A stretch of 64,000 nt of DNA, taken from positions 62,001-126,000 of the forward strand of contig CABYPW010000001.1 of the NCBI GenBank assembly GCA_902520885.1, written 5' to 3'. A model generated the notes under the pieces. The model had not been told where the DNA came from and searched no databases. It saw nothing but the letters and a program-made list of their open reading frames with translations. The stretch is from an uncultured SAR116 cluster alpha proteobacterium (lineage in GTDB: Bacteria; Pseudomonadota; Alphaproteobacteria; Puniceispirillales; Puniceispirillaceae). Positions within the stretch are counted from its first letter, which is position 1. Every line of letters starts with the position of its first letter. The position numbers were made by a program, and so were the translations under genes. This document shows, one piece after another, positions 1-64,000 of this stretch.

Positions 1-726
1 AAAACTATACTGATATTTATTACTGAGTTGGTAAATTTTTAAATCAGCAAAACCATCTAAGCTTTCTTGGCATATTCGAATCAGTTTATTTTGATTTAAA
101 CTAAATTCCGTTGCCCATTTTTTTATTTTTGGATTGATAGTGTATGCAGCTAAAATATAACAAAATAGAAAAAAAACTATAGAAGCTATGGATAATACTG
201 GAGCAGTAGAAAGCAAAAAAATAACAATTATCATTATAATGAAAGAGGAACTAATAAATACCAAAGTAGGTGTAATAACCATATTTACCAAATCGTTTAG
301 TTTTGTACTTACAATTGCAATAACATCTCCAGTATGAAAGTTTTTGTTATATTGGTCAGAATTAATAATTACCTTTTGAAATAATTTAGAACCCACAAAA
401 ACTCCTACCTCTTTTCCAATTTGAGCTTGGACAAAAACCAGAGTAGTGCGCAAGATTCCGCTTGCTAATATAAAAATAATAAACAAAATACCAAAGTTTG
501 TAGTTCCCCCAATCCCCAGATTTTCAGATAAAATTTGCGTGAAAAAGTCATTTTGCTTACCTAGGTCAGCATTCCCTAACAATAAACTCGCACTTAAGGG
601 TATTATAGCAGCAACACTCATCAATTCACAAAAAGCTGCGGTAAAAATAGTCATTACGTATAGGGCAAATTTTAGCTTATTCCGGCCTAATGCAAATAAG
701 TAAAATTCAAAAATGGCTCCGAACAT
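1..726 (-). CDS. ABC exporter, transmembrane domain (cut by window edge)
   Basis: The open frame runs from an ATG at 724-726 off the left end of the window, giving the first 242 residues. Several long hydrophobic segments (about residues 20-45, 85-105 and 165-205), broken by a polar stretch with an ...FHTGDVIA... pattern, look like the type 1 ABC exporter membrane domain that precedes a fused ATPase; the ATPase half would lie outside the window. Beside glycosyltransferase genes it probably exports a lipid-linked sugar or polysaccharide, which is inference. It is divergent from the GT10 gene. A plus-strand frame at 446-703 is only its shadow. Confidence 0.8.
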   Translation of the reverse strand, partial: MFGAIFEFYLFALGRNKLKFALYVMTIFTAAFCELMSVAAIIPLSASLLLGNADLGKQNDFFTQILSENLGIGGTTNFGILFIIFILASGILRTTLVFVQAQIGKEVGVFVGSKLFQKVIINSDQYNKNFHTGDVIAIVSTKLNDLVNMVITPTLVFISSSFIIMIIVIFLLSTAPVLSIASIVFFLFCYILAAYTINPKIKKWATEFSLNQNKLIRICQESLDGFADLKIYQLSNKYQYSF

Positions 727-1030
727 TGGTATTTTCTCAGTCTATCACATGAATATCAAAATTAAGGAACTGATTACTAAGAATGAAAACAACAATAATG
801 CTAAAACCTATAAACATATTTTTTCTGATCATAGTTTGTCTTAATTTTAGTTTAGAGATAAAAACCAATAACATAATACCTAGTAAAAACATACGAAATT
901 ACTTATTTAAATTTTTATTTTCTAAAGCTTGAGGATTTTTATAATATACTCTATTGGTGGAATTTTTATTACACTGTAGACACATTTAAATCTTTCAGAT
1001 AATCCTTAAATAAAAATTTTGGTGCCTCCA
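727..1030. other. AT-rich intergenic region between divergent genes
   Basis: These 304 bases separate the starts of the ABC exporter gene (minus) and the GT10 gene (plus), so promoters for both must lie here. The stretch is extremely AT-rich. I see no coding frame, RNA gene, strong hairpin or repeat in it. Confidence 0.6.
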
Positions 1031-2068
1031 ATGTATAAAGTGAGCTTGGTTACTTCCCCCTATTATTATAGAAATCGAATTTTTAACATTGAAGATCCTA
1101 TATCGAACAGGGATAATCATCTTTATGTTTATTGGCTTTTAAAAAAAGAACTGCAAAACAGGGGAATAGTAATTGCAACAAGCGATATTCATAAACCACA
1201 AGACTCCGATGTGGTTATATACATGGATATCCTGAAGCATTTGCCCAAGAAAAATGAATTTCACAAGAGCATATTAATTATTAACGAAGTAGCCGTCGTA
1301 AAACCTGCTAATTGGCAGATAAAAAATCATAAATATTTTTCAAAAATATTCACATTTTGTGACGACATAATAGATAACAAAAAATACTTCAAGCTAAATT
1401 CATGCCGTTCTTTTAATAAAAATGTCCCGATAAATATTACTAAAAAAACTAAATTTTGTACAATGATTTCAGGGAATAAGTCTTCGAAACATCCCCTTGA
1501 ATTATATTCCAAAAGACTGGAGGCTGTAAATTGGTTTGCTTCCCAACACCCAGATGATTTTGATTTTTATGGCTTAGGATGGGACAAAAAAAATTTTACT
1601 GGGATATCACGCCCTTTGAATAGAATTCCTTTTGTAAGAAAATTTTTCGCTGAAAAATATCCTACCTGGAAAGGCCCAATCCGCAATAAATACGAAACTT
1701 TATCAAAATATAAGTTTTCAATTTCTTTCGAAAATGCAAGGGGAATAAATGGATACGTAACAGGAGATAAAATCTTTGACCCAATGGAAGCTGGATGCAT
1801 ACCAATTTATTGGGGTGCACCAAATATTGAAAAATATGTTCCCAAAAACTGTTTTATTAGTATGGAGGATTTTAAAAATTGGGAGGATTTATATTTTTAC
1901 ATTAAAAACATGCCACAACTAGAATATTTAAGCTATTTAGATAACATAAAATATTATATAGAAAATGTTGCTAGAACTGGCCCCTACAGCGAACATGGTT
2001 TTCTAAATGCAATCTTACCTATTATTGAAAATATAATTCTCATTAGCAATGCCGCTGGGCTGGAATAA
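1031..2068 (+). CDS. GT10 (alpha-1,3-fucosyltransferase-like) glycosyltransferase
   Basis: A 345-residue protein if it starts at ATG 1031; TTG 1019 and GTG 1022 are in-frame alternatives. The C-terminal half holds the family 10 signature around residues 241-265, including KIFDPMEAGCIPIYWGAPN, the donor-binding region of bacterial and animal fucosyltransferases. The N-terminal half is weakly conserved, as usual for the acceptor-binding domain. It would transfer fucose (or a related sugar) from a GDP-sugar onto a surface glycan in the cytoplasm. No GDP-fucose synthesis genes (gmd, fcl) are in the window, so the donor is not proven. It opens a plus-strand glycan gene run. Confidence 0.85.
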   Translation: MYKVSLVTSPYYYRNRIFNIEDPISNRDNHLYVYWLLKKELQNRGIVIATSDIHKPQDSDVVIYMDILKHLPKKNEFHKSILIINEVAVVKPANWQIKNHKYFSKIFTFCDDIIDNKKYFKLNSCRSFNKNVPINITKKTKFCTMISGNKSSKHPLELYSKRLEAVNWFASQHPDDFDFYGLGWDKKNFTGISRPLNRIPFVRKFFAEKYPTWKGPIRNKYETLSKYKFSISFENARGINGYVTGDKIFDPMEAGCIPIYWGAPNIEKYVPKNCFISMEDFKNWEDLYFYIKNMPQLEYLSYLDNIKYYIENVARTGPYSEHGFLNAILPIIENIILISNAAGLE

Positions 2069-2211
2069 CATTTACTATTTTTTTACTATTAAATCCGATA
2101 TGATTCGCTACGATATGTGTTAAATGATCTGTTTCATTTATTGAAGACAACAAAATTCAAAATGCATTTAAAATATTAAATTTATAGTCATAAAATCCTA
2201 AAGTGTAAATT

Positions 2212-3288
2212 ATGCATGATATTCGAATAGAACAAGACTTACAACACACAGCAACCAATTGCTACAGAGAGTTAAAACAAATCACAGGTCAAAAAACGCT
2301 TTTAACCGGTTGTGGAGGATTTTTAGGATTTTTCATGTCAAATCTTTTTGCTTATTGGAATAATAACCACAATGAGAAAATCATTTGTACACTGCAAGAT
2401 AATTTCATGAGAGGAACTCCAAAATGGATAGATGGATTTCATTCAGATCACATTAAATTTGAATTACATGATGTTTTAAGCAATTATGATAGATTCGACT
2501 TTCATAATATCATACATGCAGCATCAGTAGCATCCCCTACATTTTACAGAAAATTCCCAATTGAAACGATGGATGCCAACGTTATTGGTTTGAGAAACTT
2601 ACTAGAAAATCAGCTTTTGTTCCAAAATAAAAAAAGAAATTTACATACTAGATTTCTATTTTTTTCCTCAAGCGAAATTTATGGGGATCCTGTACCTGAA
2701 TTCATACCTACAAAGGAAACCTATTGGGGTAATGTTTCGTGCACTGGCCCCAGGGCGTGTTATGATGAATCAAAAAGATATGGTGAAACATTATGTTATA
2801 ATTTCGCCAACGTTAAAAATATGCATATTGTAATTGCTAGGCCATTCAATAACTATGGCCCTGGATTAAAATTGGATGATGGTAGGGTAATATCAGATTT
2901 TGCAAAATCAATAAAAAGAAATAAGACTATTCAAATTTTCTCCGATGGAGGACCCACCAGAACCTTTTGCTATATATCTGATGCAATAGCTGGTTACATT
3001 AAAATATTAGTAAATGGTAAAGCTGGCGAAAGCTACAACATAGGAACCGATAAACCTGAGATTTCAATGCTAGAGTTAGCCAAAATGATGAAAAACATGG
3101 TTGAAGACATGACAACTGTAAAAGTGTCAATTAAAAAGGAAATAAGCAAAGATAAAGAATATCTTACCCATAACCCAAATAGACGTTGTCCAGACATTAC
3201 AAAAGCTAAATTAAATTTAAATTATTCTCCCAGTGTAAGCCTTGAGGAGGGTCTTAAAAAAACGCTTGAATGGTATGGGGTATTCTAG
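2212..3288 (+). CDS. NAD-dependent sugar epimerase/dehydratase, UDP-glucuronate decarboxylase-like
   Basis: A 358-residue extended short-chain dehydrogenase. The nucleotide-binding loop TGCGGFLG is at residues 32-39, after a roughly 30-residue leader, and the catalytic pair is Y184 and K188 within GPRACYDESKRYGET. That block and the SSSEIYGDP strand resemble UDP-xylose synthase (UXS) more than dTDP-glucose dehydratases. The UDP-glucose dehydrogenase gene starts 2 bases downstream, so the pair could make UDP-xylose from UDP-glucose via UDP-glucuronate. Exact substrate is inferred; 4-epimerases and dehydratases share the fold. Confidence 0.82.
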   Translation: MHDIRIEQDLQHTATNCYRELKQITGQKTLLTGCGGFLGFFMSNLFAYWNNNHNEKIICTLQDNFMRGTPKWIDGFHSDHIKFELHDVLSNYDRFDFHNIIHAASVASPTFYRKFPIETMDANVIGLRNLLENQLLFQNKKRNLHTRFLFFSSSEIYGDPVPEFIPTKETYWGNVSCTGPRACYDESKRYGETLCYNFANVKNMHIVIARPFNNYGPGLKLDDGRVISDFAKSIKRNKTIQIFSDGGPTRTFCYISDAIAGYIKILVNGKAGESYNIGTDKPEISMLELAKMMKNMVEDMTTVKVSIKKEISKDKEYLTHNPNRRCPDITKAKLNLNYSPSVSLEEGLKKTLEWYGVF

Positions 3289-3289
3289 A

Positions 3290-4624
3290 ATGAATATTTG
3301 TGTCATAGGAGCTGGCTTTGTAGGCCTAGTATCTAGCGTTTTTTTTGCTGAAATGGGTCATAACGTTATTTGCATTGATAAGGACGAAACTAAAATCAAT
3401 AAGATTAACCATAGGAATCCTCCTTTTTTTGAAAAGGACCTAGAAAAAAAATTAAGGTCAACATTAAAAAAGAATTTTGAAGCTAGCACAAATTTAGAAT
3501 ATGCCGTAAAAAATTCTAAATACATTTTTATTTGTGTTGGGACCCCATCACAAGATGATGGTAGTATTGATTTATCATATTTAGAAAATGTCTCTGACGC
3601 ATTGGGGGCAATCCTTCAAAGACTGGAAAAGCCAAGAACAATAATAATAAAAAGTACAGTTGTTCCTGGCACAACCAGGAAAGTATTTATTAATAGAATC
3701 GAAAATAAATATAACCTAAAGAACGGTAAAGATTATTTTGTTTCTATGAACCCAGAATTTTTGAGAGAGGGAAGTGCTGTATCTGATATGTACAACCCGG
3801 ACAGGATTATTGTAGGTGCCGATGAAGATACAACTCAGGAGAACGTATTAGCACTTTATTCAAAAATCTCAGAAATAAAAAAAATCAGAACTAGCATTGA
3901 AACTGCTGAAATATCTAAATATTGCTCTAATTTATTCTATGCAACACTTATTTCATTTTCGAATGAAATAGCATCAATTTGCCAAAATATTGAAAATACG
4001 GAAATTGAAAAAGTTTTTCGAAGTTTATATTTAGACAGGAGACTTTTAATTAATGAAAAAGAGAAATCTGCAGAAAATATAGGCGCAACAAGCTATATTT
4101 GGCCAGGAATTGGTTTTGGCGGAAGCTGTTTTCCGAAAGACCTTAAAGCGTTAATCAATTTTAGTGAAAATAATGATGTTAAAGTTCCAATACTAAAGAG
4201 CGTTGAACTTACGAATAATTTACAATCCGAATTATTGATAAGTAAATTTATAGAAAAATTTAAACCAAAAGTATTGGGCATCCTGGGTTTAAGTTTTAAA
4301 CCTGATACAGATGATATTAGAGAGTCAAAAAGTATTGAAATCATCAATGTGGTCAAGAGGCAAAACTTAAAACTTCTTGTTTTTGACCCATTGGTTAAAA
4401 ATATACCTAACCTAAACGAAAATTATTTTCAGAATAGTGCCCTTGATGTAATTCAACAATGTGATGCATTAGTTATTGCCACAAATTGGAGTGAATTCAA
4501 AAAGGTAGAGATATTTGAAGCGATAAACAAAAAAAAATGTCCTCTTTTAGATTGCAGGCTCTCCATGATTGACTACAAAAATGATTTATTAGGGGAATAT
4601 TTTGGGCCTGGTATACCATTTTAA
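3290..4624 (+). CDS. UDP-glucose/GDP-mannose 6-dehydrogenase family protein
   Basis: The start at ATG 3290 lies directly before the NAD loop GAGFVG (residues 7-12) and 2 bases after the previous stop, which fits translational coupling; 444 residues is the normal family length. The catalytic cysteine is C280 in GFGGSCFPKD, and NPEFLREGSA is the central substrate-binding motif. It oxidises a nucleotide hexose at C6 in two NAD-dependent steps, most likely UDP-glucose to UDP-glucuronate, given the UXS-like neighbour. A GDP-mannose dehydrogenase role is less likely but not excluded. Confidence 0.92.
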   Translation: MNICVIGAGFVGLVSSVFFAEMGHNVICIDKDETKINKINHRNPPFFEKDLEKKLRSTLKKNFEASTNLEYAVKNSKYIFICVGTPSQDDGSIDLSYLENVSDALGAILQRLEKPRTIIIKSTVVPGTTRKVFINRIENKYNLKNGKDYFVSMNPEFLREGSAVSDMYNPDRIIVGADEDTTQENVLALYSKISEIKKIRTSIETAEISKYCSNLFYATLISFSNEIASICQNIENTEIEKVFRSLYLDRRLLINEKEKSAENIGATSYIWPGIGFGGSCFPKDLKALINFSENNDVKVPILKSVELTNNLQSELLISKFIEKFKPKVLGILGLSFKPDTDDIRESKSIEIINVVKRQNLKLLVFDPLVKNIPNLNENYFQNSALDVIQQCDALVIATNWSEFKKVEIFEAINKKKCPLLDCRLSMIDYKNDLLGEYFGPGIPF

Positions 4625-4657
4625 ACAAGACTTAAAAAACTTTGACGGAAATCAAAA

Positions 4658-5854
4658 ATGGGCAAATTAACACACTGTGAAGTATGCAAAAATACGCTGC
4701 CAAATCCCCAATTAAATTTAGGTGCTCACCCACTTTGTGATGATTTAATACCCATTGGACAAAAAGTTGAGTGCAAGCTCTATAATATTGAAGTTTCTCT
4801 TTGTCCAAACTGCCTGACAGCAAATCAAATATTTTCAGTGAAAAAGGAATTGTTGTTTCCATCTACCTATCATTATCGGGCACGATTTACCAAAGATGTA
4901 ATCGAAGGAATGAAGGAACTTACAAAACACGTTATTGATATTACTGGTCCATCAAAAAATGGAGACTATATTCTAGATGTAGGTTGTAATGACGGAAGTT
5001 TATTAAATAATTTTTACGAACTAGGTTTTATTACCGCGGGAGTAGAACCTACTGATGCAGCTGATGATGTTGATTTGGACAAACACAAAGTTTACAAATC
5101 TTACTTCGATATGAATTTGTCAAAAAAAATTTATAACGAACTTGGTGCCCCTAAAATAATCACCTTCACTAATGTATTTGCTCACATTGATGACCTGCAG
5201 CAGCTAATTAAATCTCTTAATTATTTAAGTGATGAGAACACTCTGATTGTAATAGAAAATCACTATTTAGGGGCAGTTTTATCTAAAGACCAATTTGATA
5301 CTTTTTATCACGAACACCCAAGAACCTATAGCTCTATGTCCTTCGATTTTATTTCTAAATTACTAAATAAAGAGATTATTTCGAGAGTTTTCCCAGCTAG
5401 ATACGGTGGTAATATTAGGGTTTGTATTGGTAATCCGACCACTTACAACTTTAGTTATAAGATGGAGAGTTTTAATGAGTCAAACTTCTTAGATGACTTT
5501 AAACTAATTGAAGATAATATTAAAACTTGGGTAGAAATTAAAGCCAAAGAAATTAAAGAACTAGTATCAATATATGGGAAATTACCAGCAAAGGCATTTC
5601 CGGCAAGAGGTGCGATTTTGATTAAGTTATTAAATTTAGATGAGAATTTAATATCTGCTGTTTATGAGCGAAGCGGTTCTAAAAAGATTGGGCATTATGT
5701 TCCGGGAACAAGAATTGAAATTAAAGACGAAAATGAATTATTTCAGCAAAACACTGATGCACCCATATTAAACATAGCTTGGCATATAAAAGAGGAAATT
5801 CACAAATACTTGCTAAAGAATGCCAATATTAAAAATATAATAGACATAAAATAG
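4658..5854 (+). CDS. SAM-dependent sugar C-methyltransferase, zinc-binding type
   Basis: A 398-residue protein with the three-part layout of deoxysugar C-methyltransferases (TylC3/NovU type). An N-terminal zinc module has paired cysteines C7/C10 and C49/C52. A Rossmann methyltransferase domain has ILDVGCNDGS at 105-114, and the C-terminal domain carries the GGNIRVCIG strand. It would methylate a ketosugar nucleotide at carbon. It lies 33 bases after the UDP-sugar dehydrogenase and its stop overlaps the next start by one base, so it belongs to the same transcript. The specific sugar cannot be read from the sequence. Confidence 0.87.
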   Translation: MGKLTHCEVCKNTLPNPQLNLGAHPLCDDLIPIGQKVECKLYNIEVSLCPNCLTANQIFSVKKELLFPSTYHYRARFTKDVIEGMKELTKHVIDITGPSKNGDYILDVGCNDGSLLNNFYELGFITAGVEPTDAADDVDLDKHKVYKSYFDMNLSKKIYNELGAPKIITFTNVFAHIDDLQQLIKSLNYLSDENTLIVIENHYLGAVLSKDQFDTFYHEHPRTYSSMSFDFISKLLNKEIISRVFPARYGGNIRVCIGNPTTYNFSYKMESFNESNFLDDFKLIEDNIKTWVEIKAKEIKELVSIYGKLPAKAFPARGAILIKLLNLDENLISAVYERSGSKKIGHYVPGTRIEIKDENELFQQNTDAPILNIAWHIKEEIHKYLLKNANIKNIIDIK

Positions 5855-6699
5855 TGGTTAGTTTTGGAATAATCGGAAGTGGATTTGGCCTGTATGGATA
5901 CCTTCCAGCGATTTTATCAACTAATAAACGACAAGTTTATATATTAAAAAGATATAAAGAGATATTAAAAAATAGGAAAGAATTAAACTTTTATGAGTCA
6001 AAAGTAAAATACCTGGATAATGAGCAAGAAATCTTAAAAAATAGTGATATAATTATATTAGCAAGAAGGCCAATTGATAATGAAAAATTATTTTTTCAAA
6101 TAGAGAATAAAAAAGTAATCATCGAAAAACCTATAGCAAAATCTCCAAATGAAGCGTTCAGAATTCTTCTACACGGAAATTCAAATAATATCAAAATCTA
6201 TAGTGGGTTTTTATTTGAATACCAAAATTGGTATGAAAAAATAACAAACATAACAAACGGAACTGTTAATATTAGATGGGGAATAAAAAAAGTTAATACT
6301 CCTGATAGTTGGAAATATGCTCCTAAAAATGGGGGTGGTCTCACAGCCTTCTATGCAATACACCTAATAAATTTGGCTACACAAAATGATTTTCAATTAA
6401 ATAATAGTAAATTGTTAAATTTAAATAATTTGTCACTTAATTTTAACAAAAAAGGAGTCAATTTAAAGTGCAACCTATATTTTTCAAACAGTCCAATATT
6501 TTCAATATGTTTAGAAGATAAGCACATTATATTGCAATCTGGCAGTCCGTTTGGAGAGAGAAGCAATAATAATGAAAGAGATTTTAGGGTAAATTCTCTA
6601 GAACAGCTTATTAAAAATGTTATAAGCAAAGAACCTTTTCAAAAAATTTTTGAGACTATAGAACTATGGGATGAAGTTGAGAGGAATATATTGAAATGA
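5854..6699 (+). CDS. Gfo/Idh/MocA family oxidoreductase
   Basis: A 281-residue protein starting at GTG 5854, whose first base is the last base of the preceding stop. The N-terminal Rossmann loop GIIGSGFGLYG is at residues 5-15, and the family's E-K-P motif is E91-K92-P93. The protein is shorter than the usual 320-350 residues, mainly in the C-terminal sheet domain. It probably reduces or oxidises a keto group on a nucleotide sugar and fits a pathway that needs the neighbouring C-methyltransferase. The stop overlaps the next start by four bases (ATGA). Confidence 0.8.
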   Translation: MVSFGIIGSGFGLYGYLPAILSTNKRQVYILKRYKEILKNRKELNFYESKVKYLDNEQEILKNSDIIILARRPIDNEKLFFQIENKKVIIEKPIAKSPNEAFRILLHGNSNNIKIYSGFLFEYQNWYEKITNITNGTVNIRWGIKKVNTPDSWKYAPKNGGGLTAFYAIHLINLATQNDFQLNNSKLLNLNNLSLNFNKKGVNLKCNLYFSNSPIFSICLEDKHIILQSGSPFGERSNNNERDFRVNSLEQLIKNVISKEPFQKIFETIELWDEVERNILK

Positions 6700-7475
6700 A
6701 ATTATTAATTTTTGCAGGTGGATACGGTTCCAGGCTAGCTGAATTTACGTCAAATACCCCAAAGCCCCTAGTTCAAATCGGAGGCAAACCCATAATTTGG
6801 CATATAATGAAATATTACAGTACCTTTGGTGTAAATGAATTCGTACTGCTTGTTGGTTATAAAGCTTTAGATTTTGTTGAATATTTTAAAACTTTTAATA
6901 GTGATAATTTTGATATTGAGATACAAACTAATAGCCAAGAAATGAGAGTCCACAGAAAAAATATTGATAATTGGAGCATTCGAATTATAGATACTGGTTT
7001 AGATACCATGACAGGATCTAGACTTTATAGAGCAAAACATACTGTAGAAAATTATGATAACTTTTTTCTTACATATGGGGATGGTTTATCCAACATTGAC
7101 CTCGGTGAGCTCTCTAATCATCACCAATCAAGCGATAATTGCGTTACACTCTCAGCTGTTTCGCCTCCTGGACGATTTGGGGTAATAGAAATGGATAATG
7201 AAAATAATAAGGTCACTAATTTAATTGAAAAACCAAATGGAGATGGTGCACTCATAAACGGCGGATTTTTTGTAGTATCATCAGAAATATTTAATGAACA
7301 GTTCGACGAAGTTTCTACTGTTTGGGAGACTGATATTTTAGAAAATCTAAGTGCTAAAAATAAATTAGGTTTATTTAAGCACACAGATTTTTGGCAATCA
7401 ATGGATACTCTTAGAGAAAAACAAAAGCTAGAATATTTATGGAAACAAAAAGAGTGTCCATGGAGAATATGGTAA
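6696..7475 (+). CDS. Sugar-1-phosphate nucleotidyltransferase, glucose-1-phosphate cytidylyltransferase-like
   Basis: A 259-residue protein with the nucleotidyltransferase loop AGGYGSRL at residues 7-14, then KPLVQIGGKPIIWHIMKYY, the run typical of RfbF. It ends with the RfbF-like tail CPWRIW. RfbF makes CDP-glucose from CTP and glucose-1-phosphate, the entry to CDP-3,6-dideoxyhexoses. The expected partner, CDP-glucose 4,6-dehydratase (RfbG), is not in the window, so the product may feed another branch formed with the C-methyltransferase and Gfo/Idh enzymes just upstream. Start ATG 6696 overlaps the previous stop by four bases. Confidence 0.85.
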   Translation: MKLLIFAGGYGSRLAEFTSNTPKPLVQIGGKPIIWHIMKYYSTFGVNEFVLLVGYKALDFVEYFKTFNSDNFDIEIQTNSQEMRVHRKNIDNWSIRIIDTGLDTMTGSRLYRAKHTVENYDNFFLTYGDGLSNIDLGELSNHHQSSDNCVTLSAVSPPGRFGVIEMDNENNKVTNLIEKPNGDGALINGGFFVVSSEIFNEQFDEVSTVWETDILENLSAKNKLGLFKHTDFWQSMDTLREKQKLEYLWKQKECPWRIW

Positions 7476-8353
7476 ACGAAAAAAGTATAAGCTTAATGCT
7501 TCCAATTTTTAATTGTATTCATACAATTGATGCAACTATAGAAAGTATTTTGTCACAAAATTTTAAAGAATTTACCTTACATATTCTAGATAATAAAAGT
7601 ACTGATGGGACATTCGAGAGATGTAAAGTTTATGCAAACCTTGAAGAAAGAATTAAATTAGAACGAAATTATAGAAATATTGGATGGGGATTAAATTTCA
7701 ACAAAGCAATCAAAAATATGAATGGAAAATATGGTTGTATTATTCATGGAGATGACATTTATGGAGTTAACTTTCTGAGAGATAACATTGAAATAGCCAA
7801 AAAATACCCCAATGCTCTAATTTTTACTAAAGGGAAAACATTTAAAAATAACCCCCCACTTAAAAATTCTTCATCGAAAATGTTTTCCCAAGTAATCGCA
7901 AAAGAAAAGCAAGATTTCCTACAAAGACTGCTAGAAAAAGGAAATACATATTTTTGTCCAACGGCGTTCATGAGTGTAAATCACTGGCAGGGTTTAATTC
8001 GTCAATTTAATTTTAGAGAATTTGGTGGAGGTTGCGATCTTGATGCATGGCTAAGAGCTTCAGAAAATCTTCAAATAGTAGAAATAAAAGGAAGTGCAAA
8101 TTTTTTTTACAGACTTAGTAGCAAACAAATTTCCTACTTTGATAAAACAAATAATTCAAAAAGTGTTTTTGTTAAAGTTTTGGAATATCATTTATCAAAA
8201 TCAAAAAAACATTTGCTAGCAATACACCAATTAAACCATCTTGCAAGCTCAAAACTCTCTATCTCAGACAAATTTTATTTTTTATTAAAAATATTTAGAG
8301 CCAAGGGTAACTATTGGCTAAAAATTAAGACCCTACTAAAACTGATTATTTAG
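7469..8353 (+). CDS. GT2 family glycosyltransferase
   Basis: The start is placed at ATG 7469, overlapping the previous stop, which leaves a short leader before the GT-A core; ATG 7439 and 7460 are in-frame alternatives. The 294-residue protein begins SISLMLPIFN, has the LDNKSTDGT donor-binding strand near residue 45 and the metal-binding HGDDIYG with D95/D96. It would transfer a sugar from a nucleotide donor at the inner face of the membrane. It closes the plus-strand glycan run. Its C-terminal third is lysine-rich and unrecognised. Confidence 0.87.
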   Translation: MVNEKSISLMLPIFNCIHTIDATIESILSQNFKEFTLHILDNKSTDGTFERCKVYANLEERIKLERNYRNIGWGLNFNKAIKNMNGKYGCIIHGDDIYGVNFLRDNIEIAKKYPNALIFTKGKTFKNNPPLKNSSSKMFSQVIAKEKQDFLQRLLEKGNTYFCPTAFMSVNHWQGLIRQFNFREFGGGCDLDAWLRASENLQIVEIKGSANFFYRLSSKQISYFDKTNNSKSVFVKVLEYHLSKSKKHLLAIHQLNHLASSKLSISDKFYFLLKIFRAKGNYWLKIKTLLKLII

Positions 8354-8412
8354 CATTTTTTGTTATTAAAAATTTAAACATAAGGAAGGGAAAAAACTCC
8401 TTCAGCACTAAA

Positions 8413-8445
8413 AAAACTGCTATTTAAAGAATAGCTTATTTCTTT
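8413..8445 (+). terminator. Possible weak terminator of the glycan gene run
   Basis: A hairpin of GCTATT (8419-8424) and AATAGC (8430-8435) with a five-base loop is followed by a T-rich stretch. The stem is only six pairs and AT-rich, so this is a weak candidate. Confidence 0.35.
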
Positions 8446-8557
8446 TCCAAATAACTTATTAATCCCTAGTAACGTCAACATGACAAAAAAGCGAGATTTT
8501 ATAATTAAAAAAGTCGGATGTTATTCAACTGTATTAATTGGTTTTATTGGGATTAAG

Positions 8558-8633
<76 letters not shown>

Positions 8634-8755
8634 ATTTAATTCACAACAATAATCTTATTTTTGATACTCACCAAATTTATAATCGTCAGTTAATCTATTG
8701 TCTAGTATGGAAACAACGTCTCTTTCGTTTTTATCATTTAAAATACCTGCTAACT

Positions 8756-8989
8756 CTATGATGGGTCCTTATCCGCTTGCTCTAATAATTTAATCGAATT
8801 GTAATCTTCATCATCTTGATACAAAGGAATTACATATGCCTCATTTAACCAATTTCCGAGATCAATATAGGCGCATCTTCTCGAACAAAAAGGTGTATGG
8901 GGAGCAACAGAGGGAGATTTACAATTAGGACACTCAATTTTATTGCTTTTAAAATTATTTAAAGACGTAATATTTTTGCTCATTTTCAA
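8756..8989 (-). CDS. yacG: YacG family zinc-binding DNA gyrase inhibitor
   Basis: A 77-residue protein with the four-cysteine zinc site C20-x2-C23 and C35-x3-C39 followed by YIDLGNWLNEAY, the diagnostic YacG run. In E. coli YacG binds GyrB and inhibits gyrase. The N-terminal tail is slightly longer than in E. coli. It is the last protein gene of the murA-to-yacG unit, 7 bases after the RNase E/G gene, with tRNA-Phe next. Confidence 0.93.
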   Translation of the reverse strand: MKMSKNITSLNNFKSNKIECPNCKSPSVAPHTPFCSRRCAYIDLGNWLNEAYVIPLYQDDEDYNSIKLLEQADKDPS

Positions 8990-8996
8990 TTCTCAC

Positions 8997-10100
8997 TCAA
9001 ACATCAGCAAACATCAATTTCATTCTATTTTCAAGGGTCATATATCTACGGCGCACTGTCATTTCCAGTAAACCAGCTGGACCAAATCCGTAAATATCAG
9101 GATGACGAATATCTGATAAAGCATAAGAGAGACAAAGCTTATAAAATTTTTTTTTATCAGCTTTTGATAAACGAGGCATATCCATAAATACGGCTCCTGA
9201 TAACTGACGCAATCTTATTTGACTAAAAAGGGTCTCTGCAATATGCGGCATCAATTTTGATAGACTTTGTTTTGAGCCAGCAGAATCAATATCTATAGCG
9301 GTTAAGCCCTGAGTAGTTTCAAACCAAATACCAACCTTCTGCTCCGTTAGGAAATATGGTTTATTTGCATAATCCAGTTGATCATAAATTCCTTGCCATT
9401 CATTTTCATCTTTAAAAATCTTAGATTTTGCCAAAGGAGCAATTATTTTGGAGGCTTGCAACAATGATAATCCAGAATATATCTTTTTAGGCGTTGAACA
9501 CCAATCAAATTTTGAATGCGATGCTGAGCAACCTTGCCAGTCATCCAATAAAATTTTTATTTCTTGTTTTATGGCACTAGCCGGAGCATCTAAAGCTTGA
9601 CGCCTAATTATGATCCCATAACTCTCTGGCAGTGCTTCATCAATTAGGTGTGCCAAAGTTATTTTCCCTCGTTTGCTTTTTACACTTTTTTTACTAATCC
9701 GTCTTATATGAGGTGTCCTGGGAAATAATATTGCATATCGTCCCATTAACTGAGCCCCTAATACAGCCCTTGCTGGCTTATTATCCCATGGTTCAGAAGT
9801 AATAGTTACTGGCACAAGGGAACCCGTAAAAAGTGGTTCATTAGAAATCCGCAAACTAATTTTTGTACCATCTTCTAGCTGTGCATTAGCAAGCTTATGC
9901 TGTTTAAATGTCTGCTGTATTCTTGCAATGTGAACAGAGCCTATTTGAGGAATATCAGAGGGTAAAATTGAGAGAAACTCAACCATCCTCCCAGAATACA
10001 TTATAGCGATTTTAGATGGACTTGTCTCATTATCTAGAATTAACTGGTCACCATAATAACTGGGGGAACTAATTTCTTCACTATCCATACTAAAACCCAA
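8997..10100 (-). CDS. Ribonuclease E/G family protein, short form
   Basis: A 367-residue protein with an S1-like N-terminal segment (IGSVHIARIQQTF) and the RNase E/G catalytic domain. The ETTQGLTAIDIDSAG strand and the later VFMDMPRL supply the two aspartates that bind catalytic magnesium in RNase E/G. The cysteine zinc-link (CPxCxG) of full RNase E is absent, as in the short alphaproteobacterial paralogue found beside maf and infA. Its start overlaps the end of maf by 11 bases. Role in RNA decay or rRNA processing is inferred from the family. Confidence 0.88.
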   Translation of the reverse strand: MGFSMDSEEISSPSYYGDQLILDNETSPSKIAIMYSGRMVEFLSILPSDIPQIGSVHIARIQQTFKQHKLANAQLEDGTKISLRISNEPLFTGSLVPVTITSEPWDNKPARAVLGAQLMGRYAILFPRTPHIRRISKKSVKSKRGKITLAHLIDEALPESYGIIIRRQALDAPASAIKQEIKILLDDWQGCSASHSKFDWCSTPKKIYSGLSLLQASKIIAPLAKSKIFKDENEWQGIYDQLDYANKPYFLTEQKVGIWFETTQGLTAIDIDSAGSKQSLSKLMPHIAETLFSQIRLRQLSGAVFMDMPRLSKADKKKFYKLCLSYALSDIRHPDIYGFGPAGLLEMTVRRRYMTLENRMKLMFADV

Positions 10101-10662
10101 CCCCGCGTAAAAGTTTGGACGTAGTATATAAATCCAAACCGACTACGTTTGAATAAGAACCAGAGATTCGCTTTATATATTGTGCAGCTCTTCCCTGAAT
10201 GGCATAGCCACCAGCCTTTCCTATCCAATCATCAAAATCTAGATATGAAGAAATTTCATCACTAGATAACCTACGCATAAAGACTCTTGTTTCAACCAGT
10301 CTTTGCCACACCGAACCCCCCGGTTGGATCAAGCAAATTCCACCGTATACGCGATGATTTCTTCCACCAAGCTGCTTCATAAATTCCCTGACATCATCTT
10401 TTGTTTCTGCTTTAGGTAATATAGTTCTCCCTACAGCAACCACTGTATCTGCTGCTAAAACATATTTATCCCCATGGGAATGTGAAATTTTTAAGGCCTT
10501 AGCAAGAGCCATGCGCTTGGCAAATAAACCTGGTCTTTCTGCTTTTTTAGGTATTTCGTCTATGTCAGCATGTATCACTAGCGATGGTGTTACACCTATC
10601 TGCTCCAGTAATTTCACTCTTCTTGAAGAAGCAGATGCCAATATCAACTGATTTAGTGCCAT
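10090..10662 (-). CDS. maf: Maf family nucleoside triphosphate pyrophosphatase
   Basis: A 190-residue protein opening with ILASASSRRVKLL, the Maf nucleotide-binding loop, followed by the conserved ADTVVAVG and the late IQGRAAQYI strand. Maf proteins hydrolyse non-canonical or modified dTTP/UTP/CTP to monophosphates, cleaning the nucleotide pool and influencing septation. It follows infA by 7 bases and overlaps the RNase E/G gene, an order conserved in Alphaproteobacteria. Confidence 0.95.
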   Translation of the reverse strand: MALNQLILASASSRRVKLLEQIGVTPSLVIHADIDEIPKKAERPGLFAKRMALAKALKISHSHGDKYVLAADTVVAVGRTILPKAETKDDVREFMKQLGGRNHRVYGGICLIQPGGSVWQRLVETRVFMRRLSSDEISSYLDFDDWIGKAGGYAIQGRAAQYIKRISGSYSNVVGLDLYTTSKLLRGVGF

Positions 10663-10669
10663 AATGCAT

Positions 10670-10888
10670 CTATTTAAATCTAAAAGTTATTCTTCCTTTA
10701 GTAAGGTCATAGGGCGTCATCTCAACGTTTACCCTATCACCTGCCAGAACACGTATCCTGTTTTTTCGCATTTTTCCGCTAGTATGAGCTAAAACCTCAT
10801 GTTCATTATCTAACTTTACACGAAACATAGCATTTGGGAGCAATTCAGCAACTGTTCCTGAGAATTCAATTACGCCTTCTTTTGCCAT
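10670..10888 (-). CDS. infA: Translation initiation factor IF-1
   Basis: A 72-residue S1/OB-fold protein with the canonical IF-1 run ([30 protein letters not shown]). It binds the 30S A site during initiation. Length matches the family exactly. It sits in the conserved phosphatase-infA-maf order with a 54-base gap upstream, so it may have its own promoter. Confidence 0.98.
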
Positions 10889-10942
10889 TCATATATCCCT
10901 GTTAGTTAATATAACATCAAAATGAGGGTTAACATCAAAATG

Positions 10943-11380
10943 TCAAGTATTATTGGTTAATCGCTTGATAAGTTCGATTACATGTGTGCCTATTTCGTCA
11001 CGAATGAGTCTATAGTGCTTCAACTGAACTTCTCTATTCTCATCAGCAGAAAATGGTTCTTTTACGAGCCAATGCTCATGCGGAACCAATCCGCTCCATT
11101 TATCGATATGATATTTAGCTTCAACTGATAAAGAGACAGCATAATCGACTTGATCTGCTTTAACATCAGCAAATAATTGTGACTGCCTGTTTAAGTCAAG
11201 TAAAATTCCCTTTTCCTCCATAACTGCAAAGGTAAATCCATCAGGTGGACCAGCAATAACACCGCAAGATACACTCTTCCAATTTTCAGGAGCGATTTTG
11301 TTAAAAAGCGCTTCTGCCATCACAGAACGTATAGCATTCAGTGTACAAGAAAACAAAACCTGCTTTACTTGTTTTTTCAT
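10943..11380 (-). CDS. Low-molecular-weight phosphotyrosine phosphatase/ArsC-like protein
   Basis: The start at 11380 avoids overlap with the upstream gene and leaves only seven residues before the P-loop strand; an earlier in-frame ATG at 11416 would overlap it. The 145-residue protein has the C-x5-R-S loop at C12-R18-S19 (CTLNAIRS) and a later DPA/DP-like region replaced by WLVKEPF. The family covers LMW protein tyrosine phosphatases and arsenate reductases. This operon member is conserved next to UPF0262 and infA in Alphaproteobacteria, and its substrate is unknown. Confidence 0.87.
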   Translation of the reverse strand: MKKQVKQVLFSCTLNAIRSVMAEALFNKIAPENWKSVSCGVIAGPPDGFTFAVMEEKGILLDLNRQSQLFADVKADQVDYAVSLSVEAKYHIDKWSGLVPHEHWLVKEPFSADENREVQLKHYRLIRDEIGTHVIELIKRLTNNT

Positions 11381-11391
11381 AATTCCAACCT

Positions 11392-11898
11392 TTATTTGCG
11401 TGCAATCATTACACATATCAGAGTAAACATGCGTCGTGAAGTTGGTTGATCGGTTCTTATATATTTTTCTAACCGGCTTATAAGTAATTCAGCTCCTTCG
11501 TTATGTAATGCTCTTCTACCCATATCTATAGCTTGTATTTGTGAAGGTGACTTGGTTCTTATTGCATCATAATATGTTTCACAAACCTCAAAATAGTCCC
11601 TAATTATTCGCCTAAATGGACCTAAGGCCATTACAAAACCCGTCAAGGGCTGTTCTTTCTCGTTTCGGACATCAAAAAAAATATGTCGTGAGTCAGTTCT
11701 CATATATAAACAATAGGGCCCATCATATTGTTCCAAAAAAAAGTAATTTTCATCCAATATGTCATAAATAGCCACTGATTGCTCATGTTGCTGTTCTGAA
11801 GTAATCCGTTTATTGGGGTCCAATTCAATCTTGAGCTGACTGATTATATCCTTTTTTAAAAGCTCAGCTTCGCTATCTTTTGATGGTGTCTTATTCAT
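11392..11898 (-). CDS. UPF0262 family protein
   Basis: A 168-residue protein recognised as UPF0262 by its central run (NEKEQPLTGFVMALGPFRRIIRDYF) and the late RRALHNEGAELL helix. The family is essentially restricted to Alphaproteobacteria and has no known biochemical role. Here, as elsewhere, it lies between a his gene and the LMW phosphatase gene. No membrane or signal segment is visible. Confidence 0.92.
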   Translation of the reverse strand: MNKTPSKDSEAELLKKDIISQLKIELDPNKRITSEQQHEQSVAIYDILDENYFFLEQYDGPYCLYMRTDSRHIFFDVRNEKEQPLTGFVMALGPFRRIIRDYFEVCETYYDAIRTKSPSQIQAIDMGRRALHNEGAELLISRLEKYIRTDQPTSRRMFTLICVMIARK

Positions 11899-11914
11899 TT
11901 ATTCACATCTACAC

Positions 11915-12607
11915 TCAATCAATTTTCTCTGATTTTGAATTGGTATTTACTGCTTCTCTAATTTTAATTATCCATTCACTAATTAATTCTGGATGAATTT
12001 TCCATGCAGCTCTATTTACTGCTAACTTGGACGAAATATTCATCACCTCTTCAATCTCTACTAATCCATTAGCTGATAGTGTGGAGCCTGTCTCAACTAA
12101 ATCGACAATTCTTCTGCATAATCCAAGATTTGGAGCAATTTCCATTGCTCCGTTAAGTTTGATACAATCTACCTGAACTCCTTTTTCAGCAAAGTAGCAT
12201 TTTGTTATCTCTGGATATTTTGTAGCAATACGAATGTGAGATAATTGCCTTTGATCATGCATGGATACTGTATCTTCCTTTGCTGCAACTACCAGTCTGC
12301 ATTTGCCAATCCCAAGATCAACAGGCGCATATATTTCTGGGTGATTAAATTCCTGTAATACATCAGACCCAGCGATTGCAATATGGGCTGAACCATATGC
12401 AAGAAATGTTGCAACATCAAAACTGCGAATGCGAATGATATCAATATTTTGGTGATTTGAAGAAAAACGTAACCTTCTGTCAGAGGATTCAAAAAAAGAT
12501 GGCTCCGGTTCAATTCCAGCACGTTTAAGAATGGGTATTGCTTCCTCAAGTATTCTTCCTTTTGGAAGTGCCAAAATAAGTTTTTTGGGGTTGTTTCCGC
12601 TATTCAT
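11915..12607 (-). CDS. hisG: ATP phosphoribosyltransferase, short form
   Basis: A 230-residue protein with the catalytic start LILALPKGRILEEAIPIL and the ribose-phosphate loop VETGSTLSANGL. It catalyses the first step of histidine synthesis (ATP + PRPP). The length is that of the short form, which lacks the C-terminal regulatory domain and normally depends on HisZ, not found here. hisD, which usually sits between hisG and UPF0262 in related genomes, is absent; hisG is 16 bases from UPF0262. Confidence 0.95.
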   Translation of the reverse strand: MNSGNNPKKLILALPKGRILEEAIPILKRAGIEPEPSFFESSDRRLRFSSNHQNIDIIRIRSFDVATFLAYGSAHIAIAGSDVLQEFNHPEIYAPVDLGIGKCRLVVAAKEDTVSMHDQRQLSHIRIATKYPEITKCYFAEKGVQVDCIKLNGAMEIAPNLGLCRRIVDLVETGSTLSANGLVEIEEVMNISSKLAVNRAAWKIHPELISEWIIKIREAVNTNSKSEKID

Positions 12608-12631
12608 ATCTCACTCACAAAACAAACTTAT

Positions 12632-13132
12632 TTATACCTCAGAACTCTCCACAAAATGATCAGGTATTTGTTGCGTAGGATAAGGCTCATCTAAATCTCT
12701 CATAAAAATGTTTAATTGAGAGATGTTTAATTTCACACTAATTCCTTGCGAAAAAACCAAAGTAATCTCATTGGAAACACTGTCATACTCAATTGTAAGT
12801 AAATTGTAAAATAATGCTGTCTCATTATTTTTCTTTTGAATTAAATTTTTTTGCTTTACTGAAATTACATTTTGTATATTTACACCAGATAATACCCGAT
12901 AGTATGAAGAACCGAAATTCTTACTTGAGACTCTTTCCCAACAAAATCTATTAGCTATTAAGGCAAAAGTTTTTTCTGTACTTTCAAAGTATATGTCTGC
13001 ATTACTAACTAACGAGTCCTGCAATAAACTTGAGATAACTTTTATGTCCTGTTCTCTTGCACATCGAAGCGAAAGAACCTTATCAGCTGAAATTAAAGGT
13101 CTAGTTTTTAATTTTTCAAGAAACTCTGACAT
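12632..13132 (-). CDS. DUF2948 family protein
   Basis: A 166-residue protein matching DUF2948 by LRCAREQDIKVISSLLQDSL and the FALIANRFCWE strand, and by its position between murA (3-base gap) and hisG. It looks soluble. Function is unknown; its persistence in the murA-his operon of Alphaproteobacteria is the only hint. Confidence 0.88.
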   Translation of the reverse strand: MSEFLEKLKTRPLISADKVLSLRCAREQDIKVISSLLQDSLVSNADIYFESTEKTFALIANRFCWERVSSKNFGSSYYRVLSGVNIQNVISVKQKNLIQKKNNETALFYNLLTIEYDSVSNEITLVFSQGISVKLNISQLNIFMRDLDEPYPTQQIPDHFVESSEV

Positions 13133-13135
13133 TAT

Positions 13136-14389
13136 TTACTCTGCTAATCTCTGAATATTAGCACCACACTTATTTAATTTTTCTTCAAGATTTGTATATC
13201 CCCTATCTAGATGATAAATTCGCCTAATCGTTGTCTTGCCCTTTGTAGCAAGCGCAGCTAGGACCAGACAAACAGAAGCGCGCAAATCAGTTGCCATCAC
13301 GGGGGCTGGTTTTAAGTGTGCCTTTCCATGCACAATACAGCTTCTTCCATCAATCTGAATGTCGCCACTCATTCTCATTAATTCGGGAACATGCATAAAT
13401 CTATTTTCAAAAATAGTCTCAGATATCTTGGAGCTCCCGTCTGCCGTTGCCATCAACGACATATACTGAGCCTGTAAATCTGTTGGAAACCCTGGATATG
13501 GCTGAGTAGCAATATCTACAGGCTTGGCACGAGAGGAGCTTGAGACTCTTGCCCAGTTTTCACCTATCTCGACTGCTGAACCAGTCTGCTCAAGGACAGC
13601 AAATAACGCATTTAGATAAACTGGGTTCATATTTGATAAAGTTAGTTCTCCTTGTGTTATTGCAGCTGCAATTGCAAAGGTGCCTGCTTCAATTCTATCG
13701 GCGATGACGCAGTGCTCTGCAGATGATAAAGTTTCTACACCGTCAATGATAATATTATCAGTTCCATGACCAGAAATTTTTGCTCCCATTGAATTCAAAC
13801 AGTTCCCAAGGTCTATAATTTCTGGCTCTTTAGCTGCATTTATTATTCTAGTCCTCCCTTTTGCTAAGCTAGCTGCCATCATTGCGTTTTCTGTTGCCCC
13901 AACTGAAATGAAAGGAAATACTATTTTGTTTCCAGTTAGGCCGTTTCTGCATCTTGCTTTTATATAACCATCCGCTAGTTCAACGATCGCTCCTAATTGC
14001 TGCATAGCCCAGATATGCAAATCAACAGGTCGTGTTCCAATAGCACAACCACCGGGTAATGAGACTTTTACACTCCCATAACGCGCCAACAGAGGCCCAA
14101 GAACAAGAATAGATGCACGCATTTTACGGACCTGTTCATATGGAGCGTCTAATATGTTTGCCTCTCCAATCATACTTACTTCATCATCTATTCGTTTCGT
14201 TTGAACACCTAAATGTTCAATTAATGCAATCATGGAAGCTGTATCTGCAAGCAGGGGTACATTACATAACTTAAATGTGCCTGAACACATGAGACCTGAG
14301 GCAAGTAGTGGAAGTGCAGAGTTTTTTGCGCCGCTTATTTTTATTGAACCAGACAACCTGTGCCCACCCTCAATAACAAGCTTATCCAT
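13136..14389 (-). CDS. murA: UDP-N-acetylglucosamine 1-carboxyvinyltransferase
   Basis: A 417-residue EPSP-synthase-fold enzyme. The catalytic cysteine is C115 in LPGGCAIGTRPVDLH, and K22 in SGAKNSALP binds PEP, both at the same numbers as E. coli MurA. It transfers enolpyruvate to UDP-GlcNAc, the first committed step of peptidoglycan synthesis, and is the target of fosfomycin (C115 form is sensitive type). Its start overlaps the small basic gene upstream by eight bases, implying coupling. Confidence 0.97.
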   Translation of the reverse strand: MDKLVIEGGHRLSGSIKISGAKNSALPLLASGLMCSGTFKLCNVPLLADTASMIALIEHLGVQTKRIDDEVSMIGEANILDAPYEQVRKMRASILVLGPLLARYGSVKVSLPGGCAIGTRPVDLHIWAMQQLGAIVELADGYIKARCRNGLTGNKIVFPFISVGATENAMMAASLAKGRTRIINAAKEPEIIDLGNCLNSMGAKISGHGTDNIIIDGVETLSSAEHCVIADRIEAGTFAIAAAITQGELTLSNMNPVYLNALFAVLEQTGSAVEIGENWARVSSSSRAKPVDIATQPYPGFPTDLQAQYMSLMATADGSSKISETIFENRFMHVPELMRMSGDIQIDGRSCIVHGKAHLKPAPVMATDLRASVCLVLAALATKGKTTIRRIYHLDRGYTNLEEKLNKCGANIQRLAE

Positions 14390-14537
14390 TTTTTTTTCCT
14401 TTTTTGTTGTCTGTTTGTAAAATTGTTCTAATTCTTGATTGAGACTTCCGTTTTTTTAAATTTTCCCTCAACGCTTTAGCCAACCTCTCTCTCTTTTTTG
14501 TCTGCTCCGCGCCTAAATTTGATGATGGTTTTTTCAT
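14382..14537 (-). CDS. Small lysine/arginine-rich protein upstream of murA
   Basis: With ATG at 14535-14537, preceded by GGA at good spacing, this encodes 51 residues; an upstream in-frame ATG at 14594 is possible. The centre (RLAKALRENLKKRKSQSR) matches the short basic protein commonly found before murA in Alphaproteobacteria. It is highly positive and probably helical, which would suit RNA or DNA binding, but no function is known. Confidence 0.72.
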   Translation of the reverse strand: MKKPSSNLGAEQTKKRERLAKALRENLKKRKSQSRIRTILQTDNKKGKKNG

Positions 14538-14711
14538 AGTTTTTCCATTTAAAAACATTCTACAGTTTTTAAAAGCAAAATTTTTATTTATCAATACAGA
14601 ACTGCTGAGGAGAAAAAATTAAATCTGATTAAAAATTTCTTTTAAATCTAGCTGATATAAAATTTTTAATTTGAGAATTTTTTTTTATAAACTAGTTTTA
14701 TGTATAATTTG

Positions 14712-14723
14712 AGTTAATTAACT
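14712..14723. promoter_or_regulatory. 12-base perfect palindrome in a divergent promoter region
   Basis: AGTTAATTAACT is its own reverse complement and lies midway between the small murA-operon gene (minus) and the TVP38 gene (plus). It could be a regulator site, but AT-only palindromes of this size also arise by chance. Confidence 0.25.
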
Positions 14724-14780
14724 TAAATAATGTAAAAGCGTCCGAATTATGAACTAAAAAAGCAAAAGAACTAAAATAAA

Positions 14781-15497
14781 ATGAATTTGTCTTTGCGAGT
14801 AAAAAATAAAATAATTAGATATCGATCATGGCTTTTATTGATTATTTTTCTTGCTGTCGCTTTGGTGTTTTTCAGTCACAACGGGCATGAACATCTCAAT
14901 TACGAAAATGTTCTGTTCAAATATGACGAGCTAAAAATTTTAACCCAACAAAATATTTATCAGGCTCGCTTAATCTTTTTTTCAATCTATCTTTTTGTTG
15001 TTACATTCTCCCTCCCATTTGCATCTTTATTAACTGTTTTAGGGTCTGCACTTTTTGGATGGATAGCTCTTCTGATTATATTGTTTGCTGCCAGTTTTGG
15101 TGCAAGTCTTCTTTTCATTGCAGCTAGAACAATCTTATCTGATTGGTTTTATGAGAAAACAAGTTCACAAAATTCAATAATCCCCCCTGATTTTAAGGGT
15201 AATACTTTTATACTTTTACTTGGCTTACGTTTATTCCCACTTGCACCCTTTTGGATAGTGAACATTCTTCCAGCGTTCACAAAGATCTCATTAAGAAATT
15301 ATTTTGTAGCAACTTTTTTTGGAATAATGCCTGGAACAATACTGTATGTTTGGCTTGGACAAACAATGGATATATTATTATCAAGAGGTGAATGGCCAAA
15401 CATGATGAGCCTTATGGATAGCAGAATATGGCTACCGTTAGCTGGATTGAGTTTGTTAATTTTTATTACAGCAATCTATCGATGGTTAAAGACTTAA
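14781..15497 (+). CDS. TVP38/TMEM64 (DedA-like) family membrane protein
   Basis: A 238-residue integral membrane protein with about six hydrophobic segments. The family core LGLRLFPLAPFWIVNILPA and the following FFGIMPGTILYVWLG (about residues 148-195) carry the re-entrant G-x-R/P pattern of the SNARE-associated/DedA superfamily. Members act in lipid or ion handling. It is followed after 19 bases by a mercuric-reductase-like flavoprotein, a pairing seen in many bacteria whose purpose is not established. Confidence 0.88.
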   Translation: MNLSLRVKNKIIRYRSWLLLIIFLAVALVFFSHNGHEHLNYENVLFKYDELKILTQQNIYQARLIFFSIYLFVVTFSLPFASLLTVLGSALFGWIALLIILFAASFGASLLFIAARTILSDWFYEKTSSQNSIIPPDFKGNTFILLLGLRLFPLAPFWIVNILPAFTKISLRNYFVATFFGIMPGTILYVWLGQTMDILLSRGEWPNMMSLMDSRIWLPLAGLSLLIFITAIYRWLKT

Positions 15498-15516
15498 ATA
15501 TAGAAAAGACTGCGTT

Positions 15517-16941
15517 ATGAAGGACATTAATACTGACATTTGTATTATCGGGGGAGGAGCAGCTGGCTTGTCTTTAGCATCTGGTGCCATACAAATGGGT
15601 GCAAATGTAGTCTTATTTGAAAAAGGTAAGATGGGTGGAGATTGCCTAAATTATGGCTGTATACCCTCTAAAACTTTGCTGGCTAATGCTAAAACTGCGT
15701 TTCTTAAGAAGAAATTATGTATGCAAAATATGCCTAAATCTAAAATATCTCATTTAGATTTCAAGGATGTTAAAAAAAATATATCCGAGGTGATGGATAG
15801 AATATCACCTCATGATTCAAAAGAGAGGTTTGAAAAACTTGGCGTAAAAGTCATCAATGAACAAGCAAAATTCACTGGAAGACGTCAGATTAGCTCACAC
15901 TTGTCACAAGTTAATTATAAATATGCTGTAATTGCTACCGGAACAAAACCGTTTATTCCGAAAATACCTGGTCTTTCCAAATTACCCTATTTCACGAATG
16001 AAACAATCTTTTCTCTTTCAGATTTACCCTCCCATCTTATTATAATTGGTGGTGGGGCTATAGGTATTGAATTAGCACAAGCTTTTATTCGGCTTGGGTC
16101 CCAAGTGAGCATAATTGAATGTAAGTCAGTTCTTGAAAATTATGATCCAGAATTCTCTGATTTAATAAAAGAAAAGCTTTTGTCAGAGGGTATTAGATTT
16201 TATGAAGAAACATTGATTAACAAGTTAGAAAGCAAAAATAATAAAATATTCGTTCAGACAAAAAAGGATAAAACTATAACAGGTTCGCACCTTCTAGTGT
16301 CTGCAGGTCGCATCACAAACACAAAGGAACTTGACCTTGAAAAGGCAGGAATTAAGACAAAAAATACCCTGATAAATACAAATCAATTTTTGCAGACAGA
16401 AAATAAATACGTTTATGCTATTGGCGATGTTGTAACTACAAATAGGCACACCAATGTAGCGTCTGCACATGCTTCTGTTGTTTTAAAAAATATATTGTTT
16501 AAATTTCCATCTAAAATTAATACAAAAATAATCCCTAGTACCATTTATATTGAGCCAGAGCTGTCACAAATAGGTTATACTAAAAAGGCAGCAGAAAAAG
16601 AGTTTGGTAGCAAGAACATCATTTGTGTAAAACACAATTTTATGACAAATGATAGGAATATCACAGACGGGAATTTAGACGGGTTAATTCACCTTGTGGC
16701 GAAGAAAAATGGTGCACTCTTAGGGGCAACTATTTTTGGACCAAACGCAGGAGAACTTATTCAGGTTTGTACTTTTGCAATTACGCAAAAACTTAAATTA
16801 AAAGCATTGGCGACGCTTAACTTTCCTTATCCTTCTTATGGAGAGGCAATTAAGTATGCAGCAAGTTCATTTTACACACAAAAAATATTTAGCGACAAAA
16901 TGAGATGGCTTGTGAATTTACGCTTTAAACTTTTTCCATAA
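15517..16941 (+). CDS. Mercuric reductase/dihydrolipoamide dehydrogenase-like flavoprotein
   Basis: A 474-residue pyridine nucleotide-disulfide oxidoreductase. It has the FAD loop GGGAAGL (12-18), the redox-active disulfide C43/C48 in GGDCLNYGCIPSK, the NAD loop IIGGGAIGIELAQAF, YAIGD near 305 and a C-terminal dimerisation domain ending in PYPSYGEA. The heavy-metal N-terminal domain and C-terminal cysteine pair of true MerA are missing and no E3 complex genes are near, so the substrate is unknown. It probably functions with the adjacent TVP38 membrane protein. Confidence 0.88.
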   Translation: MKDINTDICIIGGGAAGLSLASGAIQMGANVVLFEKGKMGGDCLNYGCIPSKTLLANAKTAFLKKKLCMQNMPKSKISHLDFKDVKKNISEVMDRISPHDSKERFEKLGVKVINEQAKFTGRRQISSHLSQVNYKYAVIATGTKPFIPKIPGLSKLPYFTNETIFSLSDLPSHLIIIGGGAIGIELAQAFIRLGSQVSIIECKSVLENYDPEFSDLIKEKLLSEGIRFYEETLINKLESKNNKIFVQTKKDKTITGSHLLVSAGRITNTKELDLEKAGIKTKNTLINTNQFLQTENKYVYAIGDVVTTNRHTNVASAHASVVLKNILFKFPSKINTKIIPSTIYIEPELSQIGYTKKAAEKEFGSKNIICVKHNFMTNDRNITDGNLDGLIHLVAKKNGALLGATIFGPNAGELIQVCTFAITQKLKLKALATLNFPYPSYGEAIKYAASSFYTQKIFSDKMRWLVNLRFKLFP

Positions 16942-17018
16942 GAAGAGCTAGAAATACCAAATGAATTACCTGAAAGTCGCTTGCAAACACACTTTCATTC
17001 AGTTAAAAATCACGTATT

Positions 17019-17094
17019 GCTGCTGTAGCTCAGTAGGTAGAGCACACCCTTGGTAAGGGTGAGGTCGATGGTTCAAATCCATTCAGCAGCACCA
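17019..17094 (+). tRNA. tRNA-Thr (GGT)
   Basis: The 76 bases fold as a cloverleaf: acceptor GCTGCTG pairs with CAGCAGC, anticodon stem CACCC/GGGTG encloses TTGGTAA with anticodon GGT, the T loop has TTCAAAT, and CCA is encoded. It stands alone between the flavoprotein gene and a SET-domain gene. Confidence 0.98.
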
Positions 17095-17128
17095 CTTATC
17101 TTTAAGAGAAAACTATCACTGACAGGCT

Positions 17129-17497
17129 ATGCAAAAATATCAGATAAAGGATTCAAAAAAACATGGGCTTGGTGTTTTTGCCACACAGAATTTCAAATCT
17201 GGTGATATTATAGAAAGATGCCCATATATCGTTATTGATGACGAAGATTTACAAGAAGAAAATCGATTAAATGACTATCTTTTTACAAGTCCAGATTGCC
17301 CCACAGATTATTTAGTTATGATGGGTGTAGGGATGCTTTTCAACCATGCATCTCCAGGGAATTGTGAATGGGAAATTGACTCAACCGATAATCGTTTTGT
17401 GTTATTTAAGGCTACTTGTGAGATAAAGTCGGGTAACGAAATATTTCATGATTATGGAGAAGAATACTGGCAGACAAGAGATATAATATCTGTCTGA
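17129..17497 (+). CDS. SET domain protein (putative lysine methyltransferase)
   Basis: A 122-residue protein that is essentially a bare SET core: the opening KKHGLGVFATQNFKSGDIIE, the LFNHASPGN pseudoknot strand and the terminal IFHDYGEEYW with the catalytic-site tyrosine. SET enzymes transfer methyl groups from SAM to protein lysines. No pre- or post-SET cysteines are present. It starts 34 bases after tRNA-Thr. Its protein target in a bacterium is unknown. Confidence 0.87.
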   Translation: MQKYQIKDSKKHGLGVFATQNFKSGDIIERCPYIVIDDEDLQEENRLNDYLFTSPDCPTDYLVMMGVGMLFNHASPGNCEWEIDSTDNRFVLFKATCEIKSGNEIFHDYGEEYWQTRDIISV

Positions 17498-17516
17498 TAA
17501 ATGATATTATTTTATG

Positions 17517-18137
17517 TTACCATTCTGAAATATCAAATGGGCCAATGATAGATGCTGGTGTTCCTCTTATAAAAAATAAAGTGACTTCCCCTATACCAAT
17601 TCCAAACTTGCTAACAGTTGCTTTATTGACAGCGACATAATCGTCCATTTGGTATATCCAATCACTGAATCTTACTCGTAGGTTACTCTCTGAAATCTTT
17701 AAATCGACATCATATTTCCAGAAAAATGCACTACCCTTTGCACTCCCCTCAGCGATACCAATTACATCGGCAGCTTCTCCTCTGTATAGCTCTACGCCAT
17801 CTTCCGATATATCTTTTTGGATTTTCCATATTCGTTGTTGTTTTTCACCATCCTCATATATAAAATCTTCGGTAAGAGTAATTTGTTCTGCACTTTCACC
17901 ATCCATCATCACTTGAGATTTCTTCCCTGACATATTAACTTTGAATCGACGTTTTAAGTTTCCAAACCTATCTTCAAAAATCCCATATGCAAGTGTTTCG
18001 CCCTCAAAAAATTCAATCAGAGAAAATGTAGGTTTTGTTTCGCTGAACGAAGATAATTTTTGCTGTGAACAAGCTGATAGAAAAGTCATTAAAAAAATGA
18101 GTGACAGGAAAGGAAAACAATATAATAGTCGTGTCAT
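17517..18137 (-). CDS. DUF3833 family lipoprotein
   Basis: A 206-residue protein with a signal peptide ending in the lipobox LSAC (lipidated C23), so it is probably anchored in a membrane. The mature part (EFFEGETLAYGIFEDRFGNLKRRFKVNMSG) is the DUF3833 core, which often lies in photosensory or lipid-related clusters in marine bacteria. It is divergent from the MFS gene with 73 bases between. Function is unknown. Confidence 0.87.
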   Translation of the reverse strand: MTRLLYCFPFLSLIFLMTFLSACSQQKLSSFSETKPTFSLIEFFEGETLAYGIFEDRFGNLKRRFKVNMSGKKSQVMMDGESAEQITLTEDFIYEDGEKQQRIWKIQKDISEDGVELYRGEAADVIGIAEGSAKGSAFFWKYDVDLKISESNLRVRFSDWIYQMDDYVAVNKATVSKFGIGIGEVTLFFIRGTPASIIGPFDISEW

Positions 18138-18210
18138 AGGGTTCTCTTACAGTATAATAGTTATTTTACGAAAAGAAAAATCACTTTGGATCTAATAAAA
18201 GTAAATTCAA

Positions 18211-19461
18211 ATGTCGCCCCACTCGTTAGTGCAAATGTCTACCACTGAGTTAATCAGATTAGAATGGCGTTTTTTAACCTATGGAGCGCTCATGTCTTTT
18301 TGGTCCTCTATTGGTCAAACATTTTTTATTTCCTTATTCTCACTTGAAATCCGAACCGAGTTGTCCCTAAGCCATGGGGAATTTGGCAGCTATTATGCTG
18401 TAGCAACAATGATGAGTGCCTTGACATTATTCTGGCTAGGCAAACAAGCGGATAAATTGAATGTTTTTCAACTGAGTCTAATTACCATAATTTCTTTGAC
18501 TTTTTCTGGCATATTTTTTTCGTTCATATCAGAAATTATTACTCTCATTTGTGGTATATATTTACTGAGACTATTTGGTCAGGGAATGATGACACATGTC
18601 TATAGTGTTGCTATTTCTAGACGCTATAAGGCTGCCAGAGGAAGAGCACTCGCCATCACTGGATTAGGAATAAACATAGCAGAATCTATTGGGCCACCAA
18701 TAGTTGTCCTTCTAATATCTAGCATGGGTTGGAGACAAGTGTGGCTCATAATACCTTTCATTTTTTGTATTTCAATAGTGCCATTTTTAGCACGGCTTAC
18801 AAAAAAAACATCTTATCAGGAAACTAGTATTAACATAAAACATAAACTTAAAACTAATTTTAATGAAATCATACATTTTAGAAGAAAAGACCTACTAAGG
18901 AATATGGAATTTTGGGTTGTTATGTTGCCGATAATTGGTATCCCCTCATTTACAATAACAGGAATATTATTTCATCAGATTTTCTTAGCAGATGAAAAAT
19001 CTATTTCCATCTTTCTATGGTCAAGATATTATGCGTTTTACGCATTCGCGGCTATTTTGGGTGCGTTTCTATCTGGGTTCTTAATCGACCAAGTTTCGGC
19101 AAAAAAAACCTGTTTTATTGGACATTTGGCTTTATTATTTGGATTAGTTTGCCTTTGGCTCGGTAGGGGAAATATAACCCTTATTTTATTTTTCTCATTT
19201 TTCGGACTTGCCTCTGGAATGATAACAAGCAACACGAGTGCATTATTAGCAGAAAAATATGGTACAAGTTGGCTGGGTGAAATAAGAGCTGCTGTGCAAC
19301 CAATTACTGTTGGCTCCAGTGCAATTTCGCCAGTTTTATTGGGCTTTATGATTGATAAAGGCTTCGGTCTGACTGGCATAATGTTATTACTAATATTAAT
19401 CAGTAGCTACCCTGTGTTAGCCACAATATTTAATTTTAATTTTTTTGATAAAAATAATTAA
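18211..19461 (+). CDS. Major facilitator superfamily transporter
   Basis: A 416-residue protein with about twelve hydrophobic segments. The loop between segments 2 and 3 has the MFS-type GKQADKL, and segment 4 is preceded by GQGMMTHVYSVAISRR. The central cytoplasmic loop (about residues 200-235) is basic. The substrate cannot be told from sequence. It is separated from the DUF3833 gene by a short divergent region and from ygfZ by 91 bases. Confidence 0.88.
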   Translation: MSPHSLVQMSTTELIRLEWRFLTYGALMSFWSSIGQTFFISLFSLEIRTELSLSHGEFGSYYAVATMMSALTLFWLGKQADKLNVFQLSLITIISLTFSGIFFSFISEIITLICGIYLLRLFGQGMMTHVYSVAISRRYKAARGRALAITGLGINIAESIGPPIVVLLISSMGWRQVWLIIPFIFCISIVPFLARLTKKTSYQETSINIKHKLKTNFNEIIHFRRKDLLRNMEFWVVMLPIIGIPSFTITGILFHQIFLADEKSISIFLWSRYYAFYAFAAILGAFLSGFLIDQVSAKKTCFIGHLALLFGLVCLWLGRGNITLILFFSFFGLASGMITSNTSALLAEKYGTSWLGEIRAAVQPITVGSSAISPVLLGFMIDKGFGLTGIMLLLILISSYPVLATIFNFNFFDKNN

Positions 19462-19552
19462 ACTGGCAGTTGAAGTCACTATTGATATTTTTAGGTTGAT
19501 GTAGAAAGATAAATCAAACAATAAACTTAACCCCTCTAAAAATTAATTTTGG

Positions 19553-20485
19553 ATGACAAAACCTTTTTATTCTCTGAAAACTAATTGCGCAGCAATCGAA
19601 ATCTCTGGTGATGAAGTTGGGTCATTTTTAAATGATATATTAACTGCAGAGTTAAACTTATTACCTGTAGGGAAAATGCAGATGTCCTGCCTTCTCTCAC
19701 CTCAGGGTAGAATTTTACATGATATGCTTATATACCGGATAAGGACCGATTGTTTTTGGATAGAAATAAATAAAAACCAAATTTTAGACTTAAAGAATCG
19801 TTTAGCCATATATAAACTTCGAAAAAAAATTGAAATTCAGGTCATTGAAAATTGGCATTCTGCCCATGTTTTTTATGAAAATGGAAATCTTTTTTCATTG
19901 GAGTATATTAATAAAATCATCAAAGATTTAAAGCACGGCGACTTAATATTTGAAGATTCTCGATGTTCAGAACTTGGTTTGCATATCGTTTCGAAAGAGC
20001 AGTTTTCTAGTACTCTAATACAAGATTTGAAATACACTAATTTATCCAAATGGGAGGCTATACGTATCAAAAATATGGTTCCAGTTGGAAATATTGACCT
20101 AACTCCAAATCGAACTCTTATGCTTGAGGCAAATCTTGATATGTTCTCTGCAGTTGACTTCAACAAAGGTTGTTATATTGGACAAGAGGTAACAGCTAGA
20201 ACGAAATACCGAGGATTAATTAAAAGAAAAATTGTCCCTATCTCTTCTAAATCCTTACTCAAAAAAGATATGATTATTTTTCAAGACCAGAAAGAGGTTG
20301 GAAGTTGTCTTAGCTCTGTTGGATTAGAGGACGGCAGTTTTCTTGCACTCGCAACACTGCGATTAGAAGCGATCAAGTCTTTTGTAGATGCTAAAGATGC
20401 TTTAAACTCTGAATTAGCATCTGTATATATTATATTGCCAAATTGGTATGATCTCAAAACTGGGAGCAAAAAGTTAGAACTTTAA
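19553..20485 (+). CDS. ygfZ: Folate-binding protein YgfZ (iron-sulfur protein maintenance)
   Basis: A 310-residue GcvT-like protein with the signature KGCYIGQE, its cysteine at C207. The glycine-cleavage catalytic aspartate region of true GcvT is not evident and the N-terminal half is the short YgfZ type. YgfZ/Iba57 proteins bind tetrahydrofolate and help assemble or repair [4Fe-4S] enzymes such as MiaB. A 229-base gap follows before trcR. Confidence 0.92.
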   Translation: MTKPFYSLKTNCAAIEISGDEVGSFLNDILTAELNLLPVGKMQMSCLLSPQGRILHDMLIYRIRTDCFWIEINKNQILDLKNRLAIYKLRKKIEIQVIENWHSAHVFYENGNLFSLEYINKIIKDLKHGDLIFEDSRCSELGLHIVSKEQFSSTLIQDLKYTNLSKWEAIRIKNMVPVGNIDLTPNRTLMLEANLDMFSAVDFNKGCYIGQEVTARTKYRGLIKRKIVPISSKSLLKKDMIIFQDQKEVGSCLSSVGLEDGSFLALATLRLEAIKSFVDAKDALNSELASVYIILPNWYDLKTGSKKLEL

Positions 20486-20714
20486 ACGTCTCATTCTCAA
20501 AAAATCCCTACTATAAAAATTCAGATTATGTTACTGTGATAATGTTTTTTATTTATCCGCTTATGAATACGTGAATAAACGCAGAATATAGTGATAAATT
20601 TAAATCAATATTTGCAAAAATAACAAATATTCCTGTATACGAGGGACAAATGGGTATTTTTTGTTTATTTGATACATATTTAGTTTATCAACTTTAATTT
20701 AGAAAGTTTTTTTA

Positions 20715-21281
20715 ATGACACAATTGCTTATGCCAAAAGCAACAGCTGTTTGGTTAATAGACAACACTGGTTTGAGCTTTAAACAAATAGGTGAATTCTG
20801 TGACCTACATGTTCTTGAAGTGCAAGCTATAGCAGATGGGGAAGTTGCTGTGGGTATTCAAGGCTATGACCCCGTTGCTAATGGCCAACTTAGCAAAGGG
20901 GAAATAAATAGATGTGAACTCGATTCAGAAGCAAAACTAGTCCAAAGCAAAACCAATCTCCCGCAGCCGACTTCACGCACAAAAGGACCAAGGTATGTGC
21001 CTGTTGCTCGTCGCGGTGACAAACCAGATGCGATAGCCTGGGTTGTAAAACACCATCCAGAAATATCAGACGCTAAAATCGGAAAACTTATCGGAACTAC
21101 AAAGGACACAATAAAGAAAATTAGAGAGCGAACACATTGGAATATTGCAAATATCACTGCAAAGCACCCGGCCATGTTGGGTCTTTGTACACAGTCTGAC
21201 TTGAATACTGCAATTGAAAAATCAGGTGGAGAGCTGAAAGCAAGTGAGGAGCAGGTGGAGAGATTATCTGAAATTCCTTAA
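20715..21281 (+). CDS. trcR: DUF1013 family cell-cycle regulator TrcR
   Basis: A 188-residue protein matching the alphaproteobacterial DUF1013/TrcR family: LMPKATAVWLIDNTGLSFKQ at the start, the IADGEVAVGIQGYDPVANGQL segment and a second helix-turn-helix-like region (DAKIGKLIGTTKDTIKKIRE). These support DNA binding. The family is linked to cell-cycle transcription in Caulobacter relatives. The 229-base upstream region is likely to hold its promoter. The order trcR-DUF465-purE-purK is typical of the class. Confidence 0.9.
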   Translation: MTQLLMPKATAVWLIDNTGLSFKQIGEFCDLHVLEVQAIADGEVAVGIQGYDPVANGQLSKGEINRCELDSEAKLVQSKTNLPQPTSRTKGPRYVPVARRGDKPDAIAWVVKHHPEISDAKIGKLIGTTKDTIKKIRERTHWNIANITAKHPAMLGLCTQSDLNTAIEKSGGELKASEEQVERLSEIP

Positions 21282-21377
21282 ATAGATATTAAATAGCCTA
21301 CCCTTCATAACCTATCCAACTAGTTTGTAGAATGAAAAATTATTATTCACCTTATTCTGTTCAATAACAGCTAAAAT

Positions 21378-21587
21378 GTGATGCAAGATACACAAGCAAA
21401 TAATATACAAAAAAAACTTGAAACTCTATTGTCAGAGCATAAGGAGCTAGACGATATGATTAATTCTATGATAACAACTCAAGTTTTTGATCAGCTACAA
21501 TTACAAAGATTAAAGAAAAAGAAACTTAGTTTAAAAGACGAAATAATCAAATTAAAAGCTTTAATCGTACCCGATATAATTGCATGA
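21378..21587 (+). CDS. DUF465 (YdcH-like) small coiled-coil protein
   Basis: A 69-residue helical protein with the DUF465 pattern LLSEHKELDDMI and the QRLKKKKLSLKDEIIKLKAL helix, likely a two-helix hairpin. Function is unknown. It is placed between trcR and purE, its usual alphaproteobacterial position. Confidence 0.87.
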   Translation: MMQDTQANNIQKKLETLLSEHKELDDMINSMITTQVFDQLQLQRLKKKKLSLKDEIIKLKALIVPDIIA

Positions 21588-21663
21588 TTAAAATGGTCAT
21601 AAATAAATTATCTTTGTGTATAGAGTGTTTATAAATAGCGTGCTTGTTTAAAAAGGGATATTT

Positions 21664-22155
21664 ATGGGTAGTGAGAACCCCGAAATTTCTATTATTATGG
21701 GCAGTCAAACAGATTGGTCTGTCATGGCAGAAGCATCTGCAATTTTACAGGAGCTTTCAATTGCTCATGAAACAAAAATTATTTCTGCACATCGAACCCC
21801 TGATAGGATGAGTGAATTTGCAAAATCTGCTGCTTTCAATGGTATAAAAGTTATTATTGCAGGGGCTGGAGGCGCGGCACATCTCCCAGGAATGGTTGCC
21901 TCTTATACGCACATACCAGTATTAGGAGTCCCAATTGAAACACAGGCTTTGAAAGGAATTGATTCATTATATTCCATAGTCCAAATGCCAGCGGGGATTC
22001 CTGTTGCTACATTTGCTATTGGTTTGGCTGGTGCTAAAAATGCTGCCTTGTTTGCAGCGGCAATTCTCTCACTAGAAAATACAGAAATCCGCAATTCACT
22101 TGAAAAATGGAGACAAAGTCAAAGTGATAAGGTTGCATTATACCCATATAAATGA
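21664..22155 (+). CDS. purE: N5-carboxyaminoimidazole ribonucleotide mutase
   Basis: A 163-residue class I PurE with the phosphate loop IIMGSQTDWSVM, the catalytic-histidine segment SAHRTPDRM and AGAGGAAHLPGMVA. It converts N5-CAIR, made by PurK, to CAIR in purine synthesis. The class I type matches the adjacent purK, whose start overlaps this gene's stop by four bases. Confidence 0.97.
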   Translation: MGSENPEISIIMGSQTDWSVMAEASAILQELSIAHETKIISAHRTPDRMSEFAKSAAFNGIKVIIAGAGGAAHLPGMVASYTHIPVLGVPIETQALKGIDSLYSIVQMPAGIPVATFAIGLAGAKNAALFAAAILSLENTEIRNSLEKWRQSQSDKVALYPYK

Positions 22156-23210
22156 TGAAAAATTTTAAACTTGGTATTCTTGGTAGCGGCCAATTAGGTA
22201 GAATGATAGTGCAGGCGGCGGCGAATTATGGTATCTCTTGCCATGTATTTGCGCCCGATGTAAAGGACTCTCCAGCTGGTCAGATCTGCAATACACTTTC
22301 AAATGCAGATTATACCGATAAAATAGCACTTAAAAAATTTTACAGTGTGGTAGATGCGGTAACATGCGAATTTGAAAATGTTCCCTCAATTGCTCTAGAA
22401 ATGGCTCCAAAGGAATGCATCAAAAGTCCAGGTATTACAGCTCTCAAGACTGCGCAGAATAGATTGTGTGAAAAGGACACAGCAAAATTGTTAGGAATTC
22501 CCACAGCTCCTTACTGGAAAATTGAATCTATTGATGATCTAGCTAATGCGATGCGATTTCTAGACAGCAATGCTATTTTAAAAACGGCAAAATTTGGATA
22601 CGATGGGAAAGGTCAAATAAGAACAAAAACTGGAGATGATCCAGAGATTTTATGGAAGGAAATTAATACCGATATTGCCATTCTTGAATATTTAGTTGAT
22701 TTCAAAAGTGAAATTAGCTTCCTTTTAGCAAGAAACATTGATGGTGAAACAATAATTTTTCCACCGACTATTAATTACCACGACAGAGGTATTCTAGTAC
22801 ACTCGACAGCACCAGCAATATTGCCAAGTAATGTTATCAAAGCAGGAAATGATTATATCAAAACTATGGCAGACCATTTAGAAGTGGTAGGACTTTTGGC
22901 AATGGAGTTATTTTTAACTCAAGAAAATACATTAATCTTTAATGAAATTGCTCCAAGACCGCATAATTCTTTCCATTGGACGATAGAGGGATGCAAAACA
23001 AGTCAATTTCAACAATTAATTAGGAGTCTAAGTGGTCTTCCATTCGGCGATATAAGTGTGATAGGCAGATGGCACATGAGAAACATACTTGGTCACTCGA
23101 AGGAGGAACTAAAAAGGGGTTATAAGAGTGCAGGTAAATACGTTCATGAATATGGAAAGCAAAAAACTAAAGAAAACAGAAAAATGGGACATATTACTTG
23201 GAACGAATAG
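22152..23210 (+). CDS. purK: 5-(carboxyamino)imidazole ribonucleotide synthase
   Basis: A 352-residue ATP-grasp enzyme starting LGILGSGQLGRMI and carrying LKTAKFGYDGKGQ and the EIAPRPHNSFHWTIEGC block, all PurK signatures. It uses ATP and bicarbonate to carboxylate AIR. ATGATG at the start gives two possible starts (22152 or 22155), the first overlapping the purE stop. It converges on metA with a 32-base gap and no clear terminator. Confidence 0.96.
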   Translation: MMKNFKLGILGSGQLGRMIVQAAANYGISCHVFAPDVKDSPAGQICNTLSNADYTDKIALKKFYSVVDAVTCEFENVPSIALEMAPKECIKSPGITALKTAQNRLCEKDTAKLLGIPTAPYWKIESIDDLANAMRFLDSNAILKTAKFGYDGKGQIRTKTGDDPEILWKEINTDIAILEYLVDFKSEISFLLARNIDGETIIFPPTINYHDRGILVHSTAPAILPSNVIKAGNDYIKTMADHLEVVGLLAMELFLTQENTLIFNEIAPRPHNSFHWTIEGCKTSQFQQLIRSLSGLPFGDISVIGRWHMRNILGHSKEELKRGYKSAGKYVHEYGKQKTKENRKMGHITWNE

Positions 23211-23242
23211 AGAAGGTCAATTCTAGATAAGGTTTAAAAAAG

Positions 23243-24157
23243 TTAATTTTCTAATTTAGATAAATCAAACAAAGTATCTTGATAAAGGTCATTTAACCAA
23301 TTTGCACATAAAAGATAAGCAAATGGCCGCCAATAATTCTGAGGTGTTAATTCTGGATTATTTTGTGGATAGTAATTTCTTGGTAAAGGAGTATCCAAAC
23401 CGTCATTTTTATCTCGCTTGTATTCTGAGTTGAGTGTTTCAGCATCATATTCCAAATGATTTAAAACAAACAAATCACCTGTTGACTTATCTCTAGCCAT
23501 TCCTACTCCAATCTCATTGCTTTCTGCTAGAATATTTAACCCAATTTTCAAGAAATCATTCTTTTCATTCATCGTATACCGAGAGACAGGCATCGGAAAA
23601 GTTGTTGTAAAACCATGCATAAGGCGGCCAGAATGAGATGTTATGGAATGCTCATAAATACCAAAAATTTTTTTTTCCATTTGGTATTTAGGCAAGCCAT
23701 AAAAATGATATAAAAGTGCTTGAGCACCCCAACAAATGCCAAGGCGCCTAAAACAGTGTTTTTTTGACCAGTTCATAATATCCACCAACTCTAGCCAGTA
23801 GCTAACCTCTTCGAATGGTTTTGTTTCTATGGGGGCGCCTGTTATAATCAACGCGTCGAAATAATCATTCTCCACATCGCTTAATTGTCTATAAAAACGC
23901 CTTAGATAGGCTGGTTCTGTATTTTTTGGAGTATAACTACCCGTTGTCATTAAAATGAGTTCAACCTGGAGAGGAGAACATCCAAAAAGCCTTGCAAGTT
24001 GAATTTCGGTCACTTTTTTAGTAGGCATTAAATTAAGCAAAAGTAGTCTCAGTGGCCTTATATCCTGTTTTAATGCTTGTCCAGAAGCTATCAAATCAAC
24101 ACCTTCAGCAGCGAGATCATCTAAGGCTGGTAGACTGTCTGGAACCCTTATAGGCAT
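23243..24157 (-). CDS. metA: Homoserine O-acyltransferase MetA, probably acetyl-CoA type
   Basis: The start at 24157 is fixed by AGGAGG at 24165-24170 with a 7-base gap; 304 residues. The catalytic cysteine is C142 in LGICWGAQ, with H234 and E236 in NHLEYDA. In the TGAPIET loop residue 111 is glutamate. In characterised MetA proteins glutamate here goes with acetyl-CoA use and glycine with succinyl-CoA, so this is predicted to make O-acetylhomoserine for methionine synthesis. That specificity is inferred, and many databases would label it succinyltransferase. Confidence 0.93.
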   Translation of the reverse strand: MPIRVPDSLPALDDLAAEGVDLIASGQALKQDIRPLRLLLLNLMPTKKVTEIQLARLFGCSPLQVELILMTTGSYTPKNTEPAYLRRFYRQLSDVENDYFDALIITGAPIETKPFEEVSYWLELVDIMNWSKKHCFRRLGICWGAQALLYHFYGLPKYQMEKKIFGIYEHSITSHSGRLMHGFTTTFPMPVSRYTMNEKNDFLKIGLNILAESNEIGVGMARDKSTGDLFVLNHLEYDAETLNSEYKRDKNDGLDTPLPRNYYPQNNPELTPQNYWRPFAYLLCANWLNDLYQDTLFDLSKLEN

Positions 24158-24164
24158 CAAAAAT

Positions 24165-24170
24165 TCCTCC
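24165..24170 (-). promoter_or_regulatory. Strong Shine-Dalgarno site deciding the metA start
   Basis: AGGAGG on the minus strand lies seven bases before ATG 24155-24157 and inside the longer in-frame reading from 24178, which excludes the longer start. Confidence 0.8.
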
Positions 24171-24270
24171 TTACCCAAACCGAAACTTGGTCTGTTTTTC
24201 TATACGCCCTTTTTTTGTTTTTAGCAAAAAATGTTATTGAAAATCTTAATGGAATAGATTTAATTCACTA

Positions 24271-24963
24271 TTATCTTCGCTTTGCCATTCGCCTTGACAT
24301 GTTTTTGGCTAACGACGACACAACTCCATTTAATCCTGAGAAAACAAATTTAGCCTGCTTCTTTAATGGTTTGGTAACTTTTGGTATAAAGGATATCTCT
24401 TTTAATCTCCTATCTAAAAATGAAGATGTATTTTCAATAGAACCTGAGTTATCTGCAAGAAAATAAAGTATAGTGGAGGAGTACAATGCCCCGAGTAGTC
24501 CCCGTTTCGTATAAAAACTGATATCTTTAGAGTCATCTCCTGTAGTTCGCCAAATGAGATCAATAGTTTGATACAGGAGTTTTTGACTAAGTTGCAAATA
24601 TCTCGGATTTAGAAGGTGTTGTGCTGTTTTTCTCACCACCTCCTTATGAGGCAAAGCCTGCTCCAATCGCACGATGATCATAAATTTTATTTTAGCGGTT
24701 ACTCCATTTGGTGCATCATGTGCATCCTTCATTTTCGTTTCAAAAGCAGAAACCATATCATTATCTGCTAATTCTGAGTAAATTTCTATGGCCTGTGTAA
24801 CACCACGAGGCAAAATTCGCGCAATATCCTTAGATTGAAAACCACAATCGTTAGCTGCAAGTTCTAAACTCTTTTGGGTCCAACCGTCGAAAGGCACATG
24901 TGTCAAACAAGCACGAACAATTTTACAGCGCTCCTGATTTTCTGTACTGTTTGTTTTGGTCAT
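24271..24963 (-). CDS. COQ9 family protein (ubiquinone synthesis)
   Basis: A 230-residue TetR-like helical protein: the start CKIVRACLTHVPFDGWTQKSLE and the LFALG-like helices match COQ9, also named the rpsU-divergently transcribed protein. Here it is divergent from rpsU, as that name states. COQ9 presents ubiquinone intermediates to COQ7-type hydroxylases. The C terminus ends in a basic run. 113 bases separate it from metA. Confidence 0.9.
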   Translation of the reverse strand: MTKTNSTENQERCKIVRACLTHVPFDGWTQKSLELAANDCGFQSKDIARILPRGVTQAIEIYSELADNDMVSAFETKMKDAHDAPNGVTAKIKFMIIVRLEQALPHKEVVRKTAQHLLNPRYLQLSQKLLYQTIDLIWRTTGDDSKDISFYTKRGLLGALYSSTILYFLADNSGSIENTSSFLDRRLKEISFIPKVTKPLKKQAKFVFSGLNGVVSSLAKNMSRRMAKRR

Positions 24964-25115
24964 ATAAATTCCATTAATAACGAATTTCTAGATGCTTATT
25001 TATATATGGTGAAATCTTGATAAAAGACAATGTTTGCACATACTGTATAAATATGATAACACTACCACCGAAAATAATGTTATAAATTTTTAAATTTAAA
25101 TAGGGATATTAATCT

Positions 25116-25319
25116 GTGTACGTCGCTGTAAGAGAAAATAATGTAGATCAAGCACTTAGGGTGCTTAAAAAAAAGATGCAACGCGAGGGAATGTTTCGTG
25201 AAATGAAAAATAGACGTAATTTCGAAAAACCTTCAGAACGCCGAGCCCGTGAAGCCGCAGAATCGACACGCCGTGTTCGTAAACTAATGCGAAAGCGCAT
25301 GGAGCGTGAAGGATATTAA
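25116..25319 (+). CDS. rpsU: 30S ribosomal protein S21
   Basis: A 67-residue basic protein ([20 protein letters not shown]...) with the S21 fold and an arginine-rich C terminus. The start is GTG 25116, preceded by AGGGA; no ATG fits. S21 binds the 30S platform near the anti-Shine-Dalgarno region. It is divergent from the COQ9 gene. Confidence 0.97.
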
Positions 25320-25544
25320 TATTCTTACCCTATGATTATAAAATTATAAAACCGTCTACCAGTATTATAAGACATTTTTCTACTTTTTTTAATCAATCTT
25401 AATTAACCGTCAAGTTTAGTAATAAATCTGAAGAGTTACCTATCACCTTAGCAAAAATATTTACTTAAAAAACCATATAATTAAATAAATTAAAGGTTTG
25501 GTTTAGAACAGTATTTTTGAAAATACAGAACGGAAATTGACGAC

Positions 25545-27110
25545 ATGATAATTGGCTCTCCTAAAGAACTACAAGCAGGTGAAAAACGAGTTGCAATGAC
25601 ACCAGCGAGCGCCAGCCAACTTTTAAAGCTGGGTTTCGAATGTATTATAGAAACAGGAGCTGGTGTAGAGGCCGGTTTTTCAGACGCTGATTATAAAGCT
25701 GCCGGGGTGAAAATAATCAAAACAGCCACAAATTTATGGAAACAATCTGATATTATCATAAAAGTTCAAGCAGTAAATAAAGTTGAAGAAGCCTACTTAA
25801 ATAAGGATAAAACAGTAATTAGCTTCTTCTGGCCAGCTCAAAATAAAGAGCTTTTAGACCGTTTAGTATCATCAGGTTGTAGTCAGATTGCTATGGATAT
25901 GGTGCCTAGAATAAGCCGTGCCCAAAAAATGGACGCTCTTTCTTCAATGGCGAATATAGCCGGGTATCGAGCAGTAATTGAGGCAGGCAATCATTTTGGT
26001 AGATTCTTTACTGGGCAAATAACAGCGGCGGGTAAGGTGCCTCCTGCAAAGGTCCTTGTGATAGGGGCTGGTGTCGCAGGACTTGCAGCAATTGGCACAG
26101 CGCAGTCTCTCGGTGCAATTGTTCGAGCATTCGACGTGCGCCCAGAGGTGGCTGAACAAATTGAATCCATGGGAGCTGAATTCCTCTTTCTGGAATTTGA
26201 TGAAGATGGTTCAGGAGAAGGTGGCTATGCAAAACCAGCTTCACCAGAATTCATTGAGAAAGAGATGGCTCTTTTTCGTGAGCAGGCACCGGAAGTTGAT
26301 ATCGTAATTACAACTGCATTGATTCCAGGGAAACCTGCTCCAAAATTATGGCCCAAAGAGATGGTATCTTTAATGAAGCCTGGCTCTATAATCATTGACT
26401 TAGCCGCAGAGCAAGGTGGTAATTGTGACCTAACAAAGCCAAATAAAACAGTAAAAACAGACAATGATGTTAAAATCATTGGATATACAGACTTCCCAAG
26501 TCGGATGGCTGCTCAAAGCTCCACTCTATATTCTACCAATATACGTCACATGCTTGACGATCTTACCCCAAAAAAAAATGGGAAGGTAAACATAAACCTT
26601 CAAGATGATGTTATTCGGGGAGCGTTAGTTAGTCACAAGGGTAAATTGATGTTTCCGCCACCAGCACCAAAAGTTGTTGCTATAGGAAAACAGACAACTC
26701 CAGAACAACAAGTTAAGCCGACAGCTGAAGAAAAAGCAGCTCTCGAACAAGTAGCTATCCGTAAATCTGGACAACAGCAGTGGGGACTACTTTTAGTTGG
26801 TGGGTTATTCATGTTAACCATTGGAAATTTTGCTCCAGCCAGCTTTATGCAACATTTTATAGTATTTGCGTTAGCTTGCTTCGTAGGGTATCAGATTATT
26901 TGGAATGTTAGTCATGCTCTTCATACTCCACTAATGGCAGTTACTAACGCCATTTCGGGCATCATTATTCTAGGTGCACTGCTACAAGTTGGCTCTAGTA
27001 GTTTCATTGTTACCGTGCTTGCAAGTATTTCAGTCTTAATTGCTACCATAAATATTGTTGGAGGATTTATGGTAACAAAAAGAATGCTCGCTATGTTTCA
27101 AAAGAGTTAG
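25545..27110 (+). CDS. pntA: Proton-translocating NAD(P) transhydrogenase subunit alpha, full-length form
   Basis: A 521-residue protein combining the soluble NAD(H) domain ([20 protein letters not shown]; Rossmann loop [11 protein letters not shown] near 172-182) with four hydrophobic C-terminal segments from about residue 405. This is the E. coli-like fused alpha subunit; many Alphaproteobacteria split it into PntAA and PntAB. With PntB it uses the proton gradient to reduce NADP with NADH at the inner membrane. pntB follows after 11 bases. Confidence 0.96.
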
Positions 27111-27121
27111 AGGTGTAACCT

Positions 27122-28501
27122 ATGCTAGGTTCTAATATAGTAACTGCCATCTACATTGCTGCAAGTGTGTTATTTATTTTATCACTCGGCGGCCTCTCTA
27201 ACCAAGAAAAAGCTAAACGAGCTGTATGGTTTGGCATAGTCGGAATGGCCTTAGCTGTTTTCGGAACGGTTTTTGGACCACAGGTCTCTGGATTTATCTG
27301 GATAATACCTATGATCGTAATAGGCAGCATTATTGGAACAGTAGTAGCTCAACGTGTTGAAATGACTGGTATGCCACAGCTAGTTGCTGCTCTTCACAGC
27401 TTTGTTGGCATAGCTGCGGTTTTTATTGGAATAAATTCACATATTGAACCTCCATCTAACCTTTTTGGAGCCGAACTAGTAATTCATGATATTGAGATTT
27501 TTATAGGGGTCTTTATTGGCGCAGTCACAGCAACAGGGTCTGTTATTGCTTATGGTAAATTGTCTGGCACAATTGATGGTAAAGCCTTACTTCTCCCGGC
27601 AAGAAATTGGCTGAATTTAGGCGCCGTATTATTTTGTGCATGGCTCGGTGCCCTATTTCTAAATCATGTCGGATCGTGGCCACTTTATCTCATGACGATT
27701 GTGGCTTTAATCTTTGGTGCCCATCTTGTAATGGCAATAGGCGGGGCTGATATGCCAGTTGTTGTTTCTATGCTGAATTCCTATTCTGGCTGGGCAGCAG
27801 CCGCTACCGGTTTCTTACTTGGAAATGATTTACTTATAGTTACTGGTGCACTTGTTGGAGCTTCTGGTGCAATTTTATCTTATATAATGTGTAGAGCAAT
27901 GAATAGGAACTTTATTTCTGTAATCTTAGGCGGATGGGGAACTTCTGTTGGCCCGACCCAAGAGGTTGATGGTGAAATGGTGGCGACAGATGTATCAAGC
28001 GTTGCCGTTGACATTGCAGACGCTCAGAATATTGTAATTGTTCCTGGCTATGGAATGGCAGTTGCACAAGCACAAAGTGCCGTTTCAGAGATTACACGAC
28101 GTTTAAGAGATAAAGGTAAAAATGTTAGATTTGCAATACACCCAGTTGCAGGCCGGCTACCTGGACATATGAATGTACTTCTTGCGGAAGCTAAAGTACC
28201 TTATGACATTGTTTTAGAAATGGATGAAATTAACGAGGATTTTCCTGATACAGATATGGTCATCATTCTTGGTGCCAATGATATTGTAAATCCAGCTGCT
28301 CAAGACGATCCAAACAGCCCCATTGCTGGAATGCCTGTCTTGGAAGTCTGGAAAGCAGGACAAGTTATTATTTCAAAGCGTGGTCAGGGCCGCGGTTATT
28401 CTGGAATTGAAAATCCACTTTTCTTTAAGGATAATTCTAGAATGTTATATGGAGACGCTAAAGCCTCCCTCGACGAACTATTAAGCAAAATTACTAAATA
28501 G
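27122..28501 (+). CDS. pntB: NAD(P) transhydrogenase subunit beta
   Basis: A 459-residue protein with eight or nine hydrophobic segments in the first 260 residues and the NADP(H) domain after them ([51 protein letters not shown]). It partners PntA. It ends 16 bases from the convergent ABC1 kinase gene. Confidence 0.97.
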
Positions 28502-28517
28502 TAATATCTTATTTTAA

Positions 28518-29879
28518 TTATTTAGCTATCAAGCTTTCGGGAAGCCCTACCTTTTTGATAGCACCCTTTTGGCGGGTTTCTAAAGAATCAAGTGTAAAAT
28601 TGTCTATTAGTCCATGAAAAAGTTGATGCCAATTAACCTCTGCTTTTAAATGCATAAAAACAGATCCCAATCCGACTGCAGCCCTATCCATTAAAACAAA
28701 TTCACGTGGCGGTTTTATGCCTCCTATTCTTTTAAGTTCTTCATGAACTTTTCCAGCAAGCTCACGACCATAGTTTCCACCTCTCATTTCTTGAATAGGT
28801 CTTATTTTATCCTCCAATAAGGGGCCATAAATAAACTCTGCCCAAATATTTAGAATTTCAATCGCCTCTTTATCTAGACCTTTAAAACCCCACTGAGAAT
28901 AGGCATGAACAGCCATCTCGATGTTTCCATCTCGTAGCGCCTTATATAAATCAATGACGCCCCCAACAAATTCTGGTCGAAAAATGCGAATTGAGCCAAA
29001 ATCCATCAAGTTTATTTTCAAGTCTTTAGTAATAGAATAATTACCAAGATGAGGATCACCATGAATTACACCATAATAATAAAAAGGTACATACCAAGTA
29101 CGAAACATGTTTATTGCAACCATATTTCTATCATCTTGAGATGGTTCTCTTTCCAGATATTTCATTAGCTTTAGACCATCAACCCAGCTCATCGTTAGCA
29201 CACGAGAGGTTGAAAGATCATCTATGGGTTTGGGTAGAACAACCTTGTCTTCACCTGCAAGCATCAATCGGTATAATTTCATATTCAATGCTTCTCGATT
29301 ATAATCCAGCTCTTCACGTAACCTATCAGATAACTCTGTGTAAATGTCCTTCGTGGAGATCGCAGAGTCAATTCGCTCATACAAGGAAAATACAAGTTTC
29401 AACTGGTTTAAATCCGCATTAATAGCAGAATCCATATCTGGATATTGTAGCTTTACAGCCACTTGTTCATTGCCAAGTATTGCTTTATGAACCTGACCAA
29501 GAGAAGCAGCGGAATACGCATTCTTATCAAAACTTTCAAATTTTTTTTCCCATTCATTTCCAAGCTCAGACCTCATGCGCCTCTTAACAAAGAGCCAGCC
29601 CATTGCTGGTGCATCAGCTTGCAAAACAGCTAATTCATCCGCATATTCTTTTGGAAGTGCGTCCGGAATAGTTGATAGAATTTGCGCAACTTTCATGAGT
29701 GGACCCTTTAAATTTCCTAGTGCTTCACGAAGTTGAATGGCATGTTTAGAGCGGTCCAACTCTAATCCTAAGTATCGTTCTCCTGCAAGCCTTGCCGCCA
29801 AACTAGACATAGTACCTGTTACTTGGGCATATCTTCTTAATCTACCCCCCAAGCTTGATCTTTCTTCATGGTTCGCCAT
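28518..29879 (-). CDS. ABC1/ADCK (UbiB-like) atypical kinase
   Basis: A 453-residue protein with the family's KxGQ-type motif (KGPLMKVAQILS, about residues 54-65), alanine-rich nucleotide loop AASLGQVHKA, a VKLQYP lysine, the catalytic HGDPHLGNY and a DFG-type MDFGSIR. It lacks the C-terminal membrane helices of E. coli UbiB and is closer to ADCK3/4. Such proteins support ubiquinone synthesis through ATPase activity. It follows pepF by two bases. Confidence 0.9.
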   Translation of the reverse strand: MANHEERSSLGGRLRRYAQVTGTMSSLAARLAGERYLGLELDRSKHAIQLREALGNLKGPLMKVAQILSTIPDALPKEYADELAVLQADAPAMGWLFVKRRMRSELGNEWEKKFESFDKNAYSAASLGQVHKAILGNEQVAVKLQYPDMDSAINADLNQLKLVFSLYERIDSAISTKDIYTELSDRLREELDYNREALNMKLYRLMLAGEDKVVLPKPIDDLSTSRVLTMSWVDGLKLMKYLEREPSQDDRNMVAINMFRTWYVPFYYYGVIHGDPHLGNYSITKDLKINLMDFGSIRIFRPEFVGGVIDLYKALRDGNIEMAVHAYSQWGFKGLDKEAIEILNIWAEFIYGPLLEDKIRPIQEMRGGNYGRELAGKVHEELKRIGGIKPPREFVLMDRAAVGLGSVFMHLKAEVNWHQLFHGLIDNFTLDSLETRQKGAIKKVGLPESLIAK

Positions 29880-29881
29880 TA

Positions 29882-31645
29882 TTATAAACCCTCAAGTTGG
29901 TCAATCATGGTGGAGAGCATATCAAGGCCCTTATTCCAAAATTCAGCCTCAGAGGGTTTAAGTGAAAACGGAGTTAACGCTTGATCAAACCTAACCGTAC
30001 CTCCGCTTCTTAATAGTGTTTTATAATGAATATTAAAATCTGTGTCTGAGCCATCTTGGTATATCTGCCATAGGGCATTTACAAGACAATCACCAAATGC
30101 ATAAGCGTATACATAAAATGGTGAATGCACAAAATGAGGAACATAAGCCCAGATTGGCTTAAAGCTATCATCAATTCTAATCCCTGGACCAAGTGCTTGT
30201 TTTTGCGTTTCTACCCAGAACTTTGATATCTCATCTGAACTTAACTCGCCTTTCCTGCGATGAGTGTGCACTAAGTACTCAAAATTATGAAAAGCCACCT
30301 GACGGACAACAGTATTTAACATATCCTCGATTTTATCCGATAACATAAGACGTTTAGATTGCTCTGAAGTTTCTGCATCTAAGATTGTGTGAAAGGTGAG
30401 CATTTCTGAAAATACAGACGCAGTTTCTGCTAGGGTTAACGGAGTTGACGACATCAACTCACCTTGTTCTGCGGCAAGAAGCTGATGCACTCCATGCCCC
30501 ATTTCATGAGCTAAAGTCATCACATCACGAGAGTAACCCTCAAAATTCATTAGTATGTAGGGATGAACTGTTGTTACCGAAGGGTGTGAAAAGGCACCTG
30601 ATGCTTTTCCAGTTCTTATTTCTGCATCTATCCATGAGTTATCAAAAAATTGTTTTGCAAGCTCTCCCATCTCTGCATCAAACCCATCAAAGGAAGATTG
30701 CACGATTTCACATGCTTCTTGCCAACTAAATTTTTTTCCCTCATTTCCTGCTATAGGGGCGTTTCTATCCCACCACGGCATAGTTTCACCTCCGAGCCAG
30801 CCAGCTTTTAATTTGTAATATCGATGGGATAACTCTGGCATTCTATTAGTGACTGTTTCAACAAGTGTATCTACTGTATGGTCATCAACATCATTCGCAA
30901 GGTTTCTTGAAGAAATCACCCCCTTATACCCTCTCCAACGCTCTTCCGTATCTTTTTGCTTTGAAATGGTGTTTGTAATAAGGGTAAATAAACGCAAATT
31001 ATCATTTAGAACTTTAGATAGAGACGCAGCAGCTGTTGCTCTGACATTAGGATCTGCTTTTGATAGTTTATTTAGTATTTCAGTCTCAGTAAGCTGTTCA
31101 CCTAAAAATTCAAATCTAAGCTCAGAGAAGGTTTCATCAAATAGTCTTACCCAAGCTTGCCTATTAGTGGGTGACTGTTCTACTAATAATTTCTCGAGCC
31201 TTGGTTCAAGATTGTATTTCGAAGCTAGCCTCAAGAGCCTTAGCCATGGCTGGTAATGTGCAAAAGCCTCCTCTTTAAGCATCTGAAGATACTGCACCTC
31301 AGAAATAGAACCTAATTCAAGCTCAATAAAAACGAGATTTGATTGAATGGCATTTATAGCCTCTCTCATATTTTGGGAATGCTGAGCAAATTCAGGGTTG
31401 CTTGTGTCTGCTGCAAAACATAAATCTGCATGTGACGATATTTTACCCAGTAAGATGATAATCTGCTCATAACATACTATAAGATTACTAGCCTCATTAG
31501 CTGACAAACTGGCTATTTTACCCTCATATTTCTGCTGTAATTCAAGAGCTTCATCGAAACATTTTTGTAAATCAGCCCTAATTTTTTCCGACTCTATGGA
31601 GTCATAAAAATCGGTTAATGACCAAACGGGTAATTTATCTGACAT
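29882..31645 (-). CDS. pepF: M3 family oligoendopeptidase F-like metallopeptidase
   Basis: A 587-residue cytoplasmic zinc peptidase. The HExxH site is H380-E-M-G-H384, followed by the ETASVFSEM helix that supplies the third ligand. The helical N-terminal half matches oligoendopeptidase F, which cuts short peptides. Directly upstream of the ABC1 kinase with a two-base gap, so the two are co-transcribed although no functional link is obvious. Confidence 0.94.
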   Translation of the reverse strand: MSDKLPVWSLTDFYDSIESEKIRADLQKCFDEALELQQKYEGKIASLSANEASNLIVCYEQIIILLGKISSHADLCFAADTSNPEFAQHSQNMREAINAIQSNLVFIELELGSISEVQYLQMLKEEAFAHYQPWLRLLRLASKYNLEPRLEKLLVEQSPTNRQAWVRLFDETFSELRFEFLGEQLTETEILNKLSKADPNVRATAAASLSKVLNDNLRLFTLITNTISKQKDTEERWRGYKGVISSRNLANDVDDHTVDTLVETVTNRMPELSHRYYKLKAGWLGGETMPWWDRNAPIAGNEGKKFSWQEACEIVQSSFDGFDAEMGELAKQFFDNSWIDAEIRTGKASGAFSHPSVTTVHPYILMNFEGYSRDVMTLAHEMGHGVHQLLAAEQGELMSSTPLTLAETASVFSEMLTFHTILDAETSEQSKRLMLSDKIEDMLNTVVRQVAFHNFEYLVHTHRRKGELSSDEISKFWVETQKQALGPGIRIDDSFKPIWAYVPHFVHSPFYVYAYAFGDCLVNALWQIYQDGSDTDFNIHYKTLLRSGGTVRFDQALTPFSLKPSEAEFWNKGLDMLSTMIDQLEGL

Positions 31646-31833
31646 AATAAATTTATCCTTTTACATAATTATTCGAAATCAAGCAAAACAGCTAATACAG
31701 CTTGTAATTATGTTAAACTAATAAAGCAAAAATATATCTACATATAAAAAGAGTGGTCCACATTTTAACTTGCTAATGCTCATTAAAAGCGACCATAATT
31801 AACATACAAACCTCAATAAATACATAGAAGCAC

Positions 31834-33615
31834 ATGCCCCAGATTCAAGGACTAGGACCAAAAGAAAACACTCTTTATGAGATGTTTTTTAATCGTGCAA
31901 AGCAACAACCTGATAGCGCGTTTATTTGGACCAAAAAAGAAAATAAGTGGAAAAGTCACAGCTGGGGGCAAATTGCCAATCAAGTGAAAATCATAGCAAG
32001 CGCTCTTGCACAACGCGGTATAACTGTAGGTGCCAGAGTAGCAATTTTATCAGAAAACAGACTCGAATGGATAATAACCGACCTTGCAATTATGTCTATA
32101 GGAGCAATCTCTGTTCCATTATTTACAACCTATACCCAAACTGACATCACCTATCTTTTGTCTCATTCGGGCGCGAGAGCTATCATCTGCTCTAATTCAG
32201 AACTTACGGCTATTGCCGAAACAGCAGCTCAAGATTCACCAGACTGTTATTTAATGGTTATAATGGAGCAAAGTAAATTACTTCACCACTCACATAATCT
32301 GGCAATTGTAAACTGGGAAGACCTAACAAAGGAGGGTGAAAAGGCAAGTTCTAATACAATTATTTCATCCTTGCCGATGAGTGTAGACGATGTTTGTTGT
32401 ATTATTTACACCTCAGATGGCGATGAAAAACCAAAAGGCGCTATGCTTACACATCGCTCTGTAATGGCCGTTTTGGCAGGAGCGGAGGGTCTTTTAACAG
32501 ACCTTACATCTGGTAAAGAAGTATTTTTATCCATGCTGCCTTTTAGCCATGCATATGAACATTCAGTTGGCTTATTCTTTCCAATACATATTCGTGCCGA
32601 AATATATTTACTGCAAAAACCAGAAACCCTAAGTTCGGCAATAATAGAGACTAAACCAACAATTATGACAGCTGTTCCAAGATTATACGAAATTTTGCAT
32701 GACAGGATTAATGCTTCTTACCAACATAAAGGTATTATAAATCTAAAAATGCTTGATAGGGCCGTTTATCTTGGGCGAAAAAGCTTGCAGAAAATACCCC
32801 TTACGCTACTTGAACGAATTGAAAATAGCTATTTAAACCTGACGGTGCGACGTCACATTAATGCACGGCTTGGGGGCCGCTTGAAGGCATTTGTTTCAGG
32901 TGGAGCGGCGCTAGACCCTAACATTGGATATTTTTTTCTAGCTTTAAACATACCCATCTTGCAGGGATATGGACAGACTGAGGCCTCTCCCGTAATCACT
33001 GCGAATCCACCAAAAAAAATTAAAATCGAAACAGTCGGGAAATTACTTGTTGGAGTAGAAGCAAAACTTACTAAACAAGGAGAAATTTGTGTTCGTGGAG
33101 ACCTTTTAATGAAGGGGTATTGGAACGACCCAATTGCCACTAAAAAAAAATTGCGTGATGGTTGGCTGATGACAGGTGATATTGGTGTGATCCACCCAGA
33201 TGGGTATATTAGTTTAACAGGAAGAAAAAAAGATATCATTATTAATTCGGGTGGCGATAATATCTCACCTGTGAAAATAGAGACTGTTTTAGAGGCACAC
33301 CCTGATATCGACCAAGCTATGGCTTTTGGTAACCAACACGCTTATATAACTGCAGTTATTACCCCGAGTCAGACTCTAATAAGAAAACAAAATGAAGATC
33401 AGAATAAGTTATCAAGTATTATTTCAGAAGCAGTAACAACAGCAAATGCAAGGCTAAGTAGCCTAGAGAAAGTGAGGGGTTTTGTTTTAAGTGATGAGCC
33501 TTTTTCAGTTAGAAATGACTGTATGACCGCTTCAGGTATTATTAAACGCCAACAAATTAATAAATTATATCAGGAACGGCTAGAACAATTGTATCAACGA
33601 AAACGTTCTCTATAA
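31834..33615 (+). CDS. AMP-dependent synthetase/long-chain acyl-CoA ligase-like protein with altered P-loop
   Basis: A 593-residue ANL-superfamily protein with good later motifs: GYGQTEASPVI, the YWNDP/DGWLMTGDIG hinge region and LTGRKKDIIINSGGDNISP. The nucleotide loop, normally YTSGTTGxPKG, reads YTSDGDEKPKG (residues 192-202), so four conserved positions are changed while the lysine stays. It would normally adenylate fatty acids and form acyl-CoA; here ATP use may be altered. The C-terminal lysine region (SGIIKRQQ) is present. It is divergent from pepF. Confidence 0.9.
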   Translation: MPQIQGLGPKENTLYEMFFNRAKQQPDSAFIWTKKENKWKSHSWGQIANQVKIIASALAQRGITVGARVAILSENRLEWIITDLAIMSIGAISVPLFTTYTQTDITYLLSHSGARAIICSNSELTAIAETAAQDSPDCYLMVIMEQSKLLHHSHNLAIVNWEDLTKEGEKASSNTIISSLPMSVDDVCCIIYTSDGDEKPKGAMLTHRSVMAVLAGAEGLLTDLTSGKEVFLSMLPFSHAYEHSVGLFFPIHIRAEIYLLQKPETLSSAIIETKPTIMTAVPRLYEILHDRINASYQHKGIINLKMLDRAVYLGRKSLQKIPLTLLERIENSYLNLTVRRHINARLGGRLKAFVSGGAALDPNIGYFFLALNIPILQGYGQTEASPVITANPPKKIKIETVGKLLVGVEAKLTKQGEICVRGDLLMKGYWNDPIATKKKLRDGWLMTGDIGVIHPDGYISLTGRKKDIIINSGGDNISPVKIETVLEAHPDIDQAMAFGNQHAYITAVITPSQTLIRKQNEDQNKLSSIISEAVTTANARLSSLEKVRGFVLSDEPFSVRNDCMTASGIIKRQQINKLYQERLEQLYQRKRSL

Positions 33616-33650
33616 ATCCAATCCCTGAACTCATAAATGGCTCTATTATT

Positions 33651-34991
33651 TTAAACATTTAAAAGCAGATATTCCCTTTCCCATGGAGAGATGACTTTTA
33701 AAAATGCCTCAGCTTCAGCACGTTTAACTTCGTTAAACACAGATATAAAGTCAAGTCCGAGCACTTCTTTAAGTTTTTTAGCTTTATCTAAGCTATCAAG
33801 AGCCATATCAAGATTTCGAGGTAATGTGTGCAAATTATCTGACTCTTTTACCATTGGCTTCGCAGGCTCTATCTTTTCTTCAATACCAAGAAGAATACAA
33901 GCAAATGTTAAGGCAATCGATAAATATGGGTTTGTATCTGCACCAGGAATTCTATTCTCGATGCGCCTACTGCGATAATCACCAGCAGGGACCCTCAGTC
34001 CCACAGTTCGATTATCAACTCCCCATGCAACATTTGCAGGTGCATCATAAGTCGTAATAAATCTTCTATAACTATTCACATAGGGTGCCATCAGTGCCAT
34101 CCCTCCAGCAAGATAGCGCTGCAATCCTCCAAGAGCATGCCGAAACGTTTCTGTATCTTCACCACTCGTATTAGAAAACATATTTTGACCATTTTTTAAG
34201 TCACAAATGGAACAATGCAGATGCATTGATGAGCCTGGTTGGTATTGCATAGGTTTTGCCATAAAGGTTGCATGAATATGATGATTTAGTGCTGTCTGTC
34301 TCACAGTTCTTTTAAAAATCAATGCTTGATCTGCCAGCGTTAATGCCTCTCCATGATTGAAATTAATTTCCATTTGAGCTGCGCCACCCTCATGAACAAG
34401 TGTATCAATATCAAGCCCCATAGTTTCACAATGGTCGTAAACATCTTCGAAAAAAGGATCGAAATCATTGACTGCATCAATACCATAAGCTTGTTTTCCT
34501 GTTTCCGCTCTTCCAGACCTACCAGGTGGTGTTTTCAGTGGGTGGTCTGGATCTGAACTTTGTGATACAAGGAAAAACTCAAGCTCTGGTGCGACTATCG
34601 CAGACAACCCTCTATCATTGAGTGCGCGAATAACGCGCTTTAAAACAGCGCGTGGAGCGACCGTGACTTCAGTATTATCTAAGTAAAAAGCATCATGGAT
34701 GATCTGAGCAGTTGGTTCTGAATACCATGGCACTAAATAAGCAGCATTTTCATCAGGTTTTAGAACCACATCACCTACCGCAGCATTCAATACAACAGAG
34801 TCATGATAATCACCTGTTACGGTCTGTCCAAACACATATTCTGGAAGACGAAGACCGCTTCCTCTTAGAACTTTATTATATTTGTCTGCTGGTAGAATCT
34901 TACCTCTCGGAATACCAGCTATATCTGGAACTAAACATTCAACTTCTGTAATACTGCGATCCGACAGCCATTTATTTAGTTTTTGGGTCAT
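33651..34991 (-). CDS. Glutamine synthetase family protein, PuuA-like (gamma-glutamylpolyamine ligase)
   Basis: A 446-residue GS-fold enzyme with metal-binding ELEFFLV, HEGGAAQMEINF, the SSMHLHCSI histidines and the late RRIENRIPGADTNPY. It lacks the adenylylation-site tyrosine context of GlnA. Members of this clade ligate glutamate to putrescine or other amines using ATP. It follows a class III aminotransferase by 11 bases on the minus strand, within a polyamine cluster; substrate is inferred. Confidence 0.9.
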   Translation of the reverse strand: MTQKLNKWLSDRSITEVECLVPDIAGIPRGKILPADKYNKVLRGSGLRLPEYVFGQTVTGDYHDSVVLNAAVGDVVLKPDENAAYLVPWYSEPTAQIIHDAFYLDNTEVTVAPRAVLKRVIRALNDRGLSAIVAPELEFFLVSQSSDPDHPLKTPPGRSGRAETGKQAYGIDAVNDFDPFFEDVYDHCETMGLDIDTLVHEGGAAQMEINFNHGEALTLADQALIFKRTVRQTALNHHIHATFMAKPMQYQPGSSMHLHCSICDLKNGQNMFSNTSGEDTETFRHALGGLQRYLAGGMALMAPYVNSYRRFITTYDAPANVAWGVDNRTVGLRVPAGDYRSRRIENRIPGADTNPYLSIALTFACILLGIEEKIEPAKPMVKESDNLHTLPRNLDMALDSLDKAKKLKEVLGLDFISVFNEVKRAEAEAFLKVISPWEREYLLLNV

Positions 34992-35002
34992 AATTTAGGT
35001 GC

Positions 35003-36358
35003 TCACTTTTTGAGTTCTGTATATGTGTCATCTAATGCCTGATTTAATTTTTCAATTGTTATATCAATATCTTCTTTTTTAAAGCTTAATGGCGGCGATA
35101 AAATCATCCCATCACGCACAGCACGTACCATCAAGCCACTATTAATAGCGTGGTCTCGGCACCTCATACCTATCTCGCCAATAGGATCAAATAAAACAGG
35201 TCCAGACTTATGCTTTACAAGTTCTACACATGCAAGTAATCCAAAACTGCGTGTTTCTCCTACCAAGGGATGGCTATCTAGCCTTTTAATTTCTTTTGCG
35301 AGATAAGGAGCGGTAATGTCCCGGACATGACGAATTAACCCCTCTTCCTCAATCAGGTTAATATTAGCAAGCGCGACAGCAGCAGAAACAGGGTGCCCTG
35401 AATAGGTAAATCCATGAAAAAATTCTCCACCTTCATCAATTAGGTAATTAGCAATTTTATCGCTTACCATAACAGCAGACATTGGCATATAACCTGAAGT
35501 AAGACCCTTTGCCAAAGTTATTAGGTCGGGTTTTAAATCCATTGTTTGACTTGCAAACCAATTTCCAGTTCGACCAAATCCAGTGATCACCTCATCAACA
35601 ATAAATAAAATATCAAATTTAGCACAGATATTCTGAATATGATCAAAATAGCCCTTTGGAGGAATGATAACTCCTCCAGCACCTTGCACTGGTTCTGCAA
35701 TAAAAGCTGCAATTTTATCTGCACCAACTTCATGAATTTTTTCTTCTAAATGACGCGCAGAACTCTCAGCAAACTGTGCCTCTGACTGATTTCCTTGGTA
35801 TAAAAAACCATAAGGGGGCCTTATATGCTCAAAATCTGCTTCACTAGCAGATTGCTCGTGCATTGCTTTCATCCCACCCATACTAGCTGCCATAATAGTA
35901 GAGCCATGATAGCCATAATCACGTCCAATAATTACCCTTTTTTTAGGATGGCCTTTTAAATTCCAATAATGTCGTACAAGACGGATGATAGTATCATTTG
36001 CTTCTGACCCAGAATTTGCATAAATTACATGATTTAAATGTTTAGGGGAAATCGAAGCAAGTTTTGCTGAAAGCCTCGCTACTGGCTCATTGCTAGTCTT
36101 GAAAAAACTGTTATAATACGGTAATTTTTTCATTTGTTCGGTTGCAGCATTTACTAGCTCTTCTCTGCCATAACCAACATTTACACACCATAAGCCAGCC
36201 ATTGCATCTAAAATGGCATTTCCATTATTATCGAATATCACATGGCCTTGCGCATGAGTTATAATACGTGTGCCTTCCTTTTTTAGAGTTTTAAAATCGG
36301 AAAATGGTGGCAAATGATGTTGTTCTTCAAAACGCTGAATATCTTCTTGATTTGGCAC
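35003..36358 (-). CDS. Class III aminotransferase (putrescine/omega-amino acid type)
   Basis: A 451-residue PLP enzyme with the cofactor lysine K284 in ITLAKGLTSGYMPMSA, the DEVITGFGRTG strand and YSGHPVSAAVALA. The family includes putrescine-pyruvate and beta-alanine/GABA-pyruvate transaminases. Placed first in an operon with a PuuA-like ligase and divergent from a PuuB-like oxidase, it most likely deaminates putrescine or a related polyamine with pyruvate as acceptor. Taurine or other amines cannot be excluded. Confidence 0.9.
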   Translation of the reverse strand: MPNQEDIQRFEEQHHLPPFSDFKTLKKEGTRIITHAQGHVIFDNNGNAILDAMAGLWCVNVGYGREELVNAATEQMKKLPYYNSFFKTSNEPVARLSAKLASISPKHLNHVIYANSGSEANDTIIRLVRHYWNLKGHPKKRVIIGRDYGYHGSTIMAASMGGMKAMHEQSASEADFEHIRPPYGFLYQGNQSEAQFAESSARHLEEKIHEVGADKIAAFIAEPVQGAGGVIIPPKGYFDHIQNICAKFDILFIVDEVITGFGRTGNWFASQTMDLKPDLITLAKGLTSGYMPMSAVMVSDKIANYLIDEGGEFFHGFTYSGHPVSAAVALANINLIEEEGLIRHVRDITAPYLAKEIKRLDSHPLVGETRSFGLLACVELVKHKSGPVLFDPIGEIGMRCRDHAINSGLMVRAVRDGMILSPPLSFKKEDIDITIEKLNQALDDTYTELKK

Positions 36359-36392
36359 AAAGCACCATCCCTTTCCATACCTCTAATTTTAC

Positions 36393-36417
36393 AGCCGATA
36401 AAGTCAAGTTAACGGCT
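36393..36417. promoter_or_regulatory. Operator-like inverted repeat between divergent polyamine genes
   Basis: Arms AGCCGATAA (36393-36401) and TTAACGGCT (36409-36417) are inverted with one mismatch around a seven-base spacer, in the 144-base region between the aminotransferase and PuuB-like starts. A following T-run could also make it a plus-strand terminator-like hairpin. Confidence 0.4.
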
Positions 36418-36535
36418 TTTTATAAAATACTTTTTTTCTTAATACTCACTTTTAATATGTAATTTTAGTATATACTATCTAACGAATTGCTTTAAAAGAA
36501 ATTTGAACCCTAACAATGCTAAAAGTTTATCCAAA

Positions 36536-37828
36536 ATGTCAAATAGCCATATTTCTAAATCGATTTATCAGCTAGATATTTCGCCTCCAAAGTTCCGTGG
36601 CCAGCTAAATAAAGATATAAGATGTAGTGTGGCAATTATAGGCGGCGGACTTACTGGAATTTCAACAGCTTTATCTCTTTGTGAGAAAGGGTATGATGTA
36701 TGCCTATTTGAAGCTGGGAATATTGGTGATGGTGGCTCAGGTCGAAACGGAGGCCAAATTTGTCAAGGATGGTCATCAAGTTTTGAAAAACTCTCAAAAT
36801 ATATAGATCCTGAATTTAAAGAAGATATGTGGCAAGTAGGGCTAAAGGGTCCTAATCTTATAAAAGAGAGAATAAAAAAATATAAAATAGAATGCGATGT
36901 TCATTGGGGATATGTACACACAGCGATACACAAAGGTCATATGCGAGAATTAGAGGCCTATCAAAAGAGTTTTGAAGCACATGGTTATAATCATCTTCTT
37001 GCTTTAAATAATAAACCCTCGTTGTTTAATTATATTTGTTCTGATGCCTATATAGGAGGATTGTACGATGCTGGAAGTGGGCATCTACACCCTCTCAAAT
37101 ATCTAATTGGCCTATCAAAAGCTGCATCAATTGCTGGTGCTAAGATTTATACTAATAGCTCAATTTCCTCGATAGAGACTGCAAATAACAAGAATAAATT
37201 AATCACAAAGCAAGGTCATGGCGTTATAGCAGAACAACTCGTTATATGCGGAAACGCTTATCTTGGTGCTGTTTCTCCTAAGAATATGCGTGGAAGAATA
37301 GCACCTGTTACTTCATCGGTTATGGCAACTGAACCTCTTAACAATACAGAAATAAAAAGAGCAATTCCTTCTGGAGCTGCTATTGCGGATGGGAATACAG
37401 CATTAAATTATTTTCGAATTGATAAGCAAAATAGAATGATTTTTGGCGGGCGTGCAAGCTATTTGAACAGAGATCCAATAAATGTTGAGAAAGATTTAAA
37501 AAAAAGGATGAGAGCCGTGTTTCCAGATTTGATGCATAAGAAAATTCAGCAGGCTTGGTCCGGAAGAATAGGAATTACTGTTAATCGTCTACCACATTTT
37601 GGCAGAATTTCAGATAGTGCGATTTACGTTCAAGGATATTCGGGACACGGAGTTGCGTTTTCTGGTGTTGCAGGAAATATTCTAAGTGACGCAGTCAGTG
37701 GAAAAAAAGATAGGTTTAACCAACTTACTAAAATCCTGCATCTTCCATTTCCTGGAGGTCCATTGCGGACGCCTATTTTAGCTCTTGGCATGGGATGGTA
37801 TAAAATGAGAGATTATTTTCATATTTAA
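36536..37828 (+). CDS. FAD-dependent amine oxidase, PuuB-like (gamma-glutamylputrescine oxidase family)
   Basis: The start is put at ATG 36536; TTG 36503 in frame would add 11 residues. The 430-residue DAO-family protein has the FAD loop IIGGGLTGISTALSL near 35-49, GDGGSGRNGGQICQG and the C-terminal VQGYSGHGVAFSG, all typical of PuuB/OrdL. It would oxidise gamma-glutamylputrescine to the aldehyde with release of ammonia and peroxide. Its stop overlaps the convergent agmatinase stop by four bases. Confidence 0.9.
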   Translation: MSNSHISKSIYQLDISPPKFRGQLNKDIRCSVAIIGGGLTGISTALSLCEKGYDVCLFEAGNIGDGGSGRNGGQICQGWSSSFEKLSKYIDPEFKEDMWQVGLKGPNLIKERIKKYKIECDVHWGYVHTAIHKGHMRELEAYQKSFEAHGYNHLLALNNKPSLFNYICSDAYIGGLYDAGSGHLHPLKYLIGLSKAASIAGAKIYTNSSISSIETANNKNKLITKQGHGVIAEQLVICGNAYLGAVSPKNMRGRIAPVTSSVMATEPLNNTEIKRAIPSGAAIADGNTALNYFRIDKQNRMIFGGRASYLNRDPINVEKDLKKRMRAVFPDLMHKKIQQAWSGRIGITVNRLPHFGRISDSAIYVQGYSGHGVAFSGVAGNILSDAVSGKKDRFNQLTKILHLPFPGGPLRTPILALGMGWYKMRDYFHI

Positions 37829-38793
37829 CTCTTTTGAAGTGCTTTTACACAAATCCAGTCATGCAAAATTGTCGCAGCAGCTATTGAAGTGATTTCTGCA
37901 TGATCAAATGGAGGACTTACCTCTACAATATCAAATCCTATCATGTTCAATGGTTCGAGACTGCGTAGAATTGATAGTGCCTGCCAACTAGCTATTCCAC
38001 CAGAAACAGGAGTTCCTGTACCAGGGGCAAAAGCAGGGTCTAATACATCTATATCAAAACTCAGATAAACTTTCCTACCTTTCAGATGACTAAGTATTAA
38101 CTCAATTACAGTAGATAAACCAATTTCATGAATTTGAGGTGAAGTTATTTGTTTTATTCCAACATCGAAATCATTATGAGTTCTTAGCCCTACCTGAATA
38201 GAGCTTTCAACATCGATAAGCCCTTCCTCTATCGCACGAAGAAACATCGTACCATGATCAAGCTCTCCAAATGACTTCCATGTATCACAATGCGCATCAA
38301 ATTGAAGTAATGATACAGGCCCATATATTTCCGCATGAGCCTTTAATAGAGGATAAGTTACGAAATGGTCACCGCCAATAGAAAGCAAGGATGCACCAGA
38401 GCTAATGATTGAAATTGCTTGTTTATAAATATCTGAGGTAATTGTTTCTGGGTTATGAGGGTTAAGCAAAAAATCACCAGAATCTATAACTTTCAAAATA
38501 GAAAAAGGATCAAAACCAAAGGGGAATGAAGGCAATTCTGCTAGTTGAACGGAGGCTGCTCTTACAGCTCTTGGCCCTAATCTACACCCAGGGCGAAAGG
38601 TGGTTGCGTTATCAAACGGTATGCCAGCAACGACGATATCTGCTTCATCAAATGCAACTGAATAAGGACGCCTCAATAGACTCATTGCACCAGAATATGT
38701 TGGTTCAAAAAATCGCTTATCTAAATCAGAATTGCGCCAAGACTGGTCAGATAATTGTTCAGGTGTTGCATTATTTTTCTTATCATTAGCCAT
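37825..38793 (-). CDS. speB: Agmatinase/ureohydrolase family protein
   Basis: A 322-residue arginase-fold enzyme with all manganese-binding motifs: SIGGDHFVTYP, QFDAHCDTW and SFDIDVLDPAFAPGTGTPVSGG. Agmatinase releases urea from agmatine to give putrescine, which the surrounding PuuA, PuuB and aminotransferase homologues could consume. Related guanidino-acid hydrolases share the motifs, so the exact substrate is inferred from neighbours. It follows the second PuuA-like gene by 13 bases. Confidence 0.9.
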   Translation of the reverse strand: MANDKKNNATPEQLSDQSWRNSDLDKRFFEPTYSGAMSLLRRPYSVAFDEADIVVAGIPFDNATTFRPGCRLGPRAVRAASVQLAELPSFPFGFDPFSILKVIDSGDFLLNPHNPETITSDIYKQAISIISSGASLLSIGGDHFVTYPLLKAHAEIYGPVSLLQFDAHCDTWKSFGELDHGTMFLRAIEEGLIDVESSIQVGLRTHNDFDVGIKQITSPQIHEIGLSTVIELILSHLKGRKVYLSFDIDVLDPAFAPGTGTPVSGGIASWQALSILRSLEPLNMIGFDIVEVSPPFDHAEITSIAAATILHDWICVKALQKS

Positions 38794-38806
38794 AAATTTC
38801 TCCTGA

Positions 38807-40066
38807 TTATACTATCTTTATTTCCTGCTTTTTAGTGGCAATAAACATTTCTCTCAACGTCGGGGGTATCAGTTTTCTAATTTTTTCTGATTTCTCAAAT
38901 AGAGATATAGCCGTGCGAAGATCGTGCGGTAACCTCTTTAAATTAGCCTCATAACCATTGCCCAAAACTGGGGATGGTGGCTCTAACATCTCCTCTAACC
39001 CGTTTAATATAGCCGATACCAAAATTGCAAAAAGAAAATATGGATTGCTGTCAGCTCCTGGCACTCTCAGCTCTAATCTTTTTGCATTAATGGGAGAGTT
39101 TGGAATCCGTACAGCCAAGGTTCGATTGTCATACCCCCATCCAATATTAATAGGTGCATGACTATTTTCCTGCAACCTATCATAAGAATTCGGAAGAGGT
39201 GCCAAAATGGCTGCTGCAGGCTCTAATAAGTCCACCACAGAAGCTATGGCTGAATTAAAAACGGCTTTATCTTTTGAAAATAAATTTTCTGATTGTTTGT
39301 CTCCCAACGAAATGTGGCAATGTAATCCATTGCCTGACAGGTACTTCTCCGGTTTTGCTCTAAAAGATACAGACATCCCCTTCGCTGATGCAAATGCAGT
39401 CAAACTGTGTCTTAAAATAAGGATAGCATCTGCTAGATGACATAGATCGGAACAGGGTGCTAATACAATTTCAATCTGTCCTATTCCTGCCTCTGATAGG
39501 ACAGATTCAATCTTAATATCAAGTTGGTCTATAACTCTATTAACATCTTGCAAAAAGTTATCTATTGAGTCCAAAGCTGATAAAGAGAGTAATTGCGGCT
39601 TTAAAAAAATAGGTGCTGAATCAGTATCCGAGAAAATGCAAAATTCTAGCTCTATACCAAACCTAAAAATTAAATTTTTCTCATTCGCCTTTTTTAATAC
39701 AGATTTTAGAAAGGCCCTTGGGCAACCCTCAAATGGCTGACCATTGTCAAGAGTAAAACTTAACGGCATTAATAAAACAGGTTTGGGCAAATGATTTAAA
39801 ATCACTACCGGTGCACCCTGACTAATAGCTGTTCCATCTTTATCCCCGGTTTCGAAAACAAATCTGCTATTGGCTATATCCTCCCCATTAATATCAATAT
39901 TTTGAGCTGATAAGGGAATTTGTATCCCCTTATCTATAATTTTTTGATAATCCGACAGAGGCAATCTTTTGCCGCGCATTATGCCATTTATATCAAAAAT
40001 ACCCGCCTGAATATGGTCAATTTCAGACATAATTGATTTAGCATTATTTGGAGCATTTTTTATCAT
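38807..40066 (-). CDS. Second glutamine synthetase family protein, PuuA-like
   Basis: A 419-residue GS-fold ligase, clearly diverged from the one at 33651-34991. It keeps GIELEFCIF, IGQIEIVLAP, the NGLHCHISL histidine region and the LELRVPGADSNPY block. A second ATG 12 codons in (before SEIDHIQAG) is also possible. It heads the minus-strand operon with the agmatinase gene. Two such ligases in one cluster suggest different amine substrates, for example putrescine against spermidine or ethanolamine. Confidence 0.87.
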   Translation of the reverse strand: MIKNAPNNAKSIMSEIDHIQAGIFDINGIMRGKRLPLSDYQKIIDKGIQIPLSAQNIDINGEDIANSRFVFETGDKDGTAISQGAPVVILNHLPKPVLLMPLSFTLDNGQPFEGCPRAFLKSVLKKANEKNLIFRFGIELEFCIFSDTDSAPIFLKPQLLSLSALDSIDNFLQDVNRVIDQLDIKIESVLSEAGIGQIEIVLAPCSDLCHLADAILILRHSLTAFASAKGMSVSFRAKPEKYLSGNGLHCHISLGDKQSENLFSKDKAVFNSAIASVVDLLEPAAAILAPLPNSYDRLQENSHAPINIGWGYDNRTLAVRIPNSPINAKRLELRVPGADSNPYFLFAILVSAILNGLEEMLEPPSPVLGNGYEANLKRLPHDLRTAISLFEKSEKIRKLIPPTLREMFIATKKQEIKIV

Positions 40067-40117
40067 GAAACTTCGCTTAACCTATCTATTTGGCAAACTT
40101 TATTAAATTATAAAAAA

Positions 40118-40139
40118 ATAGGATATTATTTTTTCCTAT
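40118..40139. promoter_or_regulatory. Short inverted repeat upstream of the second PuuA-like gene
   Basis: ATAGGA (40118-40123) and TCCTAT (40134-40139) are inverted around ten AT bases, about 50 bases upstream of the minus-strand start. It could be an operator; six-base arms in AT-rich DNA are weak evidence. The rest of the 261-base divergent region shows nothing clear. Confidence 0.25.
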
Positions 40140-40327
40140 AATTGCTATATGCAACTTGTGAACAAAATTATAGTCTAATTCTACTTACTCCTGCAAATTT
40201 GACTACATTATTTAGTGGTTAAAACATATAATTTATATTCATGACATCTTGTTTGAAAAATTTCTGTTGATTATTTTTTTTATGTTATTTTATGATGACT
40301 CTCCATATTTTAGAAAATAAAAAATGA

Positions 40328-41134
40328 ATGAATTTCATCGCTTACATTATTTTATTGATTTTAACACCAACGGGTTTACTAGCCTCAGAAAAATCCATAT
40401 TAGTTCAATCAACAACTTCCACCAAAAATTCTGGCCTCTATGATTTTATACTTCCACTTTTTACGGCAGACTCGGGGATAAAGGTTAACGTAGTTGCTGT
40501 TGGAACAGGTGCGGCAATAAAAAATGCTCGCAATTGTGACGGTGACGTTCTTCTTGTGCATAGTCCAGAAGATGAACAAAAATTTATTGCAGATGGTTTC
40601 TCTACAAAACGCCATAATATTATGCATAATGACTTTGTTATAGTTGGTCCAGTTGAAGATCCAGCTGGTATTATTGGAATGCAAGATGTTGGCTTGGCAT
40701 TCGCTCAAATAGCCACTTCAGGTGCAAAATTTGCCTCAAGAAGCGATGGCTCTGGCACGCACACCAAGGAGCTTTCAATATGGAGGAAAATAGATTTAGA
40801 TCCAGTAAATGAGTCAGGTAGTTGGTATCTTGAGACCGGCTCTGGTATGGGAAAAACACTAAATATTACGATTGGTACTAATGCTTATACGCTTGTTGAT
40901 AGAGCTAGCTGGTACTCCTTTTATAACAAATATGATCATCGCATTTTGCTCGAGGGGGATAGCCATTTATTCAATCCTTATGGCGTTATGCTTATCGATA
41001 AAAATAAATGCCCAACTGTAAAATCTGCAGAGGGTCAATCGTTCATCAACTGGCTTACTTCATATAAAGGACAAAAAGCAATAGGAATGTTCAACATAGA
41101 CGGACAACAAGTTTTTATTCCAACCTCAAAATAA
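40328..41134 (+). CDS. Tungstate/molybdate-type ABC substrate-binding protein (TupA-like)
   Basis: A 268-residue periplasmic protein with a signal peptide (cleavage near residue 19, ...GLLA-S). The mature start QSTTSTKNSGLYDFILPLF, VVAVGTGAAIKNARNCDGDVLLVHSPEDE and the later FASRSDGSGTHTKE are TupA features, including the T-T-S oxyanion loop. TupA delivers tungstate to TupBC, but no permease or ATPase gene is adjacent: a tRNA and an oligosaccharyltransferase gene follow. ATG 40328 is chosen; ATG 40324 is out of frame. Confidence 0.87.
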   Translation: MNFIAYIILLILTPTGLLASEKSILVQSTTSTKNSGLYDFILPLFTADSGIKVNVVAVGTGAAIKNARNCDGDVLLVHSPEDEQKFIADGFSTKRHNIMHNDFVIVGPVEDPAGIIGMQDVGLAFAQIATSGAKFASRSDGSGTHTKELSIWRKIDLDPVNESGSWYLETGSGMGKTLNITIGTNAYTLVDRASWYSFYNKYDHRILLEGDSHLFNPYGVMLIDKNKCPTVKSAEGQSFINWLTSYKGQKAIGMFNIDGQQVFIPTSK

Positions 41135-41165
41135 AATGATCAAAGACGCTAACTTTTTAAGTTTA

Positions 41166-41242
41166 TGGTGACCCCGACAGGACTCGAACCTGTTGCCTCG
41201 AGATTAGGAATCTCGCGCTCTATCCCGATGAGCTACGGGGCC
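41166..41242 (-). tRNA. tRNA-Arg (CCT)
   Basis: On the minus strand the 77 bases fold as a cloverleaf: acceptor GGCCCCG pairs with CGGGGTC, the anticodon stem CGAGA/TCTCG encloses TTCCTAA with anticodon CCT, the T loop has TTCGAGT, and CCA is encoded. It lies downstream of the oligosaccharyltransferase gene on the same strand. Confidence 0.98.
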
Positions 41243-41347
41243 ATTTTTATTATTTCAAGTCCTTCTAAGGGTAATCGATACCTATCACCTATCATTTATA
41301 TTAAACAAACTAAAATCACCAAATAAATGCAAAAGAGAGATTTTTAT

Positions 41348-43450
41348 CTAATTAGATACAGGCATTAATTTGAATATTTTAACATCAGGGTAACCATCAT
41401 AAACTAATTTAAAAATTTTAGGATCAAATCTTCCCAAATGAAACATCTGATTATAACTACTAAAAAATAAATCTCTATGGAGAATAGCTACTCTAGTTGA
41501 TTTCCTATCTCTATCTCTCATAATTTGAAACATATTTAATTGATTCTGCTGGAAACGCTTACTCCCAATAAGCTGTCCTCCTTGTGCTTCAGCTACTAAA
41601 TTTAGCACTGAATTTCCGTCTATCTTTCCTTCGTTGAGATTGATAACTGAGTTATTACACTTAATAATTCCTAGTATTTCCGTATCTGCACAATTTAGAA
41701 AACTATACCCTAATCGCTGCCCAGGCCCATGACCCCTTGCGATAATAGGAATGCCCAAGTCTATGTCCCACCTTCCAATCTTTGAGATGGATGGCATCCA
41801 GTCAGTCATTTGGTTTGTTAGCATAAGGTACACAACTGGAGAAGGATTGTTTCTCTCCGCAATCATTATTTTTGTTAGAGCAGTTCTATTTTCAACCTTT
41901 TCTCCCAGACTAGACATACCGCCACGTGCCAGAAAACGTAATGTATCTGCAGTATACACCTGATTATTAGATAAAAGAGCATCTGCTATAAAATAATTTG
42001 TATTTCTACCATGATACCCAGGGTCTGTAAATGTAGGTAGTCCATTCATTAACATGGAAGCATATCCATAATCCCACCAGCTTGCCAAGACACTGTTGTC
42101 TTTATCTGCTAAGGATGTAATTTCTGCCATAGCTTTCATAATGGGAACAGGAATTGAAGGTTTAGCTAACTTATTGACAGGTCCGTTAAACCAAACAAAA
42201 ATCAGCAATGCAGCACAGACTATCGCAGAAGCTGATATACTTATAATTTGTTTAAACTTTTCGAGTTTAAACGAAAAAAAGTGAATAGTTAATCTTGTAA
42301 TCAACACTGCTAAAAAAGCACCACCAAACCAAAAAAATGGTGCAGAATAAAACAAAGCTCTATTTCCAATTATTGCTGAAAACATTGCAAAGCCGGCAAG
42401 TGGTGCATATGCTATTGCCAATATTGGATGTTTGGCAGCCCAAATTAAAACACCAGTTATACAAATTATACTGACATAAACAGAGCCAGTCATTCTAATT
42501 AACTTTTCGCTGAGGGGAAATTTTGATGCTTCAGTGACCGTGGAAATAACATTACTAAAGATAAAATTGTCATGTGTTATTTCTTTTTGTATATAAATTG
42601 AATTAAATGGATTTATTATTTCCACACCTGAGATAAAAAAGAAAAGAAGTGTAAAACCAACAATACGACGCCAGTCACGAACTATTACAATAAGTAGCCA
42701 GCACAAAGCTATGGTAGCCATTAAAATAAGTTCTGATTTTCCATACCAACTCATAAATAGGTGAGCTGTTAATCCTGCCACAATAGTAAAGAATACTCCT
42801 AACTTAACATCTCTTGTCTTGCCAGCATATAAAATCATAGCAAACATAAAATACATCATTCCTAGGTTTAGCTGGTCCGTATCTATTCTGCCGATAGCTG
42901 ACCGCCAATAATATGCTATAGATAAACCACCTCCGGCTGCTGCAACCGAACCCTCCATCCAATATCCTGTTGCGCCGAATGCTATAAAAATTGCTACGGC
43001 GGTAATGGCAGCAGTGTAGGGGAGCATTTTATTACCCACTGTTAACAATTCTTTTGGAGATGCGTCTTTAGAAAAATAGGCTATCAACTTTGATAATAAC
43101 GGAGCAGATTGTTCAGAGGAATCTATTGATTGTGCCCTTGTTTGATTTATTGGGAATGCACGGAGCGCCTGATATTCATCCATTGTTTTTCCAGATTTAA
43201 GATAACCAGCTATACCTAAAAAATAACCTGCATCCATTGTTGTAAATAGTGGTGTATCCTCAAAAAAGAATTCTTCTTTATTTTGTTCCCATAATTGCCA
43301 ATTAATTTGCCTGGCCTGAAAATTCATATATGTGGCTATGATGCCTAGAATAATTGCGAAAGTCACAGTCAACGAAGTAGCTTTTTGAGTAAATAGGTCA
43401 TTTTGGAACAATTTTTCATGCCACTTAACAATCGTAGATATAAACGACAT
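41348..43450 (-). CDS. STT3/PglB-type oligosaccharyltransferase
   Basis: A 700-residue membrane enzyme with about a dozen hydrophobic segments and a C-terminal soluble domain. The metal-binding aspartate is D73 in TTMDAGYFLG, a second acidic loop is GRIDTDQLN, and the sequon-binding WWDYG is at 458-462. The last 40 residues (SSYNQMFHLGRFDP...VKIFKLMP) align by eye with the end of Campylobacter PglB. Such enzymes move a lipid-linked glycan to asparagine in the periplasm. The MxxI motif that contacts the sequon appears as MTDWMPSI (548-555), with tryptophan for isoleucine. Nearby GT4 and EamA genes may be partners. Confidence 0.9.
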   Translation of the reverse strand: MSFISTIVKWHEKLFQNDLFTQKATSLTVTFAIILGIIATYMNFQARQINWQLWEQNKEEFFFEDTPLFTTMDAGYFLGIAGYLKSGKTMDEYQALRAFPINQTRAQSIDSSEQSAPLLSKLIAYFSKDASPKELLTVGNKMLPYTAAITAVAIFIAFGATGYWMEGSVAAAGGGLSIAYYWRSAIGRIDTDQLNLGMMYFMFAMILYAGKTRDVKLGVFFTIVAGLTAHLFMSWYGKSELILMATIALCWLLIVIVRDWRRIVGFTLLFFFISGVEIINPFNSIYIQKEITHDNFIFSNVISTVTEASKFPLSEKLIRMTGSVYVSIICITGVLIWAAKHPILAIAYAPLAGFAMFSAIIGNRALFYSAPFFWFGGAFLAVLITRLTIHFFSFKLEKFKQIISISASAIVCAALLIFVWFNGPVNKLAKPSIPVPIMKAMAEITSLADKDNSVLASWWDYGYASMLMNGLPTFTDPGYHGRNTNYFIADALLSNNQVYTADTLRFLARGGMSSLGEKVENRTALTKIMIAERNNPSPVVYLMLTNQMTDWMPSISKIGRWDIDLGIPIIARGHGPGQRLGYSFLNCADTEILGIIKCNNSVINLNEGKIDGNSVLNLVAEAQGGQLIGSKRFQQNQLNMFQIMRDRDRKSTRVAILHRDLFFSSYNQMFHLGRFDPKIFKLVYDGYPDVKIFKLMPVSN

Positions 43451-43617
43451 AGATACTCCTGTTTATTACGTTTGCTTAAAATTCTTAGCCAAGTTATAAG
43501 TCAACATTATCTCATTAACAACAAGAGAGAAATATCTCATAAATTGACGAATTTTTACCTAGTCAAATATTGTTAATCATATTATTATTAAATATGATGA
43601 TCCATAGAGACAAAAAT

Positions 43618-44205
43618 ATGACAAAACAGGAACAAATATTTGAAAATTTAAAATCTTTAAGAAAAATTGCCTCAGTTGAAGCTTTGGTTTCGGATTCAAC
43701 AAACATAAACCAAGATCAATACAAAAAACAATACAATGATTTGTTGTCCCAAACGAAAACCTTAGATGATTTTGAAATAAACATAGCGGTAACAAACCAA
43801 ATTAATAAGCTCAAGTTACACCTTAAGGATGCTGAAATCGCTTTATTAAAAGAAAAAATAAAGGGTAAAAGCGTAATAATTTCCGAATTTGAACAAACGG
43901 AGCCAACAAAAGTAAATACCTTATTAAGTGATATTAGATTAGCTATAGCGAATGCAAAAGAAGATATATCGAAAAATGATTCAAAGAAAATAAAAACTTT
44001 CTCTGCACCTCAGAATAATGAGAGGGTTAATTCTGAATTTGAGTTATCATCTGAAACAAAACAATTTATCGAACTTTTATTGAACCAAGTTGTATCGCAA
44101 AATTTAGATAATGTTATAAAAGATATAATAGGGCATAAAATAGAGAAAAAAAATAAAGTTCTTGATCTAAGTGAAGTGGCAGTAAGTCCCAAAAATGATA
44201 CATAA
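43618..44205 (+). CDS. Unrecognised charged helical protein
   Basis: The start is put at ATG 43618; a TTG at 43570 in frame adds 16 hydrophobic-leaning residues without a convincing signal. The 195-residue product is rich in Lys, Glu, Asp, Asn and Ser, with no membrane segment or cysteine, and looks helical or coiled coil at about residues 1-90 and 145-185 around a flexible middle. It is divergent from the oligosaccharyltransferase gene and 54 bases before an EamA permease gene. I do not recognise the family. Confidence 0.6.
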   Translation: MTKQEQIFENLKSLRKIASVEALVSDSTNINQDQYKKQYNDLLSQTKTLDDFEINIAVTNQINKLKLHLKDAEIALLKEKIKGKSVIISEFEQTEPTKVNTLLSDIRLAIANAKEDISKNDSKKIKTFSAPQNNERVNSEFELSSETKQFIELLLNQVVSQNLDNVIKDIIGHKIEKKNKVLDLSEVAVSPKNDT

Positions 44206-44259
44206 TAAGCAAAAATCTAATACCTAGATTTATTAAGAGTGATGAACTAAAAATTCTTT

Positions 44260-45165
44260 ATGGAATTATGGGCCGTCATAGCAATAATCGCAGCAATTGC
44301 CCAATCGTTGCGAACTGTTTGTCAGAAATTATTAATCCCTCATGTAGGTGAGTTGGGTGCAAGTTTTAGCCGCTTCATCTACAGTATTACCTTTACTTGG
44401 CTCTGGGTCTTAACAATTTGTTTAATGACTGGCAATAGTTTACCAAATATATCCTTTTTATTTATTGCTTTTGTTGGCCTAGCTGGAATTCTTCAAATAG
44501 TATTTACGATTTTGTTAATCATGATGTTCAATCATCGTAACTACGCCATTGGTATTGCTCTTTCAAAAACAGAAATTCTTCAAACTGCTATATTAGAAGC
44601 TATAATAATTGGGTATGTAGCAAGCTTTTCGATTATAGGAGCGATTTCAATGGGACTCATTGGTATTGCTCTTTTAAGCTACCAAAAAGTTGAGTTTAAA
44701 AATGGTGTTAAAAGTCATTTATTCTTTTCTCCCCCACATTTCTTGGGCATCGGCGCTGGAACAGCTCTTGCTTTAGCTAATATTTTTTATTTTAAAGCAA
44801 CAATACTTTTAAATAGTGATTTACTCGTTATTAATGCTAGTTTTACAGCGGCGATATCAATTTCACTGCAAACAATCATTCTTGGAAGCTACCTTGTTTT
44901 TAAGGAACCAGATCAATTAATGCTTTGCCTCGTAAATTGGAAAATTGGTTTTTTTATCGGCATTACTGCTGTTATTTCCTCTACAGCATGGTTTTACGCA
45001 TTTGCAATGTTTCACCTTGGGGCAGTGCGTGCAGTAGGACAAATTGAGTTGATTATATCGATTTTGTTTTCGTGGCTTTTTTTAAAAGAAAAAATCACTC
45101 TTCTTGAGTTAATTGGTATTAGCATACTTGGTATTTCCATTGTTATTGTGCTGTTATATGCTTAA
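44260..45165 (+). CDS. EamA/DMT family permease
   Basis: A 301-residue protein with ten hydrophobic segments in two repeats of five, the EamA arrangement; the second repeat ends with GQIELIISILFSWLFLKEKI, the family's closing pattern. Members export metabolites or, in some glycan clusters, move lipid-linked aminosugars. Placed between an oligosaccharyltransferase neighbour and a GT4 gene (18-base gap), a role in glycan precursor transport is possible but unproven. Confidence 0.87.
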   Translation: MELWAVIAIIAAIAQSLRTVCQKLLIPHVGELGASFSRFIYSITFTWLWVLTICLMTGNSLPNISFLFIAFVGLAGILQIVFTILLIMMFNHRNYAIGIALSKTEILQTAILEAIIIGYVASFSIIGAISMGLIGIALLSYQKVEFKNGVKSHLFFSPPHFLGIGAGTALALANIFYFKATILLNSDLLVINASFTAAISISLQTIILGSYLVFKEPDQLMLCLVNWKIGFFIGITAVISSTAWFYAFAMFHLGAVRAVGQIELIISILFSWLFLKEKITLLELIGISILGISIVIVLLYA

Positions 45166-45183
45166 ATCAGGAAAGATATACTT

Positions 45184-46194
45184 ATGAAAATTCTTCATGT
45201 TACAAGTGATAACAAGCCAGGTGGAATTCAAAAAGCCTTTAAAAACTATGTTGCCGCTCTAGCACCCCTTTCTGAATTTGAAAATTTTTACTTTACCCCT
45301 AATTATTTATATACGAACAACGATAGCGATAATGCAAATTATATAAAATTGTCATGGCTTCAAAAAACTCTTCTCCGAAGGAACTTATTGTTTTCGGTCA
45401 ATAATTTTCATAATCAATTATTTAATATTTCTTTTGTTCATAATGGCTTCATGTGCAGAGGTATAAAAAAATACAGTGATAATGTTATCGGTATTTGTCA
45501 CAACGACAAACCAGAGCAGTTTGATTATGCAGATAATTTAATTTGTCTTACACCAAATGCGGTTCAAAAAGCTAAAGAAATTGGTAGATGTGAAAATAGT
45601 ATTCATCTGTTATCTCATTATTTTGAACCTCAAAAAAAAATTCCTCATAGCGCTAGGATCGGTCAAAAGCTTACCATAGGAGCTGCAGGAAGATTTGTTG
45701 AAAAAAAAGGCTTCAAAACATTCATTGATGCTGCCGCAAGAGTTCGCAAAGAATTCCCCGAAGTTGAATTTGTACTCGCTGGTGATGGGCCTTTATCAAA
45801 TAGTCTCCTGGCATTCTCAAAAAGCAAAGGCAATCCAGTCCGATTTACAGGTTGGATTAACATTACAGAATTTGCTCCCTCTTTAGATATTTTCTGCCTT
45901 CCCTCTCTTGATGAACCATTTGGCTATATACTACCTGAAATTATGCAATATGGTGTTGCCATTGTAGCAACACGTACAAATGGCCCTTTATGGATTTGTC
46001 AAAGTATTGAAGATGCACTTTTTTTTGAACCATCTAATAGTGACGAGATGGTGGACCGTCTGAAAATACTTATACAAAACCCGAAGGAAAGGAAAAAATA
46101 TCAGCAAAGAGCCAAACAAGCTGTGTATAATGAACGATTTTCAAAAGAAATTTTTACGGAAAATTTGCTGAAAATCATTAAATTAGTTAATTAG
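45184..46194 (+). CDS. GT4 family glycosyltransferase
   Basis: A 336-residue GT-B enzyme. The N-terminal domain starts MKILHVTSDNKPGGIQKAF, and the C-terminal domain has GAAGRFVEKKGFKTFIDAA, the FVLAGDGPL strand and the donor-binding LDEPFGYILPEIMQYG (E-x7-E). It would use a nucleotide sugar at the cytoplasmic face. It converges on the lrp gene with a 14-base gap and is probably transcribed with the EamA gene. Confidence 0.92.
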   Translation: MKILHVTSDNKPGGIQKAFKNYVAALAPLSEFENFYFTPNYLYTNNDSDNANYIKLSWLQKTLLRRNLLFSVNNFHNQLFNISFVHNGFMCRGIKKYSDNVIGICHNDKPEQFDYADNLICLTPNAVQKAKEIGRCENSIHLLSHYFEPQKKIPHSARIGQKLTIGAAGRFVEKKGFKTFIDAAARVRKEFPEVEFVLAGDGPLSNSLLAFSKSKGNPVRFTGWINITEFAPSLDIFCLPSLDEPFGYILPEIMQYGVAIVATRTNGPLWICQSIEDALFFEPSNSDEMVDRLKILIQNPKERKKYQQRAKQAVYNERFSKEIFTENLLKIIKLVN

Positions 46195-46208
46195 ATTTGA
46201 GTTAATAT

Positions 46209-46667
46209 TTATAACTGATTTATAGGTAAAGATGTGGTATATTTTATCTCTTCCATCGCAAAAGAAGAGCTTACATCTTTAAGAGACACATCTGAAATTA
46301 ACTTTTTATAAAATTGATCATATGCTGACATATTTTTAACAACAACTCTCAACATATAATCTACTTCTCCAGACATTCGGTAAAATTCAACTACCTCATC
46401 ATATCCAGAAATTTTTATCGCAAAGTTTTTTAGCCATTCTGATGAATGCTCATTTATTTTTATAGCAACAAAAACACTCATTCCTAAACCTAACCGTTCT
46501 GCATCAAGTAATGCTACACGACCTCTTATAATCCCGTCTTCCTCGAGCTTTTGGACCCGTCGCCAACATGGTGTAACTGATAAACCAACTTTTCGAGCTA
46601 TATCTGCTAAAGGATATGTCGAATTTTGTTGTAATAAGGTGAGAATTTTTTTATCAATTTGGTCCAT
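46209..46667 (-). CDS. Lrp/AsnC family transcriptional regulator
   Basis: A 152-residue regulator with an N-terminal winged helix (DKKILTLLQQNSTYPLADIARKVGLS; recognition helix CWRRVQKLEEDGII) and a C-terminal RAM ligand domain (VEFYRMSGEVDYMLRVV). Such proteins sense amino acids and often control their own gene. It is divergent from a methyltransferase gene; the target is not evident. Confidence 0.92.
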   Translation of the reverse strand: MDQIDKKILTLLQQNSTYPLADIARKVGLSVTPCWRRVQKLEEDGIIRGRVALLDAERLGLGMSVFVAIKINEHSSEWLKNFAIKISGYDEVVEFYRMSGEVDYMLRVVVKNMSAYDQFYKKLISDVSLKDVSSSFAMEEIKYTTSLPINQL

Positions 46668-46834
46668 TATTCAGCCTCCAAATTTTTTTCTGAAAATTTA
46701 TAATTTTGATTATAGGAAATAAATCGTTTTATTCACCTTAAATTTTATCCAAATAAAGTTAAAAACTTTCATAAATATTTAGGTTGTAACTTACCTTTTT
46801 GTTCGTCACACTGCTGATTATGTTTATGCCAGAA

Positions 46835-47743
46835 ATGAATAACTCAGAACATCTTCATCCCACAGGATGGAAAGATTACCAATTGATCGACTCAGGTAAT
46901 GGAGAGAAATTAGAGCAGTTTGGCCCCTATCGCTTTGTTAGGCCAGAGGCACAGGCATTATGGTTACCAAGACTACAAAAAGCAGAATGGCAATCAGCTG
47001 ATGGCCATTTTATTGCATCAGAAAGAGGTGGCAAATGGAAATTAAAAGATTCAATTCCAGAAAACTGGCATATGCATTTCGAAGATATCCGTTTTTTTGC
47101 TATGCCAACATCATTTAGGCACTTAGGGTTTTTTCCAGAACAATCCGTACATTGGCAATGGTGTGCTGACAAAATCAAAAAGTTTAAAGAAATTCATGCT
47201 CGTGCCCCAAGAATACTTAATCTATTTGCATATTCTGGGATTGGAAGCCTACATGCCGCACGCGCAGGGGCAGAAGTCACTCACATCGACGCAAGCAGAA
47301 AAGCAATTCAGCTTGCCTTTAATAATAGAGAATTGAGCAATTTAAATGATGCTCCGATTCGTTTTATTACTGAGGATGCTATTCAATTCGTTCAACGTGA
47401 AATTAGACGCGGTAAATCATATGACGGGATTATACTCGACCCACCAAAATATGGCAGAGGTCCAAAAGGAGAAGTTTGGCAACTACAAAAAAATCTCCCG
47501 GATCTTTTATCCGACTGCACAAGCTTAATTTCTAATTCACCCTTATTTTTAGTTGCCACTATTTATGCGGTAAGAATGTCTATAATATCTGTGCATTCGG
47601 CAATAGCAAATAGTTTTTCCACTAAATTAGGACAGATAACATCCGGAGAGATTTTTATTAAAGAAGAAGACACAGTTTCAAATGTCAAACCTAGAGCTTT
47701 AGGACAAGCACTATATGCGAGATGGAATGGTCTACAGAAATAA
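46835..47743 (+). CDS. Class I SAM-dependent RNA methyltransferase (RlmI-like)
   Basis: The start is uncertain: ATG at 46820, 46826 and 46835 are all in frame, and 46835 gives 302 residues starting MNNSEHLHPTGW. The SAM-binding strand is ILNLFAYSGIGSLHAARAGAEV, with IDASRKAIQLA, and the catalytic NPPY-like motif is LDPPKYGRGPKGE. It belongs with COG1092 rRNA methyltransferases but lacks the N-terminal PUA domain of RlmI. Target base is unknown. Confidence 0.88.
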   Translation: MNNSEHLHPTGWKDYQLIDSGNGEKLEQFGPYRFVRPEAQALWLPRLQKAEWQSADGHFIASERGGKWKLKDSIPENWHMHFEDIRFFAMPTSFRHLGFFPEQSVHWQWCADKIKKFKEIHARAPRILNLFAYSGIGSLHAARAGAEVTHIDASRKAIQLAFNNRELSNLNDAPIRFITEDAIQFVQREIRRGKSYDGIILDPPKYGRGPKGEVWQLQKNLPDLLSDCTSLISNSPLFLVATIYAVRMSIISVHSAIANSFSTKLGQITSGEIFIKEEDTVSNVKPRALGQALYARWNGLQK

Positions 47744-47777
47744 AATTCAGATTTAAATTTTTTGTTAACAAGCAATT

Positions 47778-48605
47778 CTAATTAGCTTCATGCCGCAAAA
47801 ACTCATATAAAGAAATTCCTGTTGCAACTGCCAAATTCAAGCTATCAGACCGGCCGCGCATTGGCATGGTTATAAGTTGGTCACATGCATTACTTAGTTC
47901 ATTTGATAATCCCGATTGCTCATTTCCCATGAGTATTACGCAAGGGCTTTTCCAATCGGCAGTTTTGTAATCAATATTAGATTTCAATGAAGTACCAATT
48001 ATATTTCCAGAAAATTTTTTTCTAAAAGCAAGAAATTCATCTGTATTACAATAACTTATTTTTAGGCCAAAAATAGCACCCATTGAGGCTCGCACAGATT
48101 CAATCGAAAAGGGGTCAGTGCAATTATCAATTAAAATGATTCCATCTGCAGCAACAGCATCTATTGTACGGATTATAGTGCCTAAATTACCCGGGTCACG
48201 TATCCTGTCAAGTGCCACCCAACATCTTATTTTCTGTTCTGTAATATTAGAAAAACTTGTAGCGAATTGCGCGTAAGCGCCTATTACAGTTTGTGGATTA
48301 TCTTTATTACTTACCTTCACTAATAATGAGCGATTTACAGGTAGTACGCGCCCACCTTCCTTCTCACATGCATATATTAAGTTCGATATTAAGAGATCTC
48401 TATTTCGACCTTCCTCATAAAGTAGTCTTTTTGGAGCAAAACCCTGTTGCAATGCTTCTGTGCAAATACGCAAACCCTCTGCTAAAAACAAGCCTGTCTG
48501 TTTACGATATTTTCGTTGATGCAATGAGCGTAATCTTTTTATTTCCTGATTACTGGCAGATTTTATTAATGTGCGTTGCTGCTTATCATTTAATAGCTCA
48601 CTCAT
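47778..48605 (-). CDS. TrmH/SpoU family RNA 2'-O-methyltransferase
   Basis: The start at 48605 (MSELLNDKQQRT) omits a hydrophobic extension from 48650. The 275-residue protein has an N-terminal L30e-like RNA-binding domain (RKQTGLFLAEGLRICTEAL) and the knotted SPOUT domain: RIRDPGNLGTIIRTIDA, LMGNEQSGLS and RGRSDSLNLAVATGI. It methylates a ribose in rRNA or tRNA. It converges on the upstream methyltransferase gene. Confidence 0.92.
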   Translation of the reverse strand: MSELLNDKQQRTLIKSASNQEIKRLRSLHQRKYRKQTGLFLAEGLRICTEALQQGFAPKRLLYEEGRNRDLLISNLIYACEKEGGRVLPVNRSLLVKVSNKDNPQTVIGAYAQFATSFSNITEQKIRCWVALDRIRDPGNLGTIIRTIDAVAADGIILIDNCTDPFSIESVRASMGAIFGLKISYCNTDEFLAFRKKFSGNIIGTSLKSNIDYKTADWKSPCVILMGNEQSGLSNELSNACDQLITMPMRGRSDSLNLAVATGISLYEFLRHEAN

Positions 48606-48684
48606 TATATTACCACATACCAAACTAAACACTATCAACGTAGTTTGCAAACTTATATTAATTGGCCTAGTTAGCTTAACTCAA

Positions 48685-50352
48685 TTAAAAAAGCCCTGTA
48701 ACCTGACCTTGATCACTAATATCTATCATCTCCGCCGCAGGGACACGAGGTAGCCCTGGCATAGTCATAATATCTCCACATACAACAACTATAAATCCTG
48801 CACCAGCACATAATCTTACTTCACGTATGGGCAAACTATGTCCTTCAGGTGCACCAAGCAACCCCGGATCTGCAGAAAAAGAATATTGTGTCTTTGCCAT
48901 GCAAACTGGTAAATCACCAAAACCATTCTCTTCCCATTCAGTAAGTTGTTTCAGAATTTTCTTATCAGTTACAACCTCGTCCGCATGGTATATTTCAGTT
49001 GCGATCTTTTTTATTTTTTCCATGATCGGCATTGAATCTGTATAAAGATATTTGAATTCTGTCACTACATTATCACAGACTTCAACCACCTTTTTTGCAA
49101 GTTCTTCTATTCCTTTTGAACCGTTAGCCCAGTGCTTGCACTCAACAGCCTGTGCGCCAACTTTATGGACAATTTTCTTTATAAACTCAATTTCATTATT
49201 CGTGTCAGTCAAAAAATGGTTTATTGCTACAACAACTGGAACACCAAATTTACGAATATTTTCAAGATGCCTTATAAGGTTAGAACTCCCCCTCTGGACT
49301 GCATCTAAATTCTCATTTTCTAAATCTTCCTTGCTAACACCGCCGTTCATTTTAAGAGCTCTCACAGTAGCTACAAGGACAACGCAAGATGGAGTCAATC
49401 CAGATTTTCGACATTTTATGTCAAAGAATTTCTCTGCTCCTAAGTCAGCACCAAAACCGGCCTCGGTGACAACGTAATCTGCCAACTTTAGTGCAGCTTT
49501 TGTTGCAATAACAGAATTGCATCCATGTGCAATATTAGCAAAAGGTCCACCATGGATAAAAGCGGGATTTGACTCTAATGTTTGAACCAGATTTGGCTGC
49601 AAAGCACTTTTTAGTAGGACTGTCATTGCGCCATCTGCCCTGATATCCTTGCAATAAACGGCAGATTTATCACGTCGATATCCAACTATTATATTACCCA
49701 GTCTCAGCCTTAAATCCTTAAGGTCATTCGCAAGACACAAAATAGCCATAATCTCAGAAGCTACAGTGATATCAAATCCAGATTCCCTTGGAAATCCATT
49801 TGCAATGCCGCCCAGAGATATTGTATTCAGCCTCAATGCTCGGTCATTCACATCAATTACACGCCGCCAAGCAATTCTTCTAATATCAATATTAAGCTCA
49901 TTTCCCCAATAAATATGATTATCAATCATAGCTGAGAGTAAATTATGGGCCGAAGTGATAGCATGAAAGTCACCCGTAAAATGCAGGTTTATATCCTCCA
50001 TTGGTACAACTTGAGAATAACCACCCCCTGCAGCGCCCCCTTTCATACCAAAACAGGGACCAAGAGAGGGTTCACGAAGGCAGATAATTGCCTTTTTCCC
50101 AATTCGGTTTAAACCATCTCCTAACCCTACAGACGTCGTGGTTTTACCTTCACCAGCAGGCGTAGGATTTATTGCAGTAACCAGTATAAGTTTAGAATCA
50201 TCCTTCTTAGGTTGCCCTTCTAACCATTCAAGGTTCAATTTCGCTTTGTCATGACCGAAAGGCATCACTACTTTACTTGGTATATTAAGATTATCCGCAA
50301 TCTCGGAAATCGGCTTTAAAGTTGCACTACGGGCAATTTCTATATCACTCAT
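48685..50352 (-). CDS. fhs: Formate-tetrahydrofolate ligase
   Basis: A 555-residue enzyme with the ATP loop [38 protein letters not shown] and [14 protein letters not shown], all diagnostic for Fhs. It makes 10-formyl-THF from formate, ATP and THF, feeding C1 units into purine and formyl-Met synthesis or running in reverse for C1 oxidation. It is divergent from a GlxA-type regulator, which may control it. Confidence 0.97.
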
Positions 50353-50453
50353 TTATAGTTCCTCTTGTAGAATTGAACTAAGATAGAATTTACAAAATAA
50401 AAATTAGTTTTTATTTTGAATACTTCGGGTGTAAGCTCTTTACTATTCATTGA

Positions 50454-50488
50454 CGTTTTTTTTTTCGACATGAAGTAATCAAAAAACG
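50454..50488. promoter_or_regulatory. Inverted repeat between fhs and the GlxA regulator gene
   Basis: CGTTTTTT (50454-50461) and AAAAAACG (50481-50488) are perfect inverted arms with a 19-base spacer, in the divergent promoter region. The spacing suits two half-turn-related half sites of an AraC-type dimer, but homopolymer arms weaken the case. Confidence 0.3.
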
Positions 50489-50587
50489 CCCTTAGAATTA
50501 AATTTATCATGCAATAATAAATTATTAATATTATAGAGTCACTTTACTAAACAACAAGGTAATGAAACAACTTATTAACTTGCAAGT

Positions 50588-50593
50588 AGGAGG
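50588..50593 (+). promoter_or_regulatory. Shine-Dalgarno site supporting a TTG start
   Basis: AGGAGG stands six bases before TTG 50600 and three before TTG 50597. No ATG lies close, so the regulator gene almost surely starts at TTG. Confidence 0.75.
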
Positions 50594-50599
50594 TTTTTG

Positions 50600-51589
50600 T
50601 TGAGGGGCGAAATAATTAAGGAACTGTTGAGACCTCGTTCTGATTCTGAAACGGTCAGGGTAGGGTTTTTTATGTTGAAAGATTTTTCGTTGCTTGCTTT
50701 TTCAGCTGCGGTGGAGCCGCTGCGTGCGGCAAACCGGTTGAGTGAAAAACCGCTATTCAGTTGGGTAACCACTCATATATCTAATAAAAGTGTGAAATCA
50801 TCAACCGGTCTAGAATTGTCTGTAAGTGGGGACATTAACGATTTATTTAAATGCAGACTTGTTTTGATTTGCAGTGGCACAAATGTAGAAAAACATACGG
50901 ATAAAACCATAATCTCGATAGTAAGAAAATTAGAACGTAATGGCATTACTGTAGGCGCGATTTGCAGTGGAACTTTTGTTCTAGCGAAAGCAGGGATGCT
51001 AAATGAAAAAAGATGTACAATTCATTGGGAAAATATTGATGCGATGCGGGAAGAATTCCCACACTTAGATATTACTAATGACCTATTTGAGATTGATGGA
51101 AATTACATAACCTGTTGTGGGGGTACAGCAGCACTCGATATGATGTTATATTTAATTTCAAACGCCTATGGAGCAAAATTAGCAGCAGAAATCTCTGAAA
51201 CTTTTATTCATGACAGAATCCGAGATAGTAATGACCGTCAACGAATTGAATTACGCTCTCGACTTGGTGTATCTCATCCTAAACTATTAATGGTAGTTGC
51301 TTATATGGAGGCAAATTTAGAGGAGCCGCTATCTCAAACCGAACTTGCGGAACACGCTAAACTATCGACTCGACAATTAGAGAGATTATTTAAAAAGTAT
51401 ATGCAAATAACTCCTACCAGACACTATTTGAATTTGCGTCTGGCAAGAGCTCGATATTTTCTCCGTCAGACTTCAATGTCGATTTTATCCGTGGCCCTTG
51501 CTTGTGGATTTATTTCCGCTTCACATTTTTCAAAATGCTATCGTGAGACCTACGGATGCACTCCAAGAGCGGAACGAGAGACAAATTGA
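50600..51589 (+). CDS. GlxA family AraC-type transcriptional regulator
   Basis: A 329-residue protein with an N-terminal DJ-1/PfpI-like domain (GAICSGTFVLAKAGMLNEKRCTIHWE, with the elbow cysteine) and a C-terminal AraC double helix-turn-helix (LAEHAKLSTRQLERLFKKY; SILSVALACGFISASHFSKCYRE). Homologues such as GbdR and CdhR sense glycine betaine, carnitine or related methylated amines. Divergence from fhs suggests control of C1 metabolism arising from demethylation; this is inference. Confidence 0.9.
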   Translation: MRGEIIKELLRPRSDSETVRVGFFMLKDFSLLAFSAAVEPLRAANRLSEKPLFSWVTTHISNKSVKSSTGLELSVSGDINDLFKCRLVLICSGTNVEKHTDKTIISIVRKLERNGITVGAICSGTFVLAKAGMLNEKRCTIHWENIDAMREEFPHLDITNDLFEIDGNYITCCGGTAALDMMLYLISNAYGAKLAAEISETFIHDRIRDSNDRQRIELRSRLGVSHPKLLMVVAYMEANLEEPLSQTELAEHAKLSTRQLERLFKKYMQITPTRHYLNLRLARARYFLRQTSMSILSVALACGFISASHFSKCYRETYGCTPRAERETN

Positions 51590-51670
51590 TAGAAAAATCT
51601 ATTTGATTAAGAAACAAATTCCAAGGAGTTTAAACTTTTCACAGTAAGATATGCCTAAAGACCAAACATT

Positions 51671-52090
51671 TTAGTTTAATTCAGCTGCAGATGATTTGAT
51701 TTTTGAAATCATAGCACCCAAACCATTTTTTCGTGTAGGAGATAAATGCGTATCAAGCCCAATTTGCTTCAGAAAATCAGGGCTCGTATTTAATATTTCA
51801 TTAGAGGCACGGCCCGAATAAACACGAAGAATTAGGGCAATAAGACCTTGTACTATTGCAGCATCAGACTGTGCTCTAAACTCTATCATATTTTCATCTG
51901 TCTTATTGGCTACAAAAAATACTGTAGACTGGCAACCTGTCAACTTATATGCATCTTTTTGATATTCAGCAGGAATAACAGGCAGCTTTCTTCCAAGATC
52001 AATTAAATGTTGGTACCTATCAGCCCAATCATCAAAAAATGAAAATTCCTCAATTATCTCGTTTATCTCAAGCAAAATACTCTTTTTCAT
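51671..52090 (-). CDS. sufE: SufE family cysteine desulfurase activator
   Basis: A 139-residue protein with the sulfur-accepting cysteine C53 in YKLTGCQST and the family run FDDWADRYQHLIDLGRKLP. SufE takes sulfur from SufS and passes it to the SufBCD scaffold for iron-sulfur cluster assembly. No suf operon is in the window; it stands alone between the GlxA regulator and a GT39 gene. Confidence 0.94.
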   Translation of the reverse strand: MKKSILLEINEIIEEFSFFDDWADRYQHLIDLGRKLPVIPAEYQKDAYKLTGCQSTVFFVANKTDENMIEFRAQSDAAIVQGLIALILRVYSGRASNEILNTSPDFLKQIGLDTHLSPTRKNGLGAMISKIKSSAAELN

Positions 52091-52284
52091 AAAAACTCAC
52101 CAATTTATTTAAAAATTAAAAAAAAAGTACGTTATTAAAATTTGAACCCATTTAAATTTAAAAGCTAATTTGATTTTATCCTATTTTCATGAGAAAATTA
52201 AAATTATTTTTTAAAAAGGCAATATCAAAATAAATTTCATCGTTTTTTATTAAACCTTTTGAAATAAATACTAAGACAAGAATT

Positions 52285-53778
52285 ATGGTTAATCGGTTTC
52301 AAAATAATTTAATGCAAAGAAGAAGTGTTCCTTCATCTTATGATTGGACAAATGCGGACATACTCACATTAATTGCTTTAATCTGCTTACTTATCGTTCG
52401 CCTTTTTGCCATTTTTATAACTCCACTGGAACTCGGCGTGGATGAAGCTCAATATTGGGTTTGGAGTCAGGACTTATCGTTAGGATATTATTCAAAACCA
52501 CCATTAATAGCTTGGATTATATGGGCTACCCACGCAGTTATAGGACATAGCAGTTTTGGCGTTAGAATATTTGCACCAATAATACATTTTTTAATCACAC
52601 TAATTTTATGGAAATGCGCGTGTCGATTATATGGTGACTCTTCTAGGGCTCCAAGAATTGGAAGAATAACAGCATTATTATGGGCACTTATGCCAGCTGT
52701 CAGTCTAGGTAGCTCAGTCATGTCGACGGATACACCAATGTTATTATTTTGGTGCTTAGCATTATACTTAATTATACCCTCAAATTCTGTGACATATCTA
52801 TCTGCACGAAATTATCTGCTCACTGGTTTCATCATAGGCTTCGCTCTACTTTCCAAATATGCAGCTGGATACTTCCTTATTTGCGCAGGTTTGTGGTTAA
52901 TGTCAGCTCATGTATCGTCGTATTCAAAACGATTTTTGTGTTTTGTAACATTAACTATTGGTAGTATTATTATCCTATTTCCTAATCTTGTCTGGAATTT
53001 TAATAATGGCTTAGTGACAATTATACATTTGTCTGAGAATGCTAATATAAATGAACCATCTTATTCTTTCATTGAATTGAAAAAATTCTGGGAAGCACAA
53101 TTCTTTGTATTCGGTCCTCTCAGTTTAATTTTCTTTTTTGCAGGAATATTTAAATGGGAAAAACATAGCTTATTTTTGCTTTGTTTCAGTGTCCCTATTC
53201 TATTAATTATATCTATTCAAGCCTATATTAAAGAAGCAAATGCTAATTGGGCTGTTGCCGCCTATCCCGCTGCAACTTTGCTGGTAGCTGGCTGGCTTGG
53301 TAATTTTTCGAAACAAACATTGAGCGCAACAACTATTTTTGTTAACTCTGTTATATCCATTACAGTAATTAGCGTAGTAATTACTGGTCATTTAGGACAA
53401 CTTACACCTGAATCTGACCCATTGAGGCGGGTTAGAGGATGGCATGCACTATCAGTAGACCTTGGCATGCAAATCGATTTAAACAAAGCAAGAACAATTA
53501 TCGCTGATAGAAGGGCAACTGCTGCTATTTTAAAGTGGTACTTTTTTAATGAACCAGTAAGTATTACAGTCTATGATGAAGATAAAAAACCCAGTAACCA
53601 TTTTGAACTTAAATCTAGCTATAATAGCGAATTCCCCTCACCAATTATTACAATAACTACGGAGCAAATTGAGCCATCAATAGCTGGCATTAAATGGAAT
53701 GGTTTGATAGGAACCTCTAATCATCAAATTGCTAGAGATAAATATAGAAATTACTATTTCTATCTGGGAAGAAATTAA
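52285..53778 (+). CDS. GT39 (ArnT/PMT-like) membrane glycosyltransferase
   Basis: A 497-residue protein with about eleven hydrophobic segments and the GT39 catalytic loop ELGVDEAQYWVWSQDLSLGYYSKPPL near residues 50-75, where the acidic D-E pair sits. A C-terminal soluble part begins near residue 385. Such enzymes move a sugar from a polyprenyl phosphate donor to lipid A, another glycan or protein in the periplasm. A 194-base region upstream follows sufE divergently. The acceptor is unknown. Confidence 0.9.
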   Translation: MVNRFQNNLMQRRSVPSSYDWTNADILTLIALICLLIVRLFAIFITPLELGVDEAQYWVWSQDLSLGYYSKPPLIAWIIWATHAVIGHSSFGVRIFAPIIHFLITLILWKCACRLYGDSSRAPRIGRITALLWALMPAVSLGSSVMSTDTPMLLFWCLALYLIIPSNSVTYLSARNYLLTGFIIGFALLSKYAAGYFLICAGLWLMSAHVSSYSKRFLCFVTLTIGSIIILFPNLVWNFNNGLVTIIHLSENANINEPSYSFIELKKFWEAQFFVFGPLSLIFFFAGIFKWEKHSLFLLCFSVPILLIISIQAYIKEANANWAVAAYPAATLLVAGWLGNFSKQTLSATTIFVNSVISITVISVVITGHLGQLTPESDPLRRVRGWHALSVDLGMQIDLNKARTIIADRRATAAILKWYFFNEPVSITVYDEDKKPSNHFELKSSYNSEFPSPIITITTEQIEPSIAGIKWNGLIGTSNHQIARDKYRNYYFYLGRN

Positions 53779-53836
53779 TAAAAACATCTTGATTGAAATT
53801 TTATTTTGGAAATTTTTCAGGCTCAACAGAACCTCA

Positions 53837-54265
53837 TCACTTTATCTTAAGAAATTCTTTAAATTTAGACAGAGTCTGCTCACTCACGTGATGTTCTACA
53901 CCCTCTGCGTCCTGTTCCGCAACATCATCGTTAACTCCAATAGCAATTAGAAAATCACGAACAACTTGATGCTTCTTACGGCTAGCTTCTGCTAATTTTA
54001 CACCTGTTTCGGTTAAAAAAATTGACCTGTACGGCTTGCTCTCAACTAGACCTTCTCTTTGTAACCTTTGAATGGTTGCATTCACCGTTGGACTAGTAAC
54101 ACCAAAGCGTGATGCCAAATCCACAGCACGAGCTTCCCCTGTTTCGGCAATTAAATCCGAAATCATCTCCACATAATCTTCTGCAATCTCCGATTGGTGT
54201 GCGCGTCTTATACGTTCAAACTTATCTGCACTTTGAGCTTGAGAAATTAAGGACTCTTTTTTCAT
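53837..54265 (-). CDS. mntR: MntR-type manganese-dependent regulator (DtxR family)
   Basis: A 142-residue protein with a winged helix (ARAVDLASRFGVTSPTVNATIQRLQREGL) and the metal-binding/dimer helices carrying EDYVEMI, KKHQVVRDFL and DAEGVEHHVS, the MntR ligand pattern. It lacks the SH3 domain of DtxR. MntR represses manganese uptake or activates export when manganese binds. No manganese transporter gene is adjacent. Confidence 0.92.
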   Translation of the reverse strand: MKKESLISQAQSADKFERIRRAHQSEIAEDYVEMISDLIAETGEARAVDLASRFGVTSPTVNATIQRLQREGLVESKPYRSIFLTETGVKLAEASRKKHQVVRDFLIAIGVNDDVAEQDAEGVEHHVSEQTLSKFKEFLKIK

Positions 54266-54374
54266 TCATGCCTCTTGTTTGATTCAAAACAACAATATAA
54301 AAACTTATCAGTATTAGCAAAGTTTTTTAATTCTCGTCTCCATATAATTTATTTTAATGTTTTAGCACAAATTA

Positions 54375-54388
54375 GGATTAATTAATCC
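54375..54388. promoter_or_regulatory. 14-base perfect palindrome upstream of mntR and the DUF1244 gene
   Basis: GGATTAATTAATCC is its own reverse complement and sits in the 171-base divergent region, about 110 bases from the mntR start and 50 from the DUF1244 start. It may be an operator, possibly of MntR itself. Confidence 0.35.
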
Positions 54389-54436
54389 CATTAGTTATCA
54401 AAATATGATATTGTTACATCATAAAATGAGGCTCAT

Positions 54437-54748
54437 ATGCACTTTGTACCAGGAATCTATGCTATGAATAAAAAAATTAGTACCCAATTTAACCGAAAAG
54501 AAATTGAATGCCAAGCAGCGGCGTTTCGCCAACTTTTGGATCATCTTAGAGAAAGAACAGATGTTCAAAATATTGATCTTATGAATTTAGCAGGATTTTG
54601 TAGAAATTGTCTTTCAGGTTGGTACCAGGATGCCGCTAAGGAAAAAGATATCCCCTTATCCAAAGAAGAAGCAAGAGCTATAATTTATGGAATGCCCTAC
54701 TCTGAATGGAAAAAAAATTATCAAACTGGAAATTTAATCAAAAATTAG
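54437..54748 (+). CDS. DUF1244 family protein
   Basis: A 103-residue protein if it starts at ATG 54437, which has TGAGG five bases upstream; ATG 54464 is an alternative. The run NLAGFCRNCLSGWYQDAA with a cysteine pair, then AREAIYGMPYSEWK-like residues, is the DUF1244 core. The family is small, proteobacterial and of unknown function, commonly next to DUF2312 (GapR), as here. Confidence 0.9.
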   Translation: MHFVPGIYAMNKKISTQFNRKEIECQAAAFRQLLDHLRERTDVQNIDLMNLAGFCRNCLSGWYQDAAKEKDIPLSKEEARAIIYGMPYSEWKKNYQTGNLIKN

Positions 54749-54781
54749 AAAAATTTATAAATTGAAAAAGGGTTTGTAAAT

Positions 54782-55063
54782 ATGCGTGAGTTAACACCAT
54801 CCGCTAATACAAGCGTAAATCAACTATCACAATATATTGAGCGTATAGAACGCTTGGAAGAAGAAAAAATGGCACTTATGGGAGAAATACGTGATGTATA
54901 CTCAGAGGCTCGCGCTAATGGTTTTGAGCCCAAAATTATGCGTCAGATAATTAAAATGCGAGGGCTTGATAAAGAAGTTCTTGCAGAACAGGACATTTTA
55001 TTATCAAGTTACCGAGCGGCTGTTGGGTTAATTGAAATACCGAATACAAACCAGGATATTTAA
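54782..55063 (+). CDS. gapR: DUF2312/GapR nucleoid-associated protein
   Basis: A 93-residue helical protein with the GapR helix pattern LSQYIERIERLEEEKMALMGEIRDVY and YSEARANGFEPKIMRQIIKMR. In Caulobacter GapR forms tetramers around overtwisted DNA ahead of replication and transcription and stimulates gyrase and topoisomerase IV. The gene sits 33 bases after DUF1244 and 6 bases before pyrF. Confidence 0.9.
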   Translation: MRELTPSANTSVNQLSQYIERIERLEEEKMALMGEIRDVYSEARANGFEPKIMRQIIKMRGLDKEVLAEQDILLSSYRAAVGLIEIPNTNQDI

Positions 55064-55069
55064 GTTTTA

Positions 55070-55981
55070 ATGCTAAATTACAAGCACAAACAGCCGTTTG
55101 GAGATAGACTATCAATAGCACTTAAAAAATTTGAAACGCCTTTATGCGTTGGTATAGACCCCCATATATCTTTAATGCCAGAATTTTTCAAAAGTCCTAA
55201 TAGAAAACAGCAGATAGAAAAAATAAAGTCTTTTTCATTGTCTTGTATAGATGCAGCACAAAATCGAGTCCCCGCTATAAAACCACAAGTTGCTTTATTT
55301 GAGAAATTTGGGCCCGAAGGAATGGAAATTCTTCAGCAAATTAGCAAGAATGCAAGGAGTGCCGGCTTGCTGGCAATTATGGATGCAAAAAGAGGTGATA
55401 TTGGTTCGACATCTACCGCATATGCAGATGCCTGGCTCGGTGAAAATGCAGCTTTTTATTGTGATGCTCTTACCATTAATCCATTTCTTGGGCTTGATAC
55501 ATTAGAACCTTTCATAGAAAAAGCTATACGAGGAAATAATGGTTTATTTATTCTTCTAAAGACTAGCAATCCTGGTTCTTCTGATTTACAGGAATTATGT
55601 TACCAAAATAAGCCAATTTATCAACATTTAGCAGATAGGCTTTCCCCAATTATTAATTTACATAACGGAAAAACAGGATGGTCTTCTATAGGGGTAGTGG
55701 TTGGCGCAACAAATCCGTCAGAGGCTTCGTTTTTAAGAGGTATTTTGCCATCATGTCCTTTTCTTATACCTGGATTTGGAGCGCAGGGGGCGGACGCATC
55801 GATGGCACTTAGTGGATTAAAATATTCCAGTAAACAAAAAATCTATCAAGGTGGAATTGTCAATTCATCTAGGGGCATTACATTTGGTGATAACATTAAA
55901 GATAGTAAAACAATTGCGGAGTATGTATCTTCAGTAATCCAAAATATTGAAAGATCTAAAAGAGAGCTAAAATCAAAGTAA
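55070..55981 (+). CDS. pyrF: Orotidine 5'-phosphate decarboxylase, long (type 2) form
   Basis: A 303-residue protein with LCVGIDPHISLMPEFF at the start and the catalytic MDAKRGDIGSTSTAYADAW, whose Lys and Asp residues form the charged active-site network. The length and the S-T-x-x-Y-A continuation are those of the longer OMP decarboxylase subgroup rather than the roughly 230-residue enzyme typical of Proteobacteria. It performs the last step of UMP synthesis. Confidence 0.93.
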   Translation: MLNYKHKQPFGDRLSIALKKFETPLCVGIDPHISLMPEFFKSPNRKQQIEKIKSFSLSCIDAAQNRVPAIKPQVALFEKFGPEGMEILQQISKNARSAGLLAIMDAKRGDIGSTSTAYADAWLGENAAFYCDALTINPFLGLDTLEPFIEKAIRGNNGLFILLKTSNPGSSDLQELCYQNKPIYQHLADRLSPIINLHNGKTGWSSIGVVVGATNPSEASFLRGILPSCPFLIPGFGAQGADASMALSGLKYSSKQKIYQGGIVNSSRGITFGDNIKDSKTIAEYVSSVIQNIERSKRELKSK

Positions 55982-56062
55982 TATCAAATAAATTCTTCCC
56001 AGAAAATCTACTAGACAGGTTTTATTTATTTTGGGAATGTGGGTTTATTCAAACTTTATTTT

Positions 56063-56076
56063 AGATAGGCCTATCT
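56063..56076. promoter_or_regulatory. 14-base perfect palindrome abutting the MFS start codon
   Basis: AGATAGGCCTATCT is its own reverse complement and ends one base before GTG 56077. It covers the position of the ribosome binding site, so it could act as a DNA operator or as an RNA hairpin (five pairs, GGCC loop) that masks translation initiation. Confidence 0.45.
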
Positions 56077-57300
56077 GTGTCCCCTTATCCAACTCACTCA
56101 ACAAAGTTAAATTGGGTTGTTGTCCTAATTTCAAGTGGAATTATTATTTCTGTTGGAATGGGCATACGTCAAAGTTTTGGCTTATTTTTATTACCTGTAA
56201 GCGATGTACTTGGCGAGGGGAGGACCTTATTTTCCCTTGCGATTGCACTTCAAAATTTAACCTGGGGAATTGCAGCGCCAGTTTTTGGAGCAATGGCAGA
56301 TAAATATGGCCCAGCCCGCGTTTGTTTGGCTGGTGGTTTGTTCTATATACTTGGTTTACTTCTCATGGCTGGTTTTTTAAATCCTGCAACTCTAGTAATA
56401 GGACAGATTTTAGTAGGAATGGCACTTGCAAGCGCTGGTATGTCTGTTGCTTTAGGTGCCGTTGCTAAGGTGGCTCCTAAAGAAAAAACTGGAATTGCAC
56501 TTGGATTAGTGACAGCCATAGGCTCTTTTGGTCAGTTTATAATGTTACCCTTTAGCCAAGCCCTTTTATCTAACTTTGGATGGCAAATAGCTTATGTTGT
56601 GCTTGCTATTTGTATTGCTATTGTTACCGTTTTTTCATTTGGCCTTAGAGTTCCAAAAGGAAAACGCGCATCATCGGCAGAGCTTGCAGATACAATTAAT
56701 GCGAAGCAAGCCCTATCAGTTGCTTTTAAAGATAAAAATTACTTATTACTAACAACCGGCTTTTTTGTGTGTGGATTACATGTTGCATTTATCGCAACGC
56801 ATCTTCCAACCTATATCACAGATATTGGCTTGAGTAAGACCACTGGAGGTTGGGCTCTCGCTCTTGTTGGATTATTTAATATAATTGGCTCGTTTACGGC
56901 TGGATATTTAGGAGGAAAATATTCTAAGAAGAATCTTCTTTCGTGTATTTATCTGCTAAGATCGATCGTTATTGCTTTATTTGTATTTATGCCACCCTCC
57001 ACTGCTATGGCATTATTTTTTGGAGCTGCAATAGGGCTTTTATGGCTTGGTACAGTTCCCCTAACGAGTGGGCTAGTTGTAGTTTTTTTTGGACCAAAAC
57101 ATGTTACAATGTTATATGGGATGGTATTTTTATCTCATCAGGTGGGCTCATTTTTTGGAGCTTGGTATGCTGGTTATATCTATGATTCATCTGGCAGCTA
57201 TCTTACTATGTGGAGTATTGCAATTTCTGCTGGTATTTTTGCGAGCGCCATAAATTTCTTTATTCAGATACCAAAGTTTAGGGAACCAGCTACAGCTTAA
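56077..57300 (+). CDS. Major facilitator superfamily transporter (monocarboxylate/oxalate-formate type)
   Basis: A 407-residue protein with twelve hydrophobic segments; start at GTG 56077, since no ATG lies nearby. The first segments read SSGIIISVGMGIRQSFGLFLLPVS, and the second loop has GAMADKYGPARV, the MFS signature of the MCT/OxlT-like group. Substrate probably a small organic acid, by family only. It converges on trxB with a 42-base gap. Confidence 0.88.
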   Translation: MSPYPTHSTKLNWVVVLISSGIIISVGMGIRQSFGLFLLPVSDVLGEGRTLFSLAIALQNLTWGIAAPVFGAMADKYGPARVCLAGGLFYILGLLLMAGFLNPATLVIGQILVGMALASAGMSVALGAVAKVAPKEKTGIALGLVTAIGSFGQFIMLPFSQALLSNFGWQIAYVVLAICIAIVTVFSFGLRVPKGKRASSAELADTINAKQALSVAFKDKNYLLLTTGFFVCGLHVAFIATHLPTYITDIGLSKTTGGWALALVGLFNIIGSFTAGYLGGKYSKKNLLSCIYLLRSIVIALFVFMPPSTAMALFFGAAIGLLWLGTVPLTSGLVVVFFGPKHVTMLYGMVFLSHQVGSFFGAWYAGYIYDSSGSYLTMWSIAISAGIFASAINFFIQIPKFREPATA

Positions 57301-57342
57301 GAAGCATACTTTTGATGCAGTAATCTAATATATATCTTTTAT

Positions 57343-58287
57343 TCAGTCATCTATAGTAGATAAGTATTTTTCCGCATCTAATGCTGCCATACAACCCATT
57401 CCTGCAGCTGTTACAGCCTGGCGATATACCTTATCAACACAATCTCCAGCAGCAAATATACCACTTTTTGAAGTTAATGTTGTGCCAGATTTAACCTTAA
57501 TATATCCTTCATTATCTAACTCTAGTATATTCTCAAATACCTTTGTTGCAGGGTCATGACCAATCGCCACAAATACGCCATGAGTGCTAATTTCCTTTTC
57601 ATCATCATTTTTTGTAGATTTAAGAGTGACTGCATTAACACCATCATCATTTCCTAATATTTCGGTTACAGTGTAATTCCATTCTACAGAAATATTCGGC
57701 TGTTTAAAAATACGTTCCTGAAGGATTTGCTCTGCGCGAAGTGTATCACGACGATGGATTAAAGTTACTGACTTGCATAATTTTGACAAATATAGGGCTT
57801 CTTCTACTGCTGTATTTCCACCTCCAATAACCACGACATCTCGTTCTTTATAAAAAAATCCATCACATGTTGCACATGCAGAAACGCCCCTCCCATTAAA
57901 TAATGTTTCACTTTCCAGCCCAAGCCACCGAGCTTGCGCACCAGTAGCAATCACAATAGAATCAGCTGTTAAAATATCCCCTCCATCAAGAGTGATTTGC
58001 ATTGGACTTGATGAAGCATTTATTGAAGTTGCAATATCATAAACTACTCGAGCACCAACATTTTCTGCCTGCTTCTGCATTTCTTGCATTAACCATGGAC
58101 CCTGAATCACGTCTGCAAATCCAGGATAATTTTCAACATCAGTGGTAATTGTGAGTTGCCCACCAGGTTGCAGTCCAGCAAGAATAACTGGAGATAAATT
58201 TGCTCTGGCAGCATATATAGCTGCCGTATATCCAGCAGCGCCTGCACCAATAATTATTATTTTTTCATGCGAATGTGTCATAATCAA
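57343..58287 (-). CDS. trxB: Thioredoxin-disulfide reductase
   Basis: A 314-residue flavoprotein with FAD loop IIGAGAAGYTAAIYAARA (12-29), the redox pair C138/C141 in SACATCDGFF, NADPH loop VIGGGNTAVEEALYL and the C-terminal FAAGDCVDKVYRQAVTAAGMGC. It reduces thioredoxin with NADPH. It is divergent from the M23 peptidase gene. Confidence 0.97.
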   Translation of the reverse strand: MIMTHSHEKIIIIGAGAAGYTAAIYAARANLSPVILAGLQPGGQLTITTDVENYPGFADVIQGPWLMQEMQKQAENVGARVVYDIATSINASSSPMQITLDGGDILTADSIVIATGAQARWLGLESETLFNGRGVSACATCDGFFYKERDVVVIGGGNTAVEEALYLSKLCKSVTLIHRRDTLRAEQILQERIFKQPNISVEWNYTVTEILGNDDGVNAVTLKSTKNDDEKEISTHGVFVAIGHDPATKVFENILELDNEGYIKVKSGTTLTSKSGIFAAGDCVDKVYRQAVTAAGMGCMAALDAEKYLSTIDD

Positions 58288-58348
58288 CTAACTTATAATA
58301 TAATTTTTGAACTTACTTTAAAGTCCAAAGCACGGAAATTTTTTTGCT

Positions 58349-59209
58349 ATGGTAACTATAACCCCAGATTGCTTCAAGCAAACTTTATATAATTTGGTGA
58401 TTTTGATATCTATTTTTTCTATAGGTGTTCTATTTTCTTTCAAATCTGCAAACGCATGCATCAGTATAATTAGAGGAGAGCCTGTTCAAGGAGGGCTAAT
58501 TTTATTCGGGTCAGAAAAAGCAACAAAGATAAAGCTAGACAGTAAACTCGTATCTCTAAATCAGGAGAATGGATTTGTTGTCGGGTTTCATCGAGATGAT
58601 CAAGCTCTAAGAATAATAACAGGAATCTGCCAAGATGGTTCGCCATTTTCAATAAAACTCAAACCGACGAGGCGAAATTATAAAATACAAAAAATTGATC
58701 AATTACCAAGTGAAATGGTAACACCCCCCGAGAGCACCCTAAACCGAATTTCCATTGAAATTAAGATGGTTAAAGAGGCGCGATCTATAAAAGGTAATTC
58801 AACTGATTATTTCAGGAATGGTTTTGACTGGCCCCTTAATGGTATCATAACAGGCGTCTATGGAAGCCAGCGTATTTTAAATGGAAAGTCTAGACAACCT
58901 CATTTTGGTATTGATATAGCAGCTCCTGCTGGTACACCTGTAACAGCATCTGCATCTGGACATGTTGTTATGGTTGAGAATTTATATTTTTCTGGTTGGA
59001 CAATTATCATCTCACATGGTGACTACATCTCTAGCACTTACTCACATCTTCAAACAATATCCGTTCAAAAAGGAGAAAATATAAATAGAGGGGAGAGGAT
59101 AGGTACGGTTGGCTCCACAGGACGTTCAACTGGAGCACACTTAGACTGGAGAATAAACTGGCTAGACAAACGACTTGACCCTGAACTAATTGCAAATATT
59201 AAAGAATGA
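58349..59209 (+). CDS. M23 family metallopeptidase (peptidoglycan hydrolase or LytM factor)
   Basis: A 286-residue exported protein: the hydrophobic N-terminal segment (about residues 10-35) is a signal peptide or anchor. The C-terminal LytM domain has HFGIDIAAPAGTPVTASASGHVV (zinc ligands H and D) and THSHL-like YSHLQTI; the final motif reads GAHLDWRINW, where the usual HxH is H-L-D, a variation seen in some alphaproteobacterial members. It would cut or regulate cutting of peptidoglycan in the periplasm. Confidence 0.9.
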   Translation: MVTITPDCFKQTLYNLVILISIFSIGVLFSFKSANACISIIRGEPVQGGLILFGSEKATKIKLDSKLVSLNQENGFVVGFHRDDQALRIITGICQDGSPFSIKLKPTRRNYKIQKIDQLPSEMVTPPESTLNRISIEIKMVKEARSIKGNSTDYFRNGFDWPLNGIITGVYGSQRILNGKSRQPHFGIDIAAPAGTPVTASASGHVVMVENLYFSGWTIIISHGDYISSTYSHLQTISVQKGENINRGERIGTVGSTGRSTGAHLDWRINWLDKRLDPELIANIKE

Positions 59210-59221
59210 TACTTTGTTTTG

Positions 59222-60283
59222 TTAACTTACAATAGGCTCTAATTCCCCTAATTCATATCGTCGTGCCATTTGCTTAAGAGATAGAGCTTTTATTTTATCA
59301 GCCTGTCCAGCAGACCCAAATCTTTCAAATCTATCAATGCAAACTTCCTCCATTGCATCTCTAGCTGGTTTCAAAAATTTTCTTAAATCAAATTCATTTT
59401 TTTGCTCTTGGGCTACCTTTCGAATAATACCCGCCATAGCAAGCCTACAGTCTGTATCAATGTTTACTTTTCGAACACCATTTTTAATACCCCGCTCAAT
59501 TTCTGTAAGAGGGACGCCCCATGTTTGAGGCATTTCACCACCAAATTCATTAAAAATATCTTGTAGTTCTTGTGGTACTGAAGATGAACCATGCATTACA
59601 AGATGCGTGTTTGGTAGACGATTGTGAATTTCTTCGATTACATGCATTGCCAGAATTTCTCCATCAGGCTTTCGTGAAAATTTGTATGCCCCATGGCTCG
59701 TACCCATAGCAATTGCAAGCGCGTCTACTTTAGTTGCTTTAACAAATTCTACTGCCTGATCTGGGTCTGTAAGCAATTGTTCATGCTCAACTTTACCTTC
59801 AACACCATGCCCATCTTCGCTTTCACCTTCTCCGGTTTCAAGTGAACCTAATATTCCAAGTTCACCCTCAACAGACACTCCCGCATAATGAGCCATTTTC
59901 GCTACAGAGGAAGTAACAGAAACATTATATTCATAATCAGCAGGTGTTTTTCCATCCTCTTCAAGAGATCCGTCCATCATTACAGATGAGAATCCATATT
60001 GCATTGCCGTCATACAAGTAGCCATAGAATTACCATGATCCTGATGCATACAAATGGGAATATTCGGAAATGTTGCAATCAATCCTTTTATCAACGATTG
60101 AAGTAATAGATCTCCTGCATAGGCCCTTGCACCTCGTGATGCCTGAATGATTACAGGTGAATTAGTTTTTTCTGCAGCCATTAAAATAGCTAGACCCTGT
60201 TCTAGATTATTTATATTAAAAGCAGGTAACCCATATCCATTTTCAGCAGCATGATCCAATAATTGCCTTAGCGTAATTAACAT
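59222..60283 (-). CDS. fba: Class II fructose-bisphosphate aldolase, Calvin-cycle subtype
   Basis: A 353-residue zinc enzyme: [15 protein letters not shown], the zinc-histidine strand [37 protein letters not shown] and [10 protein letters not shown]. The sequence type is the CbbA-like subgroup used in glycolysis/gluconeogenesis as well as carbon fixation; no RuBisCO genes are in the window. It follows fbp by 37 bases on the same strand. Confidence 0.95.
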
Positions 60284-60320
60284 ATAATTTCCTCGTAACT
60301 GGTTTTAAATTTTTAATTTT

Positions 60321-61307
60321 TTATTTATTAAGTGACTCATATTTAATAACTTCTTCCTTAGACCCAAAAATCAATGGTACTCTCTGATGCAAAGAGCCTG
60401 GTTCGATGAATAATATATCTGTATTACCATTAGTCGCACGACCACCTGCTTGCTCTGCAATAAAAGCTATTGGATTCGCCTCATAAACCAACCTTAACCT
60501 TCCCTCTTTATAATTATCTCTTTTATCTTCAGGATAAAGAAAAATTCCTCCTTCCCTAAAAATCCTCCATGCATCGGCAACTAATGATCCACACCATCTC
60601 ATATTATAATTTTTAGCAAACGTGCCTTCTGTGCCATCTAAGCAACTCTGAATGTAACAGCGTGTGCATTGTGACCAAAACCTCATATTAGACATGTTTA
60701 TGGCAAATTGACTACCTTTGGTTGGTAAATTTGGTTCCCATTCCATTTTAAAAAACTCTTCCTCGTCCAGAAGGAACGCGGCAGCACCTTTTCCAGTTGT
60801 TAGAATTAAACTTGTTTGAGGACCATAAACAAAAAAACCACTAGCGAGCTGATTTATCCCAGACTGAAGAGCATCACGAAGTAACTCATCTGCTTCAAAC
60901 ACTTCAGTCTTTCTTGGAAGAATTGAAAAAATAGTACCAACGGACATATTATTATCAATATTGGATGAACCGTCCAACGGGTCAGCACAAACTATTAAAT
61001 TCCCCTCAGGGTCAAGCAATAAAGCAGATTCTCGTTCCTCTGAAAAATAAGCAACAACATTTTTATTTTTTAATGCAGTAACAATGTTCTCATCTGCGAT
61101 CAGGTCTAAAGCTTTCTGAGTGTCGCCATCTGAATTTATTTCACCGACCTGTGTCCCAAGTTGATTTTCTGGTAACCCGTTTTTGGCAAGAGATTTTGAT
61201 ATCTTCTTCGCGGCGTTGCTTAAAGACAGAATAGTGTTTTTAATAGCAATACCTAATTCATCTTGTTCAATTGACTGTGATAGGTAATGATCCAGTCTAT
61301 CACCCAC
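60321..61307 (-). CDS. fbp: Class I fructose-1,6-bisphosphatase
   Basis: A 328-residue enzyme with the metal-binding CADPLDGSSNIDNNMSVGTIFSI and the later RWCGSLVADAWRIFREGGIFLYP, both FBPase class I. It removes the 1-phosphate of fructose-1,6-bisphosphate. With fba it forms a gluconeogenic pair that is probably a single transcript. Confidence 0.96.
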   Translation of the reverse strand: MGDRLDHYLSQSIEQDELGIAIKNTILSLSNAAKKISKSLAKNGLPENQLGTQVGEINSDGDTQKALDLIADENIVTALKNKNVVAYFSEERESALLLDPEGNLIVCADPLDGSSNIDNNMSVGTIFSILPRKTEVFEADELLRDALQSGINQLASGFFVYGPQTSLILTTGKGAAAFLLDEEEFFKMEWEPNLPTKGSQFAINMSNMRFWSQCTRCYIQSCLDGTEGTFAKNYNMRWCGSLVADAWRIFREGGIFLYPEDKRDNYKEGRLRLVYEANPIAFIAEQAGGRATNGNTDILFIEPGSLHQRVPLIFGSKEEVIKYESLNK

Positions 61308-61325
61308 GATGTATCTCCATATCTC

Positions 61326-61362
61326 AAAAAAAGGCGCTCTATAAAATTTTAAGAGCGCCTTT
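61326..61362 (-). terminator. Rho-independent terminator of the Bax-inhibitor gene
   Basis: An 11-pair GC-rich stem (AAGGCGCTCT at 61331-61340 against AGAGCGCCTT at 61352-61361, plus one more A-T pair) with an 11-base loop is followed on the minus strand by seven Ts. It lies 30 bases after the stop of the gene at 61394-62113, just before the fbp start. Confidence 0.88.
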
Positions 61363-61393
61363 CATCATTTTCTCGTGCATATTGTTTAAGTTA

Positions 61394-62113
61394 CTATTCT
61401 CTATTTCCAAAAAGGTGCAACAGCATAATAAACATGTTGATGAAATCAAGATATAGCTTCAACGCTCCATAAATTGATTTTGTTGCCGCCGCTTGAGCAC
61501 TGTCAGCTGCGGAGTACATAGATTTGATTGTTTGAGTATCCCATGCAGTAAGACCTGCAAACACAAACACACCTATAACAGAAATGACGAACTGCATTAA
61601 ATCAGAACCAACAAAAATATTTACAAGAGACGCAATGATTATTCCAAATAAACCAATGATCATAAAGGAACCCATGGCAGTAAGGTCACGTTTTGTAGTA
61701 TATCCATAGATGGACAAACCAGCAAATGCTCCTGCTGTAACAAAAAATGCTCTGGCGACAGATTCTCCCGTAAACACAAGAAGAATTGACGATAAGGAAA
61801 GCCCCATTAACGCTGCGTAGAGATAAAATACATTTCTCGCGGTAAACGGAGACAGTTTATTGATTTTAAAACTTAAATACATAACTAAAGCAAATGGCGC
61901 AAACATAATAACATACTGCAGTGGAGACCCGTATACAGTTTGAGCTACTCCAGGTATTGTTAGAGCCGCCCATTTCATGGCGAATGCAAAAAGACCTGTT
62001 AGGGCAAGTGCTGTAGTCATATGATTGTAAACGCCAAGCATATAACGGCGCAAACCTATATCAATCTGGCTTGCCTGTGCGGATGAAATATTAGCGTAAT
62101 TATTGTCTTGCAT
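61394..62113 (-). CDS. Bax inhibitor-1/YccA family membrane protein
   Basis: A 239-residue protein with seven hydrophobic segments and the family's closing run VFAGLTAWDTQTIKSMY. Bacterial BI-1 proteins are pH-sensitive calcium leak channels or act with FtsH. The N terminus (QASQIDIGLRRYMLGVYNHM) is the usual alphaproteobacterial form. A strong terminator follows. Confidence 0.93.
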   Translation of the reverse strand: MQDNNYANISSAQASQIDIGLRRYMLGVYNHMTTALALTGLFAFAMKWAALTIPGVAQTVYGSPLQYVIMFAPFALVMYLSFKINKLSPFTARNVFYLYAALMGLSLSSILLVFTGESVARAFFVTAGAFAGLSIYGYTTKRDLTAMGSFMIIGLFGIIIASLVNIFVGSDLMQFVISVIGVFVFAGLTAWDTQTIKSMYSAADSAQAAATKSIYGALKLYLDFINMFIMLLHLFGNRE

Positions 62114-62248
62114 GTAAATACTCCTTTAACACTGCAAATTTTACTAATACCAATGTATGGTGGCTGGAACTTATGTGCAAGTGTTTGTATTATGTATTTT
62201 CCATATTGTTGAAAGTTTATTAGAGTGAATTATGAAATTTTCCCTAAT

Positions 62249-63316
62249 TTATGCCCTCTGACCAGCACGTGATCGAACGGAATCTGACTTTAATTGTCCA
62301 CATGCAGCTAGAATATCACTGCCTCTTGGAGTGCGAATAGGTGAGGCATAACCTGCTTTTAAAAGAATAGCAGCAAATTTCTCTATTTTTTCAGATTTAG
62401 AACTAATATAGGTTGACCCCGGCCAAGGATTAAACGGAATTAAATTAATTTTGGAAGGTATGCCTCTGATTAATTTTAAAAGTGCTATTGCATCCTCTTG
62501 GCCATCATTAACCCCGTCAAGCATTACGTATTCCCATGTCACTCTCCTAGTATTAGATAATCCCGGATAATTGCGTACTGCGTCTATTAGAGCTCGCAAG
62601 TTATATTTTCTGTTTATTGGCACAAGCTCATTACGAAGAGTATCATTTACCGCATGAAGGCTTATAGCTAAATTTACTCCTAAGTCTTCTCCGCAGCGAA
62701 TTATTTCAGGAACAATCCCTGATGTAGATAAGGTTATCCTCCTTTTTGATATCCCAACACCATCACCTGACATGACTATTTTTATCGCTTTAGCCACATT
62801 TTCATAATTAAATAATGGCTCCCCCATTCCCATCAATACTATATTACTGAGTTTTCTATTGAGCTTTCCAGCAGGCCATTCTCCCAATTCATCCATTGCA
62901 AGTAAAATCTGACTACAAATTTCCCCCACAGTTAAATTTCGAACTAATCTTTGTGTGCCTGTATGACAAAAAGAGCAAGTAAGAGTGCATCCAACTTGAC
63001 TAGAGATACATAAAGTACCTCTATCTTCCTCAGGGATATAGACTGTTTCAATCTCGTGCCCGTCTGATAACCTTATGAGCCATTTAATTGTTCCATCATG
63101 AGATTTTTGACGTCTACTTATAGTTGGCCTTGCTATAATGAAATGTTCCGCCAATAACAAGCGGATTGGCTTTGAGATATTACTCATATCTTGGAAGTCG
63201 GTAACCCCATGACACCATATCCAACTCCAAATTTGGTTAGCTCTAAATTTCGGCAATTCTAGTTGCAAAAGAGCTTCGCTTATTTCCGAAAATGAAAAAT
63301 CTGTTAGGTCCTGCAA
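62249..63316 (-). CDS. rlmN: 23S rRNA (adenine2503-C2)/tRNA methyltransferase RlmN
   Basis: A 355-residue radical SAM enzyme with the cluster cysteines C110, C114 and C117 in [10 protein letters not shown], the GMGEPLFNY strand and the C-terminal methyl-accepting cysteine in DILAACGQL. It methylates A2503 of 23S rRNA and A37 of some tRNAs. The N-terminal helical domain is short. It follows ialB by 68 bases, the usual alphaproteobacterial neighbour. Confidence 0.96.
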
Positions 63317-63384
63317 ATCTAGTCCCGCAATATTCTAATGTGCCCCGAAAAATACTTCTTTTACAATATATCTAGACCTTTATT

Positions 63385-63900
63385 TTAAGGGCAAATTTTA
63401 TCTAACATTTGCTTTGCTTTAGTAAAACCAGATAGAGAATAAATATCTATTGTTTTATTTCCCCTACTGGAAACGCCCTCAACTGTAAGTTTATTTCCTC
63501 GTTTCATATTTCTAATAATCTTTTTATCCTCATCCGGTCCAAAAGACCACGCTCTGTCCTGCAAAGTAAAAAAGAGTTGCTTAACTCCATCAACATACAA
63601 ACTAACCTCGGACTGTTTTTCAAAAACATACCCAGCAACGATTGAAACTACGTCTCGTTCTGCTTTACCAGGCCCATGGGTTACAAAAACTCTTGTCTCT
63701 CCACGATTATTTTTATCATAGTCTCCTTTTTTTTCAATCGGTTCGCTAGTGATGTAGCATAACCTGCCAGCATCTGTTTCCTGCCGAAGGACCGACCAGT
63801 CATTAAACTTTTCTATCTGAATTTTTTCCGAAGCCATGAGGCTTTTCATTAAAAGACAAATTACAAAAACTTTTAGGAAGAGGACTATTTTTTTAGTCAT
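63385..63900 (-). CDS. IalB family exported protein (invasion-associated locus B)
   Basis: A 171-residue protein from ATG 63900, with an in-frame ATG at 63912 as the alternative. A signal peptide (KKIVLFLKVFVICLLMKSLMA) precedes the IalB core KFNDWSVLRQ...LCYITSEP and VTHGPGKAERDVVSIVAGYVF. IalB-like proteins are periplasmic or secreted and known from Bartonella invasion, but they are widespread in free-living relatives and the molecular role is unclear. Confidence 0.9.
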   Translation of the reverse strand: MTKKIVLFLKVFVICLLMKSLMASEKIQIEKFNDWSVLRQETDAGRLCYITSEPIEKKGDYDKNNRGETRVFVTHGPGKAERDVVSIVAGYVFEKQSEVSLYVDGVKQLFFTLQDRAWSFGPDEDKKIIRNMKRGNKLTVEGVSSRGNKTIDIYSLSGFTKAKQMLDKICP

Positions 63901-63929
63901 ATTCTGCACCATGATTAATTTTTCTTTAC

Positions 63930-63985
63930 ATTTTTACCAAATTGTAAAAAGACCTTTAAATTTTTACCGAATTGTAAAAAGACCT
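63930..63985. repeat. Duplicated palindromic operator-like repeat upstream of ialB
   Basis: A 26-base unit occurs twice with one mismatch, at 63930-63955 and 63960-63985 (30-base period, three helical turns). Each copy contains a perfect dyad TTTTTAC-N6-GTAAAAA (63931-63950 and 63961-63980). This is the layout of two regulator dimer sites on one DNA face, just upstream of the minus-strand ialB start. Confidence 0.7.
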
Positions 63986-64000
63986 ATAGCTAACTCGTTA

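Follow-up and report, generated by a model that had tools for sequence, protein, structure and literature searches.

A candidate STT3/PglB-type oligosaccharyltransferase gene in SAR116 alphaproteobacteria

Introduction

N-glycosylation, the attachment of sugar chains to asparagine in exported proteins, has been described in bacteria chiefly from Campylobacter and related organisms. Passages of two papers place bacterial oligosaccharyltransferases (OSTs) in the delta- and epsilonproteobacteria and the Aquificae (PMC4973528, PMC4894442), and the second of these (Ollis 2015) names epsilonproteobacteria, some deltaproteobacteria, and Aquificae. A CAZyme table in part of another paper lists one GT66 enzyme for Aquidulcibacter, an alphaproteobacterium of the Caulobacteraceae (PMC5712168), and so SAR116 is perhaps not the sole alphaproteobacterial case. 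For marine plankton, PMC11573768 describes the GT66 enzymes of its Arctic samples as confined to Archaea, which speaks against detectable SAR116 GT66 in that Arctic plankton. For SAR11 and Prochlorococcus, the oligosaccharyltransferases suggested in PMC8931226 are of the O-linked and not of the N-linked kind. In the titles and abstracts of the open-licence literature, we found no paper describing an oligosaccharyltransferase, STT3 or PglB from SAR116 or from Alphaproteobacteria.

Here we describe a gene from a SAR116 cluster genome (G000; 2.17 Mb, 95% complete). It lies within a 64,000-nucleotide stretch of DNA, which is called the window below. The gene belongs to a known enzyme family, and it is found in a group for which the literature that we searched holds no discussion of such enzymes.

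Results

Gene and family membership. The gene is a single open frame of 700 codons on the minus strand of the window, beginning with an ATG at 43450 and ending at 41348. The original prediction, made from this DNA alone, had proposed a PglB/STT3-type enzyme for 41348-43450 without naming a strand, and the frame is real. Homologues of full length, with 64-73% identity, are encoded in five other genomes of the same genus, and comparing the window gene with each of these five gives a dN/dS of 0.09-0.18 (approximate, as dS is near or above 1). Together these observations argue that the frame did not arise by chance. Relatives encoded at four loci of named records have 68-73% identity.

The window protein matches the Pfam STT3-PglB_core family (PF21436) at 38.3 bits, over the curated cut-off of 23. 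Its match to the NCBIfam PglB equivalog NF050801 has an E-value of 1e-19 and a score of 70.5 bits, which is below the cut-off of 1300. We built an alignment (A1) of 24 rows, in which the window protein is joined by 23 SAR116 homologues that are 25-73% identical to it. These are 24 of 30 homologues, and the six partial ones were omitted (L007, L015, L019, L023, L029 and L030). Both PF21436 and the NCBIfam PglB model are matched by 24 of the 24 rows, the window protein included, at E-values up to 1. The Pfam STT3 N-terminal family (PF02516) is matched by ten of the 24 rows at the same threshold (best 7.4e-9), and the window protein on its own gives no match to it even at E 1.

A single-sequence search of solved structures recovered the C-terminal domain of Campylobacter jejuni PglB (3aag) in two pieces, residues 441-498 and 635-695, at E 2.7e-8. 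Up to E 1 this was the only convincing match, since the five others (0.2-0.63) are unrelated by name. With the 24-row profile, Campylobacter lari PglB (ClPglB; 3rce/5ogl) was matched along positions 149-700 of the profile with an E-value of 3.4e-42, and an extra N-terminal piece that holds D56 scores 7.4 bits, alone not significant. Hydrophobic stretches occur in the window protein up to residue 429, with none beyond. An AlphaFold2 model built from five sequences had a mean pLDDT of 33 and was unusable. On sequence evidence the window protein is a predicted membrane protein and belongs to the GT66 oligosaccharyltransferases (STT3/PglB/AglB), an identity that is well supported by the ClPglB profile match and by catalytic residues that are identical in all rows.

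Active-site and acceptor-pocket residues. Residue correspondence was taken from the ClPglB chain numbers in the A1 profile-structure alignment. ClPglB residues D56, R147, D154, D156, E319, R375 and W463-G467 are equivalent to window residues D73, R183, D190, D192, E307, R364 and 458-462. The gene and its main features are as follows.

41348..43450, minus strand: STT3/PglB-type oligosaccharyltransferase gene, 700 aa (Pfam, NCBIfam, structure and profile matches)
43232..43234, minus strand: codon for D73, equivalent to ClPglB D56 in the first external loop, metal/acceptor site (24/24 rows)
42875..42904, minus strand: R183...D190-T-D192, equivalent to ClPglB R147, D154 and D156 (24/24 rows)
42530..42532, minus strand: codon for E307 in a T-V-T-E loop, equivalent to ClPglB E319 (24/24 rows)
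42494..42496, minus strand: codon for R319, equivalent to ClPglB R331, which is linked to an acidic -2 preference (Arg in 8/24 rows)
42359..42361, minus strand: codon for R364, equivalent to ClPglB R375 (24/24 rows)
42065..42079, minus strand: WWDYG at 458-462, sequon-binding motif, equivalent to ClPglB 463-467 (24/24 rows)
41798..41809, minus strand: M548-x-x-W551 at the ClPglB M569-x-x-I572 motif (M548 in 23/24 rows, W551 in 24/24)

The WWDYG motif, which in characterised OSTs is the binding site for Ser/Thr at +2, and D73 are both present, as had been predicted. The catalytic acidic residues of the external loops EL1, EL2 and EL5, the donor-site arginine, and WWDYG are identical in every row of A1, and these catalytic invariants are unchanged when all 30 homologues are aligned. 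Cys 587 and Cys 598 are invariant in the SAR116 alignment too. A live GT66-type enzyme appears to be the best reading of the profile match, the residue conservation, and the dN/dS values.

At three other positions of the pocket, the SAR116 proteins depart from ClPglB in some or all rows. M569 is retained in 23 of 24 rows. The M569-x-x-I572 motif, which presumably touches the +2 residue as in PglB structures, carries Trp in place of Ile at the last position in all 24 rows, and this is by alignment a lineage-specific change in the acceptor-pocket motif. At the R331 position, Arg is found in all six rows of the window's genus and in L011 and L014, a count that depends on the alignment. In the part of PMC4894442 that bears on this residue, R331 is discussed for its role in the -2 preference, and Arg alone does not fix specificity.

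Distribution. When the window's own genome and 60 relatives are considered, the gene is present in 33 of 61 genomes and 14 of 17 genera. Across the order, Puniceispirillales, it occurs in 36 of 136 genomes and 15 of 20 genera, and every one of these 36 belongs to family f1, f2 or f3. This count is a lower bound, because many of the 136 genomes are incomplete. The order has 43 genomes with completeness of 90% or more and contamination of 5% or less, and 18 of them carry the gene. The core-domain family was detected in three of 386 sampled Alphaproteobacteria, and all three are SAR116 members from the window's own family. The search is sensitive for the SAR116 lineage because the domain is found in all 24 A1 rows. 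A SAR116 profile searched against 397 Pseudomonadota recovered, besides the window genome, three genomes that belong to other classes. No STT3 relative was found in a plasmid collection by tblastn, and 13 pattern matches among viral contigs included none that encodes one.

Within the window's genus, the gene is present in seven of ten genomes, and the other three are G005, G006 and G007. G005 retains only the first 30 residues of STT3, in a 31-residue frame, and G007, with no STT3 match, is 61% complete. In G006, the contig with a homologue of the flanking gene at 46799-47743 starts inside that gene, on the STT3 side, and the GT4 gene described below was likewise not found. True absence from G006 is for these reasons not upheld, as the region may fall in an assembly gap. 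Of the four single-contig SAR116 genomes in this analysis, two carry the gene (G015 and G037) and two lack it (G022 and G043).

Evolutionary history. A maximum-likelihood tree was computed from 34 rows, omitting L029 and L030 and adding L072, L080, L082 and three rows from other classes. It contains SAR116 rows and the three other-class Pseudomonadota, with no Campylobacterota or archaea, and its root is for drawing only. Families f3, f2 and f1 are each grouped, with support of 100/100, 100/99 and 99/99, respectively, and all SAR116 rows are split from the three other-class rows at 100/100. Two of the outgroup branches are long, and seven rows (including four of f3) have an odd residue make-up.

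In 12 genomes (five of f1, three of f2 and four of f3), the gene lies between a response regulator and ispE. The surrounding stretch comprises leuS, a porin gene, yggS, ribA, the regulator gene, ispE, and genes for a TPR protein and ETF-QO (names read from the sequences). One of the 12, G060, has two extra frames between the regulator and STT3. The rows in this ispE slot include L082, and in G037 (L022) STT3 is a few genes away from it. Four genomes (G000, G010, G025 and G012) keep the ispE stretch without STT3 and have the gene located elsewhere, and five others (G022, G030, G039, G040 and G043) keep the stretch and have no STT3 match. The remaining 18 f1 rows form one clade (100/98), and neither ispE nor the regulator gene is present in their examined flanks. 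Frames resembling TPR-sulfotransferases, as read from the sequence, occur near the STT3 slot (L046:3148-6840, L047, L048 of genus g8, and L049-L050), and they cluster between the porin gene and yggS in several SAR116 genomes.

The family-wise tree and the slot shared by 12 genomes of three families suggest that STT3 was probably ancestral to the SAR116 families that carry it, and was later moved and often lost. The simplest history would start from a single ancestral site common to the three families, followed by one relocation in part of f1 and by many losses. In G012, STT3 is present in two overlapping frames (contig C37:4659-6745; L015, L119), which could reflect a frameshift or an assembly error, and most listed genomes of its genus have no STT3 match. 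G010 has an intact STT3 and, elsewhere, a degraded STT3 fragment (L249:10856-11197, minus strand, contig C1). The split copy and the fragment would fit loss that is under way. The L249 fragment comes directly after a polysaccharide cluster that includes a gene of the PglC-type family PF02397 and a frame resembling WbpM/PglF, as judged by reading its sequence.

Genomic neighbourhood. In the window, the genes considered as neighbours of STT3 are as follows.

43570..44205, plus strand: divergent gene for a small protein of 211 aa that exceeds no Pfam cut-off (found next to STT3 only in genus g1)
44260..45165, plus strand: EamA-type transporter, genus-level neighbour (Pfam)
45184..46194, plus strand: GT4 glycosyltransferase, genus-level neighbour (Pfam)
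52285..53778, plus strand: PMT_2/ArnT-like GT-C enzyme, called GT39 in the original prediction (about 9 kb away, with no evidence of belonging)

The set of the 211-aa, EamA and GT4 genes accompanies STT3 in all six examined neighbourhoods from g1, the window's genus, and in none of 15 from other genera. At L042, from another genus, an EamA homologue alone is found some kilobases off. Every g1 neighbourhood that extends far enough carries the genes for the 211-aa protein, EamA, GT4 and TupA. The proximity of EamA, GT4 and GT39 genes had been offered as a sign that exported proteins are N-glycosylated. The genes are indeed there, but they make a weak argument because this context is genus-specific and 9 kb separate the PMT_2 gene from STT3. 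As strong evidence we rejected this neighbourhood, since it is constant only within the genus and GT4 is a common family.

A tungstate-binding TupA-like protein is encoded at 40328-41134 on the plus strand, adjoining STT3, and is conserved in the genus (NF041772, 203.8 bits, under the cut-off of 400). A run of surface-polysaccharide genes is also present in the window at 1019-8353 on the plus strand. It codes for GT10, an NAD-epimerase, a UDP-glucose/GDP-mannose dehydrogenase, a C-methyltransferase, a GFO/IDH oxidoreductase, a nucleotidyltransferase, and GT2. Neither the window genome nor the ispE slot has a glycan-assembly cluster beside STT3, and mainly core genes are found in both settings.

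Possible pathway partners. In other genera, the clearest candidate for a functional linkage of SAR116 STT3 is a co-directional run in G032 (L044:5242-10713) that is predicted to encode an epimerase, STT3, a WecA-like transferase, and a UDP-sugar dehydrogenase. The NAD-epimerase gene overlaps STT3 by 11 bases, and the WecA-like gene follows STT3 by 5 bases. A co-directional epimerase gene directly adjoins STT3 in four genomes of three genera (G011, G013, G019 and G032). An O-antigen-ligase-like (Wzy_C) gene is divergent beside STT3 in G010 and G036, and a homologous gene adjoins the WecA-like gene in G000, G009, G003 and G015.

The PglC-type family PF02397 has no match in G000 (95% complete), in G009, or in the STT3-less G043. 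One match was found in each of G010, G015, G025 and the STT3-less G022, and two in G037. Because G043 also lacks both STT3 and PF02397, absence of the latter is not special to the window's genus. G000 has two PF00953 genes, the second of which is nearer WecA than MraY (59.5 versus 32.6 bits). Of nine genomes compared, seven have STT3, and six of these carry a second PF00953 gene, as do neither of the two without STT3 (G022 and G043); the exception is G010, which has STT3 and a single PF00953 gene. The G037 copy shares just 20% identity with that of G000. This association is suggestive, with too few genomes to prove it. Of the Wzx-type flippase families, PF01943 has no match in G000 and PF13440 a single one that scores below cut-off.

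Sequons in exported proteins. We counted N-x-S/T sequons in proteins predicted to be exported by a crude signal-peptide rule, using sampled stretches of four genomes (n = 18, 27, 23 and 27 for G000, G015, G022 and G043). Observed-to-expected ratios are 0.91 (0.64-1.21) and 1.19 (0.96-1.49) for G000 and G015, which carry STT3, and 0.82 (0.56-1.10) and 1.08 (0.80-1.40) for G022 and G043, which do not. Sequons with an acidic -2 residue number 3-4 per genome versus 3.7-5.9 expected. The two genomes of each kind gave no signal of sequon excess in a comparison of low power. Given the small samples and the crude export rule, this test neither supports nor refutes N-glycosylation.

Discussion

Family membership, residue conservation, purifying selection, distribution, and synteny can all be read from the sequences. 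From them we infer the activity, donor, acceptor, partners and history of SAR116 STT3. The best explanation overall, which we regard as likely, is that the gene codes for a single-subunit N-oligosaccharyltransferase of family GT66 that uses a glycan begun by a WecA-like enzyme and that is ancestral to three families. The product would reside in the inner membrane, accept at the periplasmic face a glycan already assembled on a polyprenyl-diphosphate carrier, and then transfer it to the Asn of N-x-S/T sequons in exported proteins. Metal binding and placement of the acceptor would fall to D73, D190, D192 and E307, contact with the donor diphosphate to R364, and recognition of the +2 Ser/Thr to WWDYG. 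These are the roles that the corresponding residues have in PglB structures. In the window's genus, the carrier-linked sugar would probably be started by a WecA-like HexNAc-1-phosphate transferase, together with a nucleotide-sugar epimerase, rather than by PglC. An ancestor of three SAR116 families probably already had the enzyme, which would since have been lost on many occasions.

A different possibility is that the GT66 enzyme mainly hydrolyses lipid-linked glycans or uses a non-protein acceptor such as a surface polysaccharide or lipid. C. jejuni PglB, for example, has a side activity that yields free periplasmic oligosaccharides. Such a role would accord with the lack of sequon enrichment, with the Ile to Trp change at the acceptor pocket in 24/24 rows, and with the Wzy_C gene associated with STT3 in some genomes. 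However, an invariant WWDYG and conserved acceptor-side acidic residues are less likely to be needed for water or a lipid, and we consider this alternative unlikely.

The window's genus might instead have recently gained a PglB horizontally from Campylobacterota or Desulfobacterota, as the patchy presence of the gene (36/136 genomes) and the failure to find it in other sampled Alphaproteobacteria could suggest. This is very improbable given that the tree groups the rows by family with good support for each, that the ispE slot is common to 12 genomes of three families, and that the gene has the same G+C as the window (0.359). Acquisition may have occurred before the three families split. Least credible of all is that the gene is a decaying relic with no present function. 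It is missing from many genomes of the order, and the two-frame copy in G012 and the fragment in G010 would fit such decay, whereas the window gene has an intact 700-residue frame, retains its active-site residues, and shows a dN/dS of 0.09-0.18 across five species pairs in the genus.

Returning to the preferred explanation of an N-oligosaccharyltransferase, we also propose, tentatively and with slightly less than even confidence, a fuller picture in which N-glycosylation is an ancestral SAR116 trait that predates the three-family split. It would feature an acceptor pocket remodelled by the invariant Trp, a WecA-like initiated glycan shared with surface polysaccharide, and a sequon preference that varies among genera, of which some have Arg at the -2-reading position. 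If this is true, SAR116 N-glycoproteins would make up a widespread and unrecognised share of the protein and dissolved organic matter of the surface ocean, and would present a variable surface to phages. If the enzyme is active, en bloc protein N-glycosylation would extend to one group of marine alphaproteobacteria, beyond the delta, epsilon and Aquificae range, and SAR116 STT3 would provide a divergent single-subunit OST for glycoengineering. N-glycosylation would be testable by comparing strains such as G015 and G037 with strains such as G022 and G043, if these are cultured.

Comparison with known systems

Among described enzymes, archaeal AglB and eukaryotic STT3 belong to the same superfamily as SAR116 STT3. 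The A1 profile gives weak matches to eukaryotic proteins around WWDYG (STT3B, 6s7t, 6.2e-5; STT3, 6c26, 5.7e-4). No archaeal AglB chain is among the eight structure sequences matched by this profile at E up to 0.01, and none of the 24 SAR116 rows matches the archaeal NCBIfam model TIGR04154 at E up to 1. The SAR116 profile detects the three STT3-like proteins from other classes of Pseudomonadota (L084, L085 and L086) with E-values of 1e-21 to 1e-35. All three also match PF02516, and they carry WWDNG, WWDFG or WWDIG (read from the sequences) in place of the SAR116 WWDYG.

The Desulfovibrio enzymes DgPglB, DdPglB and DvPglB, as portrayed in part of PMC4894442, are divergent single-subunit bacterial OSTs like that of SAR116, with an Arg at the R331 position that varies among species, much as it is found in 8/24 SAR116 rows. 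They come from another phylum, and we liken them by description.

Unlike the Campylobacter pgl system, the SAR116 gene is found without a surrounding pgl locus, with partial linkage in other genera only, and a PglC-type transferase (PF02397) was not found in the window genome. C. lari PglB (3rce, 5ogl and 6gxc) resembles SAR116 STT3 by profile alignment across most of its length, and the two share D56, R147, D154, D156, E319, R375 and W463-G467, with M569 kept in 23/24 SAR116 rows. Even so, the window protein is very divergent from it (70.5 bits against a PglB cut-off of 1300) and SAR116 has Trp for I572. SAR116 STT3 belongs to this family, and its acceptor pocket and pathway are possibly variant.
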